DNA of 64,000 nucleotides, taken from the NCBI RefSeq assembly GCF_004345725.1, contig NZ_SLXG01000012.1:1-64000 (forward strand). The letters are read 5' to 3'. Under the pieces are notes generated by a model. The model worked only from the letters and a program-made list of their open reading frames with translations, was not told the origin of the DNA and did not search any database. Below, one piece after another: positions 1-64,000 of this stretch. Position numbers and translations under genes: made by a program. This DNA comes from Crenobacter luteus. Its GTDB lineage: Bacteria; Pseudomonadota; Gammaproteobacteria; Burkholderiales; Chromobacteriaceae. The first letter of the stretch is position 1, and each line of letters starts with the position of its first letter.

Positions 1-332
1 CGGGTAGCGGGTTTGGTCGCACAAACAGCTTACCTTGCACCGCCGTTCTCACATCCGGCTTTTACCTCACGTTCCCATTATTCCGTGAAGAACCTTTTAT
101 TTTGCCGCGCGGCGGGTGCGTGCCGGCCTGGCCACGGGGTCATGGCGATGATATTTCACACGTTTGGCATGAAAAATATTGAAACCGGCGTCGGCGTTTT
201 CCTATGCTCCGGGTGTCGGCCTGGATTTTCGTGAGGTGGTGCCGAATCCGCGATACCGGTCCGGCGATGCCGAAAATCGGTGGTTTGATGATGCAAGCCT
301 GTCCCGCAGAGTCCCGAACAAGGAGTGTGTGC
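1..332. other. Non-coding region upstream of the ompA-like gene
   Basis: No convincing gene is seen here. Short open frames on both strands lack a ribosome binding site and look like composition shadows. The stretch around 140-200 is clearly more AT-rich than its surroundings, as expected of a promoter region for the porin gene starting at 333, but I could not fix a -35/-10 pair. Confidence 0.4.
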
Positions 333-1364
333 ATGTTGCTGAAAAAGATTCCCGCCGTGCTGGCGCTGGCCGGCCTTGCCTGCGCCGCAACCGCCTCGGC
401 CGCGCCGACCGACGAGCCCTGGTACGTCGGCGGCAAGCTGGGCTGGTCCGAGTTTCACGGCATCAAGTACGACGGTAGCGTGGCCAACCCGCGCAACGAG
501 GACAAATCCGGTGTCGGCGGCGGCGTGTTCCTCGGCTACCAGCTCAAGCACTGGCTGGCAATCGAGGGCGGGTACGACTACCTGGACAAGCTCGAGTTCG
601 ATTACGACCCGAACAGCAGCGCAAGCCTGAAGGCGCAGGGCGTACAGCTCGCGGCCAAGCTGAGCGCGCCGGTGAGCGACAGCGTCGACGTCTACGGACG
701 CCTCGGCGTGATGGCCAGTCGCCTGAGCGGCAACGGCGACCACGCCAACCGTGCCTCGCCGCTGGCGGCGCTCGGCGTCGAGTACGCCTTCGACCGCAAC
801 TGGGCGACCCGCCTCGAATACCAGTGGACCGGCCGGATCGGCAAGCAGGAGGACGTCGGCGCGCGCGTCGACAACGGTCTGCTGTCGCTGGGCCTGCTGT
901 ACAAGTTCGGCGGCGCGCCGGCGCCGATGCCGGTCGCGCGGCCCGTGCCGATGCCGGCTCCCGCACCGCAGGCGCGCGACTTCACCCTCAGCGCCGACGT
1001 GCTGTTCGACTTCAACCAGGCGACGCTCAAGCCGGCCGGCCGCCAGGCGCTGACGACGCTGTTGCAGCAGATCCGCGCCGAGACGCCGAAGGACGCCAAG
1101 CTCACCATCATCGGCCACACCGACCGCATCGGGGCCGAAGCCTACAACCTCGACCTGTCGCGCCGCCGCGCGCAGACGGCGGCCGACTTCCTGGTCGCGC
1201 AGGGCGTGCCGGCCGACCTCGTCAGCGTCGAGGGCGCCGGCGAGGCGGATCCGGTCACCGGCAGCCAGTGCGACGGCGTGAAAAAGCGCGCCGAGCTGAT
1301 CGCCTGTCTCGCGCCGGACCGTCGCGTGGTCGTGCGCGTGCGCGGCTCCGCCCCCGCGCGCTGA
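333..1364 (+). CDS. OmpA family outer membrane protein
   Basis: Predicted 343-aa outer membrane porin-like protein. The start is the ATG at 333, preceded by AAGGAG (320-325); the frame is open further upstream, but only this start gives a clean signal peptide (residues 1 to about 22, basic MLLKK then a hydrophobic core ending ASA). Residues about 25-190 form an eight-strand OmpA-type beta-barrel with alternating aromatic strands. A Pro/Ala/Met-rich hinge follows at about 193-214, then a C-terminal OmpA/MotB peptidoglycan-binding domain with DVLFDFNQATLKPAG (about 221) and GHTDRIGAEAYNLDLSRRRA (about 261). A Cys pair (SQCDGVK...LIACL) near the end resembles the disulfide of Neisseria/E. coli OmpA-like proteins. 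It probably anchors the outer membrane to the cell wall. A GC hairpin with a T-run follows it. Confidence 0.93.
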   Translation: MLLKKIPAVLALAGLACAATASAAPTDEPWYVGGKLGWSEFHGIKYDGSVANPRNEDKSGVGGGVFLGYQLKHWLAIEGGYDYLDKLEFDYDPNSSASLKAQGVQLAAKLSAPVSDSVDVYGRLGVMASRLSGNGDHANRASPLAALGVEYAFDRNWATRLEYQWTGRIGKQEDVGARVDNGLLSLGLLYKFGGAPAPMPVARPVPMPAPAPQARDFTLSADVLFDFNQATLKPAGRQALTTLLQQIRAETPKDAKLTIIGHTDRIGAEAYNLDLSRRRAQTAADFLVAQGVPADLVSVEGAGEADPVTGSQCDGVKKRAELIACLAPDRRVVVRVRGSAPAR

Positions 1365-1393
1365 CGCCGGCCCTGCTTGTCCCGGCACAGGCA

Positions 1394-1423
1394 CCCCCCT
1401 GGCCCCGGCCGGGGGATTTTTTT
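1394..1423 (+). terminator. Intrinsic terminator of the ompA-like gene
   Basis: A run of C (1394-1399) pairs with GGGGG (1411-1415) around an inner GGCC/GGCC, followed by A and seven T residues (1417-1423). It lies 30 nt past the porin stop. Confidence 0.8.
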
Positions 1424-1467
1424 GCCCGTGCGCCGGCGCGGCGCTATCGTGGCAGGGAGGGGCGAGG

Positions 1468-1477
1468 GTTGGCCGAG
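1468..1477 (+). repeat. DUS-like 10-mer GTTGGCCGAG (first of about 37 exact copies)
   Basis: Isolated intergenic copy of the repeated word described in the findings. Other exact copies, read as GTTGGCCGAG on the + strand, start at 3341, 4826, 7533, 11552, 13106, 19583, 22030, 22396, 24352, 26535, 27318, 27615, 34570, 36374, 39432, 45126, 52222, 52498, 52552, 52768, 55533, 57718 and 62447. Copies on the opposite strand (CTCGGCCAAC) start at 3324, 11530, 15116, 18576, 32092, 34584, 41234, 41885, 48825, 52778, 55512, 60450 and 63422. Confidence 0.85.
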
Positions 1478-1501
1478 CCCCGATCGACGAGGAAGCCCGC
1501 G

Positions 1502-2128
1502 ATGAAAACGCCGTCGCCGACACTGGCCGACATCGCCGCGCAGACGCTGCGCCACTACGACGCGAACGCCGACGCCTTCTGGGCCGGCACGCGCGACCAC
1601 GACGTGAGCCAGAACGTCGCCGCGCTGCTGGCGGCGCTCGACGCGCCGCCGCCGCTGGCCATCCTCGACTTCGGCTGCGGACCGGGGCGCGACCTGAAGA
1701 CCTTCGCCGAGCTCGGCCATGCCGCGATCGGGCTCGACGGCGCGGCGCACTTCGTCGCGATGGCGCGCGAGCACAGCGGCTGCGAAGTCTGGCGGCAGGA
1801 CTTCCTCGCGCTCGACTTGCCGCCCGGACGCTTCGACGGCGTGTTCGCCAACGCCTCGCTGTTCCATGTGCCGCGCACGGCCTTGCCGCGCGTGCTGTCC
1901 GAACTGTTCGCCACGCTCAGGCCGGGCGGCGCGCTGTTTTGCTCCAACCCGCGCGGCCACAACGAGGAAGGCTGGTACGACGAGCGCTACGGCGTGTTCC
2001 ACGACCAGGCCGGCTGGCGTCGCTACATGAGTGCGGCGGGCTTCGTCGAGATCGGGCACTTCTACCGGCCGCCGGGCCGGCCGCGCGCCGAGCAGCCCTG
2101 GCTGGCCAGCGTGTGGCGACGGCCGTGA
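1502..2128 (+). CDS. Class I SAM-dependent methyltransferase
   Basis: 208-aa cytosolic methyltransferase of the small Methyltransf_11/25 type. The start at 1502 follows AGGAAG. The Rossmann-like SAM fold is clear: motif I LDFGCGPGRDL at about residues 54-64, an acidic residue ending strand 2 (GLDGA, about 77), the motif II region FDGVFANASLFHVPR (about 111) and RPGGALFCSNPRG (about 140). The N-terminal YDANADAFWAGT resembles the tellurite-resistance/TehB-like and UbiE-like groups, but nothing in sequence or context fixes the substrate. It stands alone between a terminator and an unrelated membrane protein gene. Confidence 0.85.
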   Translation: MKTPSPTLADIAAQTLRHYDANADAFWAGTRDHDVSQNVAALLAALDAPPPLAILDFGCGPGRDLKTFAELGHAAIGLDGAAHFVAMAREHSGCEVWRQDFLALDLPPGRFDGVFANASLFHVPRTALPRVLSELFATLRPGGALFCSNPRGHNEEGWYDERYGVFHDQAGWRRYMSAAGFVEIGHFYRPPGRPRAEQPWLASVWRRP

Positions 2129-2301
2129 AGGTTCCACGGCGGCGCGGCGCGTGCGACGGCATTTCGGCGTTGGACGCCCCCGAACGGCGTCGAAAACGCC
2201 GCGGTGGCGACGCTTCGGCGCCCGCTCGGCCGGGGCCGCGGTCCGGCGTGGCCTAAGATGGGAAAACGGGCGCGACGCCCGCGGCCGGCGAGGAGGCGAC
2301 C

Positions 2302-2547
2302 ATGACCCTGGAAACGTGGCGCGAGTTTTTCTTCTGGTGTTCCGTGATCAACTACGGGGTGCTGGTGTTGTGGTTCGTGGTCTTCCTGCTGACGCGCGGC
2401 TGGCTCTACCAGTTGTGGGAGCGCGGCTTCGGCCTGTCGCTGCGCGACAGCGCGCGGCTCAACTTCGGCGGCATGCTGCTGTTCAAGATCGGCGTGCTGC
2501 TGTTCAATCTGGTGCCTTACATCGTGCTGCGCCTGATCGGCGGCTAG
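2302..2547 (+). CDS. Small two-TM membrane protein, DUF6868-like
   Basis: 81-aa inner membrane protein with an AGGAGG ribosome site 8 nt before the ATG. It has two hydrophobic helices, residues about 12-31 (WCSVINYGVLVLWFVVFLL) and about 56-79 (GGMLLFKIGVLLFNLVPYIV), joined by a basic/aromatic loop containing RGWLYQLWERGF. The pattern (MTLETWREFF..., SVINYGVL) matches the small conserved DUF6868 family of proteobacteria as I recall it. The function is unknown and the neighbours give no hint. Confidence 0.75.
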   Translation: MTLETWREFFFWCSVINYGVLVLWFVVFLLTRGWLYQLWERGFGLSLRDSARLNFGGMLLFKIGVLLFNLVPYIVLRLIGG

Positions 2548-2640
2548 CGCGGTGAACGGCGGCCTCACCGCGCGGCGTGATGCGTCCGCGCGCCTGGGGC
2601 ACAAGCGATCCATGCACGCCACCTGATGGAGCCGACGCCG

Positions 2641-3306
2641 ATGCCGACCTTCTGTCCGCCCCTTGCGCGCGCGACCGCGCTGCTCGCGGTCGCCATGCTG
2701 GTTTCCGGCTGCGGCCTGCACCGCGTCGCGCGCGGCGACGCGAACGCCGCCGCCGCGCGCCAGCCCGGCCACGTGCTCGTCGCCGGTCGCATCAACTACG
2801 TGATCGACGGCCGGGTCAAGGCGCCGTACGGCGCGTTCCGGCCGGCGTGGCCGGCGCCCTTCGTCAGCGCGACGCGGCTCGAGACGGGCGACACGCACGC
2901 GTCGCCGGCGGTCGCCGACGCCGACGGCGCCTTCGTCTGGGAGCTGCCGCCGGGCCACTACGTGATCAGCCGCATCGGCTTCGGCACCTTCAGCGACGAC
3001 ACCTATATCGCGTGGCCGCGCGTCGCCTTCCGCGTGCCGGCGGACGCGCCGCGCGTCTACCTCGGCCACCTGCGGCTGCTCGGAACGTCCTACCGCGAGG
3101 CCTACACCGACTCGGCCGGCAAGTCGCGCGAGTACGGCGGCGTGCGCTACCGCTTCGAGGTCGTCGACGAGGGGGCGAGACCGGGCTGGAAGACGTCGCC
3201 GATGTTCGTGCGGGGCGACATGCCGATCGGCGAGAGCCTGCTGAACGCCTGGCGCGCGTCGCGCGAGGCGACCATCGCGCGCATCTTCGGCGCGCCGCCG
3301 CGCTGA
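2641..3306 (+). CDS. Putative lipoprotein
   Basis: 221-aa predicted lipoprotein. I chose the ATG at 2641 because a GATGGAG element sits about 10 nt upstream and it gives a compact signal; an ATG at 2626 is also possible (226 aa). The signal sequence runs into a lipobox LVSGC with Cys at about residue 24. The mature part is rich in beta-strand-like segments and includes VAGRINYVIDGRVKAPYGAF and LPPGHYVISRIGFGTFSDDT, resembling a carboxypeptidase-regulatory/prealbumin-like fold, and ends in a helical stretch PIGESLLNAWRASREATIARIFG. I do not recognise the family. It lies just before a bidirectional terminator. Confidence 0.75.
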   Translation: MPTFCPPLARATALLAVAMLVSGCGLHRVARGDANAAAARQPGHVLVAGRINYVIDGRVKAPYGAFRPAWPAPFVSATRLETGDTHASPAVADADGAFVWELPPGHYVISRIGFGTFSDDTYIAWPRVAFRVPADAPRVYLGHLRLLGTSYREAYTDSAGKSREYGGVRYRFEVVDEGARPGWKTSPMFVRGDMPIGESLLNAWRASREATIARIFGAPPR

Positions 3307-3313
3307 GGCCGTA

Positions 3314-3353
3314 AACAAAACGGCTCGGCCAACCTCGAAGGTTGGCCGAGCCG
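3314..3353. terminator. Bidirectional terminator made of an inverted pair of the DUS-like word
   Basis: A 15-bp perfect stem, CGGCTCGGCCAACCT (3321-3335) with its complement (3339-3353), closes on CGA. Read on the minus strand the stem is followed by TTTTG, so it best serves the convergent minus-strand gene ending at 3357. Each arm contains one exact copy of GTTGGCCGAG. Confidence 0.85.
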
Positions 3354-3356
3354 CGT

Positions 3357-4733
3357 TCAGCGCAGCGCGCGGGCGAGCGGTGGAAGGCGCGCGAGCAGCA
3401 GCCGGTCGAAGGCCAGCACGGCCAGCGTCGAGACGCCGACCGCCGGGAAGAGCAGGCTGGCCACGGCGAGGAAGGCGACGCCGGTGCGCCAGATCGGCTG
3501 GCCGTCCGGCGTGGTCGGCGCGCCGAGCCGGCCCGCGGGGCGGCGTTTCCACCACATCACGACGCCCGACACGGTCAGCAGGATCGCGGCGAGGCAGGCG
3601 AATAGCATCACCAGCTGGTTGGCCAGGCCGAACAGCTTGCCCTCGTGCAGCGCGATGCCGACCTCCACCGTGCGCGCGACCGCGCCGTAGTCGGCCCAGC
3701 GGATGTCCGACAGCACGCGGCCGCTGTACTGGTCGATGTGCAGCGTGACTTGCTCGCGCGGGTCGTCGGTGTTGGCCGACACGGTGTAGACGCCCGTCGC
3801 GCCGCGCGGCAGCGCGACGCTGTAGCCGGCCGGCAGTCCGCGCGCGCGCGCGATCGCGACGACCGCGTCGAGCGATAGCGCCGGCCTGGTCCGGCCGGCG
3901 TCGTGGTCGGCGTGGCCGTGGTGGTCGGACGACGCCGGCAGCGGCGTGGTCTCGACCGCCCACGGCACGGTCTTGTCGCTCGTGCTGTTGAGCGCGGCGG
4001 CCGGCAGCCCGGACTTGGGTATCTCGCGGAACAGTGGCGCCGGGTAGGTGTTCCACACGCCGGCGAACTGCGCGCCCCAGAAGCCGGTCCACGGCATGCC
4101 GGACAGCATCAGGAAGCCGATCAGCCCCAGCGACCAGAAACCGCCGACCGCGTGCAGCTCGCGCCAGAACACGCGCTTTTTCGCCGTCAGGCGCGGCCGG
4201 AACACGCCGTGGCGCTGGCCGCGCGGCCACCACAGGTAGACGCCGGACGCGATCAGCAGCAGCCCCCACGAGGTGGCCATTTCGATCACGAAGTCGCCGG
4301 CCCGGCCGAGCAGCAGCTCGCCGTGCAGCTTGAGCGCGATCGTCTGCAGATTGCGTTCGTCGTCGCGCGCGCCGAGCACGCGGTTGCGGTACGGGTCGAC
4401 GAAGACGGTCAGCTTGCCGGCCCGGGCGCTGTCTAGCCTGACCTCGCTGGCGCGGTCGGCGGCCGGCGGCGGCGCGAACTTGACGACGCGCGCGTCCGGG
4501 TAGGCGGCGCGCACGGCGGCGAGCTGCGTCTCGGCCGACACCGTGCGCGCCGCCGGCGCGACGAACATCAGGTCGCGGTACATCGCCGCGTCGAGCTGTG
4601 GTTTGAACAGGTAGACGATGCCGGTCAGCGACAGCATCAGCAGCAGCGGAGCGACGAACAGGCCGGCGTAGAAGTGCCAGCGCCAGGCCAGCCGGTAGAA
4701 GCGGCCGCCGTCGGATTGCGGGGTCGGGGTCAT
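3357..4733 (-). CDS. PepSY-associated transmembrane protein (PiuB/YfeH-type reductase-like)
   Basis: 458-aa inner membrane protein of the PepSY_TM family, often linked to siderophore or iron-reduction loci. The start at 4733 gives MTPTPQSDGG followed by the family signature GRFYRLAWRWHFYAGLF; an ATG at 4763 would add 10 residues, and neither has a strong ribosome site. TM segments lie at about residues 22-43, 138-158, 188-210, 355-385 and 405-430. PepSY-like periplasmic parts occur at about 60-100 and 265-330. Conserved His residues (WHFYAG, KLHGELL, ELHAVGG, ALHEGKLFG) fit heme or metal handling. A His-rich patch DHHGHADHD lies in the periplasmic loop. It has no neighbouring receptor gene. 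Confidence 0.85.
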   Translation of the reverse strand: MTPTPQSDGGRFYRLAWRWHFYAGLFVAPLLLMLSLTGIVYLFKPQLDAAMYRDLMFVAPAARTVSAETQLAAVRAAYPDARVVKFAPPPAADRASEVRLDSARAGKLTVFVDPYRNRVLGARDDERNLQTIALKLHGELLLGRAGDFVIEMATSWGLLLIASGVYLWWPRGQRHGVFRPRLTAKKRVFWRELHAVGGFWSLGLIGFLMLSGMPWTGFWGAQFAGVWNTYPAPLFREIPKSGLPAAALNSTSDKTVPWAVETTPLPASSDHHGHADHDAGRTRPALSLDAVVAIARARGLPAGYSVALPRGATGVYTVSANTDDPREQVTLHIDQYSGRVLSDIRWADYGAVARTVEVGIALHEGKLFGLANQLVMLFACLAAILLTVSGVVMWWKRRPAGRLGAPTTPDGQPIWRTGVAFLAVASLLFPAVGVSTLAVLAFDRLLLARLPPLARALR

Positions 4734-4816
4734 GGTGGACGGGGCGATGCGGAAAAGCCGCATCGTGCCAGCGCCGGGGCGGGCGCTTCAAGGCGCTGCG
4801 ACATCATGCCGCAGCT

Positions 4817-4834
4817 TCGGCCAACGTTGGCCGA
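4817..4834. terminator. Perfect 18-bp palindrome of DUS-like words after the cysteine peptidase gene
   Basis: TCGGCCAAC joined directly to its complement GTTGGCCGA just past the 3' end of the minus-strand peptidase gene (ends 4839). One arm is an exact 10-mer copy (4826-4835), the other has one mismatch at its outer base. A T-run is absent, so termination is plausible but weaker than at the other paired sites. Confidence 0.55.
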
Positions 4835-4838
4835 GCGT

Positions 4839-5804
4839 TCAGCGCGTGGCGGCGGGCGGCGCTTTGGGCGCGCGCGCGGCGCGGATCGCGGCCAGCGTCG
4901 CGCGCGCGGCGTCGCGCCACGGGCCGTCGGCGGCGGCGATCGGCGCGACCAGCGCCTCGGCCTCGTCGTGGCGGCCGCGCCCGGCGAGCAGGTTGGCGAG
5001 GTTGTTGGCGAGCGCGTCGCGTCCGGCCGCCGGCAGCGCCGGCCGCGCGAGCGTCGCGCGCAGCGTCGCCTCGGCGGCGGCGTGGTCTCCGGCGGCGTGC
5101 TGACTGCCGGCGAGGCCGACCGCCAGCGTCGCGTCGTCGGGGTGGCGCGCCGCGGCGGCGGCGAAGCCGCGCGCGGCGTCGGCCGGCCGCGCCAGACGGG
5201 CGTAGGCGATCAGGCCGTCGGCGAGCTCGGCCGCGCCGGCGCTCGCCGGCAGCGTGCCCGGCGGCAGTGCGACGAAGGCCCAGTGGCCGCTGCGCGCCCA
5301 GGTGTGCTCGAAGGTGTTGAAGCTCATCGCCATGCGCGACTCGGTGCCCGAGCGCAGGATCAGCTCGCGCCGCGCCAGCTCGTAGCCGACCGCGACCGCG
5401 TAATGCCACGACGGCGCCCACGACAGCCCCATGTTCTGCATCACCAGCACCGGGTGGCCGGCCGCCAGCTCGGCCAGCAGCGCGTCCAGCCGCGGCGGGA
5501 TGCGCGTCGCGACCAGGCCGTGACGCGGCACGGCGGCCAGCATCTCGAGCTGCAGGCTGCCCCGGCGCGCCGGCAGGTAGACCGCGTCGACCAGCGCCTC
5601 GGGCGTGGTCGCGGCGCCGGCGGCGTTCAGCACCGTCGCCAGCGCCGCCGGGCCGCACTGGTAGTCCTGCTGCGGATAGAACGGCGTGGCGGCGAGCTCG
5701 ACGCGCGGCGGTACGCCGGAGAGGCCGTCGAGCGTCCTGAGGCCCGGCGCCGCGCAGCCGGCGAGCGCGGCGGCCAGCAGCACGGCGCAGACGGCGCGGC
5801 GCAT
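4839..5804 (-). CDS. PA2778 family C39-like cysteine peptidase lipoprotein with TPR-like C-terminus
   Basis: 321-aa exported protein. The signal peptide ends at a lipobox ALAGC (Cys about 17). A papain-fold C39-like peptidase domain follows: catalytic Cys in YQCGPAALATVL (about residue 49), His in SWHYAVAVGY (about 133), and a likely Asn/Asp-equivalent region ILRSGTE. After about residue 190 the sequence turns to Ala-rich helices (RFAAAAARHPDDATLAVGLA, NNLANLLAGRGRHDEAEAL) that look like two or three TPR units. The start codon abuts the stop of the PA2779-type gene at 5804, so the two are co-transcribed. In other bacteria these families also travel together. The substrate is unknown. Confidence 0.87.
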   Translation of the reverse strand: MRRAVCAVLLAAALAGCAAPGLRTLDGLSGVPPRVELAATPFYPQQDYQCGPAALATVLNAAGAATTPEALVDAVYLPARRGSLQLEMLAAVPRHGLVATRIPPRLDALLAELAAGHPVLVMQNMGLSWAPSWHYAVAVGYELARRELILRSGTESRMAMSFNTFEHTWARSGHWAFVALPPGTLPASAGAAELADGLIAYARLARPADAARGFAAAAARHPDDATLAVGLAGSQHAAGDHAAAEATLRATLARPALPAAGRDALANNLANLLAGRGRHDEAEALVAPIAAADGPWRDAARATLAAIRAARAPKAPPAATR

Positions 5805-6199
5805 CAGCGGATCGAGCGGGTGAACGGGAAGACCTTGGTCAGGCCGAGGATGTCGGTCAACAGCAGCACGAAGAACACCAGCAGGATGGCGCCGATGATG
5901 CCGCCGGCCGGCGCCTTGTCGACCTGTTCGGCCAGGCGCTTGGCGTCGGCGTCCGACAGCGCGGCGACGCGTTCGCGCGCGGCCTCGGGCGACACGCCCT
6001 GGCGCTCGAGCTCGGCGACCACGTCGGCGCGCGACAGCGCCTCGAGCACCTGGGCGCGCGCGGCGTCGCCGTCGGCGCTGCGGCTGGCGGCCTGCATCTG
6101 CTCGACGCCGATCATCGCCGCCTGCACGGACTGGGTGAAGGCGGTGAACGGCAGCGCGACGACGAGCGCGGCGGTGAGCAGCGGTTTGGCGAGTTTCAT
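5804..6199 (-). CDS. PA2779 family protein
   Basis: 131-aa membrane protein. I chose the ATG at 6199, which has AAGGAAA at good spacing and opens a signal/anchor MKLAKPLLTAALVVALPFTA; the longer frame from 6244 has no such site. The middle (residues about 35-85) is a predicted helical EF-like region with LEALSRADVVAELERQGVSP and ERVAALSDADAKRLAEQ. A C-terminal TM helix GGIIGAILLVFFVLLLTDIL follows, then a short conserved tail LTKVFPFT. It is translationally adjacent to the cysteine peptidase and is probably its partner or substrate, although no cleavage site can be assigned. Confidence 0.85.
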   Translation of the reverse strand: MKLAKPLLTAALVVALPFTAFTQSVQAAMIGVEQMQAASRSADGDAARAQVLEALSRADVVAELERQGVSPEAARERVAALSDADAKRLAEQVDKAPAGGIIGAILLVFFVLLLTDILGLTKVFPFTRSIR

Positions 6200-6320
6200 G
6201 GCGTTTTCCTTATGCGATGAGGGCCGGTCGCGGGCGTCCGGCATGACGGATGGCCGGATACTAGCGCCATGCTTTGCCCCGGGCCTGTTTACTTTGTAAA
6301 CGTTTTTTGCCCCTCGCGCG

Positions 6321-7061
6321 TCAGACGACGAAGCGTTCGGCCAGGCGGGCGCGGTCGACGCCGAGCACGTCGTCGAGGTAGACGTCGACGCCGCCCCAGC
6401 CGGCGTCGATCTCGGCGAAGGCGGCGGCGAGGTAGTCGGCGTCGACGTCGAGCACCGGCGCGATCGCCGTGAGGTCGACGCCGTGCGGCGCGAGCTTGTC
6501 CGCCATCATCGCTCTGAGCGTCGCCAGGTGCTCGCCGGAGGCGAGGTAGTCGGCGAGCACCGCCTCGGGCGCCGCACCCAGCGCCGTCAGCAGCAGCGCG
6601 GCGCCGATGCCGGTGCGGTCCTTGCCGGCGGTGCAGTGGAACACGGTGACGCCTTCCGAGGCGGCCAGCGCGGCGAAGAAGCGCCGCCACTGGCCGAGGT
6701 AGTCGCGCACCAGCGAGCGGTAGACGGCGAGCATCATCGCCTTCATCTCGGTGCGCGTCGCGTTCTGGAAGTGCGCGATCATGTCGCGCGAGGTCAGCGA
6801 GCCCTCGAGGAAGGCGATCGCGGTGAGACGGGCGCCGGATGGCAGCCGGTCCGGGCGTGAGCGCTGTTCGAGGCCGGAGCGCAGGTCGATCACCCGGGCG
6901 ACGCCGAGCGCGTCGAGGCGCGCGAGGTCGGCGTCGGTCAGCTCGACGAGGTCGCCCGAGCGGTACAGGCGGCCGGCGGCGAGGCGGCCGCCGGCGACCG
7001 GGATGCCGGCCAGCTCGCGAAAGTGGCTCTGGCCGGTCAGGAAGGAGGAGGGTGGGGTCAT
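6321..7061 (-). CDS. Tyrosine-protein phosphatase (Y_phosphatase3 / IphP-like)
   Basis: 246-aa cytosolic protein-tyrosine phosphatase-like enzyme. The P-loop HCTAGKDRTG (about residues 142-151) has the Cys nucleophile and Arg, and matches the CX5R signature with the extra Lys-Asp of the bacterial lipid/tyrosine phosphatase group. The N-terminal FRELAGIPVAGGRLAAGRLY with RSGDL and VIDLRSGLE is also typical of the family. The C-terminus supplies several helices (MADKLAPHGVDLTAI, AAFAEIDAGWGG). It lies just downstream of the exopolysaccharide-like gene pair but is separated by about 60 nt. A role in dephosphorylating phosphotyrosine, phosphoinositides or small metabolites cannot be decided. Confidence 0.9.
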   Translation of the reverse strand: MTPPSSFLTGQSHFRELAGIPVAGGRLAAGRLYRSGDLVELTDADLARLDALGVARVIDLRSGLEQRSRPDRLPSGARLTAIAFLEGSLTSRDMIAHFQNATRTEMKAMMLAVYRSLVRDYLGQWRRFFAALAASEGVTVFHCTAGKDRTGIGAALLLTALGAAPEAVLADYLASGEHLATLRAMMADKLAPHGVDLTAIAPVLDVDADYLAAAFAEIDAGWGGVDVYLDDVLGVDRARLAERFVV

Positions 7062-7122
7062 CGCGTCGCGCCCGTCGGTCGAAAGCGCCAGCCTAGCGAA
7101 TCGATGCGGCGCTGCACAAGGC

Positions 7123-8049
7123 TCAGAAGCGCAACACGGCCTCGCCCTGTACGTAGCGGTAGCTGTAGTCGGGGCCGTAGAACGAGGCGTTGCGCTGGTA
7201 GCCGGCGTTCAGCCGCAACACCGTCGGGCCGCGCGGCGGGCTTTGCAGTCCGGCCTCGACGAGTCGGGTGGCCTGCGCGCGCGCGTCGTCGATCCGCTCG
7301 CGGCCGAGGCCGGCGGTCAGCGTGCCGGTCCAGCCGGCGACGCGCTGGCGCCAGCCGAGCGCCAGCATCGCCTCCTGGTAGTCGTGCGGATTGAAGTAGC
7401 GGCGGCCGACGTCGTCGCTGCGGCTGCGGTAGCCGCGCCAGCGCGCCTGCACGGTCAGCCCCAGATCGAGCGAGGGCTGGTAGATCAGCCGCGCGCGGCC
7501 GTGGTCGCGCCGGTTGCCGTCCGAAAAATACTGTTGGCCGAGCACGCCGACGGCCGTCACATGAGCGCCCAGGCCCTGGTCGAGCGCCACGCCGGCGAAG
7601 GTGTAGTGGACGCCGTCGTCGAGCGCGGCGCGCGTCTCGACCCAGTCGCGGCTGGCGAACAGCTCGATACCGGTTTGCCTGGCCGGCTGCACGCGCCAGC
7701 CGCCGTCCAGCGTCGCCAGCGTGTGGCCGCCCTGGCGCGCGACGCCGGCCTCGAGCGTCCAGCCGCTGTCGTCGACCGGGTCGCGGCCGCGGCCGACGAA
7801 GCCGGCCCGCTGGCCGCGGCGGCGCCACTCGTGCTGCCGGTAGCCTACCTCGCCGATCCGCACGCCGGCGTAGTGGCCGGCGTCGTCGAAGCGCGGGAAG
7901 GCCTCGAGCGAGGCGCGGTGCGTGGCGAAGCCGTCGCTGTCGCGGCTGACGAGGAACTCGGCGCCGGCGGCGCGTTCGTGGGCGCCGCTGTCGGCGTGGG
8001 CGGTGGAGGCGAGCGCGGCGAGCCAGAGCGCGGCGGCGGTCTTGTTCAT
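7123..8049 (-). CDS. YaiO-like outer membrane beta-barrel protein
   Basis: 308-aa predicted outer membrane beta-barrel. It has a signal peptide (MNKTAAALWLAALASTAHAD) and about a dozen amphipathic strands with aromatic girdles, and ends in the outer membrane signature EAVLRF with C-terminal Phe. Sequence features such as the WxxxAGVARQGGHTLATLDGG repeats and YRYVQGEA resemble the YaiO barrel family. Its ATG overlaps the stop of the glycosyltransferase gene upstream by 4 nt (8046-8049), implying coupled translation. The natural inference is an export pore for the sugar polymer made by that glycosyltransferase. Unlike PgaA there is no TPR domain. Confidence 0.8.
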   Translation of the reverse strand: MNKTAAALWLAALASTAHADSGAHERAAGAEFLVSRDSDGFATHRASLEAFPRFDDAGHYAGVRIGEVGYRQHEWRRRGQRAGFVGRGRDPVDDSGWTLEAGVARQGGHTLATLDGGWRVQPARQTGIELFASRDWVETRAALDDGVHYTFAGVALDQGLGAHVTAVGVLGQQYFSDGNRRDHGRARLIYQPSLDLGLTVQARWRGYRSRSDDVGRRYFNPHDYQEAMLALGWRQRVAGWTGTLTAGLGRERIDDARAQATRLVEAGLQSPPRGPTVLRLNAGYQRNASFYGPDYSYRYVQGEAVLRF

Positions 8050-9383
8050 TTCGTTCCCCAGGTTTTGCGGGTCTTGAGCACTTCGTCGAGATAGCCCAGC
8101 ACGCTGGCCGGTTGCAACAGGAAGCTGTAGCCGAACACGTAGAGCAGGAAACCGCGCACGTTGCGCCTGACCTTGAGGCCGACCTGGTCGAACATGCGCC
8201 GCTCGATCGAGAACATCAGCAGACTCATCGCCAGCGCGACCGGCAGCAGCACCAGCGTCATCGGTCCGGCGATCCAGTAATGGCCGCACAGCGCGAGCAC
8301 GACGCCGGGCAGGAAGGCGAAGGTGAACGCCAGGTCCAGCCACGGGAACAGCAGGTTCCAGTAGATGAAGAAGGTCGACAGGCGCGGCGTCAGCAGGATG
8401 GTCGGGTGCTGGATGAAGGCCTCCATCATGCCGCGCGCCCAGCGCTGGCGCTGGCGGACGAACTGCTTGACGCTGGTCGGCGCGTTGGTGAACAGGCAGG
8501 CGTCCTCGCAGTGGCCGACGCGCCAGCCGGCCTTGAGCAGCGCCCAGGTCAGCACGATGTCCTCGCCGACGCACTCGGGCCAGCCGCCGACCGCGACGAG
8601 CGCGGCGCGGTCGTACAGCGAGAACGCGCCCTGCGCGACCAGCGTGCCCTGGTAGAGCGACTGCATGCGCTTGATCGCGGCGATGCCGTGGAAGTAGTCC
8701 CATTCCTGCGCGCGGGTCAGCCAGTTCTGGCGCGAGTTGCGCACCAGGATCTTGCCGGCCACCGCGCGCGTGTGCGGCGGGTCGTGCCGGTAGCGCTCGA
8801 CGATGGCGACCAGCGCGTCGCGGTAGAGGTAGGAGTCGGCGTCTATCGTCAGCACCAGTTCATGCTCGGCCCGCTCCAGCCCGGCGTTCAGCGCGCGCGC
8901 CTTGCCGCCGTTTTTCTCGAGCGCGAGCAGCGACAGCCACGGATAGCGCGCCTGCGCCGCGCGCACCAGCTGGGCGGTGCCGTCGCGCGAGCCGTCGTCG
9001 ATCACGATGACCTGCAGCGCGCCCGGGTAGCGCTGCCGCTCTATGCTGGTCAGCGTGTCGCCGATCGAGCCGGCCTCGTTGTAGGCGGCGATCAGGATGG
9101 TCAGCGGCGGGTAGGCGGCCAGCGGCCGGCGCGGCGGACGGCGGTCGAGCAGCAGGCTCAGCACGAGGAAGGCGTTCATGAAGCCGGGCACGATGGCGAT
9201 GCCGCCGATAACGAAGAGCGCGATCGGGGGGCCGACAAGCGCCGACAGCTCGGCGATCCAGCGCGCGGCGATCCAGGTCGAGAACGCCATCCACGCCGAG
9301 GCGCCGGCGAGCGCGAGGGCGAACTTGGCGCGTACCGGCAGGTAGACGCGCGTCAGCGTCAGGCTGGATTCGTAACTCGGCAT
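8046..9383 (-). CDS. Processive family 2 glycosyltransferase (PgaC/hyaluronan synthase-like)
   Basis: 445-aa inner membrane GT2. Two N-terminal TM helices (about 15-37 and 42-70) precede a catalytic domain with TILIAAYNEAGSIGDTL (about 97), DDGSRDGT (about 127), LTIDADSYL (the DxD equivalent, about 180) and QRQRW (about 310, the Q(R/Q)xRW processivity motif). Three or four C-terminal TM helices follow (from about 335). This architecture matches synthases of poly-N-acetylglucosamine, chitin oligosaccharides and hyaluronan. The downstream beta-barrel gene and the absence of pgaB- or pgaD-like genes suggest a minimal polysaccharide synthesis and export unit. The polymer is unknown. Confidence 0.88.
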   Translation of the reverse strand: MPSYESSLTLTRVYLPVRAKFALALAGASAWMAFSTWIAARWIAELSALVGPPIALFVIGGIAIVPGFMNAFLVLSLLLDRRPPRRPLAAYPPLTILIAAYNEAGSIGDTLTSIERQRYPGALQVIVIDDGSRDGTAQLVRAAQARYPWLSLLALEKNGGKARALNAGLERAEHELVLTIDADSYLYRDALVAIVERYRHDPPHTRAVAGKILVRNSRQNWLTRAQEWDYFHGIAAIKRMQSLYQGTLVAQGAFSLYDRAALVAVGGWPECVGEDIVLTWALLKAGWRVGHCEDACLFTNAPTSVKQFVRQRQRWARGMMEAFIQHPTILLTPRLSTFFIYWNLLFPWLDLAFTFAFLPGVVLALCGHYWIAGPMTLVLLPVALAMSLLMFSIERRMFDQVGLKVRRNVRGFLLYVFGYSFLLQPASVLGYLDEVLKTRKTWGTK

Positions 9384-9436
9384 GGTTCCGGGGTCGGTTG
9401 TGGAAAAAACCCGGAATTGTACGGAATATCTCCATT

Positions 9437-9459
9437 AAAAACAATATGTTGTATTTTTT
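9437..9459. promoter_or_regulatory. AT-rich palindrome upstream of the glycosyltransferase gene
   Basis: An AT-rich island with a symmetrical core ACAATATGTTGT (9441-9452) lies about 60 nt before the glycosyltransferase start, flanked by A- and T-runs. It is a plausible operator or promoter element for the minus-strand operon. No regulator is identified. Confidence 0.3.
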
Positions 9460-9523
9460 GTGTCGTGAGTGCTTTTTATGCTGAATGATCAGGCACGGCA
9501 TGCATGGCCGCCCGGAAAAGGAA

Positions 9524-9553
9524 ACCGCCCCGGACGGTCTGTCGCGGGGCGGT
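9524..9553 (-). terminator. Terminator of the 66-aa repeat-protein gene
   Basis: ACCGCCCC (9524-9531) pairs with GGGGCGGT (9546-9553). On the minus strand the stem is followed by a short TTTCC, so it is a moderate intrinsic terminator placed about 27 nt past the small gene. Confidence 0.55.
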
Positions 9554-9579
9554 GTCGTGTCGCGGCGGCGGTTCGGGGG

Positions 9580-9780
9580 TCAGTCGTGGTGCTTGACCTG
9601 CCGGACCTGGTCGGACTGGTATTCGCCGGTATCCGGTCCCCCTTCTTCGGGTGCCGGCGGCGGGTCGTCGTCCTCGAGGTGCTGTCCGACGCGGAACTGG
9701 TGCACCTGCTCTGCCGTGTACTCGCCGGTGTCGAGAAGCGGGTCCGGGGTGGCGCTCGCTTGCTGGGCCTTGCCTGTCAT
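9580..9780 (-). CDS. Small acidic protein with two DTGEY repeats
   Basis: 66-aa protein with a strong ribosome site (AGGAGG, 7 nt before the ATG) and its own terminator, so it is very likely a real gene. It contains an internal duplication: DTGEYTAEQVHQ at residues 17-28 and DTGEYQSDQVRQ at 50-61, joined by an acidic, Pro-rich linker HLEDDDPPPAPEEGG. There is no signal peptide, TM helix, Cys or recognisable domain. The repeat spacing of 33 residues and the disordered look suggest a short-linear-motif adaptor. I do not recognise the family. Confidence 0.7.
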   Translation of the reverse strand: MTGKAQQASATPDPLLDTGEYTAEQVHQFRVGQHLEDDDPPPAPEEGGPDTGEYQSDQVRQVKHHD

Positions 9781-9849
9781 GGTGAGCCTCCTGCCTGTTC
9801 GGGGTGGGCGACGTGCTGCCCTTGCAGTATAGGCAGACTCGGCGTGGCG

Positions 9850-10524
9850 TCACCGACGGCGCGGTTTTTTGCCCGGCGCGCGCGCGGGCCGGGAGCTGGC
9901 CGACGGCGTGTCCTCGGCTTCGGCCTCGGCGAGCTCGGCGGCGATGCGCTCGCGCTGCGTGGCGAAAAAGCGGTGGATCGCGCCGACCGACGGCGACAGG
10001 CCGGCCAGCCACGCCTCGCGCTGCGCCGGGTCGGCCGCGTCGAGGTAGGGGCGCATCTCGGGGTCGGGATGGTGCTCGAAGGCCAGCGCCATGATCGGCA
10101 CCAGCGCCTGCGCTTCGGCCTCGTCGTCGAACAGCGCCGCCCAGTCGTCGTTCAGCAGCTCCATCCCGGTGCAGAAGCCCTCGGCCCAGGCGTTGCCGTG
10201 TACCGCGCCGCTGTCGTCCTCGTCGAGCCACGGCTGGAAGGGCTGGCCGGCGGCCAGGGTGTGGGCGATGTCGAGCCAGTGGCCCATCAGCAGCGACACG
10301 AACTGCTCGAGCTGCTTTTCGGTATGGAAGGCGTCGTCGTCGTCGAAGGCCTCGCCGAGGATCAGCGGCAGCGCCTCGGTCGGGCGGAGCGGCTCGGGGC
10401 CGCACACGAGCGCGGTGAAGAAGCCGTCGAGCGTCTCGAGGCTCATCGCGCCCTGGTCGCGAAAGCGCGCCAGCGTGGCGGCGAGGCGTTGGTAGTCGGC
10501 GTCGGAAAGCGGGGCGTGGCTCAT
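9850..10524 (-). CDS. UPF0149 (YecA/YgfB) family protein
   Basis: 224-aa cytosolic protein of the YecA/YgfB family: MSLETLDGFFTALVCGPE near residue 27, followed by LPLILGE, FDDDDAF and NAWAEGFCTGMELL (about 112), which are hallmark segments. Many YecA proteins end with a zinc-binding SEC-C motif. Here the end is instead a low-complexity acidic-to-basic tail (EAEAEDTPSASS... then PGKKPRRR), with no Cys cluster. The biochemical role of the family is not settled. Confidence 0.88.
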   Translation of the reverse strand: MSHAPLSDADYQRLAATLARFRDQGAMSLETLDGFFTALVCGPEPLRPTEALPLILGEAFDDDDAFHTEKQLEQFVSLLMGHWLDIAHTLAAGQPFQPWLDEDDSGAVHGNAWAEGFCTGMELLNDDWAALFDDEAEAQALVPIMALAFEHHPDPEMRPYLDAADPAQREAWLAGLSPSVGAIHRFFATQRERIAAELAEAEAEDTPSASSRPARAPGKKPRRR

Positions 10525-10625
10525 CGTGTTCGGGTCCGGGCGGTGGGGATGCGCGCATTATCGGGCAAAGCGCGGGTCGGCGTCGCGTCGCCGCGTCGGG
10601 CTTGCCGCCACGGCGCGGCCGCGGT

Positions 10626-10721
10626 TAAGAGCCGCTAACAAAACCTCAATCGAGCAACCGTAAGGTCTTGATCCGGCATGCACCGGCTCGCGGGGAAAGT
10701 AGGTTTTGTTAGCGGCTCTAA
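10626..10721. mobile_element. 90-bp MITE-like element with 18-bp terminal inverted repeats and TAA target duplication
   Basis: GAGCCGCTAACAAAACCT (10629-10646) is perfectly repeated in inverted orientation at 10701-10718. The element (10629-10718, 90 bp) is flanked by TAA on both sides (10626-10628 and 10719-10721), consistent with a 3-bp target duplication of the TNA type. It contains no coding capacity. The end sequence resembles IS5-superfamily termini in general form (GAGCC...). It sits about 50 nt before the GTG start of the dapB-like gene and may affect its expression. Confidence 0.75.
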
Positions 10722-10768
10722 GGTGGGCGCTTCGGCAAATTGTAACGGCAAGTTACGGGAGGGACGCA

Positions 10769-11503
10769 GTGCAGAGAATCGGTCTGATCGGATACGGAAA
10801 GGCGGGCAAGGCCGTCGCCGCGGTGTTGGCGCGCGATGCCGGGGTGCAGTTGCGCTGGATCTTGTGCCGCAGCGCGCGGCAGGACGAGGACGCCCCGGCG
10901 CCCTTGCGCGTCGCGCCGGACGAGTGCGCCATCGCCGCCTTGCTCGACGCCGAGCCGGTCGACGCCATCGTCGACTTTTCCGCGCCCGATTCGATCCTCG
11001 TTTACGGCCGTGCGGCTGCCGCGCGCGGCGTGGCCATCGTGTCGGCCAACTCGGCGCACGACGGGGCGCAGCTGGCGCTGGCGCGCGAGCTGGCCGGGCG
11101 CACGCGCGTGATGTGCAGCCCGAACATCACCGTCGGCATCAACTTCCTGTTGTTCGCCGCCCGGGCGCTCAGGAAGCTGGCGCCGCAGGTCGACGTGGCC
11201 ATCGTCGAGGAGCATTTCCGCGACAAGAGCGAGGTGTCCGGCACCGCGCGCCGGCTGGCCGACGCGCTCGACCTGCCCGAGGACGCGATCTCGTCGCTGC
11301 GCCTCGGCGGCGTGGTCGGTCACCACCAAGTGGTGTTCGGCTTCCCGTTCCAGACGGTGCGGCTGGTGCACGATTCGATCAGCCGCGAGGCGTTTGGCAC
11401 CGGCGCGCTGTTCGCGCTGGGTCTGCTCGACGGCCTGCCGCCCGGCTTCTACACGATGGACGCGCTCCTGACGCAGCGCGTGCTCGGCCAGTTGGCCGCC
11501 TGA
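10769..11503 (+). CDS. Divergent dihydrodipicolinate reductase-like (DapB family) protein
   Basis: 244-aa NAD(P)H-dependent reductase-like protein. The GTG at 10769 has GGGAGGG 5 nt upstream and begins exactly at the Rossmann strand (MQRIGLIGYGKAGKAVA). The NVG-type region IVDFSAP (about 70) and the C-terminal domain VMCSPNITVGINFLL (about 113) match DapB. The catalytic segment EEHFRDKSEVSGTA (about 146) keeps the first His, the Lys and SGTA of the canonical E-x-HH-x-x-K-x-D-x-P-SGTA motif, but the second His is Phe, and the segment is one residue shorter with Glu-Val replacing Asp-x-Pro. The protein is also shorter than typical DapB (about 265). It is probably a paralog with a different or relaxed substrate rather than the lysine-pathway enzyme. 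Confidence 0.75.
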   Translation: MQRIGLIGYGKAGKAVAAVLARDAGVQLRWILCRSARQDEDAPAPLRVAPDECAIAALLDAEPVDAIVDFSAPDSILVYGRAAAARGVAIVSANSAHDGAQLALARELAGRTRVMCSPNITVGINFLLFAARALRKLAPQVDVAIVEEHFRDKSEVSGTARRLADALDLPEDAISSLRLGGVVGHHQVVFGFPFQTVRLVHDSISREAFGTGALFALGLLDGLPPGFYTMDALLTQRVLGQLAA

Positions 11504-11526
11504 GCCGTCGGGCCTTGTCGCGCTAC

Positions 11527-11568
11527 GGGCTCGGCCAACCCTGACGACAGGGTTGGCCGAGCCCTTTT
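11527..11568. terminator. Bidirectional terminator made of an inverted DUS-like pair
   Basis: GGGCTCGGCCAACCCT (11527-11542) pairs perfectly with 11549-11564 around a 6-nt loop, followed by TTTT. It separates the convergent dapB-like and prpD genes. Both arms carry the exact 10-mer. Confidence 0.88.
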
Positions 11569-11575
11569 CACGCCG

Positions 11576-13027
11576 TCAGATCACCCACAGGTCGGTGAAA
11601 ACGTTCACCGGCGTCGCCAGCAGCGTCGCCGCGTCGTCGCACAGCGCGAAGATCGCCGCCTGCTGCTTGGCCGGGAAGCGGTGCGCGAGGTGGGTCCGGA
11701 ACTTGGCCTCCAAGAGCGGGATGCCGTCGCGGCGGCGGCGTTGGTGGCCGATCGGGTAGTGGCACGCCACCTCGGGCAGCACGGTGCCGTCGTTCAGTTC
11801 GACCGTCAGCGCGTTGGCGATGCTGCGCTTGTCCGGGTCGTGGTAGTCGCGCGTGAACGCGGCGTCCTCGACGCAGACGATCCGGGCGCGCAGCGCGTCG
11901 ATGCGCGGGTCGGCGGCGACGTCGTCCTCGTAGTCGGCGGCGGTCAGCCGGCCGAAGATCAGCGGCACGGCGACCATGTACTGGATGCAGTGGTCGCGGT
12001 CGGCCGGGTTGGCCAGCGGTCCCTGCTTGTCGATGATGCGCAGGCACGCCTCGTGGGTGCGGACGGTGACCCTGGCGATGTCGGCGGCGCTCTTGCCGCG
12101 CTCGGCCAAGGTGTTGTGCAGCGTCATCGCGCACTCGACCGCGGTCTGGGCGTGGAATTCGGCCGGGAAGGCGATCTTGAACAGCACCCTCTCCATCACG
12201 TAGCTGCCAAAGTCGCGCTGGAACTGGAACGGCTGGCCGCGGAACAGCACGTCGTAGAAGCCCCAGCGCGGCGCGGTCAGCACGCCGGGGATGCCCATCT
12301 CGCCCTTGAGCGAGAACAGCGCCAGCCGCACCGCGCGGCTGGTCGCGTCGCCGGCCGCCCAGCTCTTGCGGCTGCCGGTGTTCGGCGCGTGGCGGTAGGT
12401 GCGCAGCGCCTGGCCGTCGACGAAGGCCTGGCTGACCGCGTTGACGATCTCGTCCTTCGTGCCACCCATCAGCTTCGCGCATACGGCGGCGGACGCGACC
12501 TTGACCAGTACCACGTGGTCGAGGCCGACCCGGTTGAAGCTGTTCTCTAGCGCCAGCACGCCCTGGATCTCGTGCGCCTTGATCATCGCCTCGAGCACGT
12601 CGCGCATCGTCAGCGGCGCCTCGCCGCGGGCGACGCGCTCGCGGCTGAGCCAGTCGGCGCTGGCGAGGATGCCGCCGAGGTTGTCCGACGGGTGGCCCCA
12701 CTCGGCGGCCAGCCAGGTGTCGTTGAAGTCGAGCCAGCGGATCATCGTGCCGATGTTGAACGCCGCTTGAACAGGGTCGAGCTGGAACTGCGTGCCCGGC
12801 ACGCGCGCGCCGTTCGGTACCACGGTGCCCGGCACGATCGGGCCCAGGAGTTTGGTGCACGCGGGGTAGGACAGCGCTTCGAGGCCGCAGCCCAGCGTGT
12901 CCATCAGGCACAGGCGCGCGGTGTGCCACGCCTCGTCCGAGGTGATCGTGTAGTCGGCGACGTAGTCGGCGATGGCGGTGAGCACGGCGTCGGGTGCGGG
13001 GCGGGCGTTGGAGAGGTGGACGGACAT
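11576..13027 (-). CDS. prpD: 2-methylcitrate dehydratase PrpD
   Basis: 483-aa MmgE/PrpD family dehydratase, the usual length. It converts 2-methylcitrate to 2-methylaconitate or methylisocitrate in the propionate-degrading methylcitrate cycle. Family marks include [20 protein letters not shown] at the N-terminus, [20 protein letters not shown] (about residues 97-116, active-site Asp/His region) and [11 protein letters not shown]. It lies downstream of prpC and prpB on the same strand, 73 nt after prpC, so all three are likely one transcript. There is no acnD/prpF pair here, which fits use of the iron-independent PrpD route. Confidence 0.96.
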
Positions 13028-13100
13028 CGGCGGATTTTCCTCTGCGTGGGGGATTCGGTAAGCGCCGCGTCGCCGCAGGGCCGGCGGCGCGGCGCGCGCG

Positions 13101-14249
13101 TCAACGTTGGCCGAGCGGCACGAAGGCGCGGTCTTCGGGGCCGGTGTAGTTGGCCGACGGGCGGATGATCTTGCCGTCCTGGCGCTGCTCGATCACGTGC
13201 GCGCTCCAGCCGGCGGTGCGCGCCAGCACGAACAGCGGCGTGAACAGCACGGTCGGCACGCCCATCGTGTGGTAGCTGACCGCGCTGAACCAGTCGAGGT
13301 TGGCGAACATCGCCTTCGTTTCGTGCATCACCGCCTCGATGCGTTCGGCGATCGCGTACATCTTCAGGTCGCCGGCCGCGCGCGACAGCTGCTCGGCGAC
13401 CGCCTTGATGATCTTGTTGCGCGGGTCGGCGAGGGTGTAGACCGGGTGGCCGAAGCCGATGATCACCTCATGGTTGGCGACGCGGCGCCGGATGTCGGCC
13501 TCCGCCTCGTCGGGCGTCTCGTAGCGTTGCTGGATCTCGAACGCGACCTCGTTGGCGCCGCCGTGCTTGGGACCGCGCAGCGCGCCGATCGCGCCGGCGA
13601 CGCAGCTATACAGGTCGGCGCCGGTGCCGGCGATCACGCGCGCGGCGAAGGTCGACGCGTTGAATTCGTGCTCGGCGTACAGGTTCAGCGAGGTGTGCAT
13701 CGCGCGCACCCAGTCGGCCGACGGCGGCTTGCCGTGCAGCAGGTGCAGGAAGTGGCCGCCGATGCTGTCGTCGTCGGTCTCGGTATCGATGCGCTTGCCG
13801 GCGTGGCTGTAGTGGTACCAGTACAGCAGCATCGGGCCGAGGCCGGCCAGCAGCCGGTCGGCGATCTCGCGCGCGCCGGCCGCCGGGTGCTCGTCCTTCT
13901 CGGGCAGCACGCAGCCGAGTGCCGAGACGGCGGTGCGCAGCACGTCCATCGGGTGCGCCGACGCCGGCAGCGCCTCGAGCACCGCCTTCACCTGCGCCGG
14001 CAGGCCGCGCAGACCGGCGAGGCGCGCCTTGTAGCCGGCCAGTTCGGCGCGCGTCGGCAGGTGGCCGTGCACCAGAAGGTAGGCGATCTCCTCGAATTCG
14101 CACACGCCGGCGATGTCGAGGATGTCGTAGCCGCGGTAGTGCAGGTCGTTGCCGGCGCGGCCGACGGTGCAGATCGCGGTGTTGCCGGCGACCACGCCGG
14201 AGAGGGCGACCGATTTCTTCGCCTTGATCGGATTCGTCGCGTCGTTCAT
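13101..14249 (-). CDS. prpC: 2-methylcitrate synthase PrpC
   Basis: 382-aa citrate-synthase-family enzyme condensing propionyl-CoA with oxaloacetate. I set the start at ATG 14249 ([19 protein letters not shown]), with GGGAGA upstream, rather than the longer frame from 14327. Catalytic landmarks are [13 protein letters not shown] (His/Asn region, about 225), [15 protein letters not shown] (about 275) and [16 protein letters not shown] with the catalytic Asp region nearby. The short length and the PrpC-type [12 protein letters not shown] separate it from GltA. The gene ends with a copy of the DUS-like word (13106-13115) that overlaps its last codons (LGQR). Confidence 0.95.
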
Positions 14250-14323
14250 GTCTGTTCTCCCATCGTTTCCCGTCTCGAGTGTTGCCGTGTCGTCGCGGCG
14301 GCGGCCGGGCCGGGCTTGCCGCG

Positions 14324-15214
14324 TCAATCCTTGCCGGCCGCCGTACCGGCGGCGAACAGCGCGTCGAGCTTTTCTTCGTACGCGTGGTAGCCCAGGTGCG
14401 CGTAGAGCTCGGCGCGCGTCTGCATGGTGTCGAGCACGGCCGCCTGCGTGCCGTCGCGGCGGATCGCCTCGTAGACGGCGAGCGCCGCGCGGCTCATCGC
14501 GCGGAACGCCGACAGCGGGTAGAGCGCCATCGACACCTTGGCCGAGGCCAGCTCCTGCACGGTGAACAGCGGCGTCGCGCCGAATTCGGTGAGGTTGGCG
14601 AGGATCGGCACCTTCGCCGCGTCGGCGAAGCGGCGGTAGGTCGAAAGCTCGCTCACCGCCTCGGGGAACACCATGTCGGCGCCGGCCTCGACGCAGGCGA
14701 CGGCGCGCTCGATCGCCGCGTCCAGCCCTTCGACCGCCAGCGCGTCGGTGCGCGCCATCACCACGAAGCCGTCGTCGCGGCGCGCGTCGACCGCCGCCTT
14801 GATGCGGTCGACCATCTCCGCCGGCGACACGATCGCCTTGTTCGGCCGGTGTCCGCAGCGCTTGGCCTGCACCTGGTCCTCGATGTGGATCGCCGCCGCG
14901 CCGGCCTTCTCGACCGCGCGCACGGTGCGCGCGATGTTGAAGGCGCCGCCCCAGCCGGTGTCGATGTCGACCAGCAGCGGCAAGCCGGTCGCGTCGGTGA
15001 TGCGGCGGATGTCGATCAGCACATCCTCGGGCTGGGTGATGCCGAGGTCGGGCAGGCCGCAGCTGGCGGCGGCGACGCCACCGCCGGACAGGTAGAGCGC
15101 CGCAAAGCCGGCGTGCTCGGCCAACCTTGCGCTATAGGCGTTGATCGCGCCGGCGATCTGCAGCGGCGGCGCGGCGGCGACGGCCTGGCGGAACAGGGTG
15201 CCGGGGCTGGGCAT
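14324..15214 (-). CDS. prpB: 2-methylisocitrate lyase PrpB
   Basis: 296-aa isocitrate-lyase-superfamily enzyme cleaving 2-methylisocitrate to pyruvate and succinate. Signatures: [19 protein letters not shown] (about 39), DIDTGWGG (metal-binding Asp, about 85) and the catalytic loop KRCGHRPNK (about 122-130), with the Cys nucleophile and the PrpB-specific GHR. It is the first gene of prpB-prpC-prpD, with 74 nt to prpC. Two 10-bp palindromes in an inverted arrangement lie about 45-85 nt upstream of its ATG and are the likely operator. Confidence 0.96.
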
Positions 15215-15258
15215 GGTGGTCTCCTCAGGAGCGGTGTTCAGGTCCGCTAATGTCTATA

Positions 15259-15300
15259 ACCAAGCGCTTGCTCGAAAATCTAGCAAGCGCTTGGTTTTTT
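15259..15300. promoter_or_regulatory. Paired CAAGCGCTTG palindromes upstream of prpB (operator or hairpin)
   Basis: ACCAAGCGCTTGC (15259-15271) is perfectly inverted at 15283-15295, and each arm itself contains the palindrome CAAGCGCTTG. The two centres are 24 bp apart, about two helical turns plus a little. A TTTTTT run follows on the + strand. As DNA this looks like two dimer sites for a regulator of acyl-CoA or propionate use (a TetR- or GntR-type protein would suit). As RNA on the + strand it would be a terminator, but no + gene lies upstream. Confidence 0.6.
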
Positions 15301-15540
15301 GTAAATGGCATGAATATTGGGGTCTTCCCTTGTCAATTTGTTGGCACAGCCCTTGGAAAGGGCGCAAAGCCCCCCACCTTGACACGCGTTTACCGTCGTC
15401 TGTCATGCCTGGTCTTGCCCCGTTATGGACCCGCCCGCGCCGAAACGCGAGCGGCGTGCCGGGCGCGTGCTGGCGACAGGCGACGATTGAGTCGCGAACC
15501 CGGCCTCTGCTATGGTTCGCACTGGCCAAAATTCCGACTG
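15301..15540. other. Intergenic region between the prp operon and rpoE
   Basis: About 240 nt with no credible gene. Open frames here lack ribosome sites. It holds the outer parts of the divergent prpB and rpoE promoter regions. Confidence 0.4.
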
Positions 15541-15568
15541 GGAACTCCTTCCCGGCCGTCAGGTCTAG
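15541..15568 (+). promoter_or_regulatory. Sigma-E/AlgU-type promoter before rpoE
   Basis: GGAACTC (15541-15547), 16 nt, then TCTAG (15564-15568) closely matches the extracytoplasmic sigma-E/AlgU consensus (GAACTT-N16/17-TCTGA). It lies 67 nt upstream of the rpoE ATG and implies autoregulation. Confidence 0.6.
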
Positions 15569-15634
15569 TCCGTGTTCGCCAACAGCAATTCAGAACACAC
15601 CAAGGGCGGGCAAATCAGGGAGCAATACAACGAC

Positions 15635-16234
15635 ATGAGTGATCGGGACATCGATCAACAGTTGGTGGAGCGAGCCCAGCGAGGTGAGAAGCGAGCATTC
15701 GACCTGCTTGTTGCCAAATACCAGAGGCGGCTAGGCCGCCTGCTGTCGCGTTTCATCCGCGATTCGGCGGATGTGGAGGACGTGACGCAGGAAGCCTTCG
15801 TGAAAGCCTACCGTGCCCTGCCTTCGTTCAGGGGCGAGAGCGCTTTCTACACCTGGCTTTACCGTATTGGCATCAACACGGCCAAAAACTTTCTCAGCGC
15901 AAATGGTCGTCGCCACGTGCTAAACAGCGAAGTGGTGGACGAGGACGGCGAGAGTTTCGACATGGCGAGCCAGGTCCCCGACCTGAACACGCCCGAGACC
16001 GAGCTGATGAATCGGCAGATCGTCGAGACGGTGAACGCCGCCGTCGCGCAGCTGCCCGAGGAATTGCGCACCGCCATCTCGCTGCGCGAGATGGACGGGC
16101 TGAGCTACGAGGAAATCGCCCGGGTGATGAATTGTCCGATCGGCACCGTCCGCTCGCGCATCTTTCGCGCGCGGGAGGCGATCGCCACGGAACTGCGGCC
16201 CTTGCTGGACACGGCCAAGAACAAAAGGTGGTAG
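15635..16234 (+). CDS. rpoE: RNA polymerase sigma factor RpoE (AlgU/sigma-E)
   Basis: 199-aa ECF sigma factor controlling envelope stress. The start at 15635 (MSDRDIDQQLVERAQRGEK) fits the family; the ORF is open upstream but without homologous sequence. Sigma region 2 is at about residues 22-95 (FDLLVAKYQRRL, RDSADVEDVTQEAFVKAYRA) and region 4 at about 130-190 (LPEELRTAISLREMDGLSYE, GTVRSRIFRAREAI). It is followed 2 nt later by the anti-sigma gene rseA and by rseB, rseC and a Do-type protease, the classic operon. An ECF-type promoter sits upstream. Confidence 0.96.
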   Translation: MSDRDIDQQLVERAQRGEKRAFDLLVAKYQRRLGRLLSRFIRDSADVEDVTQEAFVKAYRALPSFRGESAFYTWLYRIGINTAKNFLSANGRRHVLNSEVVDEDGESFDMASQVPDLNTPETELMNRQIVETVNAAVAQLPEELRTAISLREMDGLSYEEIARVMNCPIGTVRSRIFRAREAIATELRPLLDTAKNKRW

Positions 16235-16236
16235 GT

Positions 16237-16713
16237 ATGAAAGAATCGGTATCCGCACTGATGGATGGCGAAATCGACGAACAGGAAGCGGCACGCACCC
16301 TCAACGCCCTGGGACGGGACCCCGAGCTGAAGGCGAAGTGGGACGAGTACCACCTGATCGGCGACGCCCTGCGCAACAATGCCTTGCTTAGCGTCGACGT
16401 GGCGCCGTCGGTCAGCCGCAAGCTCGAGGCCGAGCCGACCGTGCTCGCGCCGCGCCCCCGGCGCGCGTTCAGCTCCGGCAAGATCGCGACCTGGGCGCTG
16501 GCCGCCAGCGTCAGCTTCGCCGCCGTGGTCGCCTGGCAACAGCTCGGTCGCGACAGCCAGGGCGAGCCGGTGGTGCTGGCCCAGGCGGTGCCGGCGCCGG
16601 CTGCGCGTCCGCTGCTCAACGAGGCCGACGATCCCTACCTGATGGCGCACCAGGAGTTCGCGGCCGAGCCGGCCGTGCTCAAGACGTCGCTGCAGAGCGA
16701 GGTGCGTCACTGA
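16237..16713 (+). CDS. rseA: Sigma-E anti-sigma factor RseA/MucA
   Basis: 158-aa single-pass inner membrane anti-sigma factor. The N-terminal sigma-binding domain has the family start MKESVSALMDGEIDEQEAAR and KWDEYHLIGDALR (about 35). One TM helix at about residues 85-105 (IATWALAASVSFAAVVAW) is followed by a short periplasmic domain. RseA-type proteins hold sigma-E at the membrane and are cleaved stepwise under stress. The gene lies 2 nt after rpoE, and its stop overlaps the rseB start (TGATG). Confidence 0.92.
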   Translation: MKESVSALMDGEIDEQEAARTLNALGRDPELKAKWDEYHLIGDALRNNALLSVDVAPSVSRKLEAEPTVLAPRPRRAFSSGKIATWALAASVSFAAVVAWQQLGRDSQGEPVVLAQAVPAPAARPLLNEADDPYLMAHQEFAAEPAVLKTSLQSEVRH

Positions 16714-17675
16714 TGCGCTTCGGCATCGTCGCGGCTTCCCTGGCATTGGGGCTGGCGGCCACCGCCCAGGCGGCAGAGGCGGACTGGCAGCTCCTGCGGC
16801 GCGCCGCCCGTGCCAGTTACCAACTGCCGCTCTCAGGCACCTATCTGCACCAGTCGCAGGGGGTGCTCGAATCCTTCCAGCTGTACCGGGACGCCGGCGA
16901 GAGCGGCGTGGTCGAGCGGCACGAGTCGCTCGACGGCCCGGCGCGCGAGATCGTGCGCAAGGGCAACGCGCTGACCTGCTACGCGCCGGACAAGAAGTCG
17001 CTGGCGGCCGCCAAGATCAGCTCGATGCGGCTGTTTCCCGGCTTCCTGCCCGAAGGGCTCGGCGACTTGAAGCTGTCCTACTCGTTGCGCCGTCTCGACG
17101 ACGACCGCGTCGCCCAGCGCGATTGCGGCTGGCTGCAGCTGAGCCCCAAGGACGCCAACCGCTACAGCCTGCGGCTCTGCGTCGACGCGGGGACCGCGCT
17201 GCCGCTCAAGGCGATGGTGCTCGGTCCGCGCGGCGAGGTGGTCGAGCAGCACGCCTTCACCGATCTCGAAGTCGGCGCGCCGCAGGACAAGAGCCTGCTG
17301 ACGCCGCGCAACACCCGTTACAGCTACCAGTTGCGCAAGGCCGGCGCCAACCCGCTCGCCGCGCCGTCGGAAGCCGAGGTCGCGACCGTCAGCGGCCTGC
17401 CGCAGGGCTTCAAGCTGGTGCGCACCGTCAAGCGCTCCTTGCCCGGCAGTAGCAAGAACGTGCGCCACATGGTGCTGTCCGACGGCCTGGCCGTGGTGTC
17501 GCTGTTCGTCGAGCCGGTATCCGGCGACGCGCGTCCCGAGCGTCCGGTCACGCTGCACGGCGCGGTCGGCATGGTGTCGCGCGTCGACGGCGACCAGGTG
17601 CTGACCGTGGTCGGCGACATGCCAGAGCAGGGCCTGGCCAACCTGCTCAAAACGATCCGGATCAAGCGCCCGTGA
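16713..17675 (+). CDS. rseB: Periplasmic sigma-E regulator RseB/MucB
   Basis: 320-aa periplasmic protein that binds RseA and shields it from proteolysis; in known systems it senses mislocalised lipoproteins or LPS. Signal peptide MRFGIVAASLALGLAATAQAA, then a LolA-like domain (YLHQSQGVLESFQLYRDAGE, residues about 45-180) and a smaller C-terminal domain (about 215-315, TVKRSLPGSSKNVRHMVLSD and VSLFVEPVSG). The ATG overlaps the rseA stop by one base and the gene end overlaps rseC by 4 nt, so the whole set is translationally linked. Confidence 0.94.
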   Translation: MRFGIVAASLALGLAATAQAAEADWQLLRRAARASYQLPLSGTYLHQSQGVLESFQLYRDAGESGVVERHESLDGPAREIVRKGNALTCYAPDKKSLAAAKISSMRLFPGFLPEGLGDLKLSYSLRRLDDDRVAQRDCGWLQLSPKDANRYSLRLCVDAGTALPLKAMVLGPRGEVVEQHAFTDLEVGAPQDKSLLTPRNTRYSYQLRKAGANPLAAPSEAEVATVSGLPQGFKLVRTVKRSLPGSSKNVRHMVLSDGLAVVSLFVEPVSGDARPERPVTLHGAVGMVSRVDGDQVLTVVGDMPEQGLANLLKTIRIKRP

Positions 17676-18136
17676 TCGAGACGCAGGCCCGCGTTATCCG
17701 GGTTGACGGGCCGCACGCCTGGGTCGAGCCGCGCCCGCACGCGCCGTGCGGCCAGTGCGACCCGGAAACCGGCTGCCGCACGCTCGCGATCGCGCGGCTG
17801 TTCCGCAACGGCGCGGGGCACTTCCGCGTCGCCAATCCCGTCGGCGCCGAGCCGGGCGACTGGGTCACCGTGGCCGTCCCCGAGGCGGGGCTGCTGCACG
17901 GGGCGCTCGTCGTCTACCTCGCGCCGCTGGCCGGCCTGATCGCCGGCGCCGCGCTCGCCGCGCCGGCCGGGCAGTTCGCGTCGGTCGCCGCCGCCATTCT
18001 CGGCTTTGCCGCGGCGCTCGTCTGGGTGCGGCGCTTTTCGCGCCGGGCCGACGCCGCCCGCTTCACGCCCGCCATCGTCGCGAAAACCGACCGTTCAACC
18101 GCTTTGCAGGAGACGCCATGCCGTTCAAGAAGCTGA
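17672..18136 (+). CDS. rseC: RseC/MucC family protein (SoxR-reducing system RseC)
   Basis: 154-aa inner membrane protein starting at a GTG (17672) that overlaps the rseB stop. The N-terminal cytosolic part has the Cys motif CGQCDPETGC (about residues 27-36), typical of RseC. Two TM helices follow at about 80-100 (GALVVYLAPLAGLIAGAAL) and 104-123, then a basic tail. RseC modulates sigma-E signalling and, in enterics, SoxR reduction. Its last 19 nt overlap the start of the protease gene at 18118 in another frame. Confidence 0.9.
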   Translation: MIETQARVIRVDGPHAWVEPRPHAPCGQCDPETGCRTLAIARLFRNGAGHFRVANPVGAEPGDWVTVAVPEAGLLHGALVVYLAPLAGLIAGAALAAPAGQFASVAAAILGFAAALVWVRRFSRRADAARFTPAIVAKTDRSTALQETPCRSRS

Positions 18137-19536
18137 TCCTCTCCACCCTGCTGGCCAGCGCGCTGCTCGCGGGCCAGGTGCCCGACGCCGCCGCGCGCGA
18201 ACTGCCCGATTTCACGCAGCTGGTCCAGAACGAGGGCCGCGCGGTGGTCAACATCAGCACCACCCAGACCGTGCGCCAGGCCGTCCCGGATGGCCTGGAG
18301 GGTTTCGAGGGCGACCCCTTCTTCGAGTTCTTCCGCCGCTTCGCGCCGCCGCGTCCGCGCGAGTTCCAGGCGCGCTCGCTCGGCTCGGGCTTCATCGTGT
18401 CGCGCGACGGCTACGTGCTGACCAACGCGCACGTGGTCGCGCGCGCCGACGAGATCACCGTCACGCTGACCGACAAGCGCGAATTCCGTGCCCGTCTCGT
18501 CGGTTCGGACGCGCGCACCGACGTCGCGCTGCTGAAGATCGACGCGGGCAATCTGCCGGTCGCGCGGCTGGGCAGCTCGGCCAACCTCAAGGTCGGCGAA
18601 TGGGTGGTGGCGATCGGCTCGCCGTTCGGCTTCGACAACTCGGTGTCGGCCGGCATCGTGTCGGCCAAGGGCCGCCAGCTGCCGGACGAGAACTACGTGC
18701 CGTTCATCCAGACCGACGTCGCGGTCAACCCGGGCAACTCGGGCGGCCCGCTGTTCAACCTGAACGGCGAGGTGGTCGGCATCAATTCGCAGATCTTCAG
18801 CAAGTCCGGCGGCTTCATGGGCATCTCGTTCGCGATCCCGGTCGACGTCGCGATGGACGTCGCCGAACAGCTCAAGCTTAGCGGCCGTGTCAGCCGCGGC
18901 CGCATCGGCGTCGTGGTGCAGGAGGTCGGCAGGGACCTGGCCACCTCGTTCGGCCTGCCGCGCGCGACCGGCGCCCTGATCACGAATGTCGAGAAGGGCG
19001 GCCCGGCCGACCGCGCCGGTCTGCGCATCGGCGACATCGTGTTGCGCATCGACGGTCAGAACGTCGACTCCTCGCCCGATCTGCAGCGTCTGATCAGCGG
19101 CATCCGGCCCGGCAAGGCGATCGCGCTCGACGTCTGGCGCGAGCGCGCCGAGCGGCGCGTCAACGTCGTCGCCGACGAGCTGCGCGACCCCGATCCAGCG
19201 AGCGCCGGGCGCGAGTTCCGGCCGCCGTCGGCGGCCGCCGACGGGCAGCAGCAGATGGCGCCGGTCGGGCTCGCGGTGCGCGAGTTGAGCGCGGCGCAGC
19301 GCCGTCAGCTGAATGTGCCCTACGGCCTCCTAGTCGAGCGCGCCGGCGGCGCCGCGGCGCGTGCCGGCATCGTGCCGGGCGACGTGATCGTCGGCCTCGG
19401 CGGCGAGCCGCTGCGTTCGTTCGCGCAGTTGCGCGACGCGGTGGCCGGTGCGCGCAAGGGCAGCGTGCTGGCGGTGCAGCTCGTGCGGCGCGGCGCGGTG
19501 CTGTTCGTGCCGCTGAAGGTCGGGGAGGGCGCATGA
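18118..19536 (+). CDS. mucD: Do family periplasmic serine endoprotease (DegP/MucD)
   Basis: 472-aa trypsin-like HtrA protease-chaperone. A signal peptide (MPFKKLILSTLLASALLAGQ...) precedes the protease domain with triad His in TNAHVV (about residue 104), Asp in RTDVALLK (about 134) and Ser in NPGNSGGPLF (about 208). Two PDZ domains lie at about 265-355 and 380-470. The ATG at 18118 follows AGGAG and lies inside the rseC 3' end. It closes the rpoE operon, where it degrades or refolds misfolded envelope proteins and so feeds back on sigma-E. Confidence 0.95.
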   Translation: MPFKKLILSTLLASALLAGQVPDAAARELPDFTQLVQNEGRAVVNISTTQTVRQAVPDGLEGFEGDPFFEFFRRFAPPRPREFQARSLGSGFIVSRDGYVLTNAHVVARADEITVTLTDKREFRARLVGSDARTDVALLKIDAGNLPVARLGSSANLKVGEWVVAIGSPFGFDNSVSAGIVSAKGRQLPDENYVPFIQTDVAVNPGNSGGPLFNLNGEVVGINSQIFSKSGGFMGISFAIPVDVAMDVAEQLKLSGRVSRGRIGVVVQEVGRDLATSFGLPRATGALITNVEKGGPADRAGLRIGDIVLRIDGQNVDSSPDLQRLISGIRPGKAIALDVWRERAERRVNVVADELRDPDPASAGREFRPPSAAADGQQQMAPVGLAVRELSAAQRRQLNVPYGLLVERAGGAAARAGIVPGDVIVGLGGEPLRSFAQLRDAVAGARKGSVLAVQLVRRGAVLFVPLKVGEGA

Positions 19537-19769
19537 GGCTGACGCTTTATTTCCGCGAGTATTGCAGCCTGTGCCACCAGATGTTGGCCGAGCTGGCGCC
19601 GTGGCGCGAACGCTACGGCTTCGAGCTGGCCGTCGTCGATGTCGACGCCGACGCGGCGCTGGTCGAGCGTTTCGACGAGCTGGTGCCGGTGCTGATGGAC
19701 GGCGACGTCGAGATCTGCCACTACCACCTCGACGCCGCGCGGCTGGCCGCGCACCTGGACGCGCCGTAG
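19533..19769 (+). CDS. Glutaredoxin-like (DUF836) small thiol protein
   Basis: 78-aa thioredoxin-fold protein beginning LTLYFREYCSLCHQMLAEL, with a CSLC redox pair at about residues 11-14; the cis-Pro region is LVPVLMDGD. Its ATG overlaps the mucD stop by 4 nt, so it is expressed with the envelope-stress operon. The family (DUF836/glutaredoxin-like) commonly sits between mucD and lepA in betaproteobacteria; the physiological partner is not known. The stop codon lies inside the left arm of a palindromic repeat. Confidence 0.88.
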   Translation: MRLTLYFREYCSLCHQMLAELAPWRERYGFELAVVDVDADAALVERFDELVPVLMDGDVEICHYHLDAARLAAHLDAP

Positions 19770-19817
19770 GGCGGATCGTCCCGCGGTGCCGGGCGGCGGC
19801 TTGGGCATCCGCCCTAC
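19766..19817. repeat. GTAGGGCGGAT palindromic intergenic repeat
   Basis: GTAGGGCGGAT (19766-19776) is perfectly inverted at 19807-19817 (ATCCGCCCTAC), enclosing a GC-rich 30-nt core. The left arm overlaps the glutaredoxin-like stop codon. The arms match a well-known type of dispersed palindromic repeat of gamma- and betaproteobacteria (GTAGGGCGGAT...ATCCGCCCTAC). It could act as a terminator or mRNA-stabilising hairpin. Only one copy was seen in this window. Confidence 0.6.
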
Positions 19818-19945
19818 CAGCGCCCGGTGAAATCGGCTAAAATCCGCGCCAGTGTTAGAGGATCTCGACCGGCATCCCGGCTTGCCCAAGTTGCTCGAGC
19901 GGACGCGAACGACGTCCGCCCCGGCCGCGGGGTCTTACGGTTACC

Positions 19946-19967
19946 AAGGGCACGCGCGCGTGCCCTT
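19946..19967. promoter_or_regulatory. 22-bp perfect palindrome in the lepA leader
   Basis: AAGGGCACGCG joined to its complement CGCGTGCCCTT, 17 nt before the lepA ATG, followed by AACTTTTG. No clear Shine-Dalgarno is visible between it and lepA. It could be a hairpin controlling lepA translation or partial termination. A TAAAAT box at about 19838, 140 nt upstream of the ATG, is a candidate -10 for lepA. Confidence 0.45.
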
Positions 19968-19984
19968 AACTTTTGTGTGATTGC

Positions 19985-21778
19985 ATGGACCATATTCGCA
20001 ACTTCTCGATCATCGCCCACATCGACCACGGCAAATCGACGCTGGCCGACCGCTTCATCCAGTACTGCGGCGGTCTCGAACTGCGCGAAATGAGCGCGCA
20101 GGTGCTCGACTCGATGGACATCGAAAAAGAGCGCGGGATCACCATCAAGGCGCAGACCGCCGCGCTCTCGTACAAGGCGCGCGACGGCCGGGTCTACAAC
20201 CTGAACCTGATCGACACCCCCGGCCACGTCGACTTCTCCTACGAGGTGTCGCGTTCGCTGTCCGCCTGCGAGGGCGCGCTGCTGGTGGTCGACGCCTCGC
20301 AGGGCGTCGAGGCGCAGACGGTCGCCAACTGCTACACCGCGATCGACCTCGGCGTCGAGGTGGTGCCGGTGCTCAACAAGATCGACCTGCCGGCCGCCGA
20401 CCCCGAGCGCGTCAGCCAGGAAATCGAGGACATCATCGGCATCGAGGCGATCGACGCGGTGCAGGCCTCGGCCAAGTCGGGCCTCGGCATCGAGGACATC
20501 CTCGAGACCGTGGTCGCCAAGATCCCGCCGCCCAAGGGCAATCCGGACGGCGAGCTCAAGGCGCTGATCGTCGACTCGTGGTTCGACAACTACGTCGGCG
20601 TGGTGATGCTGGTGCGCGTGATCGACGGCCGCCTCAAGCCCAAGGACAAGATCAAGTTCATGGCGACCGGCGCCGAGCACCTGTGCGAGCAGGTCGGCGT
20701 GTTCACGCCCAAGTCGGTGCAGCGCGAGGCGCTGAACGCCGGCGAGGTGGGCTTCGTGATCGCCGGCATCAAGGAGCTGAAGTCGGCCAAGGTCGGCGAC
20801 ACCATCACGCTGGCCACCAGGCCGGCCGCCGAACCGTTGCCGGGCTTCAAGGAAGTGCAGTCGCAGGTGTTCGCCGGCCTCTACCCGGTCGAGTCGCACG
20901 ACTACGAAGCGCTGCGCGACGCGCTGGAAAAGCTGCAGCTCAACGACGCGGCGCTCAAGTTCGAGCCCGAGGTGTCGCAGGCGCTCGGCTTCGGCTTCCG
21001 CTGCGGCTTCCTCGGCCTCTTGCACCTGGAGATCGTCCAGGAGCGCCTCGAGCGCGAGTTCGACATGGACCTGATCACCACCGCGCCGACGGTGGTGTAC
21101 GAACTGCTGATGAAGGACGGTACGGTGATCGAGGTCGAGAACCCGTCCAAGCTGCCCGAGCCGTCCAAGGTCGAGGAGATCCGCGAGCCCATCATCACCG
21201 CCACCATCCTGGTGCCGCAGGACTACGTCGGCTCGGTGATGACGCTGTGCAACCAGAAGCGCGGCGTGCAACGCAATATGCAGTACATGGGCCGCCAGGT
21301 GATGCTGACCTACGACCTGCCGATGAACGAAGTGGTGATGGACTTCTTCGACAAGCTCAAGTCGACCAGCCGCGGCTACGCGTCGCTCGACTACGAGTTC
21401 AAGGAATTCCAGGCGTCCGACCTCGTCAAGCTCGACATCCTCGTCAACGGCGAGAAGGTCGACGCCTTGAGCCTGATCGTGCACCGCGCGTCCAGCCAGT
21501 ACCGCGGCCGCGAGCTGGCGGCCAAGATGCGCGAGCTGATCCCGCGCCAGATGTTCGACATCGCGGTGCAGGCGGCGATCGGCAGCCACATCATCGCGCG
21601 CGAGACGATCAAGGCCTTGCGCAAGAACGTGCTGGCCAAGTGCTACGGCGGCGACATCACGCGCAAGAAAAAGCTGCTCGAGAAGCAGAAGGCCGGCAAG
21701 AAGCGCATGAAGCAGGTCGGCAACGTCGAGATTCCGCAGGAAGCCTTCCTCGCCATCCTGCAAGTGGGAGACAAATAA
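19985..21778 (+). CDS. lepA: Elongation factor 4 (LepA)
   Basis: 597-aa translational GTPase acting on ribosomes (back-translocation/initiation quality). The start is ATG 19985 ([20 protein letters not shown]), the conserved N-terminus. G1 AHIDHGKST (about residues 11-19), G3 DTPGHVDF (about 79), G4 NKID (about 133) and G5 SAKSG (about 167) are all present. Domains II, III, V and the LepA-specific C-terminal domain follow ([20 protein letters not shown]). It is the first gene of lepA-lepB-DUF4845-rnc-era-recO-pdxJ-acpS-nagZ, a gene order widely conserved in betaproteobacteria. Confidence 0.98.
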
Positions 21779-22750
21779 TTGGGCGCCAACCTGTTCTGGG
21801 TGTTCGCGGTGCTGACCGCCGTCGGCCTGCTGCTGATCGTCTTTGGCGGCAAGAAGGCGCCGGGTGCGAAGGACTGGCCGGCGTCGATCCAGTGGGGTTA
21901 CCTGATGCTGGTCATCGGCGGCTTCGGCCTGCTATCCGAGAAGATGAGCTTCTCGGCGGTAATGCTGGTGTTCGTGCTGGTGACCGGCGCCGTGTGGCTC
22001 GCCAACCGCTTCGTGCTCGCGAAAAAACGGTTGGCCGAGGGGCGCGAGGCCGGGCACTTCGTCGACTATGCGGTCGGCTTCTTCCCGGTGATCCTGGTGG
22101 TGTTCCTGCTGCGCTCCTTCCTGGTCGAGCCGTTCCAGATTCCGAGCAGCTCGATGCGGCCGGGCCTGGTGGTCGGCGACTTCATCCTCGTCAACAAGTT
22201 CAGCTACGGCATCCGCGTACCGGTGCTCAACAACGTCGTGATTCCGGTGCACGCGGTCGAACGCGGCGACGTCGTCGTGTTCAACTATCCGCCCGAGCCG
22301 CGCGTCAACTACATCAAGCGCGTGATCGGCCTGCCCGGCGACACCGTCGTCTACCGCGACAAGAAGCTGACCGTCAACGGCCGGCCGGTGCCGCAGTTGG
22401 CCGAGGGCAGCTACGACTACCTCGAGCAGGGGTTGGCGATGGTCCACAACGACCAGTACCGCGAGACGCTCGGCGGCAAGCGCTACCGCGTGCTCGACAT
22501 TCCCGAGGCGCGACCGGTGGCGCTCGAACGGGTGGGCAACTTTCCCTACCGCGAGAACTGCGAGTACGACGAAACCGGCTTCGCCTGCAAGGTGCCGGCC
22601 GGCCATTACTTCATGATGGGCGACAACCGCGACAACAGCCTCGACGGCCGCTACTGGGGCTTCGTCGACGACAGGCTGATGGTCGGCAAGGCCTTCATGA
22701 TCTGGATGAATTTCGGCGACTTCTCGCGCGTCGGCATGAAGATCGAATGA
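21779..22750 (+). CDS. lepB: Signal peptidase I (LepB)
   Basis: 323-aa inner membrane protease removing signal peptides. It starts at TTG 21779, directly after the lepA stop, with GGGAG at 8 nt; no other in-frame start keeps the first TM helix (LFWVFAVLTAVGLLLIVFGG). Further TM helices lie at about 40-75 and 98-115. Catalytic Ser is in QIPSSSMRPGL (about residue 128), Lys in YIKRVIGLPGD (about 182), and box E GDNRDNSLDGRYWG is at about 281. It carries two DUS-like copies (22030, 22396), both read as Leu-Ala-Glu with TTG codons. Confidence 0.97.
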   Translation: MGANLFWVFAVLTAVGLLLIVFGGKKAPGAKDWPASIQWGYLMLVIGGFGLLSEKMSFSAVMLVFVLVTGAVWLANRFVLAKKRLAEGREAGHFVDYAVGFFPVILVVFLLRSFLVEPFQIPSSSMRPGLVVGDFILVNKFSYGIRVPVLNNVVIPVHAVERGDVVVFNYPPEPRVNYIKRVIGLPGDTVVYRDKKLTVNGRPVPQLAEGSYDYLEQGLAMVHNDQYRETLGGKRYRVLDIPEARPVALERVGNFPYRENCEYDETGFACKVPAGHYFMMGDNRDNSLDGRYWGFVDDRLMVGKAFMIWMNFGDFSRVGMKIE

Positions 22751-22758
22751 GGTGAACG

Positions 22759-23154
22759 ATGGTGATCAGGACCTTCCCGGCAGGGCTGGACCGCCAGGCG
22801 GGCATGGGCTCGCTCGCGGTGATCGCCCTGGTCGCGCTGTTCGGTCTGGCGCTCCTGGCGGCCTTCCGCGTCGTACCGGTTTATACCGAGTACGCCGAGG
22901 TCAAGAGCGCCGTGGCCGAGGCGGCCAAGGACCCGGCGCGCTCCGAGTCTGAGGCGCGCCGCATCTTCCGTGCCCGCGCGGTGGTGGCCGGTATCGGCTC
23001 GGTCAAGGATTCCGACCTCATCGTCGTCGCCGGCGGCAACTTCCTGACCGTCCGCGCCCGCTACCGCCGCGAGGTGCCGCTCGTCGCCAACGTCAAGCTG
23101 GCGTTCGACTTCGACACCCAGGCGGGGCAGGGCCCGGCGGCGCAGCAGCGATAA
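22759..23154 (+). CDS. DUF4845 domain-containing protein
   Basis: 131-aa membrane-anchored protein between lepB and rnc, the characteristic position of DUF4845. It has an N-terminal TM helix (about residues 16-36, MGSLAVIALVALFGLALLAA) with RQAGMGSL before it, as in pilin-like signal anchors, followed by a periplasmic domain (VVPVYTEYAEVKSAVAEAAK, ARYRREVPLVANVKLAFDFD). The ATG at 22759 has AGGTG upstream. The function is unknown. Confidence 0.9.
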   Translation: MVIRTFPAGLDRQAGMGSLAVIALVALFGLALLAAFRVVPVYTEYAEVKSAVAEAAKDPARSESEARRIFRARAVVAGIGSVKDSDLIVVAGGNFLTVRARYRREVPLVANVKLAFDFDTQAGQGPAAQQR

Positions 23155-23165
23155 AGAACACGACC

Positions 23166-23876
23166 TTGAACGACACCCGTCTGACCCGCCTCTACGACGC
23201 GCTCGGTTACCGCTTCGCGAATCCGGCGTGGCTCAAGCAGGCGCTGACCCACCGCAGCTACGGCACGCCGCACAACGAGCGGCTCGAGTTCGTCGGCGAC
23301 AGCATCCTCAACTACACCGTCGCGCGCATGCTGTTCGACCGTTTCCCGACCCTGCCCGAGGGCGACCTGTCGCGCCTGCGCGCCAACCTCGTCAACCAGA
23401 ACGCGCTGGCCGAGATCGCCGTCGAGCTGAAGTTCGGCGACTACCTGTTCCTCGGCGAGGGCGAACTGAAGAGCGGCGGCTTCAACCGGCCGTCCATCCT
23501 CGCCGACGCGCTCGAGGCGACCTTCGCCGCGGTCAGCTTCGACTCGGGCTTCGCCGAGGCCGAGGCGGTGGTGCGCCGGCTGTACGAGGCGCGCGTCGCC
23601 GCGATCGACCCGAGCCGCCACGCCAAGGACGCCAAGACCCGGCTGCAGGAGGCGCTGCAGGCCAAGCGCCTCGCGCTGCCCAAGTACCGCATCCTCGCCC
23701 AGAGCGGCGAGGCCCACGAACAATGGTTCAAGGTCGCGTGCGACCTGGCCGAAATCCGCATCGAAACCGAAGGCGAGGGCGCCAGCCGCCGCGCCGCCGA
23801 GCAGCAGGCCGCCGAGGCCGCGCTCGCGAAGTTCGAAGCGCTCTATCCGGGCGGCAAGAAGCCGAAATCCGCATGA
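23166..23876 (+). CDS. rnc: Ribonuclease III
   Basis: 236-aa dsRNA endonuclease for rRNA and mRNA processing. The start is TTG 23166; no downstream ATG would keep the N-terminal helices (RLYDALGYRFANPAWLKQAL). The RNase III signature HNERLEFVGDSILN (about residues 37-50) with catalytic Glu/Asp is intact, followed by DALEATFAAV (about 113), and a dsRNA-binding domain at about 155-228 (DAKTRLQEALQAK... SRRAAEQQAAEAAL). The stop overlaps the era start by 4 nt; rnc-era coupling is the normal arrangement. Confidence 0.97.
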   Translation: MNDTRLTRLYDALGYRFANPAWLKQALTHRSYGTPHNERLEFVGDSILNYTVARMLFDRFPTLPEGDLSRLRANLVNQNALAEIAVELKFGDYLFLGEGELKSGGFNRPSILADALEATFAAVSFDSGFAEAEAVVRRLYEARVAAIDPSRHAKDAKTRLQEALQAKRLALPKYRILAQSGEAHEQWFKVACDLAEIRIETEGEGASRRAAEQQAAEAALAKFEALYPGGKKPKSA

Positions 23877-24760
23877 ACGAACAAGATTACCGCTGTGGCT
23901 TCGTCGCCATCGTCGGCCGGCCGAACGTCGGTAAGTCCACGCTGATGAACCACCTGATCGGCCAGAAGGTCAGCATCACCTCGAAGAAGGCGCAGACCAC
24001 CCGTCACCGCGTCAACGGTATCCACACCGAGGAGGCGGCGCAGTTCGTCTTCGTCGACACGCCGGGCTTCCAGACCTTCCACCGCAACGCGCTCAACGAC
24101 GTGCTCAACCAGAGCGTGCGCGACACGCTCTCGAGCGTCGACTGCGTGCTGTTCGTGCTCGAGGCCAAGCGGCTGACCGGCGCCGACCGCGAGGTGATCG
24201 CCCTGCTGCCGAAGAACGTGCCGGTGGTGCTGGTGGTCAACAAGGTCGACAGGGCGAAGGACCGCGACGAGCTCGCCGCCTTCATCGCCGAGTGCCGCGC
24301 CGAATTCCCCTTCGTCGACGTCGAGGCGGTCAGCGCCAAGCACGGCCACCGGTTGGCCGAGCTCTTGGACAAGGTGCGCCCGCACCTGCCCGAGTCGCCG
24401 CCCTTGTACCCGGACGACATGGTCACCGACAAGAGCGTGCGCTTCATGGCCACCGAGATCGTGCGCGAGAAGCTGTTCCGCTACCTCGGCGAGGAGTTGC
24501 CGTACGCGATGAACGTCGAAGTCGAACTGTGGGAAGAGGAAGAGGGGCTGACGCGCATCCACGTCGCGGTGCTGGTCGACAAGGACAGCCAGAAGGGCAT
24601 CCTGATCGGTAAGGGCGGCGAGAAGCTGAAGAAGATCTCGACCGAGGCGCGCCTCGACCTGGAAAAACTGCTCGACGCCAAGGTCTACCTGAAGGTGTGG
24701 GCCAAGGTGAAGTCCGGCTGGGCCGACGACGTGCGCTTCCTCAAGGAATTCGGCCTCTAA
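23873..24760 (+). CDS. era: GTPase Era
   Basis: 295-aa ribosome-assembly GTPase. G1 GRPNVGKST (about residues 14-22), G2 TTRHRVNG, G3 DTPGFQ (about 61), G4 NKVD (about 123), G5 SAKHG (about 153), and a C-terminal KH domain with the signature GILIGKGGEKLKKIS (about 242-256) that binds the 3' end of 16S rRNA. It overlaps rnc. A DUS-like copy (24352-24361) is read as Leu-Ala-Glu. Confidence 0.97.
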   Translation: MNEQDYRCGFVAIVGRPNVGKSTLMNHLIGQKVSITSKKAQTTRHRVNGIHTEEAAQFVFVDTPGFQTFHRNALNDVLNQSVRDTLSSVDCVLFVLEAKRLTGADREVIALLPKNVPVVLVVNKVDRAKDRDELAAFIAECRAEFPFVDVEAVSAKHGHRLAELLDKVRPHLPESPPLYPDDMVTDKSVRFMATEIVREKLFRYLGEELPYAMNVEVELWEEEEGLTRIHVAVLVDKDSQKGILIGKGGEKLKKISTEARLDLEKLLDAKVYLKVWAKVKSGWADDVRFLKEFGL

Positions 24761-24781
24761 GCCGGACGGGCCGGACGCGCG

Positions 24782-25501
24782 ATGCAGCCGGGCAAGGTCG
24801 ACCACCAGCCCGCCTACGTGCTGCACAGCCAGCCGTGGCGCGAGACCAGCCTGCTGGTCGAGGTACTGACGCGCGACCACGGCCGGCTGACGCTGGTCGC
24901 GCGCAGCGCGCGCCGGCCGCAGTCGGCGCTGCGGGGCCTCTTGCTGCCGTTCGCCCCCTTGACCATCGCGTGGTTCGGCAAGGGCGAATTGCGCACGCTG
25001 CACGCGGCCGACTGGCAGGGCGGCGTGCCGCAGCTGTCGGGCATGGCGTTGATCTGCGGCTTTTACCTGAACGAGCTGGCGATGCGGCTGTCGGCGCGCG
25101 ACGACGCGAACCCGGCGCTGTTCGCCGCCCACGACGCGGCGGTGCGCGCGCTGGCCCGCGAGCCGGCGTACGGCGCGGTGTTGCGCCGCTACGAATGGGC
25201 GCTGCTGACCGCGCTCGGTTTCGCGCCGCCGCTGGACGCCGACGACGCGCAGCGGCCGATCGACCCCGCCGCGCGCTACCACGTCGTGCCGGACGCGTCG
25301 CCGCACCGGCTCGAGAGCGGCCCGGCCGACGCGGGCGTCGGCGGCGCGACGCTCATCGCGATGGCGGCCGGCGATTACGCGGACCCCGCCGTCCGCCACG
25401 AGGCGCGCGGCTTCCTGCGCGCCTGTCTCGATCACCACCTGGGTGGCCGTCCCTTGGCCACCCGCGAACTGTTGCAAGCGATCAGCGCGCTACCCGAGTA
25501 G
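24782..25501 (+). CDS. recO: DNA repair protein RecO
   Basis: 239-aa recombination mediator that helps load RecA with RecR. It has an N-terminal OB fold ([33 protein letters not shown]) and helical C-terminal part ([32 protein letters not shown]). There is no Zn-finger Cys cluster, as in most betaproteobacterial RecO. It starts 21 nt after era and ends 16 nt before pdxJ. Confidence 0.95.
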
Positions 25502-25517
25502 CGCAAGGAGCCCCACG

Positions 25518-26249
25518 ATGATTTTCCTCGGCGTCAACATCGACCATGTCGCCACGCTGCGCCAGGCGCGCGGCACCCGCTATCCGAGCCCGATCGAGGC
25601 CGCGCTGGTGGCCGAGAGCGCCGGCGCCGACCTGATCACCCTGCATCTGCGCGAAGACCGCCGCCACATCCAGGACGAGGACGTGCGCGTGATGAAGAAG
25701 CTGCTCAAGACCCGCATGAACCTCGAGATGGCGCTGACGCAGGAGATGGTCGAGAACGCGCTCGCGGTCGGCCCCGAGGACGTCTGCCTGGTGCCGGAAA
25801 AGCGCGAGGAGCTGACCACCGAGGGCGGCCTCGACGTGATCCGCTATTTCGACGCGGTCAAGGACACCACCAAGGTGCTCGCCGACGCCGGCATCCGCGT
25901 GTCGATCTTCATCGACGCCGACAAGGCGCAGATCGAGGCGGCGCGCGACGCCGGCGCCGGCGTGATCGAGCTGCACACCGGCCGCTACGCCGACGCCCAG
26001 CACGCCGCGGAGCGCGACGCCGAACTGATCCGCATCCGCGAAGCGGCGGTGTACGCGAGCCAACTCGGCTTCGTCGTCAACGCCGGCCACGGCCTGTCCT
26101 ACCACAACGTCAAGCCGGTCGCGGCGATCCCCGAGATCGCCGAGCTGAACATCGGCCACGCGCTGGTCAGCCACGCGCTGTTCGTCGGCTTCCCGGCCGC
26201 GGTGCGCGAGATGAAGGCGCTGATGGTCGAAGGCCGGCAGGGCCTGTAA
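25518..26249 (+). CDS. pdxJ: Pyridoxine 5'-phosphate synthase
   Basis: 243-aa TIM-barrel enzyme that condenses 1-deoxyxylulose 5-phosphate with aminoacetone phosphate to make pyridoxine 5'-phosphate. The N-terminus [17 protein letters not shown], with the active-site His and Arg, and [11 protein letters not shown] are intact, as are [16 protein letters not shown] (catalytic Glu, about 70) and ELHTGRYAD. The ribosome site is AAGGAG. pdxJ followed directly by acpS is a conserved pair. Confidence 0.97.
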
Positions 26250-26253
26250 GACC

Positions 26254-26643
26254 ATGATCGTCGGCATCGGCACCGATCTGGCGCGCGTCGAGCGCTTCGC
26301 CGCGCTGATAGCGAGGCACGGCCGCGACGGCGCGGCGCGGCGCATCCTGTCGGCGTTCGAGGCGGCCGACTACGCCGCCGCGCCCGACGCGGCGCGTTTC
26401 CTCGCCAAGCGCTTCGCCGCCAAGGAGGCGCTCTCCAAGGCGCTGGGCACCGGCGTGCGCGCGCCGGTCGTGATGTCCGCGATGACCGTCGCGCACGACA
26501 CGCTCGGCAAGCCGCTGTTCGAGCTTTCGCCGCCGTTGGCCGAGTTCGCCGCCGCGCGCGGCATCGCGCGCCTTCACCTGTCGATCAGCGACGAGCGCGA
26601 GCACGCGGTCGCCTTCGTCGTCGCCGAGTCGGCCGACGCCTGA
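26254..26643 (+). CDS. acpS: Holo-[acyl-carrier-protein] synthase
   Basis: 129-aa phosphopantetheinyl transferase that activates ACP. It has [15 protein letters not shown] with the Mg-binding Asp (about residue 8) and [14 protein letters not shown] (about 52-65) with the catalytic Glu/Lys. The length is standard for AcpS. It begins 4 nt after the pdxJ stop. A DUS-like copy at 26535 encodes Leu-Ala-Glu. Confidence 0.96.
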
Positions 26644-26688
26644 GTTCGCGGCCGGCCCGCCGCCGGCCTTTCTACCGAAGGACATTTC

Positions 26689-27774
26689 ATGACGACTCCC
26701 CTGCAATTGCCGCGCGGCCCGGTGATGGTCGACGTCGAAGGCTTCGCGCTCACCGACGCGGAGCGCGCGCGCTTCGCGCATCCACTGGTCGGCGGCGTGA
26801 TCCTGTTCCGCCGCAACTTCGAGAGCGTCGAACAGCTCAAGGCGCTGACTGCCGAGATCCGCGCGCTGCGCGAGCCGGCGCTCCTGATCGCGGTCGACCA
26901 CGAGGGCGGTCGCGTGCAGCGCTTCATCGACGGCTTCACCCGGCTGCCGGCGATGCGCGCGCTCGGCGACGCGTGGGAGGCCGATCCGGCCGAGGCGACA
27001 AGCTTGGCCGAGGCGGTCGGGGAGGTGCTGGCCGCCGAATTGCGCGCCTGCGGCGTCGATCTTTCGTTCACGCCGGTGCTCGACCTCGACTGGGGCCGCT
27101 GCGCGGTGATCGGCAACCGCAGCTTCCACGCCGACCCGGCGGTGGTCGCCGAACTGGCCGCCGCGCTGATCCGCGGTTTGAACAAGGGCGGCATGGCCGC
27201 CTGCGGCAAGCACTTCCCCGGCCACGGCTGGGTCGAGGGCGACAGCCACCAGGTGATTCCGGTCGACGAACGCGAACTGGCCGACATCCGCGCCGCCGAC
27301 CTGCTGCCGTTCGCGAAGTTGGCCGAGGCCGGCCTCGCGGCGGTGATGCCGGCGCACGTGATCTATCCGAAGGTCGACGCGCGCCCGGCGGGGTTCTCGA
27401 AGGTGTGGCTCGAGACCGTGCTGCGCGGCGAACTGAACTACGACGGCGTGATCTTCTCCGACGACCTCGGCATGGAGGGGGCGGCCGAGGCGGGCGGTTT
27501 CGTCGCGCGCGCCGACGCGGCGCTGGCGGCCGGCTGCGACATGGTGCTGGTGTGCAACCAGCCGGCGCGCGCCGACGAGGTGCTGGCGGGCCTGACGCCG
27601 CCGGCGCAGCCGAGGTTGGCCGAGCGGCTGGCGCGCATGGCCGGGCAGGGCGAGATCGCCGACTGGCGCGAGCGCGTCGCGTCGGACGACTTTGCCGCGC
27701 TGCGCGCAAAGGTCGCGCGGCTGAGCACGCCGCCGGCGGCGCTCGAGGGGCCGGCGGTCGGCGAGGCCTGCTGA
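26689..27774 (+). CDS. nagZ: Beta-N-acetylhexosaminidase NagZ
   Basis: 361-aa cytosolic glycoside hydrolase family 3 enzyme of cell-wall recycling, releasing GlcNAc from anhydromuropeptides. It has VDHEGGRVQRF (about residue 67), the His-Asp loop GKHFPGHGWVEGDSH (about 171-185) typical of NagZ, and the nucleophile Asp in FSDDLGMEGA (about 260). Start ATG 26689 follows AAGGACA. The C-terminal end carries two DUS-like copies (27318, 27615). Confidence 0.96.
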   Translation: MTTPLQLPRGPVMVDVEGFALTDAERARFAHPLVGGVILFRRNFESVEQLKALTAEIRALREPALLIAVDHEGGRVQRFIDGFTRLPAMRALGDAWEADPAEATSLAEAVGEVLAAELRACGVDLSFTPVLDLDWGRCAVIGNRSFHADPAVVAELAAALIRGLNKGGMAACGKHFPGHGWVEGDSHQVIPVDERELADIRAADLLPFAKLAEAGLAAVMPAHVIYPKVDARPAGFSKVWLETVLRGELNYDGVIFSDDLGMEGAAEAGGFVARADAALAAGCDMVLVCNQPARADEVLAGLTPPAQPRLAERLARMAGQGEIADWRERVASDDFAALRAKVARLSTPPAALEGPAVGEAC

Positions 27775-27818
27775 GGCCCGACGTCGACCCGCTCCCCCCG
27801 GGGGCTTGCGCATGAAAA

Positions 27819-27857
27819 AACGCCCCGGCGTCCTTTAAAGCGGACGGCCGGGGCGTT
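27819..27857. terminator. Bidirectional terminator between nagZ and gph
   Basis: AACGCCCCGGC (27819-27829) pairs with 27847-27857, extended by GTCC/GGAC, around a TTTAAAGC loop. Upstream AAAAAA (27814-27820) gives a T-run on the minus strand, so it terminates the gph transcript best. Confidence 0.8.
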
Positions 27858-27872
27858 GCGTTTGGGCGCGCA

Positions 27873-28520
27873 TCACAGGTGCGCGAGCAGCTCGAGCGGG
27901 TGGTCGATCGCGCCGTCGGCGCCCCAGTCGCCGGGACGGTCGGACTCGGCGATATAGCCCCAGTTGGCGATCAGCGTCTTCATGCCGACCTTGCGGCCGG
28001 CCTCGATGTCGCGCTCGGCGTCGCCCAGGTACAGGCAGTGCTCGGGCGGGATGTCGAGCACTTCGCAGGCGTACAGCATCGGTCGCGGGTCGGGCTTCGG
28101 GGCGCCGGCGGTGTCGCCGCTGACCACCACGGCCGGCGCGTGCGGGAAGGGCAGCAAGGGCAGCAGCCGGTGGGTGAAGCGCTCGGGCTTGTTGGTGACG
28201 ATGCCCCACGGGATGCCGCGCTCGGCCAAGCTTGCGATCAGCTCGGGCACGCCGTCGAACAGGATGGGGTTGTGCTCGAAGTGCGCGTCGTAGAGGTCGA
28301 GGTAGCGCGCGCGCAAGGCCGGGAAGTCGGGATGGTCGCCGTCGATGCCGAAGCCGAGCCGGATCAGGCCGCGCGCGCCGTGCGAGGCGATCGGGCGGGT
28401 CGCCGATTCCGGCTGGGCGGGCAGGCCGTGCTCGGCCAGGAGCGCGTTGAGCGCGTTGCCGAGGTCGAGCGCGGTGTCGGCCAGCGTGCCGTCGAGGTCG
28501 AAGAGGGCGGCGCGGATCAT
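27873..28520 (-). CDS. gph: Phosphoglycolate phosphatase (HAD superfamily)
   Basis: 215-aa HAD hydrolase that removes 2-phosphoglycolate arising from DNA repair. Motif I FDLDGTLAD (residues about 7-15), motif II VTNKPE (about 115), the Lys of motif III in APKPDPRPMLYA (about 148) and motif IV GDAERDIEAG (about 173) are present. Its ATG overlaps the ilvA stop (28517-28520), so it is translated with ilvA. The link to isoleucine synthesis is not obvious and may be only positional. Confidence 0.9.
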   Translation of the reverse strand: MIRAALFDLDGTLADTALDLGNALNALLAEHGLPAQPESATRPIASHGARGLIRLGFGIDGDHPDFPALRARYLDLYDAHFEHNPILFDGVPELIASLAERGIPWGIVTNKPERFTHRLLPLLPFPHAPAVVVSGDTAGAPKPDPRPMLYACEVLDIPPEHCLYLGDAERDIEAGRKVGMKTLIANWGYIAESDRPGDWGADGAIDHPLELLAHL

Positions 28521-30052
28521 GCTTTCACCCCGTTGCCGCGGCCGAGAAACAGCGTGTAGGCCGGGTTGTGCGTTTCCTCGCTGTACGGGTAGCCGAGCGC
28601 GTCGAGGAAGACCTGGAACGCCCGGTCGTCCGACTCGGGCACCTGGATGCCGACCAGTACGCGGCCGTAGTCGGCGCCGTGGTTGCGGTAGTGGAACAGG
28701 CTGATGTTCCAGTCGGTGCGCATCGCGTCGAGGAAGCGCAACAGCGCGCCCGGGCGCTCCGGGAATTCGAAGTGGAACACGCGCTCGTGCTTGAGTTCCG
28801 GCGCGTGGCCGCCGACCAGGTGGCGGATGTGCAGCTTCGCGAGTTCGTTGTCGGTCAGGTCGACGCCGGACAGGCCGTTGGCCTCGAGGTCGGCGATGAT
28901 GGTCGCCACGTCGTCGCGGCGCGCGATCTGCACGCCGACGAACACGTGCGCGGTTTTCGGATCGGCGTAGCGGTAGTTGAATTCGGTGATGCTGCGGTTG
29001 CCGATCACGCCGCAGAACTTCTTGAAGCTGCCCGGCGCCTCCGGGATCGTGACGGCGATGATGGCCTCGCGGCGCTCGCCGAGCTCGGAACGCTCGGAGA
29101 CGTGGCGCAGGCGGTCGAAGTTCATGTTGGCGCCGCAGGCGACGGCGACGAAGGTCTTGCCGTGGCAGCCTTCGCGCTCGATGTAGGCCTTGGCGCCGGC
29201 CACCGCCAGCGCGCCGGCCGGTTCGGTGATCGAGCGGGTGTCCTCGAAGATGTCCTTGATCGCCGCGCAGGTGGCGTCGGTGTCGACCAGGATGATCTCG
29301 TCGAGCAGCTCGCGGCACAGGCGGAAGGTTTCCTCGCCGACCAGCTTGACCGCGACGCCGTCGGCGAACAGGCCGACGTCTTTCAGCTCGACGCGGTGGC
29401 CGGCCTCGATCGAGCGCTTCATCGCGTCCGAGTCGGCCGCCTGCACGCCGATGACCTTGATTTTGGGCTTCAGGCGCTTGATGTAGGCGGCCACGCCGGC
29501 GGCCAGGCCGCCGCCGCCGATGGCGACGAACACCGCGTCGATGTGGTCCGGGTGCTGGCGCAGGATCTCCATCGCGATCGTGCCCTGGCCGGCGATCACG
29601 TCCGGGTCGTCGAACGGCGGGATGTAGGTGCGGCCGGTTTCCTCGACCAGCTTGACCGCGTGCTGGTAGGCGTCGGAGTACGAATCGCCGAACAGCACCA
29701 CCTTGCCGCCGCGGCCGGCGACGGCGTCGATCTTGATCTGCGGCGTGGTCACCGGCATCACGATCACGGCCTCGCAGCCGAGCTTTTGCGCCGACAGCGC
29801 GACGCCCTGCGCGTGGTTGCCGGCGCTGGCGGTGATCACGCCCTTTTTCAGCTGTTCGGGCGTCAGGCGCGACATCTTGTTGTACGCGCCGCGGATTTTG
29901 AACGAGAACACCGGCTGCAGGTCTTCACGCTTGAGCAAGATGCGGTTGTCGAAGCGGCGCGAGAGGTTGGGGGCAATCTCGAGCGGGGTCTCCACCGCGA
30001 CATCGTAAACCCGGGAAGTGAGGATGCGTTCCAGATAGTCTTGCGTAGGCAT
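28517..30052 (-). CDS. ilvA: Threonine ammonia-lyase, biosynthetic
   Basis: 511-aa PLP enzyme producing 2-oxobutanoate for isoleucine. I set the start at ATG 30052 (MPTQDYLERILTSRVYDVAV); the frame runs far upstream, opposite the carboxypeptidase gene, without homology. The PLP Lys is in FSFKIRGAYNKM (about residue 57), the phosphate-binding loop is TASAGNHAQGVALS (about 84), and the glycine loop is IGGGGLAAG. Two ACT-like regulatory domains at about 335-415 and 425-510 indicate the long, feedback-inhibited form. Confidence 0.97.
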   Translation of the reverse strand: MPTQDYLERILTSRVYDVAVETPLEIAPNLSRRFDNRILLKREDLQPVFSFKIRGAYNKMSRLTPEQLKKGVITASAGNHAQGVALSAQKLGCEAVIVMPVTTPQIKIDAVAGRGGKVVLFGDSYSDAYQHAVKLVEETGRTYIPPFDDPDVIAGQGTIAMEILRQHPDHIDAVFVAIGGGGLAAGVAAYIKRLKPKIKVIGVQAADSDAMKRSIEAGHRVELKDVGLFADGVAVKLVGEETFRLCRELLDEIILVDTDATCAAIKDIFEDTRSITEPAGALAVAGAKAYIEREGCHGKTFVAVACGANMNFDRLRHVSERSELGERREAIIAVTIPEAPGSFKKFCGVIGNRSITEFNYRYADPKTAHVFVGVQIARRDDVATIIADLEANGLSGVDLTDNELAKLHIRHLVGGHAPELKHERVFHFEFPERPGALLRFLDAMRTDWNISLFHYRNHGADYGRVLVGIQVPESDDRAFQVFLDALGYPYSEETHNPAYTLFLGRGNGVKA

Positions 30053-30194
30053 GGGCGAACCGTTGTTTCGGGGAAAGGCAGGAAGTGAAGCTTTCAGGGT
30101 AACAGGAACTTGCCGGCATAGGAACGGACTAGACCCGTGCCCGTCGTGCGCATCGCTTAACAAAAGGCGGCGGGCGACGCCGGGGTACGGGGTG

Positions 30195-30200
30195 TATACT
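30195..30200 (+). promoter_or_regulatory. Candidate -10 box of the D,D-carboxypeptidase gene
   Basis: TATACT, 54 nt before the ATG, in an otherwise GC-rich gap. No good -35 hexamer is seen at normal spacing, so confidence is low. Confidence 0.3.
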
Positions 30201-30253
30201 TGTCGGCTTTCGCCCCGGACCGCAATCCGAACCTCACCGCTTGTTGGAACACC

Positions 30254-31399
30254 ATGAAACATCGCTTGAAGCAGCTCATCCTGGCCGCGTCGCTGGCCAT
30301 GCCCGCCCTCAGCCTCGCCAACGCCGCCTTCGTGCCGCCGGTGCCCGAGATCGCCGGCACCGCCTACTATCTGCTTGACGCGCAGAGCGGCCAGCCGATC
30401 GCCGTCCGCGACGCGGATACCCGGATCGAACCGGCGTCGCTGACCAAGCTGATGACCGCCTATCTGACTTTCAAGGCGCTGAAGGAAAAACGCCTGACGC
30501 TCGAGCAGACGCTGACCGTGTCGCAAAAGGGCTGGAAGACCGAGGGTTCGCGCATGTTCCTCGATCCGAAGGTGCCGGCTCGCGTCGACGACCTGATCAA
30601 GGGCATGATCGTGCAGTCGGGCAACGACGCCTGCGTGACCCTGGCCGAGGCGATCGCCGGCAGCGAGGAAGTGTTCGCCCAACTGATGACGCGCGAGGCC
30701 CAGCGTCTGGGCATGACGCACACCCGCTTCATGAACGCGACCGGCCTGCCGGACGCCAACCACTACACGACGGTCCGCGACCTGTCGACGCTGGCTTCGG
30801 CCATCGTGCGCGACTTTCCCGAGTTCTACCCGATTTACTCGATGAAGTCGTTCACGTATAACGGCATTACCCAGCCCAACCGCAACCTGCTCCTGTACCG
30901 CGATCCCTTCGTCGACGGCATGAAGACCGGCTACACCGAGTCGGCCGGCTACAACCTGATCGCCTCCAGCCACCGCGACGGCCGCCGCGTCGTGTCGGTG
31001 GTGGTCGGCACCGCCAGCCCCGAGGCGCGCGCGGTGGAAAGCTCCAAGCTGCTCAACTACGGCTTGCAGTTCTTCGAGACGCCCAAACTTTACGCCGCAG
31101 CGAAACCGGTATCCGAGCTGCCGGTGTATAAAGGCGACGCCGGCAAGCTGCCGATCGGTTTCCAGCGCGACGTGTTCGCCACCGTCGCCCGCGGCCAGGC
31201 CGCCCGCCTCAAGGCCGAGTTGACCACCCAGCAGCCGGTGATCGCGCCGATCAAGGCCGGGCAGCGCGTCGGCACGCTGAAGGTCAGCCTCGACGGCAAG
31301 CCGGTGCTCGAGCGCCCGGTGGTGGCGCTCAAGGACGTCGGCGAAGGCGGTTTCTTCAGCCGCCTGTGGGACAGCCTGAAGCTGTTGCTGGGCATGTAA
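30254..31399 (+). CDS. dacC: D-alanyl-D-alanine carboxypeptidase (PBP5/6 type)
   Basis: 381-aa periplasmic penicillin-binding protein trimming peptidoglycan pentapeptides. The ATG at 30254 starts a proper signal peptide (MKHRLKQLILAASLAMPALS); the frame is open further upstream without one. Active-site motifs are SLTK (about residue 62), SGN (about 121) and KTG in MKTGYTESAGYN (about 224). The C-terminal PBP5_C beta domain (about 285-360) and a final amphipathic helix (FFSRLWDSLKLLLGM) provide membrane anchoring. The symbol could equally be dacA; the paralog cannot be decided from sequence alone. Confidence 0.94.
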   Translation: MKHRLKQLILAASLAMPALSLANAAFVPPVPEIAGTAYYLLDAQSGQPIAVRDADTRIEPASLTKLMTAYLTFKALKEKRLTLEQTLTVSQKGWKTEGSRMFLDPKVPARVDDLIKGMIVQSGNDACVTLAEAIAGSEEVFAQLMTREAQRLGMTHTRFMNATGLPDANHYTTVRDLSTLASAIVRDFPEFYPIYSMKSFTYNGITQPNRNLLLYRDPFVDGMKTGYTESAGYNLIASSHRDGRRVVSVVVGTASPEARAVESSKLLNYGLQFFETPKLYAAAKPVSELPVYKGDAGKLPIGFQRDVFATVARGQAARLKAELTTQQPVIAPIKAGQRVGTLKVSLDGKPVLERPVVALKDVGEGGFFSRLWDSLKLLLGM

Positions 31400-31409
31400 T
31401 GACGCGACG

Positions 31410-31448
31410 GGGTGCGGCCGGCCCGGCTTTGACGGGCCGGCCGCACCC
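31410..31448. terminator. Strong GC hairpin between dac and ybeD
   Basis: A 16-bp perfect stem (31410-31425 with 31433-31448, GGGTGCGGCCGGCCCG and complement) with loop GCTTTGA. It has no T-run, so it may be a weak or processing hairpin rather than a full terminator; ybeD follows 16 nt later. Confidence 0.5.
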
Positions 31449-31463
31449 GGCGCAAGGAGCACG

Positions 31464-31745
31464 ATGATGACGACCGCACAGACTGAACAGACCGACGTTT
31501 TCGAATTCCCCTGCCGCTTTCCGCTCAAGATCATGGGCGAGCGGCACGAGCACTTCGCTGCGACCATCCTGACCGTGGTGCAGGGCCACGCGCCGGCGAC
31601 CACCGAGGTCGACGTCGACGTGCGCGAGAGCTCGAGCGGGCGTTTCCTGTCGCTGACGGTGACCGTCACCGCCGAAAGCCGCGAGCAGCTCGACAACCTC
31701 TACCGCGCGCTGACCAGCCACCCGATGGTCAAGGTGGTGCTGTAA
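31464..31745 (+). CDS. YbeD/DUF493 family regulatory protein
   Basis: 93-aa cytosolic ACT-like fold protein (UPF0250). It has [19 protein letters not shown] near the N-terminus and [20 protein letters not shown] with a C-terminal VKVVL. The ribosome site AAGGAG precedes ATG 31464; a second ATG follows immediately. It lies directly before lipB with 2 nt between, the standard ybeD-lipB-lipA arrangement, and may modulate lipoate metabolism. Confidence 0.93.
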
Positions 31746-31747
31746 GC

Positions 31748-32377
31748 GTGGAGCGCCTCGTCAAATACCTCGGCCGCGTCGACTACGAGCCGACCTGGCG
31801 CGCGATGCAGGCCTTCACCGACGCGCGCACCCGCGACACGCAGGACGAGATCTGGCTGCTCGAGCATCCGCCGGTCTACACGCTCGGCCTCGCCGGCAAG
31901 GAAGAGCACCTGCTGTGCGCGACCGACATCCCGGTGGTCAAGATCGACCGCGGCGGCCAGGTCACCTACCACGGCCCGGGCCAGCTGGTCGCCTATCTCT
32001 TGATCGACTTCAAGCGCATGGGCATCGGCGTGCGCGAGCTGGTGACGCGCATCGAGAACGCGGTGATCGACCTGATGGCCGAGTTCGGCGTCTCGGCCAA
32101 CGGCGACCGCGACGCGCCGGGCGTCTACGTCGACGGCGCCAAGATCGCGGCGCTCGGCCTCAGAATCAAGAACGGGGCGGTGTACCACGGCCTCAGCCTG
32201 AACGTCGACATGGATCTGACGCCGTTCAACTGGATCAACCCCTGCGGCTACGCCAACCTGAAGGTGACGCAGATGAAGGATGTCGGGGCGCCCGTCACGG
32301 TAGAGGAGGCCGCCAGAAGGTTGCTGCCCCACCTGGAACGCCACCTGACCGTGATGAAAAGCAAGGAGACAGCATGA
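31748..32377 (+). CDS. lipB: Octanoyltransferase LipB
   Basis: 209-aa enzyme moving octanoyl from ACP to lipoyl domains. It starts at GTG 31748. Signature [18 protein letters not shown] (about residues 71-88), Lys in [14 protein letters not shown] (about 137) and Cys in [16 protein letters not shown] (about 164) are intact. A DUS-like copy (32092) is read as Ser-Ala-Asn. The stop overlaps the lipA start by 4 nt. Confidence 0.96.
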
Positions 32378-33321
32378 AACTCGACAACGCGGCCGGCGTG
32401 AAGCACAAGGGCGAGGCCAAAACCGCGCGGATCCCGATCAAGATCGTGCCGCTGGAAGAAAAGCTGAAGAAGCCGGAGTGGATCCGCGCCAAGATCCCGA
32501 GCGGCCAGCGCTTCTTCGAGATCAAGAACATCCTGCGCGAGCAGAAGCTGCACACCGTGTGCGAGGAAGCCAGCTGTCCGAACATCGGCGAGTGCTTCAG
32601 CAAGGGCACCGCGACCTTCATGATCATGGGCGACATCTGCACCCGTCGCTGCCCGTTCTGCGACGTCGGCCACGGCCGTCCGAACCCGCTCGATCCGGAC
32701 GAACCCAAGCATCTGGCCGAAACGGTCGCCGCGCTCAAGCTTAAGTACGTGGTGATCACCTCGGTCGACCGCGACGATCTGCGCGACGGCGGCGCCCAGC
32801 ACTTCGCCGACTGCATCGCCGAGATCCGTAAGACCTCGCCGCAGACGCAGATCGAGGTGCTGGTGCCGGACTTCCGCGGCCGCCTCGAGATCGCGCTCGA
32901 CATCCTGTCGGCCACGCCGCCGGACGTGATGAACCACAACCTCGAGACCGCGCCGCGCCTCTACAAGCAGGCCCGCCCCGGTTCGGACTACCTGCACTCG
33001 CTGCAGCTGTTGAAGGAATTCAAGGCGCGCAACCCCGCCGTCGCGACCAAGTCCGGCATCATGGTCGGCCTCGGCGAAACCGACGACGAGGTCTACGAGG
33101 TGATGGCCGACATGCGCGCCCACGACATCGACATGATCACCATCGGCCAGTATCTGCAGCCGTCCGGCGGTCACCTGCCGGTGCTGCGCTACGTGCATCC
33201 GGACCTGTTCAAGGCCTACGAGAACCGCGCCTACGAGATGGGCTTCCGTCACGCCGCCGTCGGCGCGATGGTGCGTTCGAGCTACCACGCCGACGAACAA
33301 GCGCACGAGGCGGGCGTGTAA
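32374..33321 (+). CDS. lipA: Lipoyl synthase LipA
   Basis: 315-aa radical SAM enzyme inserting two sulfurs into octanoyl groups. The auxiliary cluster motif [12 protein letters not shown] lies at about residues 64-75, the radical SAM motif CTRRCPFC at about 90-97, and the C-terminal RSSYHADEQ supplies the conserved Arg-Ser-Ser-Tyr ligand. ATG 32374 ([13 protein letters not shown]) follows AAGGAG. A good terminator lies 30 nt after the stop. Confidence 0.98.
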
Positions 33322-33350
33322 GCGTCAGCTATCCGAATGCGTGAACGATA

Positions 33351-33377
33351 AAGCCGGGCTCGATGCCCGGCTTTTTT
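33351..33377 (+). terminator. Intrinsic terminator of the ybeD-lipB-lipA operon
   Basis: AAGCCGGGC, loop TCGAT, GCCCGGC and TTTTTT: a textbook Rho-independent terminator 30 nt after lipA. Confidence 0.92.
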
Positions 33378-33426
33378 GTCGACGCTGGTCGCGCCTTCGC
33401 CGGCTCGGGCAGGCGCGCGCAGCGGT

Positions 33427-34215
33427 CTAGCCCAGCTGCACGAAGGCCTTGCGCGGGCTCGCCGGCGGCCGCGACACCTCGGCCTGCAGGCACCGGTCGA
33501 GGATCAGCCGCATGTAGTCGTAGCTCTTGCAGATCGCGTCGCGCAGCGCGGCGACGGTGGATGGGTCGGCGTGCGTCCCGATCAGGGTGCAGACGATCTC
33601 GAGTGCCTCCCATGGAGGCGCGTCGTCGTGTGCGTGCAGCGTGAGCCAGCGCGTCGCACGGCGGCGCGCGCCGGGCGCGAACGAAGCTTCGTAGGCACCG
33701 CTAGAGCAGACCAGCGCTGCCCAGTCGCCCGTCGCGTCCTCGATCGCGTAGTTAGTCGCCGCCATCGCCAGCCACAGCGGGTCGTGCGCGCAGATGTGCC
33801 AGCACCAGTGCGACAGCGCGTGCATCTCGCTCGGCACCCGTTGGGCGTGCAGCTCGGCGCGGCCGATACCGCAGGCCTCGGCCCACGCGATCCAGTGCTC
33901 GGCGTGACTCTGCGCGACGCGGATGTTGTGGATCAGGAAGCGCCGCGCCATGTCCTCGCCGCGCTGGCGGCCGTAGCGCACCTTGAGCAGGTTCTGCGCC
34001 ATGTATTGCGGGAACTGCTCGACGACCGGCCACGCCCCGACCAGGAACAGCTGCATCGCCATCGGCCCCAGTTCGGCGTCGCGCATGCGCAGGTAGAGTT
34101 CGTGCCCGGTCACGCGGCGCTTGGCCGCGTGGCAGTCGAGCAATAACTGCTGGGCCCAGTCGGGGTAGCTGGCGGCTTCCGTCAGGGGGCCGGTTCTGAC
34201 AAAGGGGGGGCTCAC
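33427..34215 (-). CDS. TenA/PqqC-like heme-oxygenase-fold protein
   Basis: 262-aa all-helical protein of the TenA/PqqC/HDO superfamily. It starts at GTG 34215 with AAGGAG 8 nt upstream. Recognisable elements are FLVGAWPVVEQFPQYMAQNL (about residues 58-77), SHAEHWIAWAEACG (about 102), SHWCWHICAHDP (about 136) and LAMAATNYAIEDATGDWAAL (about 149). The Glu/His/Asp residues there resemble the diiron ligands of HDO oxidases, but alignment is needed. The neighbours are not thiamine or PQQ genes, so TenA or PqqC function is not supported. A very small ORF (34344-34421) with a ribosome site lies upstream. Confidence 0.7.
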   Translation of the reverse strand: MSPPFVRTGPLTEAASYPDWAQQLLLDCHAAKRRVTGHELYLRMRDAELGPMAMQLFLVGAWPVVEQFPQYMAQNLLKVRYGRQRGEDMARRFLIHNIRVAQSHAEHWIAWAEACGIGRAELHAQRVPSEMHALSHWCWHICAHDPLWLAMAATNYAIEDATGDWAALVCSSGAYEASFAPGARRRATRWLTLHAHDDAPPWEALEIVCTLIGTHADPSTVAALRDAICKSYDYMRLILDRCLQAEVSRPPASPRKAFVQLG

Positions 34216-34343
34216 AGGCTCGCTCCTTTGCTCGGCGGTCTTTGCTTGCCGAGCGCAAATATGTCGAGAGGCGCCGGCGTGACGGCAGGGCGGCGGCCGC
34301 GCGCAGCTCCCGGCGATCCCGAAGCTGCGCGGCCCTGGCGCGA

Positions 34344-34421
34344 TCAGCGGCAGGCGACCGCGATGAACGACGAGACGGCGCCGGGCGGGCGGCGCATGCC
34401 GTCGCTGCGATTCGCTTGCAT
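34344..34421 (-). CDS. Possible 25-aa peptide upstream of the TenA/PqqC-like gene
   Basis: ATG 34421 has AAGGGGG at good spacing and opens a 25-codon frame (MQANRSDGMRRPPGAVSSF then IAVACR). It ends with Cys-Arg and has no acidic stretch like PqqA. It could be a leader peptide, a RiPP-type precursor for the neighbouring HDO-fold protein, or chance. The intervening 128 nt contain a long imperfect GC hairpin (34294-34335). Confidence 0.3.
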   Translation of the reverse strand: MQANRSDGMRRPPGAVSSFIAVACR

Positions 34422-34567
34422 GCCATACCCCCTTCTGGTGCGAGTCAGCAAAACGGCGTGCTCGGGGGCGTGCCCGCGGATCGGCGCGGCTGCAGCGTGG
34501 TTCTCTAAGGATTTATAGTTCGCATTTGGCATGTAAAAACCATTTTTCATATCGATGGACATGAAAA
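34422..34567. other. Intergenic region with an AT-rich promoter-like island
   Basis: Between the TenA-like gene and the iron operon. The island 34505-34560 is strikingly AT-rich. On the minus strand TTTACA (34533-34538) and TATAAA (34513-34518) can be read, with a short 14-nt spacing (16 to the overlapping TAAATC), giving a possible promoter for the TenA-like gene with a leader of about 300 nt. No other gene is seen. Confidence 0.35.
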
Positions 34568-34595
34568 AGGTTGGCCGAGCAAGCTCGGCCAACCG
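34568..34595 (-). terminator. Terminator of the iron operon made of an inverted DUS-like pair
   Basis: GGTTGGCCGAGC (34569-34580), AA, then its complement (34583-34594). On the minus strand it is followed by TTTTT, giving an intrinsic terminator for the operon that ends at 34615. Confidence 0.88.
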
Positions 34596-34614
34596 GGTTC
34601 GGGCGATGCGGGGG

Positions 34615-35979
34615 CTACCAGGCGACGAACATCAACCACCAGGCGAGGTCGACCAGCGCGAGCGCCAGCGCGACGCCGGCCAGCGCGCCGAGCCGGCGGG
34701 CGGTCGCGCGACTGTGCCGCGCGGCGATTTGCCACGCGAGAACGAGGCTCCACAGGTTGGCGCCGGCCAAGAGGCCGAAGCGCAGCGGCGCGACCCAGTC
34801 GAGCGGTACGCCCTCGTGCTTGAGCATGGTGACGGTCAGCGCCGACAGGCCGAGGAACACGCTACAGCCGCCGGCCGGGATCAGCGCCTGCACCAGGTGG
34901 TGGAAGCGGGCGCGTCGCCACGGGCCGAGCACGCGGGTCGCGAGCGCGAGGCAGACGGAGAGGCCGGTCGCCATCGCGACGCCGGTGCCGAGCATGTAGG
35001 CGACGATGGTCGCGCCGTCGAGCAGCGTGAAGCGGTCGTTCAGCTCCGGGTAGTCGGTCAGGATGAACCACGGCGCGCCGATGTCGAGCGGCCACAGGAT
35101 GTCGCGCTCGATCAGCCACTCGGCCACGCCCTGCTTGAGCGCGACGAACCACGGGCTGACGGTCCAGTGAAAGCCGCCGATCGCGATGCCCAAGAGGCCC
35201 AGCAGCAACAGCGCCGTCTGCCAGCCGCCGCCCAGCGCCTCGCCGTGCGCGACGACCTCGGCGTTGGGCGAGCGTGCCGCCAGCGAAACCGCGCCGCGGT
35301 AGCCGCTGCAGCGGCCGCACTGGTGGCAGTCGCTGGCGCCTTCCATGTGGCGGATCGCCACCAGCGGCGCGCAGTTGATCGGGATGACTTTCTTGCCGGA
35401 CGAGGCGCGCCACGCGGCGGCGTCGACCTTGTAGTGCAGCGGCGCGAGCTTGGCCAGAAGGCCGAACACGCCGTTCACCGGGCACAGGTACTTGCACCAG
35501 ACGCGCTTTTCGCGGCCGTAGACGAAGCCGACCACGATGGCCGCCAGCGTCGAGCCGCCCAGCACCAGCAGCACCGCCTTCGGGTACTGGTAGACGCTGA
35601 CGAGCTGGCCGTACAGCGTGGTGAGCGCGAAGGCGACGAAGGGCCAGCCGCCCCAGCGCATCCAGCGCGGGATCGCGCGGTTGAGCCCCTTGCCGCTGGC
35701 GAACTCGGCCAGCGCGCCCTCGGGGCACAGCACGCCGCACCACAGGCGGCCGAACAGCACCATGCTCAACAGCACGAACGGCCACCAGATTCCCCAGAAC
35801 ACGAACTGCGCGAACACCGTCAGGTTGTTGAACACGCGCGCGCCGTCGTCCGGCAGCGGCAGGAAGGCCGGCACGCCGACCAGCACCGCGTAGGCGAGCA
35901 CGACCAGCCACTGCAGCTTGCGGATCAGCGGCGCGTGCGCGCGCATCCAGTGCCCGGCGCGGGCGAGGGTCTGGCTCAT
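34615..35979 (-). CDS. Polytopic 4Fe-4S membrane protein (NapH/CcoG-like) of the FTR1/P19 iron operon
   Basis: 454-aa inner membrane ferredoxin-like protein. The start at 35979 (MSQTLARAGHWMRAHAP) overlaps the FTR1 stop by 4 nt. About ten TM helices are predicted. Two NosR/NapH-type motifs, LWCGVLCPEG (about residue 78) and VWCKYLCPVNG (about 154), and a ferredoxin-like CHQCGRCSGY (about 214) provide Cys for Fe-S clusters. In known P19/FTR1 loci such proteins are thought to pass electrons across the membrane for ferric/ferrous conversion. Order in the operon: p19, cupredoxin, FTR1, this gene. Confidence 0.9.
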   Translation of the reverse strand: MSQTLARAGHWMRAHAPLIRKLQWLVVLAYAVLVGVPAFLPLPDDGARVFNNLTVFAQFVFWGIWWPFVLLSMVLFGRLWCGVLCPEGALAEFASGKGLNRAIPRWMRWGGWPFVAFALTTLYGQLVSVYQYPKAVLLVLGGSTLAAIVVGFVYGREKRVWCKYLCPVNGVFGLLAKLAPLHYKVDAAAWRASSGKKVIPINCAPLVAIRHMEGASDCHQCGRCSGYRGAVSLAARSPNAEVVAHGEALGGGWQTALLLLGLLGIAIGGFHWTVSPWFVALKQGVAEWLIERDILWPLDIGAPWFILTDYPELNDRFTLLDGATIVAYMLGTGVAMATGLSVCLALATRVLGPWRRARFHHLVQALIPAGGCSVFLGLSALTVTMLKHEGVPLDWVAPLRFGLLAGANLWSLVLAWQIAARHSRATARRLGALAGVALALALVDLAWWLMFVAW

Positions 35980-36806
35980 GCGGCCACCCGCTCGGCCGGC
36001 GCGGCGCTCGGCCGCGTCAGTTTGTAGACGGCGAGCCAGTAGCCGACGTAGGCCAGCAGCATGGTCAGCGCCGGGTGCGAGCGGTAGCCGGTGAAGGTCG
36101 CGAACAGCGAACCCATCGTGCTCGAATCGTCGATCAGCGCCGAGCTGTCCCACAACGGGTCGACGAGGGCCGGCACGAGGTCGAGCGAGATCAGTTGCTC
36201 GACGCTGTTCATCAGCAGCGAGGCGGCCAGCAGCAGTAGCAGCCCCTCGGTCAGCCGGAAGAAGAAGCGCCACGAGATCATGCGGCCGCCCTTTTGCAGC
36301 AGCCAGTAGGTCGCGACCGCCAGCGCGACGCCGGAGACGGCGACGGCGGCGAAGCTGGCGAGCGTCAGCCCCTGTTGGCCGAGCCCCATGCCGTACAGGA
36401 ACACCACCGTTTCGCTGCCCTCGCGCGCGACCGCCAGCGCGGTCAGCGTCGTCACGCCCCACCAGCGGCCGGCGGCGCTGCGGGCGGCCAGCCCGCTTTC
36501 CATGTCCTTCTTCAGCGTGCGGCCGTGGCGGCGCATCCAGATCACCATCTGCACGATCAGCGCCGACGCGGCGGTCGTCATCGCGAGCTTGAAGTAGTCC
36601 TGGCCTTCGCTTGACAGCGACTCGTCGAAGAACAGGATGCCGGCGCCGAGCGCGCCGGCCAGCGCCACGCCGAGGCCGACGCCGCCCCAAAGCCACGGCA
36701 GGCCGCTGCGGCCGGCCGGGTTGTGGCGCAGCCAGCTATAGAGGATGCCGATCACCAGCATCGCTTCGACGCTCTCGCGCCAGACGACGAAAAGTATTTG
36801 TCCCAC
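35976..36806 (-). CDS. FTR1 family iron permease
   Basis: 276-aa inner membrane permease of the EfeU/Ftr1 type with seven TM helices. The two RExxE iron-binding motifs are RESVE (about residues 10-14, in VVWRESVEAMLVIG) and REGSE (about 126-130, in VAREGSETVVFLYG). It starts 10 nt after the cupredoxin stop and ends overlapping the Fe-S gene. A DUS-like copy (36374) encodes part of GLGQQ. Together with the P19 protein it forms a high-affinity iron import system. Confidence 0.94.
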   Translation of the reverse strand: MGQILFVVWRESVEAMLVIGILYSWLRHNPAGRSGLPWLWGGVGLGVALAGALGAGILFFDESLSSEGQDYFKLAMTTAASALIVQMVIWMRRHGRTLKKDMESGLAARSAAGRWWGVTTLTALAVAREGSETVVFLYGMGLGQQGLTLASFAAVAVSGVALAVATYWLLQKGGRMISWRFFFRLTEGLLLLLAASLLMNSVEQLISLDLVPALVDPLWDSSALIDDSSTMGSLFATFTGYRSHPALTMLLAYVGYWLAVYKLTRPSAAPAERVAA

Positions 36807-36816
36807 AGCCGGCTCC

Positions 36817-37149
36817 TTATCTGGCGACGATCACGCCCTTGCCGGTGTTCGGATGGAAGTCGTCGAAGAACTTGTACTCGCCCGGCGACAGCGGGTTGAT
36901 AACGACGAAGGACGACGCGCCCGGGCCGAGCACCTTTTCCTTGCGCAGCGGCAGGCTCTCGAACTCGATCGCGCTCTGGCCGCTGTTGTGCAGTTCGATC
37001 TTGATGCGCTGGCCGGCCGGTACCTCGATGCGGTTCGGCGTGAACACGCCGTTCTTGCCCTCGAGGCGGAAGGTCGGCAGCTCGGCCGCCTGGGCCTGCG
37101 CGGCGAGGGCGGCACAGCAGACAGTAATGCCAATAAGAATTTTTTTCAT
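36817..37149 (-). CDS. Periplasmic cupredoxin-domain protein of the iron operon
   Basis: 110-aa exported protein. ATG 37149 follows GGAGG and gives the signal peptide MKKILIGITVCCAALAAQAQA; the longer upstream frame is not supported. The mature domain is a cupredoxin_1/EfeO-N-like beta-sandwich (FTPNRIEVPAGQRIKIELHN, GEYKFFDDFHPNTGKG) with a His in FDDFHP but without the full blue-copper Cys set. Comparable domains in FTR1 operons are proposed to oxidise or deliver iron. Confidence 0.88.
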   Translation of the reverse strand: MKKILIGITVCCAALAAQAQAAELPTFRLEGKNGVFTPNRIEVPAGQRIKIELHNSGQSAIEFESLPLRKEKVLGPGASSFVVINPLSPGEYKFFDDFHPNTGKGVIVAR

Positions 37150-37204
37150 TTTTGAGCCTCCAAAACGACAGGGCACCGGCGAGCCGGTGCCCTGCGCTGC
37201 GCGA

Positions 37205-37750
37205 TCAGTAGCCGCCCTTCTTGCCGGTGCCGGCGTAGGCAAATTCGTAGTTGAGCTCGAACGGCTTGAACCATGGGCCGACGCCGGTTTCCTTGTCGAC
37301 GTGGCGGCCGAAGTGCGCGTGCGGGTTCTGCGACGGCGGCAGCACGGTCAGCTTGAGCTTGTACTTGCCCGGGCCCATCAGCTTGACGTTGTCGCCGTAG
37401 TGCGGACCGTCGCTGGCGACCATCGCCATCATGTCGCCGGCGATCTTCTTGCCGCTGCCGACCTTCTCGACCTCGTACTTGACCAGCAGGTAGGGGACCC
37501 AGTCGCCCTCGGCGAAGCCGTTCGGGTTGTTCTTTACCGCGTGGATGTCGGCCTCGAGGTGGATGTCGGACAGTTCGGCCTTGCGCATCATGCCTTCCGG
37601 GTCCATTTTCACCGGCTGCAGGTAGACGGCGCCGACTTCCAGGCCATTCTTGATCTGCGGTTTGCCGATCGGGTACTCGGCGGCGAAGCAGGCAAAGGAT
37701 TGCGCGAGCAGGGCGACGCCTGCCAGGGTGAGCTTGATGCCTTGACGCAT
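37205..37750 (-). CDS. Periplasmic iron-binding P19/Tp34 family protein
   Basis: 181-aa periplasmic metal-binding protein, first gene of the iron operon. The start at 37750 (MRQGIKLTLAGVALLAQSF) gives a signal peptide ending AAEY; a TTG 21 nt upstream is less likely. P19-type metal ligands are visible: LEVGAVYLQPVKMDPEGMM (Glu/Met, about residue 26), LSDIHLEADIHAV (His, about 49-58) and the C-terminal His region PHAHFGRHVDKETG (about 133). P19 homologs bind Cu and Fe and work with FTR1 permeases. A Fur-like box overlaps the upstream region. Confidence 0.93.
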   Translation of the reverse strand: MRQGIKLTLAGVALLAQSFACFAAEYPIGKPQIKNGLEVGAVYLQPVKMDPEGMMRKAELSDIHLEADIHAVKNNPNGFAEGDWVPYLLVKYEVEKVGSGKKIAGDMMAMVASDGPHYGDNVKLMGPGKYKLKLTVLPPSQNPHAHFGRHVDKETGVGPWFKPFELNYEFAYAGTGKKGGY

Positions 37751-37770
37751 GATGGGCTGTCCCAATGTCA

Positions 37771-37787
37771 ATGAAAACGTTTCTCAT
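37771..37787. promoter_or_regulatory. Fur-like box upstream of the P19 iron operon
   Basis: ATGAAAACGTTTCTCAT is an imperfect palindrome (outer ATGA/TCAT, inner AACGTT) in an AT-rich stretch 20 nt before the P19 start. It resembles the interleaved Fur hexamers. Location and operon content support iron control; the exact match is only moderate. Confidence 0.5.
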
Positions 37788-37911
37788 TTTATTTAGCGTC
37801 ATCACGGGGACACAAGCGCCCGGCGGCGTTTTACGCGAAATGGAATTTTTCCTTTTGTAGTGTGGTGTTACGCAATGTAGCGCGCAGAAGGAGGGCGCCT
37901 TGTTTCTGGTG

Positions 37912-37928
37912 ATGTTATAGGATAACAT
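37912..37928. promoter_or_regulatory. Zur box upstream of zur
   Basis: ATGTTATAGGATAACAT: inverted repeats ATGTTAT/ATAACAT closely match the known proteobacterial Zur operator (GTTATAnnATAAC core). It lies 35 nt before the zur ATG and predicts zinc-dependent autorepression of the whole zur-znu operon. Confidence 0.85.
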
Positions 37929-37962
37929 TCAACTCGTTCCGAACCCTCACGCCGGCTATTCC

Positions 37963-38397
37963 ATGGACAAAACCGCCTTCCTCTCCCAAGCCGAGCAGCA
38001 TTGCCTGCGTCTGGGCAACAGGCTGACCGCCTTGCGCCGCCAGGTGCTCGAGCTGGTGCTGGGCTATCCGGGCGTGGTCAAGGCCTACCAGGTGCTGGCC
38101 GACCTGCAGAAGGAGCGCGGCGTCGCCGCGCCGCCGACGGTGTACCGCGCGCTCGACTTCCTGGTCGAGAACGGCCTGCTGCACCGCGTCGAGGCGCTGA
38201 ACGGCTTCATCGTCTGCGAGCACTTCGACTGTCCGCACGAAGGGCTGATCCTGGTGTGCGCGCGCTGCGGCGGCGTCACCGAACTGGACGCGACCGGCCC
38301 GATGGCCGCGCTGCGCGACGCGTCGGCCGCCGCCGGCTTCGCCGTCGCGCCGCAGAACCTGGTGCTGACCGGCACCTGCCAAAGCTGCCAAGCATGA
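37963..38397 (+). CDS. zur: Zinc uptake regulator Zur (Fur family)
   Basis: 144-aa Fur-family repressor. It has winged-helix NRLTALRRQVLELVLGYPGV and PTVYRALDFLVENGLLHRVE (about residues 24-85), regulatory metal-site FIVCEHFDCPHEGL (about 86) and structural zinc pairs CARCGG and CQSCQ. Unlike Fur it lacks an HHHDH motif and has the Zur-like EHFDCPHE. Zur identity is supported by the Zur box in front and by the downstream znu genes. The stop overlaps the next start by 4 nt. Confidence 0.93.
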   Translation: MDKTAFLSQAEQHCLRLGNRLTALRRQVLELVLGYPGVVKAYQVLADLQKERGVAAPPTVYRALDFLVENGLLHRVEALNGFIVCEHFDCPHEGLILVCARCGGVTELDATGPMAALRDASAAAGFAVAPQNLVLTGTCQSCQA

Positions 38398-39329
38398 AAA
38401 AAACCACCGTCAACCTGTTTTCCGGCTTTCTCGGCGTGGGCAAGACCACCGCGCTGAAGGCGCTGATCGCCCGTCGTCCGGCGCACGAGCGCTGGGCGAT
38501 CATCGTCAACGAATTCGGCGAGGTCGGCATCGACGGCGCCGCGCTGTCCGACGACGGCCTGCCGGTCGCCGAGATCGCCGGCGGCTGCCTGTGCTGCGTC
38601 GCCGGCCCGCAGATGACCGTCACCGTCGCGACGCTGCTGCGCCGCGAGCGCCCCGACCGGCTGTTGATCGAGGCCAGCGGCCTCGCGCACGCCGCCGGCG
38701 TGATCGACGAATTGAACGAAAAGCCGCTCGGCGACGCGCTGACCGTCGGCGCGGTGCTGACCGTGGTCGATCCGCGCCAGTTCGTGAACCCCGACTACGC
38801 GCGCCAGCCGCTGTACCGCGACCAGGTCGCGATCGCCGACGTGCTCGTCGCCAACAAGGTCGAGCTGGCCGACGCCGACACGCTGGCAGCCTTTCGCGCG
38901 CAGGCGGCGGCGCTGTTTCCGGCCAAGGCGCTGGTCGCCGAGGTCAGCCACGGCGCGCTCGACCCGGCCTGGCTCGACCTGCCGGCGATCGAGAAGTCGC
39001 GCTACCGGCCGGCGGTGGCACGCGACGCCGCCAGCGGCTGGCAGTCGGAGGGCTTCACCTTCGACGCCGCGCGCAACTTCGACGGCGAAGCGCTGACGCG
39101 TTTCTTCGACGAGTTGCCGAAACTTCAGCCGGGCCTGGTGCGCGCCAAGGGCGTGTTCCGCGTGCTCGATTCCTTCGTCTGGCTCAACTGGGCCGAGGGG
39201 CAGTGGGGTGCCAGCCAGGTCGCCTGGCGGCGCGACAGCCGCTTCGAGCTGATCGCCACCGAGGACGTCGCCGCATCGGCGGTGGAGGCGGGGCTGGCCG
39301 CCTGTCTTTGCAAGGAGGACGCGCGATGA
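38394..39329 (+). CDS. COG0523 family GTP-binding zinc metallochaperone
   Basis: 311-aa G3E GTPase of the CobW/ZigA/YeiR group. Walker A GFLGVGKTTALKAL (about residues 11-24), the metal-binding GCLCC motif (about 64-68), Walker B LLIEASGLAHA (about 85), NKVELAD (about 157) and a C-terminal CobW_C domain (VRAKGVFRVLDSFVWLNWAEG). Its place under Zur control implies a role in handing zinc to client proteins when zinc is scarce. It overlaps zur and the next small gene by 4 nt each. Confidence 0.93.
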   Translation: MKKTTVNLFSGFLGVGKTTALKALIARRPAHERWAIIVNEFGEVGIDGAALSDDGLPVAEIAGGCLCCVAGPQMTVTVATLLRRERPDRLLIEASGLAHAAGVIDELNEKPLGDALTVGAVLTVVDPRQFVNPDYARQPLYRDQVAIADVLVANKVELADADTLAAFRAQAAALFPAKALVAEVSHGALDPAWLDLPAIEKSRYRPAVARDAASGWQSEGFTFDAARNFDGEALTRFFDELPKLQPGLVRAKGVFRVLDSFVWLNWAEGQWGASQVAWRRDSRFELIATEDVAASAVEAGLAACLCKEDAR

Positions 39330-39541
39330 GCGTGCCGCAACCGAAACCCCATTCGCACCCGCATGCCCATCCGGAGCACGCCCACGTCCCGCACGAACAC
39401 GCGGCGCCGGTATCCGCGGCGCTCGAACGAGGTTGGCCGAGCCTGATGGCGATGGCCGCCTGGCAGCGGCTGCTCGCCGCCGCCGGCCTGCTGGCGCTGC
39501 TGTGGGCGGTGGTCGGCTGGGCGCTGGGGGGCGAAGCATGA
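39326..39541 (+). CDS. Small His-rich single-TM protein in the zinc operon
   Basis: 71-aa protein whose ATG overlaps the GTPase stop and whose stop overlaps the znuC ATG; AAGGAGG lies 8 nt before the start. The cytosolic or periplasmic N-terminus carries a His-Pro-Ala run (HSHPHAHPEHAHVPHEHA, residues about 9-26, eight His) that should bind zinc. A TM helix covers about 47-66 (WQRLLAAAGLLALLWAVVGW). A DUS-like copy (39432-39441) is read here as Gly-Trp-Pro. I do not know a named family; a zinc buffer or ZnuBC accessory is an inference from position and composition. Confidence 0.75.
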   Translation: MSVPQPKPHSHPHAHPEHAHVPHEHAAPVSAALERGWPSLMAMAAWQRLLAAAGLLALLWAVVGWALGGEA

Positions 39542-40278
39542 GCGTCGTCCTCGAGAACCTGACCGTGTCCTACCAGCGCCATCCGGCGGTCCACCATGTG
39601 TCCGGCGAATTCGCCGACGGCGAGGCGACCGCGATCTTCGGGCCGAACGGCGCCGGCAAGAGCACGCTGTTGAAAGCCATGGTCGGCGCGCTGCGCCCCG
39701 ACTCGGGGCGCGCGGTGATGAGCCATCGCCGCGCCGACATCGCCTACCTGCCGCAGCAGTCGGAGATCGACCGCAGTCTGCCGATCACGGTCGAGGACCT
39801 GGTGCTCTCGGGGCTGTGGCACCGCAGCGGCGCCTTCGGCGGCGTCGGCCGCGACGGCCGCATGCGCGTCGCCGAGGCGCTCGCCACCGTCGGGCTGTCC
39901 GAGTTCGCCCGCCGGCCGATCGCGGCGCTGTCGAGCGGCCAGTTCCAGCGCGTGCTGTTCGCGCGCATCCTGGTGCAGGACGCGCGGCTGATCCTGCTCG
40001 ACGAGCCGTTCAACGCCGTCGACGCCAAGACCACCTACGACCTGTTGGCGCTGGTGCGCCGCTGGCGCGCCGAGGGGCGCACCGTGATCGCGGTGCTGCA
40101 CGACTACGAGCAGGTGCACGCCTACTTCCCGTACACGCTCCTGATGGCGCGCGAGGTGGTCGCCTGGGGCAAAACCGAAACGGTGCTGACCGACGCCAAC
40201 CTCAGGCGCGCGGTCGAGCGCGCCGCGCACTGGCAGGACCGCGCGCCGGTCTGCCGCGTCGACGGGGAGGCCGCCTGA
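39538..40278 (+). CDS. znuC: Zinc ABC transporter ATP-binding protein ZnuC
   Basis: 246-aa ATPase of the zinc importer. Walker A FGPNGAGKSTLLKA (about residues 36-49), Q-loop YLPQQSEI, signature LSSGQFQRVLFAR (about 137), Walker B LILLDEPFNAVD (about 156) and H-loop AVLHDY. It lies between the His-rich peptide and znuB with overlaps on both sides (ATGA type at 39538; the znuB ATG shares the stop at 40278). Confidence 0.95.
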   Translation: MSVVLENLTVSYQRHPAVHHVSGEFADGEATAIFGPNGAGKSTLLKAMVGALRPDSGRAVMSHRRADIAYLPQQSEIDRSLPITVEDLVLSGLWHRSGAFGGVGRDGRMRVAEALATVGLSEFARRPIAALSSGQFQRVLFARILVQDARLILLDEPFNAVDAKTTYDLLALVRRWRAEGRTVIAVLHDYEQVHAYFPYTLLMAREVVAWGKTETVLTDANLRRAVERAAHWQDRAPVCRVDGEAA

Positions 40279-41153
40279 TGCTGCACCTTTACGATTTGCT
40301 GGTCGCGCCGTTCGCCGAGTTCGGCTTCATGCGCCGCGCGCTCGCCGGCTGCCTGGCGCTGGCGCTCGGCAGCGGGCCGGTCGGCCTGATGCTGGTGATG
40401 CGCCGCATGAGCCTGATGGGCGACGCGATGAGCCACGCGGTGCTGCCCGGCGCGGCGATCGGCTTCCTCGTCGCCGGACTCAGCTTGCCGGCGATGAGCG
40501 TCGGCGGCTTCGTCGCCGGCGTGCTGGTCGCGCTCTTGGCGGGGCTGGCGACGCGCTTCACCGGCGTCAAGGAGGACGCGAGCTTCGCGGCCTTCTTTTT
40601 GATGTCGCTGGCGCTCGGCGTGCTGATCGTGTCGAAGTCCGGCAGCAACGTCGACCTGATGCACATCCTGTTCGGCTCGGTGCTGGCGGTCGACTCGGCG
40701 GCGCTGGTGTTGATCGCGTCGGTCGCGTCGCTGACGCTGACGACGCTGGCGCTGATCTACCGGCCGCTGATGCTCGAGAGCCTCGATCCGGTGTTCATGC
40801 GCGCGGTCGGCGCCAAAGGCGGGCTGTGGCATCTGCTGTTCCTGATGCTGGTCGTGCTGAATCTGGTCGCCGGCTTCCAGGCGCTGGGTACCTTGATGGC
40901 GGTCGGGCTGATGATGCTGCCGGCGATCACCTCGCGGCTGTGGGCGCACTCGGTCGGCGGCATGATGCTGACCTCGGTCGGCGTCGCGTTCGCGTCGGGT
41001 CTCGGCGGCCTGCTGTTGTCCTACCATTTCGAGCTGCCGTCCGGGCCGGCGATCATCCTCTTGGCCGGCGTCGCCTACCTGTTCTCGCTGTTGTTTGCGC
41101 CGGTCGGCGGCGCCTTGCCGCGCTACATCCGCTCGCGCCACTTCGAGCAATAG
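40278..41153 (+). CDS. znuB: Zinc ABC transporter permease ZnuB
   Basis: 291-aa ABC-3 family permease with eight or nine TM helices. It has MRRMSLMGDAMSHAVLPGAA (about residues 42-61, ATPase coupling region), FTGVKEDASFAAFF and LGTLMAVGLMMLPAITSRLW (about 203), hallmarks of ZnuB/MntB permeases. The ATG overlaps the znuC stop by one base. It is followed by a DUS-like pair and then znuA. Confidence 0.95.
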   Translation: MLHLYDLLVAPFAEFGFMRRALAGCLALALGSGPVGLMLVMRRMSLMGDAMSHAVLPGAAIGFLVAGLSLPAMSVGGFVAGVLVALLAGLATRFTGVKEDASFAAFFLMSLALGVLIVSKSGSNVDLMHILFGSVLAVDSAALVLIASVASLTLTTLALIYRPLMLESLDPVFMRAVGAKGGLWHLLFLMLVVLNLVAGFQALGTLMAVGLMMLPAITSRLWAHSVGGMMLTSVGVAFASGLGGLLLSYHFELPSGPAIILLAGVAYLFSLLFAPVGGALPRYIRSRHFEQ

Positions 41154-41212
41154 CCATCTCTCCTGCCGCCGTGCCGGGGGAGGGCGCCGCCGCCCCCCTC
41201 TCTATGACCGCA

Positions 41213-41245
41213 AGGTTGGCCGAACCCACGAGGCTCGGCCAACCC
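41213..41245. terminator. Imperfect inverted DUS-like pair between znuB and znuA
   Basis: AGGTTGGCCGAACC (41214-41227) faces GGCTCGGCCAACCCT (41232-41246). One arm has a single mismatch to the consensus (GAA for GAG). There is no long T-run, so it may only reduce transcription into znuA, which lies 40 nt downstream. Confidence 0.5.
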
Positions 41246-41287
41246 TGGGCTCCGCTTTGCCTTTTTCTTGAATAAGGAGACCGCAGC

Positions 41288-42181
41288 ATGAAAAAAACCC
41301 TGTTGGCGTTCGCGCTGTCCGCCGCGTCCTTGTCGGCCTTCGCCGCCAAGCTGCCGGTGGTCGCCAGCTTTTCCATCGTCGCCGACATGACGCGCGAGGT
41401 CGGCGGCGAGCGCGTCGACGTGGTGTCGCTGGTCGGCCCGGACCAGGACGCGCACGTCTACCAGCCGAGCCCGGCCGACGTGAAGCGCGTCGCCGCCGCC
41501 CGCGTGTTCGTCGCCAACGGCCTCGGTTTCGAGGGCTGGATGGCGCGGCTGACGCGCTCGGCCGGCTTCAAGGGCGTGACCGTCGAGGCGGCGAGCGGCG
41601 TCAAGACCATCCGCGAGGCCGGGCACGAGGGGCACGGCCACGGTCACGACCACGGCGACGTCAACCCGCACGCCTGGCACGACCTCGCCGCCGCGCAGCG
41701 CTACGTCGCCAACATCGAGGCGGCGCTCGCCAAGGCCGACCCGGCCGGGCGCGACTACTACCGCGCCCGCGCCGGCGCGTACACGGTCAGGCTCAAGGAG
41801 CTGGACGCGTGGGCGCTCAAGCGTTTCGCGGCGATCCCGGCGGCGCGCCGCAAGGTGCTGACCAGCCACGACGCCTTTCCCTACCTCGGCCAACGTTACG
41901 GCATCCGCTTCATCGCGCCGCAGGGCGTGAGCACCGAGACCGAGGCCTCGGCCAAGAGCGTCGCGCAGATCGTGCGCCAGGTGAAGAAGGAGAAGGTCGG
42001 CGCGGTGTTCGTCGAGAACATGGCCGACAAGAAGCTGCTCGAGCAGCTGTCGCGCGAGGCCGGCGTCAAGGTGGTCGGCAAGCTGTACGCCGACGCGCTG
42101 TCGGCGCCGACCGGCCCGGCGCCGAGTTTTGCCGCGCTGTTCCGCCACAACGCCGAGACGCTGCTGGCCGCGCTGCAGTGA
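41288..42181 (+). CDS. znuA: Zinc ABC transporter substrate-binding protein ZnuA
   Basis: 297-aa periplasmic zinc-binding protein. It has signal peptide MKKTLLAFALSAASLSAFAA, metal ligand His in DQDAHVYQPSPADV (about residue 56), a His-rich mobile loop (HEGHGHGHDHGD, about 116-127), and further ligands NPHAWHD (about 130) and TSHDAFPYLGQRYG (about 196). It closes the zur-GTPase-peptide-znuC-znuB-znuA set and is followed by a strong terminator. A DUS-like copy at 41885 encodes Leu-Gly-Gln. Confidence 0.95.
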   Translation: MKKTLLAFALSAASLSAFAAKLPVVASFSIVADMTREVGGERVDVVSLVGPDQDAHVYQPSPADVKRVAAARVFVANGLGFEGWMARLTRSAGFKGVTVEAASGVKTIREAGHEGHGHGHDHGDVNPHAWHDLAAAQRYVANIEAALAKADPAGRDYYRARAGAYTVRLKELDAWALKRFAAIPAARRKVLTSHDAFPYLGQRYGIRFIAPQGVSTETEASAKSVAQIVRQVKKEKVGAVFVENMADKKLLEQLSREAGVKVVGKLYADALSAPTGPAPSFAALFRHNAETLLAALQ

Positions 42182-42200
42182 GCGCCGTCCGGTCAAGCAA

Positions 42201-42226
42201 AAAGCCGCCCGAGGGGCGGCTTTTTT
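42201..42226 (+). terminator. Intrinsic terminator of the zinc operon
   Basis: AAAGCCGCCC, GAG, GGGCGGC and TTTTTT, 20 nt after znuA. The A-run on the other side also makes it work for the convergent cydX end. Confidence 0.93.
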
Positions 42227-42240
42227 GCGGTGCGACCGGC

Positions 42241-42381
42241 TCAGCGGTGCGCCTCGAAGCGGCGGCGCGTCTCGTCCTCGTCGCGCGCGCCGAAGGCGTA
42301 CTGGCTCTCGAGCCACAACACGTTGATGATGCCGAGGCTCAAGGCGAGGCCGAGGCCGAGGATCCAGGCGAAGTACCACAT
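42241..42381 (-). CDS. cydX: Cytochrome bd subunit CydX (YbgT family)
   Basis: 46-aa single-TM protein, ending the cyd operon 10 nt after cydB. The sequence begins MWYFAWILGLGLALSLGIIN, the CydX signature (Trp-Tyr-Phe-x-Trp-Ile-Leu-Gly), then VLWLESQYAFG and a charged tail DEDETRRRFEAHR. CydX stabilises the heme-containing CydAB complex. GGAG lies just before the ATG. Confidence 0.93.
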   Translation of the reverse strand: MWYFAWILGLGLALSLGIINVLWLESQYAFGARDEDETRRRFEAHR

Positions 42382-42391
42382 GGCGGGCTCC

Positions 42392-43522
42392 TTAATAGCT
42401 GTGGGTGTCGGCGTCGAGGCGCTCGGGCGTCACCGGGCCGCGCATCACGCGGTACACCCAGCGGGTGTAGACGAGGATGATCGGCAGGAAGACGGCGACC
42501 ACGCCGAGCATGAGCGCCAGCGTCTTGTGGCTGGAGGTCGCGTCCCAGACCGTCAGGCTGGACGCCGCGTCGAGCGACGACGGCAGCACGAAGGGGAACA
42601 GCGCGACGCCCGCGGTCAGGATGATCGCCGCGACGCCGGCGGCGCTGGCCGTCAGCGCGAGCCTCGGCCGACGTCCGTGCGCCAGGAGGCCCGCCAGCAG
42701 CGGCAGCGCGACGCCGAGCGCCGGCACCGCCCACAGCGTCGGGTGCGCGCGGAAGTTGCCGAGCCAGTCGGCGGTCGGGACGACGGTCTTGGCCAGCGGC
42801 GACAGCGCGGCGCCGACGTCGCCGATCGCGGCGACGGTCAGCCCCTCGCGTTGCGCGATCCAGACGCCGCCGAGCGCGAACAGCGCGGCGGTCGCCACGC
42901 TCGCGGCCAGCGCGGCGCGGCGCGCGCGCGATTGCAGCGCGCCCTGCGTCTTGGTCGCGAGGAAGGCGGCGCCGTGGCCGGTCAGCATCGCGACGGCGAC
43001 GACGCCGCAGTACAGCGAGAACGGGTTGAGCAGGTCGACGAAGCGGCCGGCGTAGCCCACCCGCATCTGCTCGTCGAAGGCGAACGGCAGGCCGACGAAC
43101 AGGTTGCCGACCGCGACGCCGAAGATCAGCGCCGGCAGCACCGAACCGGCGCACAGCGCCCAGTCCCAGCCGCCGCGCCAGCGCGGGTCGGCCAGCTTGC
43201 TGCGGTAGTCGAAGCCGACCGGCCGCAGGAACAGGCCGAACAGCACCAGCATCAGCGCGCCGTACAGTACCGAGAAGGCGGCGGCGTAGACCAGCGGCCA
43301 GGCGGCGAAGAGCGCGCCGCCGGCGGTCACCAGCCATACCTGGTTACCTTCCCAGGTCGGGCCGACCGCGTTGATGACGAGGCGGCGCTCGGTGTCGTCG
43401 CGGCCGATGAAGGGCAAGAGGATGGCCGCGCCGATGTCGAAGCCGTCGAGCACGGCGAAGCCGATCAGGAGGGCGACGATCAGCGCCCACCAGGCGAGTT
43501 TCAGGGTGTCGTAGTCAGGCAT
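42392..43522 (-). CDS. cydB: Cytochrome bd ubiquinol oxidase subunit II
   Basis: 376-aa inner membrane subunit with about nine TM helices. It has [20 protein letters not shown] with [10 protein letters not shown] at the N-terminus, [11 protein letters not shown] (about residues 53-63) and [11 protein letters not shown] near the end, all conserved in CydB. It overlaps the 3' end of cydA by 8 nt. It forms the terminal oxidase with CydA, CydX and perhaps CydP for growth at low oxygen. Confidence 0.97.
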
Positions 43523-45089
43523 GGCGCGTCTCCGTCGCCGGGGTTTCGCCGTGGTAGCGGCCGGTGGCGAGGCTGGCCGGGCCGAGGCGGATGTACTTGA
43601 GCATCAGGAACATCTCGATCGCGAACAAGAGCGTGTAGATGCCGACGAGGCCGATCAGGCTGAACTGCAGTTGGCCGACGTCGAGCGCCGACGCCGACAG
43701 CCGCGTCGGCAGCACGCCCGAGATCGTCCACGGCTGGCGGCCGTACTCGGCGACGAACCAGCCGGCCTCGATCGCGATCCACGGCAAGGGGATCGCGAAC
43801 ACCGCCAGCCGCAGCAGCCAGCGCTGCGGCGCGAGGTTGCGGCGCACCAGGAACCACAGCGACGCGGCGAAGATGAACAGGAACAAGAGGCCGAGGCCGA
43901 CCATCAGCCGGAAGCTCCAGAACAGCGGCGCGACCTGCGGGATGGTGTCGGCGGCGGCGGCCCGGATCTGCGCCGGCGTCGCGTCGGTGACGTTGGCGGT
44001 GTACTTCTTCAGCAGCAGCGCGAAGCCGAGGTCGGCCTTGTGCGCGTCGAACTGCGCGCGCAGCGCCGGCGTGTCTTCGCCGGCCTTGATGCGCACGAGC
44101 GCGTCGTAGGCGGGGATGCCGCCCGCGATACGCGCCTCGTGTTCCTTCTTCAGATCCTTGATGCCGGTGACCGGCGTGTCGAGCGAGCGGGTGCCGATCA
44201 GGCCCAAGAGGTAGGGAATCTTCACCGCGTAATCGGTGCGCTCGGCCGCCTGGTCGGGCAGGCCGAACAGCGTCAGCGCCGCCGGCGCCGGGTGGGTGTC
44301 CCACTCGGCCTCGATCGCGGCGAGCTTGACCTTCTGCACCTCGCCGGTGGTGTAGCCGGACTCGTCGCCGAGCACGATCACCGACAGCACCGACGCCATG
44401 CCGAAGCCGGCGGCGACCGCGAACGAGCGCAGCGCGAAGCCGGTGTCGCGCGCCTTCAACAGGTACCAGCTCGATACGCCGAGCACGAACATCGCCGCGG
44501 CGACGTAGCCGGCGGCCACCGTGTGGACGAACTTGACCTGCGCGACCGGGTTGAAGAACACCGCGCTCATGCTGGTGAGCTCCATGCGCATCGTGTCGAG
44601 GTTGAATTCGGCGCCGACCGGGTTCTGCATCCAGCCGTTGGCGACCAGGATCCACAGCGCCGACAGGTTCGAGCCGAGCGCGACCAGGAAGGTCACCAGC
44701 AGGTGTGCGCGCTTCGACAGCCGGTCCCAGCCGAAGAAGAACAGGCCGACGAAGGTCGACTCGAGGAAGAAGGCCATCAGCCCCTCGATCGCCAGCGGCA
44801 CGCCGAAGATGTCGCCGACGTAGTGCGAGTAGTAGGCCCAGTTGGTGCCGAACTGGAATTCGAGCGTCAGGCCGGTGGTGACGCCCATCGCGAAGTTGAT
44901 GCCGAACAGCTTACCCCAGAAGCGGGTCATGTCCTTGTAGATGGTCTTGCCGGTCATCACGTAGACCGATTCGCAGATCACGAGGATCCACGACAGGCCG
45001 AGCGTCAGCGGCACGAACAGGAAGTGGAACATCGCCGTCAGCCCGAACTGCAGGCGCGACAGTTCCACCACGTCAGCGGCGGGTAGCAT
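43515..45089 (-). CDS. cydA: Cytochrome bd ubiquinol oxidase subunit I
   Basis: 524-aa quinol oxidase subunit with the b558, b595 and d hemes. It starts at 45089 ([20 protein letters not shown]). The heme ligand His is in [11 protein letters not shown] (about residue 22), followed by [20 protein letters not shown] and [10 protein letters not shown] (heme ligand/proton Glu, about 105), and [13 protein letters not shown] (about 440). The length matches the long Q-loop class of E. coli. Its start overlaps the cydP end by 17 nt. Confidence 0.97.
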
Positions 45090-45300
45090 GCTTGTCTCCG
45101 GTGGGGTGGGAAATCGGGGCGGAAGGTTGGCCGAGCAGTTGCTGCGACACGGCGGGTTCGGGCACGGTCATGTGGCGGGCGATCGGCTGCGCGAACCACA
45201 GCGACCACGCCCCCCACAGCAAGGCGGCCTTGAGCGCCAGCACCAGCACAATCTCCAGCCACAAGGGCAGGCCGGTCTTGAGAAGGGCGGGGCGGCGCAT
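45073..45300 (-). CDS. cydP: Cytochrome oxidase putative small subunit CydP
   Basis: 75-aa single-TM protein between the regulator and cydA. It has a basic N-terminus, a TM helix at about residues 13-37 (LWLEIVLVLALKAALLWGAW), the conserved WFAQPIARHM just after it, and a hydrophilic tail. This matches the small CydP proteins found in front of cydAB in betaproteobacteria. A DUS-like copy (45126) lies in the tail and is read as Leu-Gly-Gln-Pro. Confidence 0.88.
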   Translation of the reverse strand: MRRPALLKTGLPLWLEIVLVLALKAALLWGAWSLWFAQPIARHMTVPEPAVSQQLLGQPSAPISHPTGDKHATRR

Positions 45301-45303
45301 CGC

Positions 45304-45861
45304 TCAGTCCTTGCCGTCCTTGCCCGGGCGCAGGAAGCTGGCGAACTCCAGCACCTTTTGCACCCGCGCGCCCAAGCGCATCAGGTTTTCCAGCGTGTCC
45401 GGCGATAGCCGCTGCACCTCGTCGAACCAGCCGGTCGCCAGCTCGATCAGCTGGTGCATCTCGCGCATGCGCTGCTGCGCGTGGCGTTCGGCCTCGTCGA
45501 GCGGCGTTTCCATCAACGCGTCGCGCAGCAGCGTCAGCGTCGGCTCGATCTCGCGTTTGCGTTTTTCCTCGGCCAAGGTGCGGAAGATTTCCCACACATC
45601 CTTTGGCGTCTCGAAGTAGTCGCGCCGGTCGCCGGCCTGGTGGATCAGCTTCACCAGCCGCCACGACTGCAGTTCTTTCAGCCCCATGCTGACGTTGGAA
45701 CGCGAGATGCCGAGCGCGTCGACGATCTGGTCGGCGTTCATCGGCTCGGGCGACAAAAAGAGCACGGCGTAGATTTGGCCGACGGTGCGGTTCACGCCCC
45801 AGCGGCTGCCCATTTCGCCGAAATGGAGCACGAAGCGTTCGTTGAGCGGGGAGAGGTTCAT
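45304..45861 (-). CDS. GbsR/MarR-type transcriptional regulator of the cyd operon
   Basis: 185-aa winged-helix regulator. The N-terminal FVLHFGEMGSRWGVNRTVGQ and the helix-turn-helix MNADQIVDALGISRSNVSMG (about residues 41-60), followed by YFETPKDVWEIFRTLAEEK, are typical of the GbsR/MarR family. A C-terminal coiled region (DEAERHAQQRMREMHQLI) probably dimerises. It lies 3 nt before cydP and a perfect 18-bp palindrome sits 13-30 nt upstream of its start, so it probably autoregulates and controls cydPABX. The signal is unknown. Confidence 0.88.
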   Translation of the reverse strand: MNLSPLNERFVLHFGEMGSRWGVNRTVGQIYAVLFLSPEPMNADQIVDALGISRSNVSMGLKELQSWRLVKLIHQAGDRRDYFETPKDVWEIFRTLAEEKRKREIEPTLTLLRDALMETPLDEAERHAQQRMREMHQLIELATGWFDEVQRLSPDTLENLMRLGARVQKVLEFASFLRPGKDGKD

Positions 45862-45873
45862 GGCTTATCGAAT

Positions 45874-45891
45874 TTTCAGAAATTTCTGAAA
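45874..45891. promoter_or_regulatory. Perfect 18-bp palindrome upstream of the gbsR-type gene
   Basis: TTTCAGAAATTTCTGAAA lies 13 nt before the regulator ATG within an AT-rich island. Its size and position suit an autoregulatory operator for a MarR/GbsR dimer. Confidence 0.6.
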
Positions 45892-45963
45892 TATTAAAAG
45901 ACAATTTGATCCGGCGCAATGCGGCGGGACGCCGCAGCGTGCCGGCGAGGCTCGAAACGCAAC

Positions 45964-45991
45964 AAGCCTGGCCGAGGGCTCGGCCAGGCTT
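45964..45991 (-). terminator. Hairpin after the TauE/SafE-like gene
   Basis: AAGCCTGGCCGAG, GG, then a perfect complement. The stem has the DUS-like tail GGCCGAG but CT instead of GTT, so it is a relative rather than a copy of the repeat. It has only a short T-rich tail on the minus strand. Confidence 0.6.
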
Positions 45992-46017
45992 GCGGAGAGG
46001 GCGTGGGGGGGAAGGCG

Positions 46018-46695
46018 TCAGCCGGCGTGCGCGAGCAGCGCCCCAAGCAATCCGGCGACGCCGAGCGCGAGCACCGACAGGCCGGCGACGAGGCGCACCG
46101 CGCGTCGCTGCAGCAGCGTCTTGAGCCGTTCGGCGAAGGCGCCCATCAGCAACAGGTTGGGCAGCGTACCGAGCCCGAAGGCCAGCATCAGCCCGGCGCC
46201 CTTAGCCGCGCTGCCGGAGGCGAGCGCCGACAGGCTGGCGCTGTAGACGAGGCCGCAAGGCATCCAGCCCCACAGCGCGCCGACCGCCAGCGCCTGCGAC
46301 AGCCGCCGCACCGGCAGGAAGCGCGCGATGAACGGTTGCACGCGGCGCCAGACGGGCCGGCCCAGCGTCTCGAAGCGCGTCACCAGCGCCGACAGGCCGG
46401 CCAGATAGAGCCCGAGCGCGACCAGCATCAGCTGCGCGGCGACGAACAGTCCCCAGCGCAGCGGCGCGAAGTCGGCCATCGACAGCCCGCCCTGCGCGAG
46501 CGCGCCGAGCAAGGCGCCGACCAGCGCGTAGCTGCCGACGCGGCCGAGGTTGTAGGCGAGCATCAGCGGCCAGCGCGCGCGGCTGGCCGGCAGGCCGAAC
46601 GACAACGCACCGACGATGCCGCCGCACATGCCGACGCAATGGCCGCCGCCCAGAAGGCCGACGACGAACAGCGCCAGCCAGTTGACTTCCAGCAT
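46018..46695 (-). CDS. Sulfite exporter TauE/SafE (UreH-like) family membrane protein
   Basis: 225-aa inner membrane protein with six TM helices. It has the N-terminal GGHCVGMCGGIVGAL (about residues 17-31) and WGWMPCGLVYSASL (about 142), the paired Cys motifs of the UreH-type subgroup, often found beside cytochrome oxidase or copper-handling genes. Its nearness to the bd oxidase operon (but behind a separate promoter and terminator) is compatible with copper or heme-oxidase maturation, though the substrate is not established. Confidence 0.88.
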   Translation of the reverse strand: MLEVNWLALFVVGLLGGGHCVGMCGGIVGALSFGLPASRARWPLMLAYNLGRVGSYALVGALLGALAQGGLSMADFAPLRWGLFVAAQLMLVALGLYLAGLSALVTRFETLGRPVWRRVQPFIARFLPVRRLSQALAVGALWGWMPCGLVYSASLSALASGSAAKGAGLMLAFGLGTLPNLLLMGAFAERLKTLLQRRAVRLVAGLSVLALGVAGLLGALLAHAG

Positions 46696-46745
46696 CGGAG
46701 CGATCCGGGAAAGGAAAACGCCATTTTAGCGAAAAGCCCGCGCCC

Positions 46746-46768
46746 CGGGCCGGGCCGGGCCGGGCCGG
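46746..46768. repeat. Short tandem repeat (CGGGC, 4.6 units)
   Basis: Four perfect CGGGC units plus CGG in the gap before the enoyl-CoA hydratase gene. Such runs can vary in copy number. The adjacent 46775-46865 is very AT-rich and probably holds the hydratase promoter. Confidence 0.7.
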
Positions 46769-46946
46769 TTAGACCGCCAAATTAAAAAGAATTCCTGAAA
46801 AGTGAATTCAAACGATAAAAAAGCTGGAAGTTGTACAAGGGCTATTCCATAAAAAAGAAAAACGCGTCTGTCCTGCCTGGGCCGGCGCGACCGGGGTGGG
46901 GAGGCATGTCGCCGGCCCGTCGAACAACGCCCGGATGGAGGGCATC

Positions 46947-47741
46947 ATGGCCAAGCAACTGACTGTGGAACGATTGGGTACCTGCGCCATCCTGACCCAT
47001 GTCCATCCGCCTGCGAACCAGTGGACCATCGAAGGTCTGCACGAGTTGAGGGACGCGCTGGCCGAGCTGTCGGACGACGCCGACATCCGGGCCGTGGTGC
47101 TCACCGGGGAGGGGGAGCAGTTCTTCTCGGCCGGCGCCGATCTCAAGGCCTTCCGGCGTGGCGACAAGGCCGAGGCGGCCTCGCTCGCCGACGCCTTCGC
47201 CGCCGCCTTCGGCCGGCTGCGAGCCTTCCCGGGCGTCACCGTCGCCGCGATCAACGGCTACGCGCTCGGCGGCGGCCTCGAGTGCGCGCTGGCCTGCGAC
47301 TTCATGGTCGCCGAGCGCGGCGCGCGGCTCGGCCTGCCGGAAACCCGCGTCGGCCTCGTGCCTTGCGCCGGCGGTACCAAGACGCTGACCGACAAGGTCG
47401 GCCAGGCCTGGGCCAAGCGCATCATCCTCGGCGGCGAGCTGGTCGAGGCGGAGGAGGCGCGCCGCATCGGTCTGGTCGAGGAGGTGGTCGACGCCGGCCT
47501 GGCCAAGATCACCGCGATCAGCCTCGCCAACCGGGTCGGCATGCAGGCGCCCGAGGCGGTCGCCGTCGCGCGCGCGCTGATCGCGCAGGGGCCGGGCTCG
47601 ACGCTGGACGGGCAGCTCGCGCGCGAGCGCGAGGCGCTGCTTGGCCTGGTCGGTCGGCCCGAGCAGGTCGAGGGCGTGAACGCCTTCCTCGACAAGCGCC
47701 GTCCGGCCTGGCTGGTCGAGGCCGACGACGAGGAGGAGTGA
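46947..47741 (+). CDS. Enoyl-CoA hydratase/isomerase family protein
   Basis: 264-aa crotonase-fold enzyme of fatty-acid or acyl-CoA catabolism. ATG 46947 follows GGAGGG (an ATG at 46935 is possible but would have no ribosome site). Oxyanion-hole segments are SAGADLKAF (about residue 63) and INGYALGGGLECALACDF (about 103-120). The catalytic Glu pair positions are in the ECALACDF and LPETRVGLVPCAGGT (about 132) segments, matching hydratases. The C-terminus ends in an acidic DDEEE. It is monocistronic with a terminator. Confidence 0.93.
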   Translation: MAKQLTVERLGTCAILTHVHPPANQWTIEGLHELRDALAELSDDADIRAVVLTGEGEQFFSAGADLKAFRRGDKAEAASLADAFAAAFGRLRAFPGVTVAAINGYALGGGLECALACDFMVAERGARLGLPETRVGLVPCAGGTKTLTDKVGQAWAKRIILGGELVEAEEARRIGLVEEVVDAGLAKITAISLANRVGMQAPEAVAVARALIAQGPGSTLDGQLAREREALLGLVGRPEQVEGVNAFLDKRRPAWLVEADDEEE

Positions 47742-47797
47742 CGGCGACGGACGGCGCCGCAGGGACACACACGAGGCCACGCCAGAAGGCCGACAAG

Positions 47798-47829
47798 AAA
47801 AAACCCGCGACACGGATCGCGGGTTTTCC
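47798..47829. terminator. Bidirectional terminator between the hydratase and PPIase genes
   Basis: AAAACCCGCGA (47800-47810) pairs with TCGCGGGTTTT (47817-47827) around CACGGA, with A- and T-runs on the two sides. It serves both convergent genes. Confidence 0.9.
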
Positions 47830-47846
47830 TTTGGGGGCGGGCAGCC

Positions 47847-48602
47847 TTACTTGGCTTGCGCCTTGATGCCGTCGATGAACTTGTCGACCTTGGCGCCCAT
47901 CACGCGCTGCTCGAGCTGCGCGCGGATCGCGTCCAGCGGCGGCGCGCTCTCGGTCTTGACGTCGTCGAGCTTGATCACGTGCCAGCCGAACTCGGTCTTC
48001 ACCGGCTTGGCGGTCACCTGACCCTTGGACAGGCGGGTCAGCGCCTCGGCGAACGGCGGAACGAAGTTCTCGGCGTCGGCCCAGCCGAGGTCGCCGCCGT
48101 TGGCCTTGCTACCCGGGTCGAGCGACTTTTCCTTGGCCAGCGCGGCGAAGGGCTTGCCCTTCTTGAGCGCGTCGAGCACCGCGATCGCCTCGGCCTCGGT
48201 CTTCACCAGGATGTGGCGGGCGTGATAGCTCTTCTTCTCCGGCATTTCGGCCTTGAGCTTGGCGTAGGCGTCGCGCAGCTCGGCCTCGCCGACCGGGTTG
48301 CTCCTCTGGAAGTCGCGGATCAGCCGGTTCGCCAGGCTCATCGACTGCATGTTTTCCAGTTCGGCGCGGTAGTCCGGCGTCTTGTCGAGGCCTTTCTTCA
48401 CGGCGGCCTGGCTCAGTAGGTCGGCGGTGGCGAGCTGTTCGCGCACCATTTCGCGCGTCTGCGCGGTCACCGGTTGGCCCTGGGCCTCGAGCGTGCGGAT
48501 CACGGCGTCGACGCGCGCCTGCGAGACAGGGGCGGGGGCGGCGGCGACCAGCTGGCCGGCGAAGGCCGCGAGCAGGGCGGTGGTGACGAGGGTTTTACGC
48601 AT
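47847..48602 (-). CDS. Periplasmic peptidylprolyl isomerase (parvulin, PpiC type)
   Basis: 251-aa exported foldase. It has signal peptide MRKTLVTTALLAAFAGQLVA, a helical SurA-like N-terminal part (about 25-120), and a rotamase domain at about 125-225 with ARHILVKTEAEA, NGGDLGWADAENFVPPFAEA and FGWHVIKLDD. It is the second of two tandem paralogs (about 19 nt apart). It resembles the Bordetella/Neisseria-type PpiC family that folds outer membrane proteins. Confidence 0.93.
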   Translation of the reverse strand: MRKTLVTTALLAAFAGQLVAAAPAPVSQARVDAVIRTLEAQGQPVTAQTREMVREQLATADLLSQAAVKKGLDKTPDYRAELENMQSMSLANRLIRDFQRSNPVGEAELRDAYAKLKAEMPEKKSYHARHILVKTEAEAIAVLDALKKGKPFAALAKEKSLDPGSKANGGDLGWADAENFVPPFAEALTRLSKGQVTAKPVKTEFGWHVIKLDDVKTESAPPLDAIRAQLEQRVMGAKVDKFIDGIKAQAK

Positions 48603-48620
48603 GGTTGCGGGTCCTTGTTC

Positions 48621-49409
48621 TTATTGGATCTTGGCTTTGGCGCGCAGGCCGTCGATGACCTTGGCGATTTCGCGCTGCTGCAGGTCGCGCGAGATCTGCG
48701 CCTTGACGTCGTCGAAGGCCGGCGCCTTGCCGTTGCGGATGTCCTCGACCTTGAAGACGTGGTAGCCCATGCCGGAGCGCAGCGGCTTGTCGCCGATCTG
48801 GCCCTTGCCGATGGTCTTGAGTGCCTCGGCCAACGGCGGCTCCATCAGGCCGAGGTTGCCCCAGCCCATGTCGCCGCCGTTCTGCTTGGCGCCCGGCTGG
48901 ATCGACTTGGCACGGGCGGCGGCCTCGAAGCTGCCGCCCTTCTTCAGGTCGGCGATCAGCTTGTTCGCGTCGGCCTCGCTGGCGACGACGATCTGGCGGA
49001 CTTTCATCTCCTTGTTGCCGTTCAGGCGGGCGGCGAACTGGTCGTAGGCGGCCTTGACCTGGGCGTCGCCCACCGGGCTCTGCTTGGCGATGTCGGCCAA
49101 GAGCGCCTCTTGCAGCAGCTCCTCGCGCACGCGCTCGAGACGCTCGGTGAACTGCGGCGTCTTGTCGAGGCCGCGGCGCTTGGCTTCCTGCAGCGCCAGT
49201 TCGCGGCCGATCAGACGGTCCTTGATTTCCTCGCGCAGCGCCGGCGTGTCCTGCATCTTGCCGCCGCTGTTCTTGACCAGCTGGCTGACCGCGCGGTCGA
49301 CTTCGCTCTTGTCGATGGCCGAGCCGTTGACGGTGGCGACCGGGGCGGCCAGAACCGGCAGGCTGAGGGCGGATACGGCCACGATGCTGGCCAGTCGGGA
49401 AAGTTTCAT
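48621..49409 (-). CDS. Periplasmic peptidylprolyl isomerase (parvulin, PpiC type), tandem paralog
   Basis: 262-aa paralog of the gene at 47847. It has signal peptide MKLSRLASIVAVSALSLPVLA, N-terminal SurA_N-like helices (SEVDRAVSQLVKNSGGK, LDKTPQFTERLERVREELLQ), and a parvulin domain (RQIVVASEADANKL, NGGDMGWGNLGLMEPPLAEA, MGYHVFKVED). A DUS-like copy (48825) lies in the codons for Leu-Ala-Glu of PPLAEAL. The canonical first His of the HI(L) motif is replaced (RQIVV), unlike its neighbour (RHILV), so catalytic strength may differ between the two. Confidence 0.92.
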   Translation of the reverse strand: MKLSRLASIVAVSALSLPVLAAPVATVNGSAIDKSEVDRAVSQLVKNSGGKMQDTPALREEIKDRLIGRELALQEAKRRGLDKTPQFTERLERVREELLQEALLADIAKQSPVGDAQVKAAYDQFAARLNGNKEMKVRQIVVASEADANKLIADLKKGGSFEAAARAKSIQPGAKQNGGDMGWGNLGLMEPPLAEALKTIGKGQIGDKPLRSGMGYHVFKVEDIRNGKAPAFDDVKAQISRDLQQREIAKVIDGLRAKAKIQ

Positions 49410-49432
49410 CGGGAAGTCCCCTTGGATCAGGT

Positions 49433-49696
49433 TCAGATTTCGTCCGGGCCGAGTGCCTGGATCGCGAGCGCATGGATGCGGGTCTGCATCAGCTCGCCGA
49501 GCGTCTGGTAGACGAGGCGGTGCCGCGCCACGCGGTTCAGTCCGGCGAAGCGGGCGCTGACGATGGTCAGGTTGTAGTGGCCGCCGTCGCGTGCGCCGGC
49601 GTGGCCGGCGTGCGCGGCGCTGTCGTCCTCGAGCGCGACGTGCTCGGGTTCGAGCGCGGCCAGCCGCTCGCGGATCAGCTCCAGCGTGCTGCTCAT
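49433..49696 (-). CDS. BolA family protein
   Basis: 87-aa BolA/IbaG-type protein. It has [20 protein letters not shown], the helix-loop [20 protein letters not shown] (about residues 40-59) and the conserved [12 protein letters not shown] end. A His-rich insert ([13 protein letters not shown], about 28-40) is suited to Fe-S ligation with a monothiol glutaredoxin. Start ATG 49696 overlaps the yciI stop by 4 nt. It is part of a compact yciB-yciI-bolA-PPIase cluster. Confidence 0.93.
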
Positions 49697-49995
49697 GCCG
49701 GGAAGACCTTGCGGAACGGCTTGACCTCGACGGCTTCGTAGACGCCGGCTGCCACGTAAGGGTCGGCGTCGGCCCAGGAGCGGGCCGCCTCGAGCGAGGC
49801 GAACTCGGCGACGATCAGGCTGCCGGTGAAGCCGGCCGGCCCCGGGTCGACCGCGTCGATCGCCGGGCAGGGGCCGGCGAGGATCAGCCGGCCCTCGTCC
49901 TGCAACGCGGTCAGGCGCGCCAGGTGGTCGGGGCGGGCGGCAAGGCGGGCGTCGAGCGAGCCTGCGCGGTCGCGGCCGATGATGGCGTACAGCAT
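49693..49995 (-). CDS. YciI family protein
   Basis: 100-aa dimeric alpha-beta barrel of the YCII family: [40 protein letters not shown] with the conserved His, GPCPAID, and [20 protein letters not shown]. It lies directly between yciB and bolA with zero or overlapping spacing. Enzymatic role is unknown; the family's His-Asp pair suggests hydrolase-like chemistry. Confidence 0.94.
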
Positions 49996-50529
49996 TTAAT
50001 TCCTTTCCTCCAGGTATTTCGACAGATAGAAGCTCTGGCCGATGGCGAAGACCAGCATCAGGCCGATGCCGCCGAACAGCTTGAAGTTGACCCAGACCGC
50101 CTCGCTGAACGAGTAGGCGACCCACAGGTTGAGCGCGCCCATCAGCGCGAAGAAGCCCGTCCAGGCGCGGTTGAGCTGTCGCCACACGGCGTCGGGCAGC
50201 TCGACCTGCTTGCCCAGCAGCGCGCGGATGCCGTTCTTGCCGGACAGCTCGCCGACGACGAGGCCGGCGGCGATCAGCCAGTACAGCGCGGTCGGCTTCC
50301 ACATGATGAAGTGCTTGTCGTGGAACAGGATGGTCGCGCCGCCCAGCGCCACGATCAGCGCGAGGCTGACCCACTGCATGGTTTCGACCTTGCGGTGGCG
50401 GAACCAGGCGTAGGCGGTGAACACGACCGAGGCGGCGATGGCGGCACCGGTGGCCAGGAACATGTCCCGCGTGGCCCAGTAGACCGCGAAGAACAGCAGG
50501 ACGGGAAGGAAGTCGGCGAAGGCTTTCAT
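49996..50529 (-). CDS. yciB: Inner membrane septation protein YciB (IspZ/intracellular septation protein A)
   Basis: 177-aa polytopic inner membrane protein with five TM helices: MKAFADFLPVLLFFAVYWAT, DMFLATGAAIAASVVF, MQWVSLALIVALGGATILF, FIMWKPTALYWLIAAGL, and the last with NLWVAYSFSEAVWVNFKLFG. All are family hallmarks. It is first in the yciB-yciI-bolA cluster. YciB works in cell envelope and division homeostasis. Confidence 0.95.
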   Translation of the reverse strand: MKAFADFLPVLLFFAVYWATRDMFLATGAAIAASVVFTAYAWFRHRKVETMQWVSLALIVALGGATILFHDKHFIMWKPTALYWLIAAGLVVGELSGKNGIRALLGKQVELPDAVWRQLNRAWTGFFALMGALNLWVAYSFSEAVWVNFKLFGGIGLMLVFAIGQSFYLSKYLEERN

Positions 50530-50639
50530 CGGAAACGATTATGGGGGCAGGGTGGGCGGGGCACAAGCGTAGCCCGATTAAGAAGTGTGAGCCGCTTGTG
50601 ACGGGCCGGGCCGCCGCGAAGTTCCCGGCCACGCCGCGC

Positions 50640-51593
50640 TCAGGCGCGCGCGTTCGCGTCGGCGCTGCGTACCACCTTGAGCGCGGTGGCGACCAGCCCG
50701 CCGACGTCGGCGACGTTGGCCGGCAGGATCAGCGTGTTGTTCTCGCGCGCCAGTTGGCCGAAGGCCGCGACGTACTGCTCGGCGACCTTGAAGTTGACCG
50801 CTTCGAGCCCGCCCTCGCTGCCGATCGCGCGTGCGACGCGCTCGATCGCGTCGCCGGTCGCAGCGGCCACCAGGCGCAGCGCCTCGGCCTCGCCCTGCGC
50901 CTTGTTGATCGCCGCCAGCTTCTCGCCCTGCGACAGGTTGATCGCGGCCTGCATCTCGCCCTCGGACTGCTGGATCGCCGCCTCGCGCGCGCCGGTCGCC
51001 AGGTTGATCTGCTCCTGCTTGCGGCCTTCCGACGCGGCGATCAGCGCGCGCTTCTCGCGCTCGGCGGTGATCTGCGCCTGCATCGCCTGCAGGATGTCCT
51101 GCGGCGGCACCAGGTCCTTGATCTCGTAGCGCAGCACCTTCACGCCCCAGTTGAACGCCGCCTCGTCGAGCGCGGTGACCACCGCGCGGTTGATCTCGTC
51201 GCGTTCCTCGAAGGTCTTGTCCAGCTCCATGCGGCCGATCACCGAGCGCAGCGTGGTCTGCGCCAGCTGGGTGATCGCCAGCACGTAGTCGCTCGAGCCG
51301 TAGGAGGCGCGCTGCGGGTCGGTGACTTGGAAATACAGGATGCCGTCGACCTTGAGCTGGGTGTTGTCGCGGGTGATGCAGACCTGGCTGGGCACGTCGA
51401 GCGGGATCTCGCGCAGATTGTGCCGGTAGGCGATGCGGTCGATGAAGGGAATGATCACGGTCAGCCCGGGCGTCAGCGTGTCGTGGTAGCGGCCGAGCCG
51501 CTCGCGCACGAAGGCGCTCTGCTGGGGGACGACCTTCACCGCGCGCCAGACGAAGACGACGACGGCGATAAACAGCACGAGGGCCAGGGTCAT
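50640..51593 (-). CDS. SPFH domain protein (stomatin/QmcA-like)
   Basis: 317-aa membrane-anchored band-7 protein. The start at 51593 (MTLALVLFIAVVVFVWRAVK) gives an N-terminal TM helix; a longer frame exists upstream but overlaps the NfeD gene. It has SPFH core VVPQQSAFVRERLGRYHDTL, DVPSQVCITRDNTQLKVDGI and FNWGVKVLRYEIKDLVPPQD, then a long helical Ala/Glu-rich tail (EREKRALIAASEGRKQEQI). It pairs with NfeD, overlapping it by 4 nt, as a membrane-microdomain unit. Confidence 0.94.
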   Translation of the reverse strand: MTLALVLFIAVVVFVWRAVKVVPQQSAFVRERLGRYHDTLTPGLTVIIPFIDRIAYRHNLREIPLDVPSQVCITRDNTQLKVDGILYFQVTDPQRASYGSSDYVLAITQLAQTTLRSVIGRMELDKTFEERDEINRAVVTALDEAAFNWGVKVLRYEIKDLVPPQDILQAMQAQITAEREKRALIAASEGRKQEQINLATGAREAAIQQSEGEMQAAINLSQGEKLAAINKAQGEAEALRLVAAATGDAIERVARAIGSEGGLEAVNFKVAEQYVAAFGQLARENNTLILPANVADVGGLVATALKVVRSADANARA

Positions 51594-52024
51594 GGTGTGC
51601 TTCCTTGTGTGGGAGAGACGATTTTGAGCCGGTTGCCATCGCGGCCGGCGATCAGGCCGCGCGTACCGGCGGCGAGGTCGGCCGGCTCGAAGTCGGCCTG
51701 CCACTCGGCGCCGCGGTAGCGCACCGTGCCGTGGCCGTCGCGGTTGGCGACGATCTCGACCGGCTGGCCGAGGTCCGGGTCGTCGATCGCCGCGCGGCGC
51801 GCGCCGCGGCGGCGCTTGACGCGCCACAGCAGCGCGAGACCGGCGAGGCCGGCGATGCTGCCGGCCAGCAGCGCCGCGGCGGGCGGGCCGCCGAGCAGCT
51901 GAACCAGCCCGATGACGGCGAGTGCGCACGCCACCACCAGCAGGTAGAAGGAGCCGGTGAAGAACTCGGCGACCAGCGCCGCGATCGCCAGCAGCAGCCA
52001 GAAAGTCGGAGACAGCGGATTCAT
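51590..52024 (-). CDS. NfeD family protein
   Basis: 144-aa short NfeD-type protein. Three TM helices (FWLLLAIAALVAEFFTGSFY, LLVVACALAVIGLVQLLGG, AALLAGSIAGLAGLALLW) precede a C-terminal OB-fold domain (DLGQPVEIVANRDGHGTVRY, GAEWQADF, LKIVSP). Short NfeD proteins partner with SPFH proteins, and its stop overlaps the start of the SPFH gene. Confidence 0.92.
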   Translation of the reverse strand: MNPLSPTFWLLLAIAALVAEFFTGSFYLLVVACALAVIGLVQLLGGPPAAALLAGSIAGLAGLALLWRVKRRRGARRAAIDDPDLGQPVEIVANRDGHGTVRYRGAEWQADFEPADLAAGTRGLIAGRDGNRLKIVSPTQGSTP

Positions 52025-52117
52025 GCCGGACTTTTAGCATATTTGCATGGCGGTCCGCCAGCGCGGCGCAGCGCGCGCGGCTGCTATCATGCGGTTTTCT
52101 GTCTGGATTGCCGTCGT

Positions 52118-52705
52118 ATGTACCAGTTAGCCGCGCCCGCGAGCGCCGAGATCGAGGTCAAGAAGAGCCGCTTCATCGGCATGCTGTTCCCGGTGACGAG
52201 CCGCGCCGAGGCCAAGCAAAGGTTGGCCGAGCTGCGCGCGGCGCATCCGGGCGCCGTCCATCACTGCTGGGTGCTGATCTGCGACGGCGATTCGGGCCTC
52301 GACGACGACGGCGAGCCGTCCGGTACCGCCGCGCGGCCGATGTACAACGTGCTGTCGCACAAGTCGGTGGCCAACATCCTCGCGGTGGTGGTGCGCTACT
52401 GGGGCGGCACCAAGCTGGGCGCCGGCGGGCTGGCGCGCGCCTACGGCCAGGCGGTGACCGAGGCGATGAAGGTCGCCGAGCTGGTCGCCTTCGAACCGTT
52501 GGCCGAGCGGCGGCTCAGCTTCGGCTTCGCCGACGAGGCGGCGCTCAGGAGGTTGGCCGAGCAGCGCGGCGCGGTCGTGCTCGCGGCCGACTACGGCGAC
52601 GCGGTGACGATGACGGTGCGGCTCAAGGCCGCCGACGCCGATCGCTTCGTCGCCGAGGCGTCCGACCTGCTGCGCGGCGCGCTGACGGTCGCCGCTCCCG
52701 ACTAG
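52118..52705 (+). CDS. YigZ/IMPACT family protein
   Basis: 195-aa protein of the YigZ (UPF0029/IMPACT) family. It has EIEVKKSRFIGMLFPVTSRA, HHCWVLICDGDSGLDDDGEP, GTAARPMYNVLSHKSVANIL and VVRYWGGTKLGAGGLARAYG (about residues 89-108), then a C-terminal DUF1949 domain. A TATCAT box about 30 nt upstream may be its -10. The gene holds three exact DUS-like copies (52222, 52498, 52552), all coding Leu-Ala-Glu, the densest cluster in the window. Confidence 0.95.
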   Translation: MYQLAAPASAEIEVKKSRFIGMLFPVTSRAEAKQRLAELRAAHPGAVHHCWVLICDGDSGLDDDGEPSGTAARPMYNVLSHKSVANILAVVVRYWGGTKLGAGGLARAYGQAVTEAMKVAELVAFEPLAERRLSFGFADEAALRRLAEQRGAVVLAADYGDAVTMTVRLKAADADRFVAEASDLLRGALTVAAPD

Positions 52706-52762
52706 CCGCCGGGCCGTCGCGGGCGCGGCAGCTCGCCACGAGGTGCCGGCGTGGACAATGAA

Positions 52763-52797
52763 AAAAGGTTGGCCGAGCTCGGCCAACCTTTTGTTTT
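52763..52797. terminator. 30-bp perfect palindrome of two DUS-like words: bidirectional terminator
   Basis: AAAAGGTTGGCCGAG (52763-52777) is followed immediately by its exact complement (52778-52792), then TTGTTTTT. It separates the convergent yigZ and HAD phosphatase genes and has A- and T-runs on opposite sides. Confidence 0.9.
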
Positions 52798-52861
52798 TCC
52801 AGCGTGTTCCGCCTGCAGGGCGGGGCCGTCGAGGCGGCTCGCCGCCTGGCGCCGGCCGCGT

Positions 52862-53536
52862 TCAGCGCGCGCCGAACCACGGGCGCAGCAGCGCGAGCGC
52901 CTCGTCGAGGTCGCGGCAGATCGACAGCGCGATCTCGCGCGTCTCGGGGTGCGGCTCGGCGCCGTCGGGCACCACGATCACCGGCATGCCGGCTGCGCGC
53001 GCGGCGAGTACGCCGTAGTAGGAATCCTCCAGCACCAGGCAGCGTTCGGCCGGCACGCCGAGCTTGTCGGCCGCGGCGAGGTAGACGTCGGGCGCCGGCT
53101 TGGTTTCCTTGACCTCGTCGCCGGCCACGGTGACGTCGAAGAAGCGGATCAGGCCGCTGCGACCGAGTTTGACGTCGGCCATCTCGCGCATCGTCGAGGT
53201 CGCCACCGCGCGCGGCACGCCGGCCGCGCGCGCCCAGTCGAGCAGGCTCTCGATGCCGGGCTTGAGCGGGATGTCGCCCTCGCGCACCAGGCGCTGGTAA
53301 TGGTGGCGGCTCTTTTCGTGCAGCGCGCGCGCCAGCGCCGCGTCGCCGAGCCGCTCGGCGACGAAGGCCTCGCTGCGCGTCACCGACAGGCCGGACAGCG
53401 CGGCCAGCAGCGTCTCGTCGATCTCGTGGCCGAGTTCGGCGCCGGCGAGGCGCCAGCTGTCGGCGCCGACGCGTTCGGAGTCGATCATCAGGCCGTCGAG
53501 GTCGAACAGCAGGGCGTCGAAGCGCGGGGTGCTCAT
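52862..53536 (-). CDS. HAD family phosphatase (beta-phosphoglucomutase/YniC-like)
   Basis: 224-aa HAD hydrolase. Start ATG 53536 (MSTPRFDALLFDLDGLMIDS). Motif I FDLDGLMIDSE (about residues 11-21) has the Leu-Met-Ile-Asp-Ser/Thr-Glu form of sugar-phosphate phosphatases. Motif II is VATSTM (about 113), the motif III Lys is in KETKPAPDVYLAAADKLG (about 144) and motif IV is LEDSYYGVLAA (about 170). The cap domain is helical, with SGLSVTRSEAFV. Likely substrates are small sugar phosphates; exact substrate unknown. Confidence 0.92.
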   Translation of the reverse strand: MSTPRFDALLFDLDGLMIDSERVGADSWRLAGAELGHEIDETLLAALSGLSVTRSEAFVAERLGDAALARALHEKSRHHYQRLVREGDIPLKPGIESLLDWARAAGVPRAVATSTMREMADVKLGRSGLIRFFDVTVAGDEVKETKPAPDVYLAAADKLGVPAERCLVLEDSYYGVLAARAAGMPVIVVPDGAEPHPETREIALSICRDLDEALALLRPWFGAR

Positions 53537-53644
53537 GCGGTTTCCCTTCGTGTGGCAAGGTTTAAAGCATACCAGCGCGCGGCGGCGGCGGCGCGCCCGC
53601 GCGGGCTGGTATAGTGGGCGCAGGCAAATTCCAAGGAGGGCGCA

Positions 53645-54334
53645 ATGACGTTTTCGGTGCTGGTGGCCAATCCCAAGGGCGGCAGCGGCAAGTCGACGCT
53701 GGCGACCAATCTGGCCGGACACTACGCGCGTAGCGGTTTCTCGACCATGCTCGGCGACGTCGACCGCCAGCAGTCGTCGCTGTCGTGGTTGCAGCGCCGC
53801 GACGCCGCGCTGCCGCGGATCGCCGGCTGGGAGATGAAGGCCGACGAGCCGGCGCGGCCGCCCAAGGGTACCGAGGTGGCGGTGCTCGACAGCGCGGCCG
53901 GGCTGCGCGGCAAGAAGCTGGCCGCGCTGGTGTCGCGCGTCGACCGCATCCTGGTGCCGATCCAGCCGTCGCCGTTCGACATGTGGGCGAGCGAGGCCTT
54001 CTTCGCGCAGCTGTTCGCCGAGAAGGCGGTGCGCAAGGAGAAGACCTTCGTCGCGGTGGTCGGCATGCGCGTCGACCCGCGCACGCGCGCCTCGCGCGAA
54101 CTCGAGGCCTTCCTCGCACGTCACGACGTCCCGGTGCTCTCGTGGCTGCGCGACACCCAGCTCTACGTCGCCGCGGCCGCCAACGGCCTGACGCTGTTCG
54201 ACCTGCCCGAGAGCCGCAGCCGGCGCGACCGCGCCGCGTGGCGGCCCATCCTCGACTGGCTCGACGAGGGCTTTCCGGCCGCGTACCGCGCGCCGCCGGT
54301 GGCCGGCGACAGCGCGCAGATCTTCGGCGCCTGA
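53645..54334 (+). CDS. Orphan ParA/MinD-like ATPase
   Basis: 229-aa ParA-superfamily ATPase. It has the deviant Walker A NPKGGSGKSTLATN (residues about 9-22) with the signature Lys, switch I GDVDRQQSSLSWLQ (about 38), Walker B AVLDSAAGL (about 81) and the VPIQPSPFDMWA region (about 105). There is no ParB or parS-like repeat beside it, so a chromosome-partition role is not supported. Such orphan ParAs position diverse cargo such as chemosensory clusters or pili; a PAS chemoreceptor gene lies 2 kb downstream but is not in the same operon. Confidence 0.9.
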   Translation: MTFSVLVANPKGGSGKSTLATNLAGHYARSGFSTMLGDVDRQQSSLSWLQRRDAALPRIAGWEMKADEPARPPKGTEVAVLDSAAGLRGKKLAALVSRVDRILVPIQPSPFDMWASEAFFAQLFAEKAVRKEKTFVAVVGMRVDPRTRASRELEAFLARHDVPVLSWLRDTQLYVAAAANGLTLFDLPESRSRRDRAAWRPILDWLDEGFPAAYRAPPVAGDSAQIFGA

Positions 54335-54343
54335 TTTTTGCGC

Positions 54344-54372
54344 TTGACTCCTAGGGTTAACCCATATAAATT
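54344..54372 (+). promoter_or_regulatory. Strong sigma-70 promoter with an embedded GGGTTAACCC palindrome
   Basis: TTGACT (54344-54349), then either TATAAA (54365-54370, 15-nt spacer) or TAAATT (54367-54372, 17-nt spacer). The spacer contains the perfect 10-bp palindrome GGGTTAACCC (54354-54363), a likely operator. It drives the guaC leader or a small RNA. Confidence 0.7.
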
Positions 54373-54377
54373 GCCCC

Positions 54378-54455
54378 GGTTTGTTCGTGCGGACCCCGAG
54401 GGGCGACGCAGGGGACACTGTAAACGGGAGCCATTGCGGCTCCCGCTTTTATTTG
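54378..54455 (+). ncRNA. Structured guaC leader: attenuator or small RNA candidate
   Basis: From the expected +1 (about 54378) the transcript would form a C/G-rich hairpin (GACCCC-GA-GGGGC near 54392-54404) and then CGGGAGCC-ATTGC-GGCTCCCG (54425-54447), followed by CTTTTATTT, an intrinsic terminator. So either a roughly 75-nt small RNA is made, or transcription into guaC is attenuated. A second alternative stem can form between CAGGGG (54409-54414) and CCCCTG (54460-54465), followed by TTTTT. No match to a riboswitch class I know. Confidence 0.5.
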
Positions 54456-54525
54456 GGGCCCCCTGTTTTTGCGCCGCGGCAGACGTGTCGGCGGCACGAC
54501 CCATCTGCTCAAGGAGTACCACCGC

Positions 54526-55479
54526 ATGATCAAGACCGAAATCAACTACGGCGACATCTACCTCGTTCCCAAGCGCACCGTCGTCGACAGCCGCAAGGAA
54601 TGCGACACCTCGGTGCAGTTCGGCCCGCGCCGTTTCGACATGCCGGTGTACCCTGCCAACATGAAGAGCGTGGTCGACGAGGAGACCTGCGAATACTTCG
54701 CGCGCCGCGGCTGGTTCTACACCATGCACCGCTTCAACGTCGACGCGACGCGCTTTACCGCCGACATGCAGGAAAAAGGCCTGTTCTCGTCGATCAGCAT
54801 CGGCGTGAACGAGGACACCGACGAGCAGTTGCGCAACCTGAAGGCCGCCGGCCTGAGCCCGGAGTACATCACGCTCGACATCGCCAACGGCTGGTGCGTG
54901 AAGGCCGAGCGCATGATCAAGAAGGTCAAGGACCTGTTCCCCGAATCCTTCCTGATCGGCGGCAACATCGCCACCGGCGAGGCCGCGCAGGATCTGGAAT
55001 CCTGGGGCGTCGACGCGGTCAAGGCCGGCATCGCCGGCGGCCGCGTGTGCATCACCAAGAACAAGACCGGCTTCCACCGCCCGATGGTGTCGACCGTGCT
55101 CGACTGCGCGCAGGCGGTGAAGATCCCGGTGATCGCCGACGGCGGCATCAGCGAACACGGCGACCTGGCCAAGGCGATCGCCTGCGGCGCGACCATGATC
55201 ATGGCCGGCTCGCTGTTCGCCGGCTACGACGAGTCGGCCGGCCAGATCATCGAGATCGACGGCAAGCACCTGAAGGAATACTTCGGCAGCGCGTCCGAGC
55301 ACAACAAGGGCGCCTACAAGAATGTCGAGGGCAAGCGCATCTACGTCGAGTACAAGGGCGCGATCGAGCGACTGTTGATCGAACTGAAGGAAGACCTGCA
55401 GTCGTCGATCAGCTACTCGGGCGGCAACACGCTGGCCGCGCTGCGCGACGTCGAGATGATCTTCGTCAACCGCTACTGA
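54526..55479 (+). CDS. guaC: GMP reductase
   Basis: 317-aa IMPDH/GMPR TIM-barrel enzyme converting GMP to IMP with NADPH, a purine-salvage step. ATG 54526 follows AAGGAG. It has YLVPKRTVVDSRKECDTSVQ, FDMPVYPANMKSVVDEETCE, IGGNIATGEAAQDLESWGVD, the catalytic Cys loop GIAGGRVCITKNKTGF (about residue 166) and IADGGISEHGDLAKAIACGA. The length and the C-terminal EYKGAIERLLIELKEDLQSS fit the Bacillus-type GuaC group. A long structured leader precedes it. Confidence 0.94.
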   Translation: MIKTEINYGDIYLVPKRTVVDSRKECDTSVQFGPRRFDMPVYPANMKSVVDEETCEYFARRGWFYTMHRFNVDATRFTADMQEKGLFSSISIGVNEDTDEQLRNLKAAGLSPEYITLDIANGWCVKAERMIKKVKDLFPESFLIGGNIATGEAAQDLESWGVDAVKAGIAGGRVCITKNKTGFHRPMVSTVLDCAQAVKIPVIADGGISEHGDLAKAIACGATMIMAGSLFAGYDESAGQIIEIDGKHLKEYFGSASEHNKGAYKNVEGKRIYVEYKGAIERLLIELKEDLQSSISYSGGNTLAALRDVEMIFVNRY

Positions 55480-55506
55480 GCGACGCCAGGGCCGCGTTGC
55501 CCGCCA

Positions 55507-55550
55507 AACGGCTCGGCCAACCCTGATGACGGGTTGGCCGAGCCGTTTTT
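55507..55550. terminator. Bidirectional terminator of guaC made of an inverted DUS-like pair
   Basis: AACGGCTCGGCCAACCC (55508-55524) pairs with 55530-55546 around TGATG, followed by TTTTT. Both arms hold the exact 10-mer. It separates guaC from the convergent EAL gene. Confidence 0.92.
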
Positions 55551-55596
55551 GCGTCGCGCCAGCGGCGGTCGCCGTCCCGGGCGGGAGGGCAACGGT

Positions 55597-56334
55597 TCAG
55601 GGCCGCACCGACACGAAGCGTTCGCGGAACAGGAAGCCCTGCACGTAGTCGACGCCGAGCGCGCGCGCCAGTTCGAGATCCCCGGCCGTCTCGACCCCCT
55701 CGAGCACGGTCGCCTTGCCCCGTTCGCGCGCAAAGCCGAGCAGGTGGCTCAGCAACGCGCGGTGCGCCGCGTCGTCGCGCCGGCCGAGCCAGTGGCGGTC
55801 GAACTTGTAGTAGTCGACGCTCATCAGCAGCGGCAGCGCCAAGAGGCTGGCCGGCGCGCCGATGTCGTCGAGCGCGGTCTGGATGCCCGCCTCGGCCAGC
55901 GCGCGCGCCAGCGCGAGGCTGCGGTCGGCCTGCTGGGTGTTGGAGTTCTCGATGATCTCGACCACCACGTCGGCGCGGCGTGCCAGCAAGCGAAACATCG
56001 GATGGTCGCGGTTGGGGGCGAGGCCGAGCAGAAGGGCGTCGGGGTCGACGTTGACGAACAGCTTGCCGTCGGCCGGCGCGTGCTCGATCTGCGCCGTCTT
56101 GGCGATCAGCTCGAGCTGCACCAGACTCAAGGGCGACGCGTGCAGGCAGTCGAACACCGCCTGCGGCGGCAGCGGCGCGCCGTCGCGGTCGTAGAGGCGG
56201 GCGAGGCCCTCGTAGCCGAAGGGCTCGAGCGTGCGCGCGTCGAGGATGACCTGGTACTCGACGCCGACGCGGCGGTTTTCGATCAGGTCGAGCAGGGTGT
56301 CGGCGCGGATGGCCGTGACAGGGGAAGTCGGCAT
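55597..56334 (-). CDS. EAL-domain cyclic-di-GMP phosphodiesterase
   Basis: 245-aa stand-alone EAL protein. I set ATG 56334 (MPTSPVTAIRADTLLDLIEN); the longer frame upstream overlaps the divergent chemoreceptor promoter. The catalytic set looks complete: EGLAR (about residue 43), FVNVDP (about 95), VEIIEN (about 126), LDDIG (about 152), KFDRHWL (about 172), LEGVET (about 206) and VQGF (about 229). It should hydrolyse c-di-GMP, though variants such as DDIGAP may lower activity. It lies near the PAS chemoreceptor gene, divergently. Confidence 0.9.
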   Translation of the reverse strand: MPTSPVTAIRADTLLDLIENRRVGVEYQVILDARTLEPFGYEGLARLYDRDGAPLPPQAVFDCLHASPLSLVQLELIAKTAQIEHAPADGKLFVNVDPDALLLGLAPNRDHPMFRLLARRADVVVEIIENSNTQQADRSLALARALAEAGIQTALDDIGAPASLLALPLLMSVDYYKFDRHWLGRRDDAAHRALLSHLLGFARERGKATVLEGVETAGDLELARALGVDYVQGFLFRERFVSVRP

Positions 56335-56503
56335 GGATAAATTATTGCAAATAGTTCTCACTATGAATAGTGGCGACGGCGTGTGTCGGCGCGCGCGCGT
56401 GAAAAAGCCCCGCGGGGCAGAGGGAAAAGCGCGCCGTTTCTGATAACATTCCGTCGTCTTGATCTGGTCGCCCACCTCCGGCCGGACACTCCAAGGATGC
56501 TGA

Positions 56504-58108
56504 ATGAAAATCAACCTCCCGGTGACCGACCAGGAACGCCGCGTCGACCCCGCGCACCCCATCGTCACCAAAACCGACGCCAAGGGTCTGATCACCTACG
56601 CCAACCGCGCCTTCATCGAGATCAGCGGTTTCGACGAGGCCGAGCTGATCGGCAAGAACCACAACGTGGTGCGCCACCCGGACATGCCGCCCGAGGCCTT
56701 TGCCGACCTGTGGGAGACGGTGAAGACCGGCCAGCCCTGGCGCGGACTGGTGAAGAACCGCGCCAAGAACGGTGATTTCTACTGGGTCGAGGCCTACGTC
56801 ACGCCGATCACCGAGCACGGCAGGATCGTCGGCTACATGTCGATCCGCTCCTGCCCGAACCGCGCCGAGGTCGACGCGGCCGAGGCGCTGTACCGCGCGG
56901 TGCGCGATAAGCGCGCGACGCTGCCGTCGACGCTGGCGGCGCGCCGCCGCCGGCTCGACCCGCTCAAGTGGGGCGGGCTCGGCGTCGGCGCCGGCGCGCT
57001 GCTGCTCTTGGCGGCCGGGCTTGCGCCCGAGCTGTCGTGGGGCGCGCGCGCGGCGTTGTCCGGCGCCGGCTTCGCGGTCGGCGCGGCGGCCGGCGCCTGG
57101 GCGGCGCTGCGCGTGGCCGAGTCGCTCAGGGTGCTCCAGCAGGGCTTCGCGTGGATCGCCGAGGGCCAGCTCGAGCATTCGCTGGCGGTGTCGGTCGGCG
57201 GTCTGGCGGGCCGGCTGGTCGCCAATCTCGAATCGCTGCGCATCCTGCAGCGCGCGGTGATCGCCGACGTGGTCAGTGCCAGCGGCCGCACGCACGCCAA
57301 CGCCGACTCGCTCGAAGCGGAGATGCGCGGCCTCGCGGTGCGCAGCGCCGAGCAGGTGCAGGGCTTGACGCAGATCAGCGGCAATATGGAAATGATGAGC
57401 GAGGCGGTCGCCGAGGTGGCGACCTTGGCCGAGCAGAGCCTTTCCGACGCCGAGGCGACCAAGGAAGTCGCCGGTGCCGGCAGCGCGACGATGGTCGCCG
57501 CGTCGCAGGCGGCCGAGCGCGCGGTCGAGGTGGTCGGCGCCTCGCGCGCGGCGGTCGACAAGCTGACCCGCTCGATGGCCGACATCCGCAGCATGACCGA
57601 CCAGATCCACGAGATCGCCGACCAGACCAACCTGTTGGCGCTGAACGCGTCGATCGAGGCGGCGCGCGCCGGCGAGACGGGCCGCGGCTTCGCGGTGGTC
57701 GCCGACGAGGTGCGCAAGTTGGCCGAGCGTACCAGCAAGACCACCGACGCGATCACCGGCATCGTCGAATCGATCGCGGCGACCACGCGCGAGGCGGTCG
57801 GCAGCATGGACGCGACGGTGAGCGAGGTCGGCGAGGTCACCGAGCAGATCCGCGCCTCGTCGGGCAACCTCGCCGGCCTGATCGGTTCGGCCGAGCGCGC
57901 CAGCGCGCAGGCCCGCCATCTGGCCGAGCAGATGCGGCAGAAGTCGCAGGCGGTACACGAGGTCGCCGCCTCGCTCGAGCAGCTCAACGCGATCGCGCAG
58001 AGCAATCTGCAGACCACCCACCTGGTCGAAACGCACGCGGGCGAGCTGGCCGAAACCGCCGGCGACCTCGCCAAGCTGACGCGCGACTTCCGCAAGTGGA
58101 ACCGCTAG
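56504..58108 (+). CDS. PAS-domain methyl-accepting chemotaxis protein (Aer-like)
   Basis: 534-aa energy/redox-type chemoreceptor. A PAS domain fills residues about 15-120 ([54 protein letters not shown]), resembling the FAD-binding PAS of Aer. Two close TM helices at about 157-200 ([39 protein letters not shown]) leave almost no periplasmic loop. A HAMP-like stretch is followed by the signalling domain with tip [19 protein letters not shown] (about 374-392). DUS-like copy at 57718. Its role is probably aerotaxis or energy taxis. Confidence 0.94.
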
Positions 58109-58130
58109 CGTCCCGCCAGCCCCGTCACCC

Positions 58131-58154
58131 AACCCGCCGAACGGCGGGTTTTTT
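58131..58154 (+). terminator. Intrinsic terminator of the chemoreceptor gene
   Basis: AACCCGCCG, AA, CGGCGGG and TTTTTT, 23 nt past the chemoreceptor stop; also usable by the convergent glnD transcript. Confidence 0.92.
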
Positions 58155-58175
58155 CATCGCGGCATCGCCGGTGGC

Positions 58176-60734
58176 TCAGGCTTTCAGTTCCTCGATCAGC
58201 TCGGTCTCGAGCGCCAGGAGCGCGCGGTCGTCGGACAGCGCCGCGCCGGACAGCAGGAAGGAGTCCTCGACGCGGCTGCCGAGCGTCATGATCTTGGCCG
58301 ACTGCACCGACAGGCCGTAGCGGGTCAGGATCTGCGTGATGCGCGCCAACAGGCCCGGCTGGTCGCCGGCGACCAGCGACAGCACGTAGTAGCTTTCGCG
58401 GTCGTCGGGGCGGATCAGCACCTGCGGGGCGACCGGGAAGTGGCGCAGCATGCGGTTGACGCGACCGGCGGGCGGCATCTCGATCTCGCCGCCCTTCCGG
58501 AGGCAGGCGGCGAGCTCGAACTCGATGAAGTTGATCAGGTCGCGGTAGTCGCCGTCGTGGTGCTCGGGGATGAAGACGTGGAAGGTGTCGAGCGCGTAGC
58601 CGTGACGCGTGGTGTAGACCTTGGCGTCGGCGATGCTGTAGCGGGTGCGGCCGAAGAAGGCGCACAGCCGCGCGAACAGCGCCGGCTGGTCGGGCGTGTA
58701 GACCAGCACCTGCACGCCTTCCTTGTCCTCGGACAGCCGCGCGCGGACGATGGGTTCGCGGGTACTCACGAAGCGGTTCAGCAGCCGCGCGTGCCAGGCG
58801 ATCTCCTTGGCTTCGTGGCGCAGGAAGTAGACGGTGTCGAGCTCGGCCCACAACCTGTCCTCGACGCCGGCCGGCACCGCGAACAGCCGCAAGAGCGCGC
58901 GCGCCTGCGTCTTGCGCTCTTCGAGTTCGGAGTCGAGGTCGAGCTCGCCGCCGCGCAGCAGCTGTCGCTGCGTCGCGTGGTAGAGGTCCTCGAGCAGTTT
59001 GGCCTTCCACGCGTTCCACACCTTGGGGCTGGTGCCGCGGATGTCGGCGACGGTCAGGAGGTACAGCGCGGCGAGACGTCTGGGCGTTGCGACCTTGTCG
59101 GCGAAGCGGCCGACCGTTTCCGGGTCGTAGATGTCTTCCTTCTGCGCGATCGCCGACATCGTCAGGTGCTCCTGCACCAGCCAGACGACCAGTTCGGTGT
59201 CGTCGGCCGACAGGCCGTGCGCGACGCAGAACTCGCGCGCGTCGACGCGCCCGAGTTGCGAGTGGTCGCCGCCGCGGCCCTTGGCGATGTCGTGGAACAG
59301 GCCGGCCAGGTACAGGAGTTCCGGCTTGTCGAAGTCGTTGATCAGCTTGGACAGGAAGGGGTATTCGTGGTTGAACGCCGGCACCGCGAAGCGACGCAGG
59401 TTGCGCACCACCATCAGGATGTGCTCGTCGACGGTGTAGACGTGGAACAGGTCGTGCTGCATCTGGCCGACGATGCGGCCGAAGGCCGGCAGGTACTTGC
59501 CGAGCACGCCGTACAGGTTCATCCGCCGCAGCGTGCGGGTGAGGCCCGGCTCGCGGAAGATCTGCATGAACAGTGCGCGGTTGGCCGGGTCGTGGCGGAA
59601 GCGCTCGTTGATGCGGCTTCTGGCGTTCCACAGCGCGCGCAGGCTGCGCGGCGCGAAGCCGGTCAGCTCGGGGTGGCGCTGCAGCATCAGGAAGGCCTCG
59701 AAGATCGCCGACGGCCGCTCGTGGAAGATCGCCGAGTTGTACACCGACAGCATGCCGTTGACGGTGTAGAAGCGCTCGTCGAGCGACTGCGTCAGCCTGG
59801 GCAGCGGCGAGAAGAAGCGCGCGCGCAGGTTCGGCAGCAACACGCCGTTGAGCTGGCCGACGGTGCGCGCCGCGCGGTAGTAGGCGTGCATCAGCAGTTC
59901 GCTGGCGCGCCGCGCGCCGGTGTCCTCGAAGCCCCACAGCCTGGCCAGCGGCTGCTGGAAGTCGAACAGCAGCCTGTCCTCGCGGCGCCGCGCGACGAGG
60001 TGCAGGTCGATGCGCAGCTTCTGCAGCGTGCGCTCGCTCTGGCGGATCAGTCTCGCCTCGGCGCGCGTCAGGATGCCGCCCTCGGTCAGCGCCTCCCAGC
60101 TGTCGCCGAAGCCGGTCGCCTTGCTGATCCACAGCAGCGTGTGCAGGTCGCGGAGGCCGCCGGGGCTTTCCTTCAGGTTGGGTTCGAGGTTGTTGGTGAC
60201 GCCGAAGTAGCGGTTGTGGCGCTGCTGTTGTTCGAGCTGCTTGCCCTCGACGAAGGCGACCGGGTCGAGCTCGCGCGCCAGCGCGGCCGACAGCGCCGCC
60301 TCGAGCGCCGCGTCGCCGGCGATCAGGCGTCGCTCGAGCAGCGTGGTCGCGACGGTGATGTCGGTCTCGGCTTCCTTCAGGCACTCGTCGACGGTGCGCA
60401 CGCTGTGGCCGACCTCCAGACCGAGGTCCCACAGCTTGCCGATCAGCGCCTCGGCCAACTCGAGCGTGCGGCGCGGCGCCCGTTCGGGCAGCAGGATCAA
60501 CAGGTCGATATCCGAATGCGGGAACAGCTGGCCGCGGCCGTAGCCGCCGACCGCGAGCAGGGCCGCCGCGTCGCCGCCGCCGGCCTCCTGCCACAGCGAG
60601 GCGATCGCCTCGTCGACCAGCCGGCTCAGTTCGGCCAGCAGTCGGGCCGGATCGCCGTGCGCGGGCCAGGCGGCGAACAGCGCCTCGCGCGCGGCCTGCA
60701 GCGCCTGGCGGCGGTCGGTCAGCGCGTGCGGCAT
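58176..60734 (-). CDS. glnD: Bifunctional PII uridylyltransferase/uridylyl-removing enzyme
   Basis: 852-aa nitrogen sensor that modifies PII proteins. The nucleotidyltransferase motif is VGGYGRGQLFPHSDIDLLIL (about residues 57-76). The PII-UTase domain follows, then an HD domain (YTVDEHILMVV about 428, LFHDIAKGRGGDHSQLG about 484) and two C-terminal ACT domains (about 677-755 and 790-852, SYYVLSLVAGDQPGLLARIT). The ATG is 1 nt after the lptG stop, so it is tied to the LPS-transport genes. A DUS-like copy (60450) lies in Leu-Ala-Glu codons. Confidence 0.97.
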   Translation of the reverse strand: MPHALTDRRQALQAAREALFAAWPAHGDPARLLAELSRLVDEAIASLWQEAGGGDAAALLAVGGYGRGQLFPHSDIDLLILLPERAPRRTLELAEALIGKLWDLGLEVGHSVRTVDECLKEAETDITVATTLLERRLIAGDAALEAALSAALARELDPVAFVEGKQLEQQQRHNRYFGVTNNLEPNLKESPGGLRDLHTLLWISKATGFGDSWEALTEGGILTRAEARLIRQSERTLQKLRIDLHLVARRREDRLLFDFQQPLARLWGFEDTGARRASELLMHAYYRAARTVGQLNGVLLPNLRARFFSPLPRLTQSLDERFYTVNGMLSVYNSAIFHERPSAIFEAFLMLQRHPELTGFAPRSLRALWNARSRINERFRHDPANRALFMQIFREPGLTRTLRRMNLYGVLGKYLPAFGRIVGQMQHDLFHVYTVDEHILMVVRNLRRFAVPAFNHEYPFLSKLINDFDKPELLYLAGLFHDIAKGRGGDHSQLGRVDAREFCVAHGLSADDTELVVWLVQEHLTMSAIAQKEDIYDPETVGRFADKVATPRRLAALYLLTVADIRGTSPKVWNAWKAKLLEDLYHATQRQLLRGGELDLDSELEERKTQARALLRLFAVPAGVEDRLWAELDTVYFLRHEAKEIAWHARLLNRFVSTREPIVRARLSEDKEGVQVLVYTPDQPALFARLCAFFGRTRYSIADAKVYTTRHGYALDTFHVFIPEHHDGDYRDLINFIEFELAACLRKGGEIEMPPAGRVNRMLRHFPVAPQVLIRPDDRESYYVLSLVAGDQPGLLARITQILTRYGLSVQSAKIMTLGSRVEDSFLLSGAALSDDRALLALETELIEELKA

Positions 60735-60735
60735 G

Positions 60736-61809
60736 TCAGCGTTTCTCCTGCTTGCGGATCAGCGCGACGCCGGCGGCGAGAAAGAGCAGCGTCGGCAGCG
60801 TCGCCGACAGCGCCGCGTTCCAGCCGTACAGGAGGCCGAGGTGGCTGAACAGGCGGTTGGTGAAGTGGAAGGCGACGCCCAGGCAGATGCCGATGAACAG
60901 TTGCAGGCCGAGCTGGCCGTGGCGGCGCTGACGCGGCGTGAACGCGAGCGCGACCAGCGCCATCGACACGCAGGCGAGCGGGTAGAACAGCTTGCTCCAC
61001 AGCGCGATGTCGTAGCGCTGCGTCTGCTGCTTGTTGTTCGACAGGTGCTCGATGTAGGTGACGAGGTTGGCGACCGACATCTGCTCGGGCACCACCAAGA
61101 GTACGTCGAGAATGTCGGGCTCGATCACCGACTTCCACGTCAGCTCGGCGTGGTGCGCGACGGTGACGCGGTTCTCGCTGATATTGGTGTCCGACACGCC
61201 GGAAAGCTGCCACTGGCCGCCGCCGAGGTAGCGGCCCTGGTCGGCGTAGCGGGTCTGCGTGAGCTGGTAGGCGTCGTCGTAGGTGTAGATGCGCACGCCC
61301 CTGAGCGTGGTGTCGGGCAGCATCTCGCGCACGTTGATGAAGTGCTTGTCGTCCTTGACCCAGATGCCGGAGCGGAACTCGCGTGCGACCATCGAGCGGG
61401 TGGCGGCGAGCTTGATGCGGCTGGCCTCCTGCTCGGCGTACGGCGCGACGAACTCGCCGAGCACGACGGTCAGCAGCGCGAACAGCAGGCCGAACTGCGC
61501 GAGCACCGCGGCGACCTGTGGCAGCGACACGCCGCTGGTGCGGATCACCGTGTACTCGCTGTTCGAGGCGAGCTGCGTCATCGCGACCATGCCGCCGATC
61601 AGCACCGCCAGCGGCATCAGTTCGTAGGCGTGGCCGGGGATCAGGTAGGCGACGTAGCGCAGCATCACCGGCAGCGTGTAGCTGCCCTGGCCGAGGCGGG
61701 GCAGCTCGGCGACCACGTCGAAAAAGCCGAACAGGCCGATCAGCGCGGCCAGCGTGAAGAAGGTGCTGCTCGACAGCGAGCCGATCAGGTAGCGGTTAAT
61801 CAGTCGCAT
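60736..61809 (-). CDS. lptG: LPS export ABC transporter permease LptG
   Basis: 357-aa inner membrane subunit of the LptB2FGC exporter. Six TM helices (N-terminal YLIGSLSSSTFFTLAALIGL; C-terminal cluster from about residue 265) flank a periplasmic beta-jellyroll (about 105-260, GVRIYTYDDAYQLTQTRYAD). It has MPLAVLIGGMVAMTQLASNS, the coupling region. It follows lptF by 4 nt and precedes glnD by 1 nt. Confidence 0.95.
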   Translation of the reverse strand: MRLINRYLIGSLSSSTFFTLAALIGLFGFFDVVAELPRLGQGSYTLPVMLRYVAYLIPGHAYELMPLAVLIGGMVAMTQLASNSEYTVIRTSGVSLPQVAAVLAQFGLLFALLTVVLGEFVAPYAEQEASRIKLAATRSMVAREFRSGIWVKDDKHFINVREMLPDTTLRGVRIYTYDDAYQLTQTRYADQGRYLGGGQWQLSGVSDTNISENRVTVAHHAELTWKSVIEPDILDVLLVVPEQMSVANLVTYIEHLSNNKQQTQRYDIALWSKLFYPLACVSMALVALAFTPRQRRHGQLGLQLFIGICLGVAFHFTNRLFSHLGLLYGWNAALSATLPTLLFLAAGVALIRKQEKR

Positions 61810-61813
61810 CGGG

Positions 61814-62914
61814 TCAGGCCTTTCTCACGAGGGCGGCGAGCGTGCGCGTCAGCGGCGCGGCCGGCTGCGAGCGCAGCCAGACCAGCGCCAGCGTCAGCGC
61901 CAGCAGCGCGAGGTGCACCGCCGCCATCGTCGCGGGCGGCAGTTGGCCGCTGCCGATCCAGTTGCGCACCAACGTCAGCGCGTTCTGGTACAAGAGGAAG
62001 GCGATCAGCGCGTACACCAGGTTGTAGGTGTGGCCGCTGCGCGGGTTGAAGTAGCTCAAGGGCAGCGCCAGCAGCGCCAGCAGCACGCAGGCGGCCGGCA
62101 GCGACAGCCGCCAGGCGAGCTCGGCCTTGTCGGACGGCGCGTCGCTGGCCAGGAGCGCGGTGGTCGGCCGCGACTGGATGTGGGTGATCTCGCCTATCGT
62201 CGGCGGCGCCTCGCCGAGGATGACGCGGTAGCGCTCGAAGTGCGCCTCCTCGACGTCGGCCTGGCCGGGCGTGCCGACGTAGCGGCGGCCGTCGCTCAGC
62301 TCGAGCACGCGCTCGCCGTGCTCGTTGGTCGTCACCTTGCCGGCGCGCGCCAGGATGGTCGCGACCTTGCCCTCGCTGATCTCCTGCATGAACACCTGTC
62401 TGGCGGTGCCGTGCAGCGCCGAATACTGTTCGATGAAGTAGACGCGGTTGGCCGAGCCCGATTCCTTGAAAATGCCCGGCGAGATCGCCGACATTTCCTC
62501 GCGCTGCTTGAGCACCTCGGCGTACTCCTTGCTGCGGTAGGCCGCCCAGGGGCTGACGTAGAGCGTCAGCAGCGCGACGATGGCCGCGAAGGGCAGCGCG
62601 AAGCGCAGCAGCGGCCAGATCCAGTCCTTGAGGCCGATGCCGGACGACAGCCACACCGCCATCTCGTGGTCGCGCCAGACGCGGGTGAGCACGACCAGCG
62701 CGCTGATGAAGACGGTGAGGATCAAGAGCAGCGGGAACAGCCCCAGCGACCAGAAGCCGATCAGCGCGGCCACCGCCTCGTTGGCGATGCGGCCCTCGGC
62801 GGCGCGACCCAGGAGGTTGATGGTCTGCGTGGTGACCAGGATCGCCAGCAGCACGACGAACACGCCGACGGCGGTGAACGTCAGTTCGCGGGTCAGGCTG
62901 CGGTGAAAAACCAT
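61814..62914 (-). CDS. lptF: LPS export ABC transporter permease LptF
   Basis: 366-aa partner permease of LptG. It starts MVFHRSLTRELTFTAVGVFV and has six TM helices (about 11-33, 55-75, 98-120 and three after 270), a periplasmic domain with FIEQYSALHGTARQVFMQEI, and conserved RVWRDHEMAVWLSSGIGLKD (about residues 77-96). A DUS-like copy (62447) encodes Ser-Ala-Asn. It is divergent from pepA, a conserved pairing in proteobacteria. Confidence 0.95.
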   Translation of the reverse strand: MVFHRSLTRELTFTAVGVFVVLLAILVTTQTINLLGRAAEGRIANEAVAALIGFWSLGLFPLLLILTVFISALVVLTRVWRDHEMAVWLSSGIGLKDWIWPLLRFALPFAAIVALLTLYVSPWAAYRSKEYAEVLKQREEMSAISPGIFKESGSANRVYFIEQYSALHGTARQVFMQEISEGKVATILARAGKVTTNEHGERVLELSDGRRYVGTPGQADVEEAHFERYRVILGEAPPTIGEITHIQSRPTTALLASDAPSDKAELAWRLSLPAACVLLALLALPLSYFNPRSGHTYNLVYALIAFLLYQNALTLVRNWIGSGQLPPATMAAVHLALLALTLALVWLRSQPAAPLTRTLAALVRKA

Positions 62915-62928
62915 GCGGGATGACCTTT

Positions 62929-62958
62929 TTGACTTTTTCTTTGTTGCGTTGTGATAAT
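62929..62958 (+). promoter_or_regulatory. Promoter of pepA
   Basis: TTGACT (62929-62934), 18 nt, GATAAT (62953-62958): a good sigma-70 promoter about 155 nt before the pepA ATG, in the AT-rich gap between the divergent lptF and pepA genes. It gives a leader of about 150 nt with no obvious hairpin-T-run. Confidence 0.65.
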
Positions 62959-63113
62959 TTGCTTCGAGACTGGATTCGAGGCGCCTTGTTCAAAAAAAGA
63001 ACAAGGGCATGAGCCGCACAGGCCGGGAGTCAAGACCGTTCGGCCAACCGGTGAAGCGGCTTCGCCTGCATGCCCGCATGGCGGCCGGAACGCAATATCC
63101 ACGGGAGTTCACG

Positions 63114-64000
63114 ATGGAATTTAACATAAAAAGCGGCAGCCCGGAGAAACAGCGCGTCGCCTGCGTGATCGTCGGCGTGTACGAGTCGCGCAAGCTGACG
63201 CTGGCGGCCGACCTGCTCGACCGCGTCTCCAACGGCTTCATCGGCGACGTGCTCAGGCGCGGCGACATGGAGGGCAAGCTCGGCAGCACGCTGATGCTGC
63301 ACGCGGTGCCGCACGCGCTGTGCGACCGCGTGCTGCTGGTGGGCCTCGGCAAGGAGCGCGAGTTCCGCGCCAAGGAGTACCGCGAGGCGGTCCGCGCGTC
63401 GATCAAGGCGCTGACGCAGACCTCGGCCAACGAGGCGGTCAGCTACCTGACCGAGCTGACGATCAAGAAGCACGACGTCGAATGGATGATCGAGCAGGCC
63501 ACCGTCGTCACCCTCGACGCGCTGTACCGCTTCGACCGCTTCAAGACCCGCAACGACGAAGCGGTGCGCGAGCCCAAGAAGATGACGCTGGCGGTGCAGC
63601 GCCGCAGCGACCTCAACGACGGCGAGAAGGGCCTGGCGCGCGGGCTGGCGATCGCCGAGGGCATGCGCTTCGCCAAGGACCTGGCCAACCTGCCGGGCAA
63701 CGTCTGCACCCCGGTCTACCTCGCCGACACCGCCCGCGACATGGCGCTCTCGCTCGGCGCCGAGGCCGAGATCCTCGACGAGGCCGCGATCGCCGAACTG
63801 GGCATGGGTTCCTTCCTGTCGGTCGCCAAGGGTTCGGTGCAGCCGCCACGGCTGATCGTGCTCAAGCACTACGGCGCGAAGGACAAGGCCGACAAGCCGG
63901 TGGTGCTGGTCGGCAAGGGCATCACCTTCGACTCCGGCGGCATCTCGCTCAAGCCGGGCGAGGGCATGGACGAGATGAAGTACGACATGTGCGGCGCCGC
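63114..64000 (+). CDS. pepA: Leucyl aminopeptidase PepA (partial, cut by window end)
   Basis: The first 295 residues of a cytosolic M17 metalloaminopeptidase. ATG 63114 (MEFNIKSGSPEKQRVACVIV) follows GGGAG. It has the N-terminal macro-like domain (LLVGLGKEREFRAKEYREAV, about 78), then the catalytic domain start AKDLANLPGNVCTPVYLAD (about 185) and VGKGITFDSGGISLKPGEGM (about 264-283), with the metal-binding Lys and Asp. The frame is still open at the window edge (KYDMCGAA). A DUS-like copy at 63422 is read as Ser-Ala-Asn. PepA proteins can also act as DNA-binding regulators. Confidence 0.95.
   Translation, partial: MEFNIKSGSPEKQRVACVIVGVYESRKLTLAADLLDRVSNGFIGDVLRRGDMEGKLGSTLMLHAVPHALCDRVLLVGLGKEREFRAKEYREAVRASIKALTQTSANEAVSYLTELTIKKHDVEWMIEQATVVTLDALYRFDRFKTRNDEAVREPKKMTLAVQRRSDLNDGEKGLARGLAIAEGMRFAKDLANLPGNVCTPVYLADTARDMALSLGAEAEILDEAAIAELGMGSFLSVAKGSVQPPRLIVLKHYGAKDKADKPVVLVGKGITFDSGGISLKPGEGMDEMKYDMCGA

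Follow-up and report, generated by a model that had tools for sequence, protein, structure and literature searches.

A conserved structured leader upstream of guaC in Chromobacteriaceae: a predicted transcription attenuator with a possible response to GTP

In the 64,000-nucleotide stretch of DNA analysed here (the window), the GMP reductase gene guaC is preceded by a conserved leader which, judged by Rfam and the literature searched, is a regulatory RNA undescribed so far. In Chromobacteriaceae and a sister family, the leader is predicted to control the enzyme by which GMP re-enters the purine pool. Comparison of related leaders indicates that it is very probably a cis-acting transcription attenuator of guaC. 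The best explanation of the element as a whole, to which we assign a probability of about 0.45, would be a cis attenuator of guaC in which escape from the terminator T1 depends on GTP. Transcription would start at about position 54378, and RNA polymerase would make the hairpin P1 and then the T1 hairpin. From established knowledge of intrinsic termination, most polymerases would dissociate where the U tract ends, leaving an RNA of about 75 nt, while those escaping T1, and then the enclosing stem T2 where it is present, would transcribe guaC. Escape from T1 would be set by the speed with which the GGGG straight after the U tract is added: low GTP would lengthen the pause and favour termination, and high GTP would favour read-through into guaC. 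GMP reductase, which converts GMP to IMP, would accordingly be produced under an excess of guanine nucleotides, a sensible direction for this enzyme. The outer stem T2 would act as a second, lineage-dependent terminator. Once attenuation is granted, GTP as the trigger comes rather close to an even chance; the full step, from the GTP level to the choice between termination and guaC expression, is proposed tentatively. The coordinates of the features are collected in Table 1.

Table 1. Features of the guaC leader, its promoter and the controlled gene in the window
Feature	Sequence or pairing	Positions	Strand	Basis
Sigma-70 type promoter	TTGACT-17-TAAATT	54344-54372	+	Promoter scan; matching promoter at the same place in relatives
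Transcription start (putative)	GG	54378-54379	+	Spacing from the -10 element
P1 hairpin	UGCG-GA-CCCC..GGGG-CGA-CGCA	54388-54410	+	Pairing kept in relatives, compensatory changes
Alpha, 5' arm of outer stem T2	CAGGGG	54409-54414	+	Alignment, folding
Unpaired conserved element YGYAA	UGUAA in the window	54419-54423	+	Leader alignment
T1 intrinsic-terminator hairpin	CGGGAGCC-AUUGC-GGCUCCCG	54425-54445	+	Terminator scan, covariation, folding energy
T1 U-rich tract	CUUUUAUUU (DNA tail CTTTTATTT)	54446-54454	+	Terminator scan, leader comparison
Invariant GGGG, 9 nt past the T1 stem, in the predicted release zone	GGGG	54455-54458	+	Leader comparison
B2, 3' arm of T2 plus U run	CCCCUG, UUUUU	54460-54470	+	Alignment, folding
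guaC ribosome site	AAGGAG	54511-54516	+	Sequence; ATG at 54526
guaC, GMP reductase, controlled gene		54526-55479	+	NF003966 match

The guaC product scores 454.7 bits against NF003966 (cut-off 344), and the gene before the leader resembles ParA-family ATPases, with a score below that family's cut-off. The strong promoter originally predicted ahead of the leader is confirmed by its relatives: it is the sole promoter-like site within 1.6 kb (0.1 expected by shuffling), and a simple consensus rule recovers a matching upstream promoter, with 17-18 nt spacing, in 44/44 guaC leaders. The same rule, a consensus scan whose reach excludes weak and other promoter types, found a promoter between the T1 end and the ATG in none of the 44. 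Transcripts of guaC must therefore pass through T1, or start further upstream. The features by which an attenuator is recognised are thereby present, namely an upstream promoter and a conserved intrinsic terminator before the start codon, with no promoter after the terminator; together with conserved structure and strict linkage to guaC, they uphold the original prediction of an attenuator before this gene. The expected start nucleotide, 7 nt past the -10 element, is G in 38 of the 44 leaders, and a G at the transcript start could add to the GTP dependence of guaC.

The palindrome GGGTTAACCC that had been pointed out in the promoter does lie in its spacer (54354-54363) but is not conserved beyond the window's own genus. 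Among the inspected leaders it occurs only in two genomes of that genus (L001, L002), and it was rejected as part of the conserved element on account of this restriction; it is a possible genus-specific operator. In three other leaders (L033, L034, L040), the palindrome TCTTCACGTGAAGA, or a close version of it, lies some 10-25 bases ahead of the -35 element, and a half-site, TTGACGTGAAGA, overlaps the -35 element itself. Together they may form an operator through which a transcription factor acts on guaC in Aquitalea and its relatives.

For the conservation of the leader, 80 named loci were retrieved. In a first sample of the window's family, guaC (at least 76% identity) is present in 33/37 genomes, the weak matches in the others being guaB-like. 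The upstream regions of the Chromobacteriaceae guaC loci align across the whole leader, and the arrangement of promoter, P1, T1 and T2 is found in all guaC-bearing Chromobacteriaceae genomes found and in the sister family. A covariance model (R1) recovers the leader in all searched genomes of the family that have guaC, weakly in the Vogesella indigofera group, and the window leader scores 88 bits with a covariance model built from its relatives. Aligning the full set with MAFFT and RNAalifold yielded a poor consensus, the T1 loops being of unequal length, and a structure-guided alignment was used instead. In this alignment of 38 leaders, 96% of pairs are standard and both-sided changes occur in 8/20 pairs; cells with such changes number 27 against a shuffled mean of 5.1, with 0/500 shuffles as high, in an alignment that was fitted to the structure and whose counts lean towards it. 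Most of the covariation comes from P1 and T1: P1 pairs are kept in 94-99% of cells, with compensatory changes at 3/7 pairs, T1 has both-sided changes at 4/9 pairs, and T2 has one pair of this kind. The covariance search that had been suggested as a check therefore returned the element in all guaC-bearing family genomes, with covariation in P1 and T1, and the conserved structure in homologous leaders on which the attenuator reading had been made to depend was looked for and found.

The linkage of the leader to guaC is strict. Family genomes devoid of guaC (three of genus g2 and an incomplete one, g10) contain only terminator-like chance matches, and no genuine second copy of the leader was detected in the family genomes, the inspected full-length secondary matches being ordinary gene-end terminators. 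Among 399 genomes of the order, one clear match lies outside the family (G321, from the family of Jeongeupia), again before guaC and with 64.8 bits; the other order-wide matches outside the two families score near 30 bits, and six that were inspected look like terminators. The leader is not present before the guaC of more distant AT-rich Neisseriales.

The original description of two hairpins, the second with a T-rich tail, holds for P1 and T1. Between them lies the unpaired element YGYAA, in which the G and the first A are 100% conserved and the second A 97%. The alternative stem that had also been envisaged can indeed form, as the CCCCTG (54460-54465) of a CCCCCTG run pairs with CAGGGG (54409-54414) and is followed by TTTTT, but it encloses T1 as an outer stem instead of competing with it, and it is not universal. 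T2 is well paired in Chromobacterium and the window's genus, and its 5' arm overlaps the 3' arm of P1. In Vogesella and Chitinibacteraceae, T2 is weak or absent, or lacks the U run, yet T1 and GGGG persist. In Vogesella leaders (e.g., L044, L046, L048), a further potential hairpin, ATGTCGCTATCCGGAACGGCGGCAT, follows the attenuator and precedes the ribosome site. In the window's genus (54378-54395 in the window), the GGUUUGU that opens the transcript is able to pair with GCGGACC, which excludes P1, and this pairing together with an extended T2 constitutes the preferred full-length fold of the window's leader. It is a possible local switch of the window's own genus, not seen in other genera.

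The window leader folds better than its shuffles (z -2.39), and the comparative evidence for its structure is much stronger than this score. T1 dominates the folding energetics. In the window it has an advantage of 17.2 kcal/mol over any T1-less fold, and when 44 leaders, truncated where the U tract ends, were folded with T1 forbidden, the penalty was 16.1-23.9 kcal/mol (median 19.5). Constrained folding revealed in these 44 leaders no mutually exclusive fold that removes T1, which makes an RNA-only antiterminator unlikely and leaves a kinetic or factor-driven decision. A riboswitch had been suggested; one of the terminator/antiterminator kind acting on T1 is thus disfavoured, T1-less folds being 16-24 kcal/mol worse. 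Three candidate switch pairings were rejected by inspection. An antiterminator between GAGCC of the P1 5' arm and GGCUC of the T1 3' arm is lost in Vogesella, whose T1 shows covariation that P1 does not share; the T1 5' arm and B2 are near-complementary in the window and show no covariation in Vogesella; and pairing of GGGGCC back to the T1 3' arm shows no covariation and is broken in Crenobacter. Repression by hiding the ribosome site was likewise rejected, since the distance from GGGG to the ATG ranges from 37 to 118 nt across leaders and the sequence there is not conserved. Reading the leaders by eye between +1 and T1 revealed no start codon with a ribosome site that could open a leader peptide.

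The G run directly after the U tract is the basis of the GTP proposal. GGGG starts 8-10 nt past the T1 stem in 49/49 distinct leaders, which are related by descent and do not represent 49 independent observations; intrinsic termination usually occurs 7-9 nt past the stem. The pattern used to extract the leaders itself demanded GGGG; it missed just two leaders, both with GGGG, and six distant leaderless loci, and the figure of 49/49 is therefore not a selection effect. As controls, 137 terminator-like sites were collected from 400 kb of two related genomes and from the window, five of them with GGGG and one of these five being the present leader. GGGG thus lies 5-11 nt past the stem in 4/136 control terminators, a count on which its interpretation as a general terminator feature of these genomes was rejected. 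Moreover, GGGG is kept where the next C run differs (ACGCCC, GCTCCC, AACCC or CCTATCG in L060, L066, L067, L041 and L043), and it is therefore unlikely to be kept for pairing. The G run at the termination site appears to be conserved beyond the needs of pairing, as would be expected of an NTP-sensing attenuator. More tentatively still than for the GTP step, it may be proposed that RNA polymerase itself measures GTP via the four G's at the release site, with no aptamer, protein or ribosome. GGGG could instead act simply as downstream DNA that adjusts termination, or be recognised by a protein. The GTP model has no need of P1 and YGYAA, yet both are conserved, which hints at another signal or factor, and it is mainly for this reason that confidence in the model is limited. 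P1 and YGYAA might shield the folding of T1, work together with T2 or serve as the binding site of a factor.

An alternative is a metabolite-binding riboswitch, in which the conserved UGCG/CGCA stem, YGYAA and UUUGGGG would form an aptamer with T1 as a structural arm, like the terminator tip of the HMP-PP riboswitch, and GMP, guanosine or another purine would decide the formation of T2 (CAGGGG:CCCCUG plus the U run) in competition with P1. This reading is consistent with the conserved unpaired nucleotides on either side of the internal loop, with the overlap of the P1 and T2 arms, which would allow competition in Chromobacterium and the window's genus, and with the precedent of a terminator-embedded aptamer (PMC6478431). 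We nevertheless consider it rather unlikely, as T2 is weak or lacks the U run in Vogesella and Chitinibacteraceae although the other parts of the element are kept there, T1 by itself makes a good terminator that no alternative fold removes, and the strictly conserved unpaired positions are few for an aptamer. The absence of a competing fold would suit a fixed, unregulated and leaky double terminator holding guaC low, with regulation at the promoter, or a variant of it opened by a general elongation or antitermination factor. The possible operators in the promoter regions of some genera (TCTTCACGTGAAGA in Aquitalea, GGGTTAACCC in the window's genus) fit this arrangement, but a weak promoter would be a cheaper way to a fixed low level, yet the promoters are near consensus, and the precise conservation of GGGG, YGYAA and P1 would be left unexplained; we regard it as unlikely.

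The element might also be a free-standing trans-acting sRNA of about 75 nt, as the original prediction had offered, with a 5' hairpin, a single-stranded seed around CAGGGG/YGYAA and T1 with its U tail as the terminator, guaC being expressed by leakage through the latter. An RNA of this size, ending near 54455, is expected as the terminated product of the attenuator in any case. In favour of an sRNA, the leader has its own promoter, T1 should release such an RNA, and the architecture is like that of Hfq-type sRNAs. A free-standing gene is, however, very unlikely, because the element is always found immediately before guaC and is missing from the family members that lack this gene, the inspected full-length second matches are ordinary gene-end terminators, and an RNA with the expected 3' end would stop short of the invariant GGGG, which could then play no part in it.

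The preferred reading, a cis attenuator with GTP-dependent escape from T1, has parallels among known systems. In pyrBI of E. coli and pyrG of Bacillus subtilis, both NTP-sensing attenuators of pyrimidine genes, RNA polymerase itself reads the NTP level. Like these, the guaC leader places a nucleotide synthesis gene behind a promoter-proximal intrinsic terminator and needs no dedicated aptamer. Unlike them, it precedes a purine gene and has no leader peptide or reiterative start tract that we could see, and the proposed sensor is a G run just past the terminator U tract; no homology is claimed. If the GTP reading is true, a terminator combined with a short homopolymer would suffice for the direct sensing of a single nucleotide, and such a minimal design could be sought elsewhere and serve as a simple GTP reporter. 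With T7 RNA polymerase and an adenine riboswitch, termination changed with the NTP concentration and was highest at the highest one (PMC10003555), and the direction of the proposed GTP effect is therefore not guaranteed. The HMP-PP riboswitch (thiS motif), a terminator-embedded aptamer (PMC6478431), resembles the guaC leader in having conserved nucleotides and a hairpin inside a long terminator stem with a U run. In that riboswitch, however, the tip is no terminator by itself and the aptamer P1 competes with the terminator, whereas in the guaC leader T1 needs no further parts to make a complete terminator, and T2 does not occur in every lineage.

As had been anticipated for guanidine and purine riboswitch motifs, no Rfam family matches the leader. 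The whole window gave no family at the gathering score, and a relaxed threshold, applied to the window region and nine relatives, gave chance-level matches only, those in the window region being to microRNAs. The purine riboswitch RF00167 and the guanidine and related classes share with the leader a purine gene context and differ from it in that neither the window nor its relatives match them in Rfam. In a text search, a guaC or Chromobacterium motif was not found in the main texts of the discovery papers. RF00167 was found only beside Streptococcus guaC, downstream of the gene, in 3/5 loci scanned.

Other leaders were observed before guaC elsewhere. In other Burkholderiales (L164, L166, L167, L170-L174), a different conserved leader lies upstream of guaC, with no relevant Rfam match. 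In it, TAGAAT is followed by a hairpin resembling a terminator, CACCGGGCCCAAG..CTTG..CGTCCGGTTTTTTT, located where the transcript is expected to start, and CCAAGCCAAGCGC after the hairpin can pair with the ribosome site GGAGCTTGG. The guaC leaders of Streptococcus (L080, L082-L093, L096, L098-L102, L104-L106) share a compact structured motif, ACGTC..GACGTAGCGATGC-loop-GCATAGGTAGGTC, about 60-100 bases before guaC.
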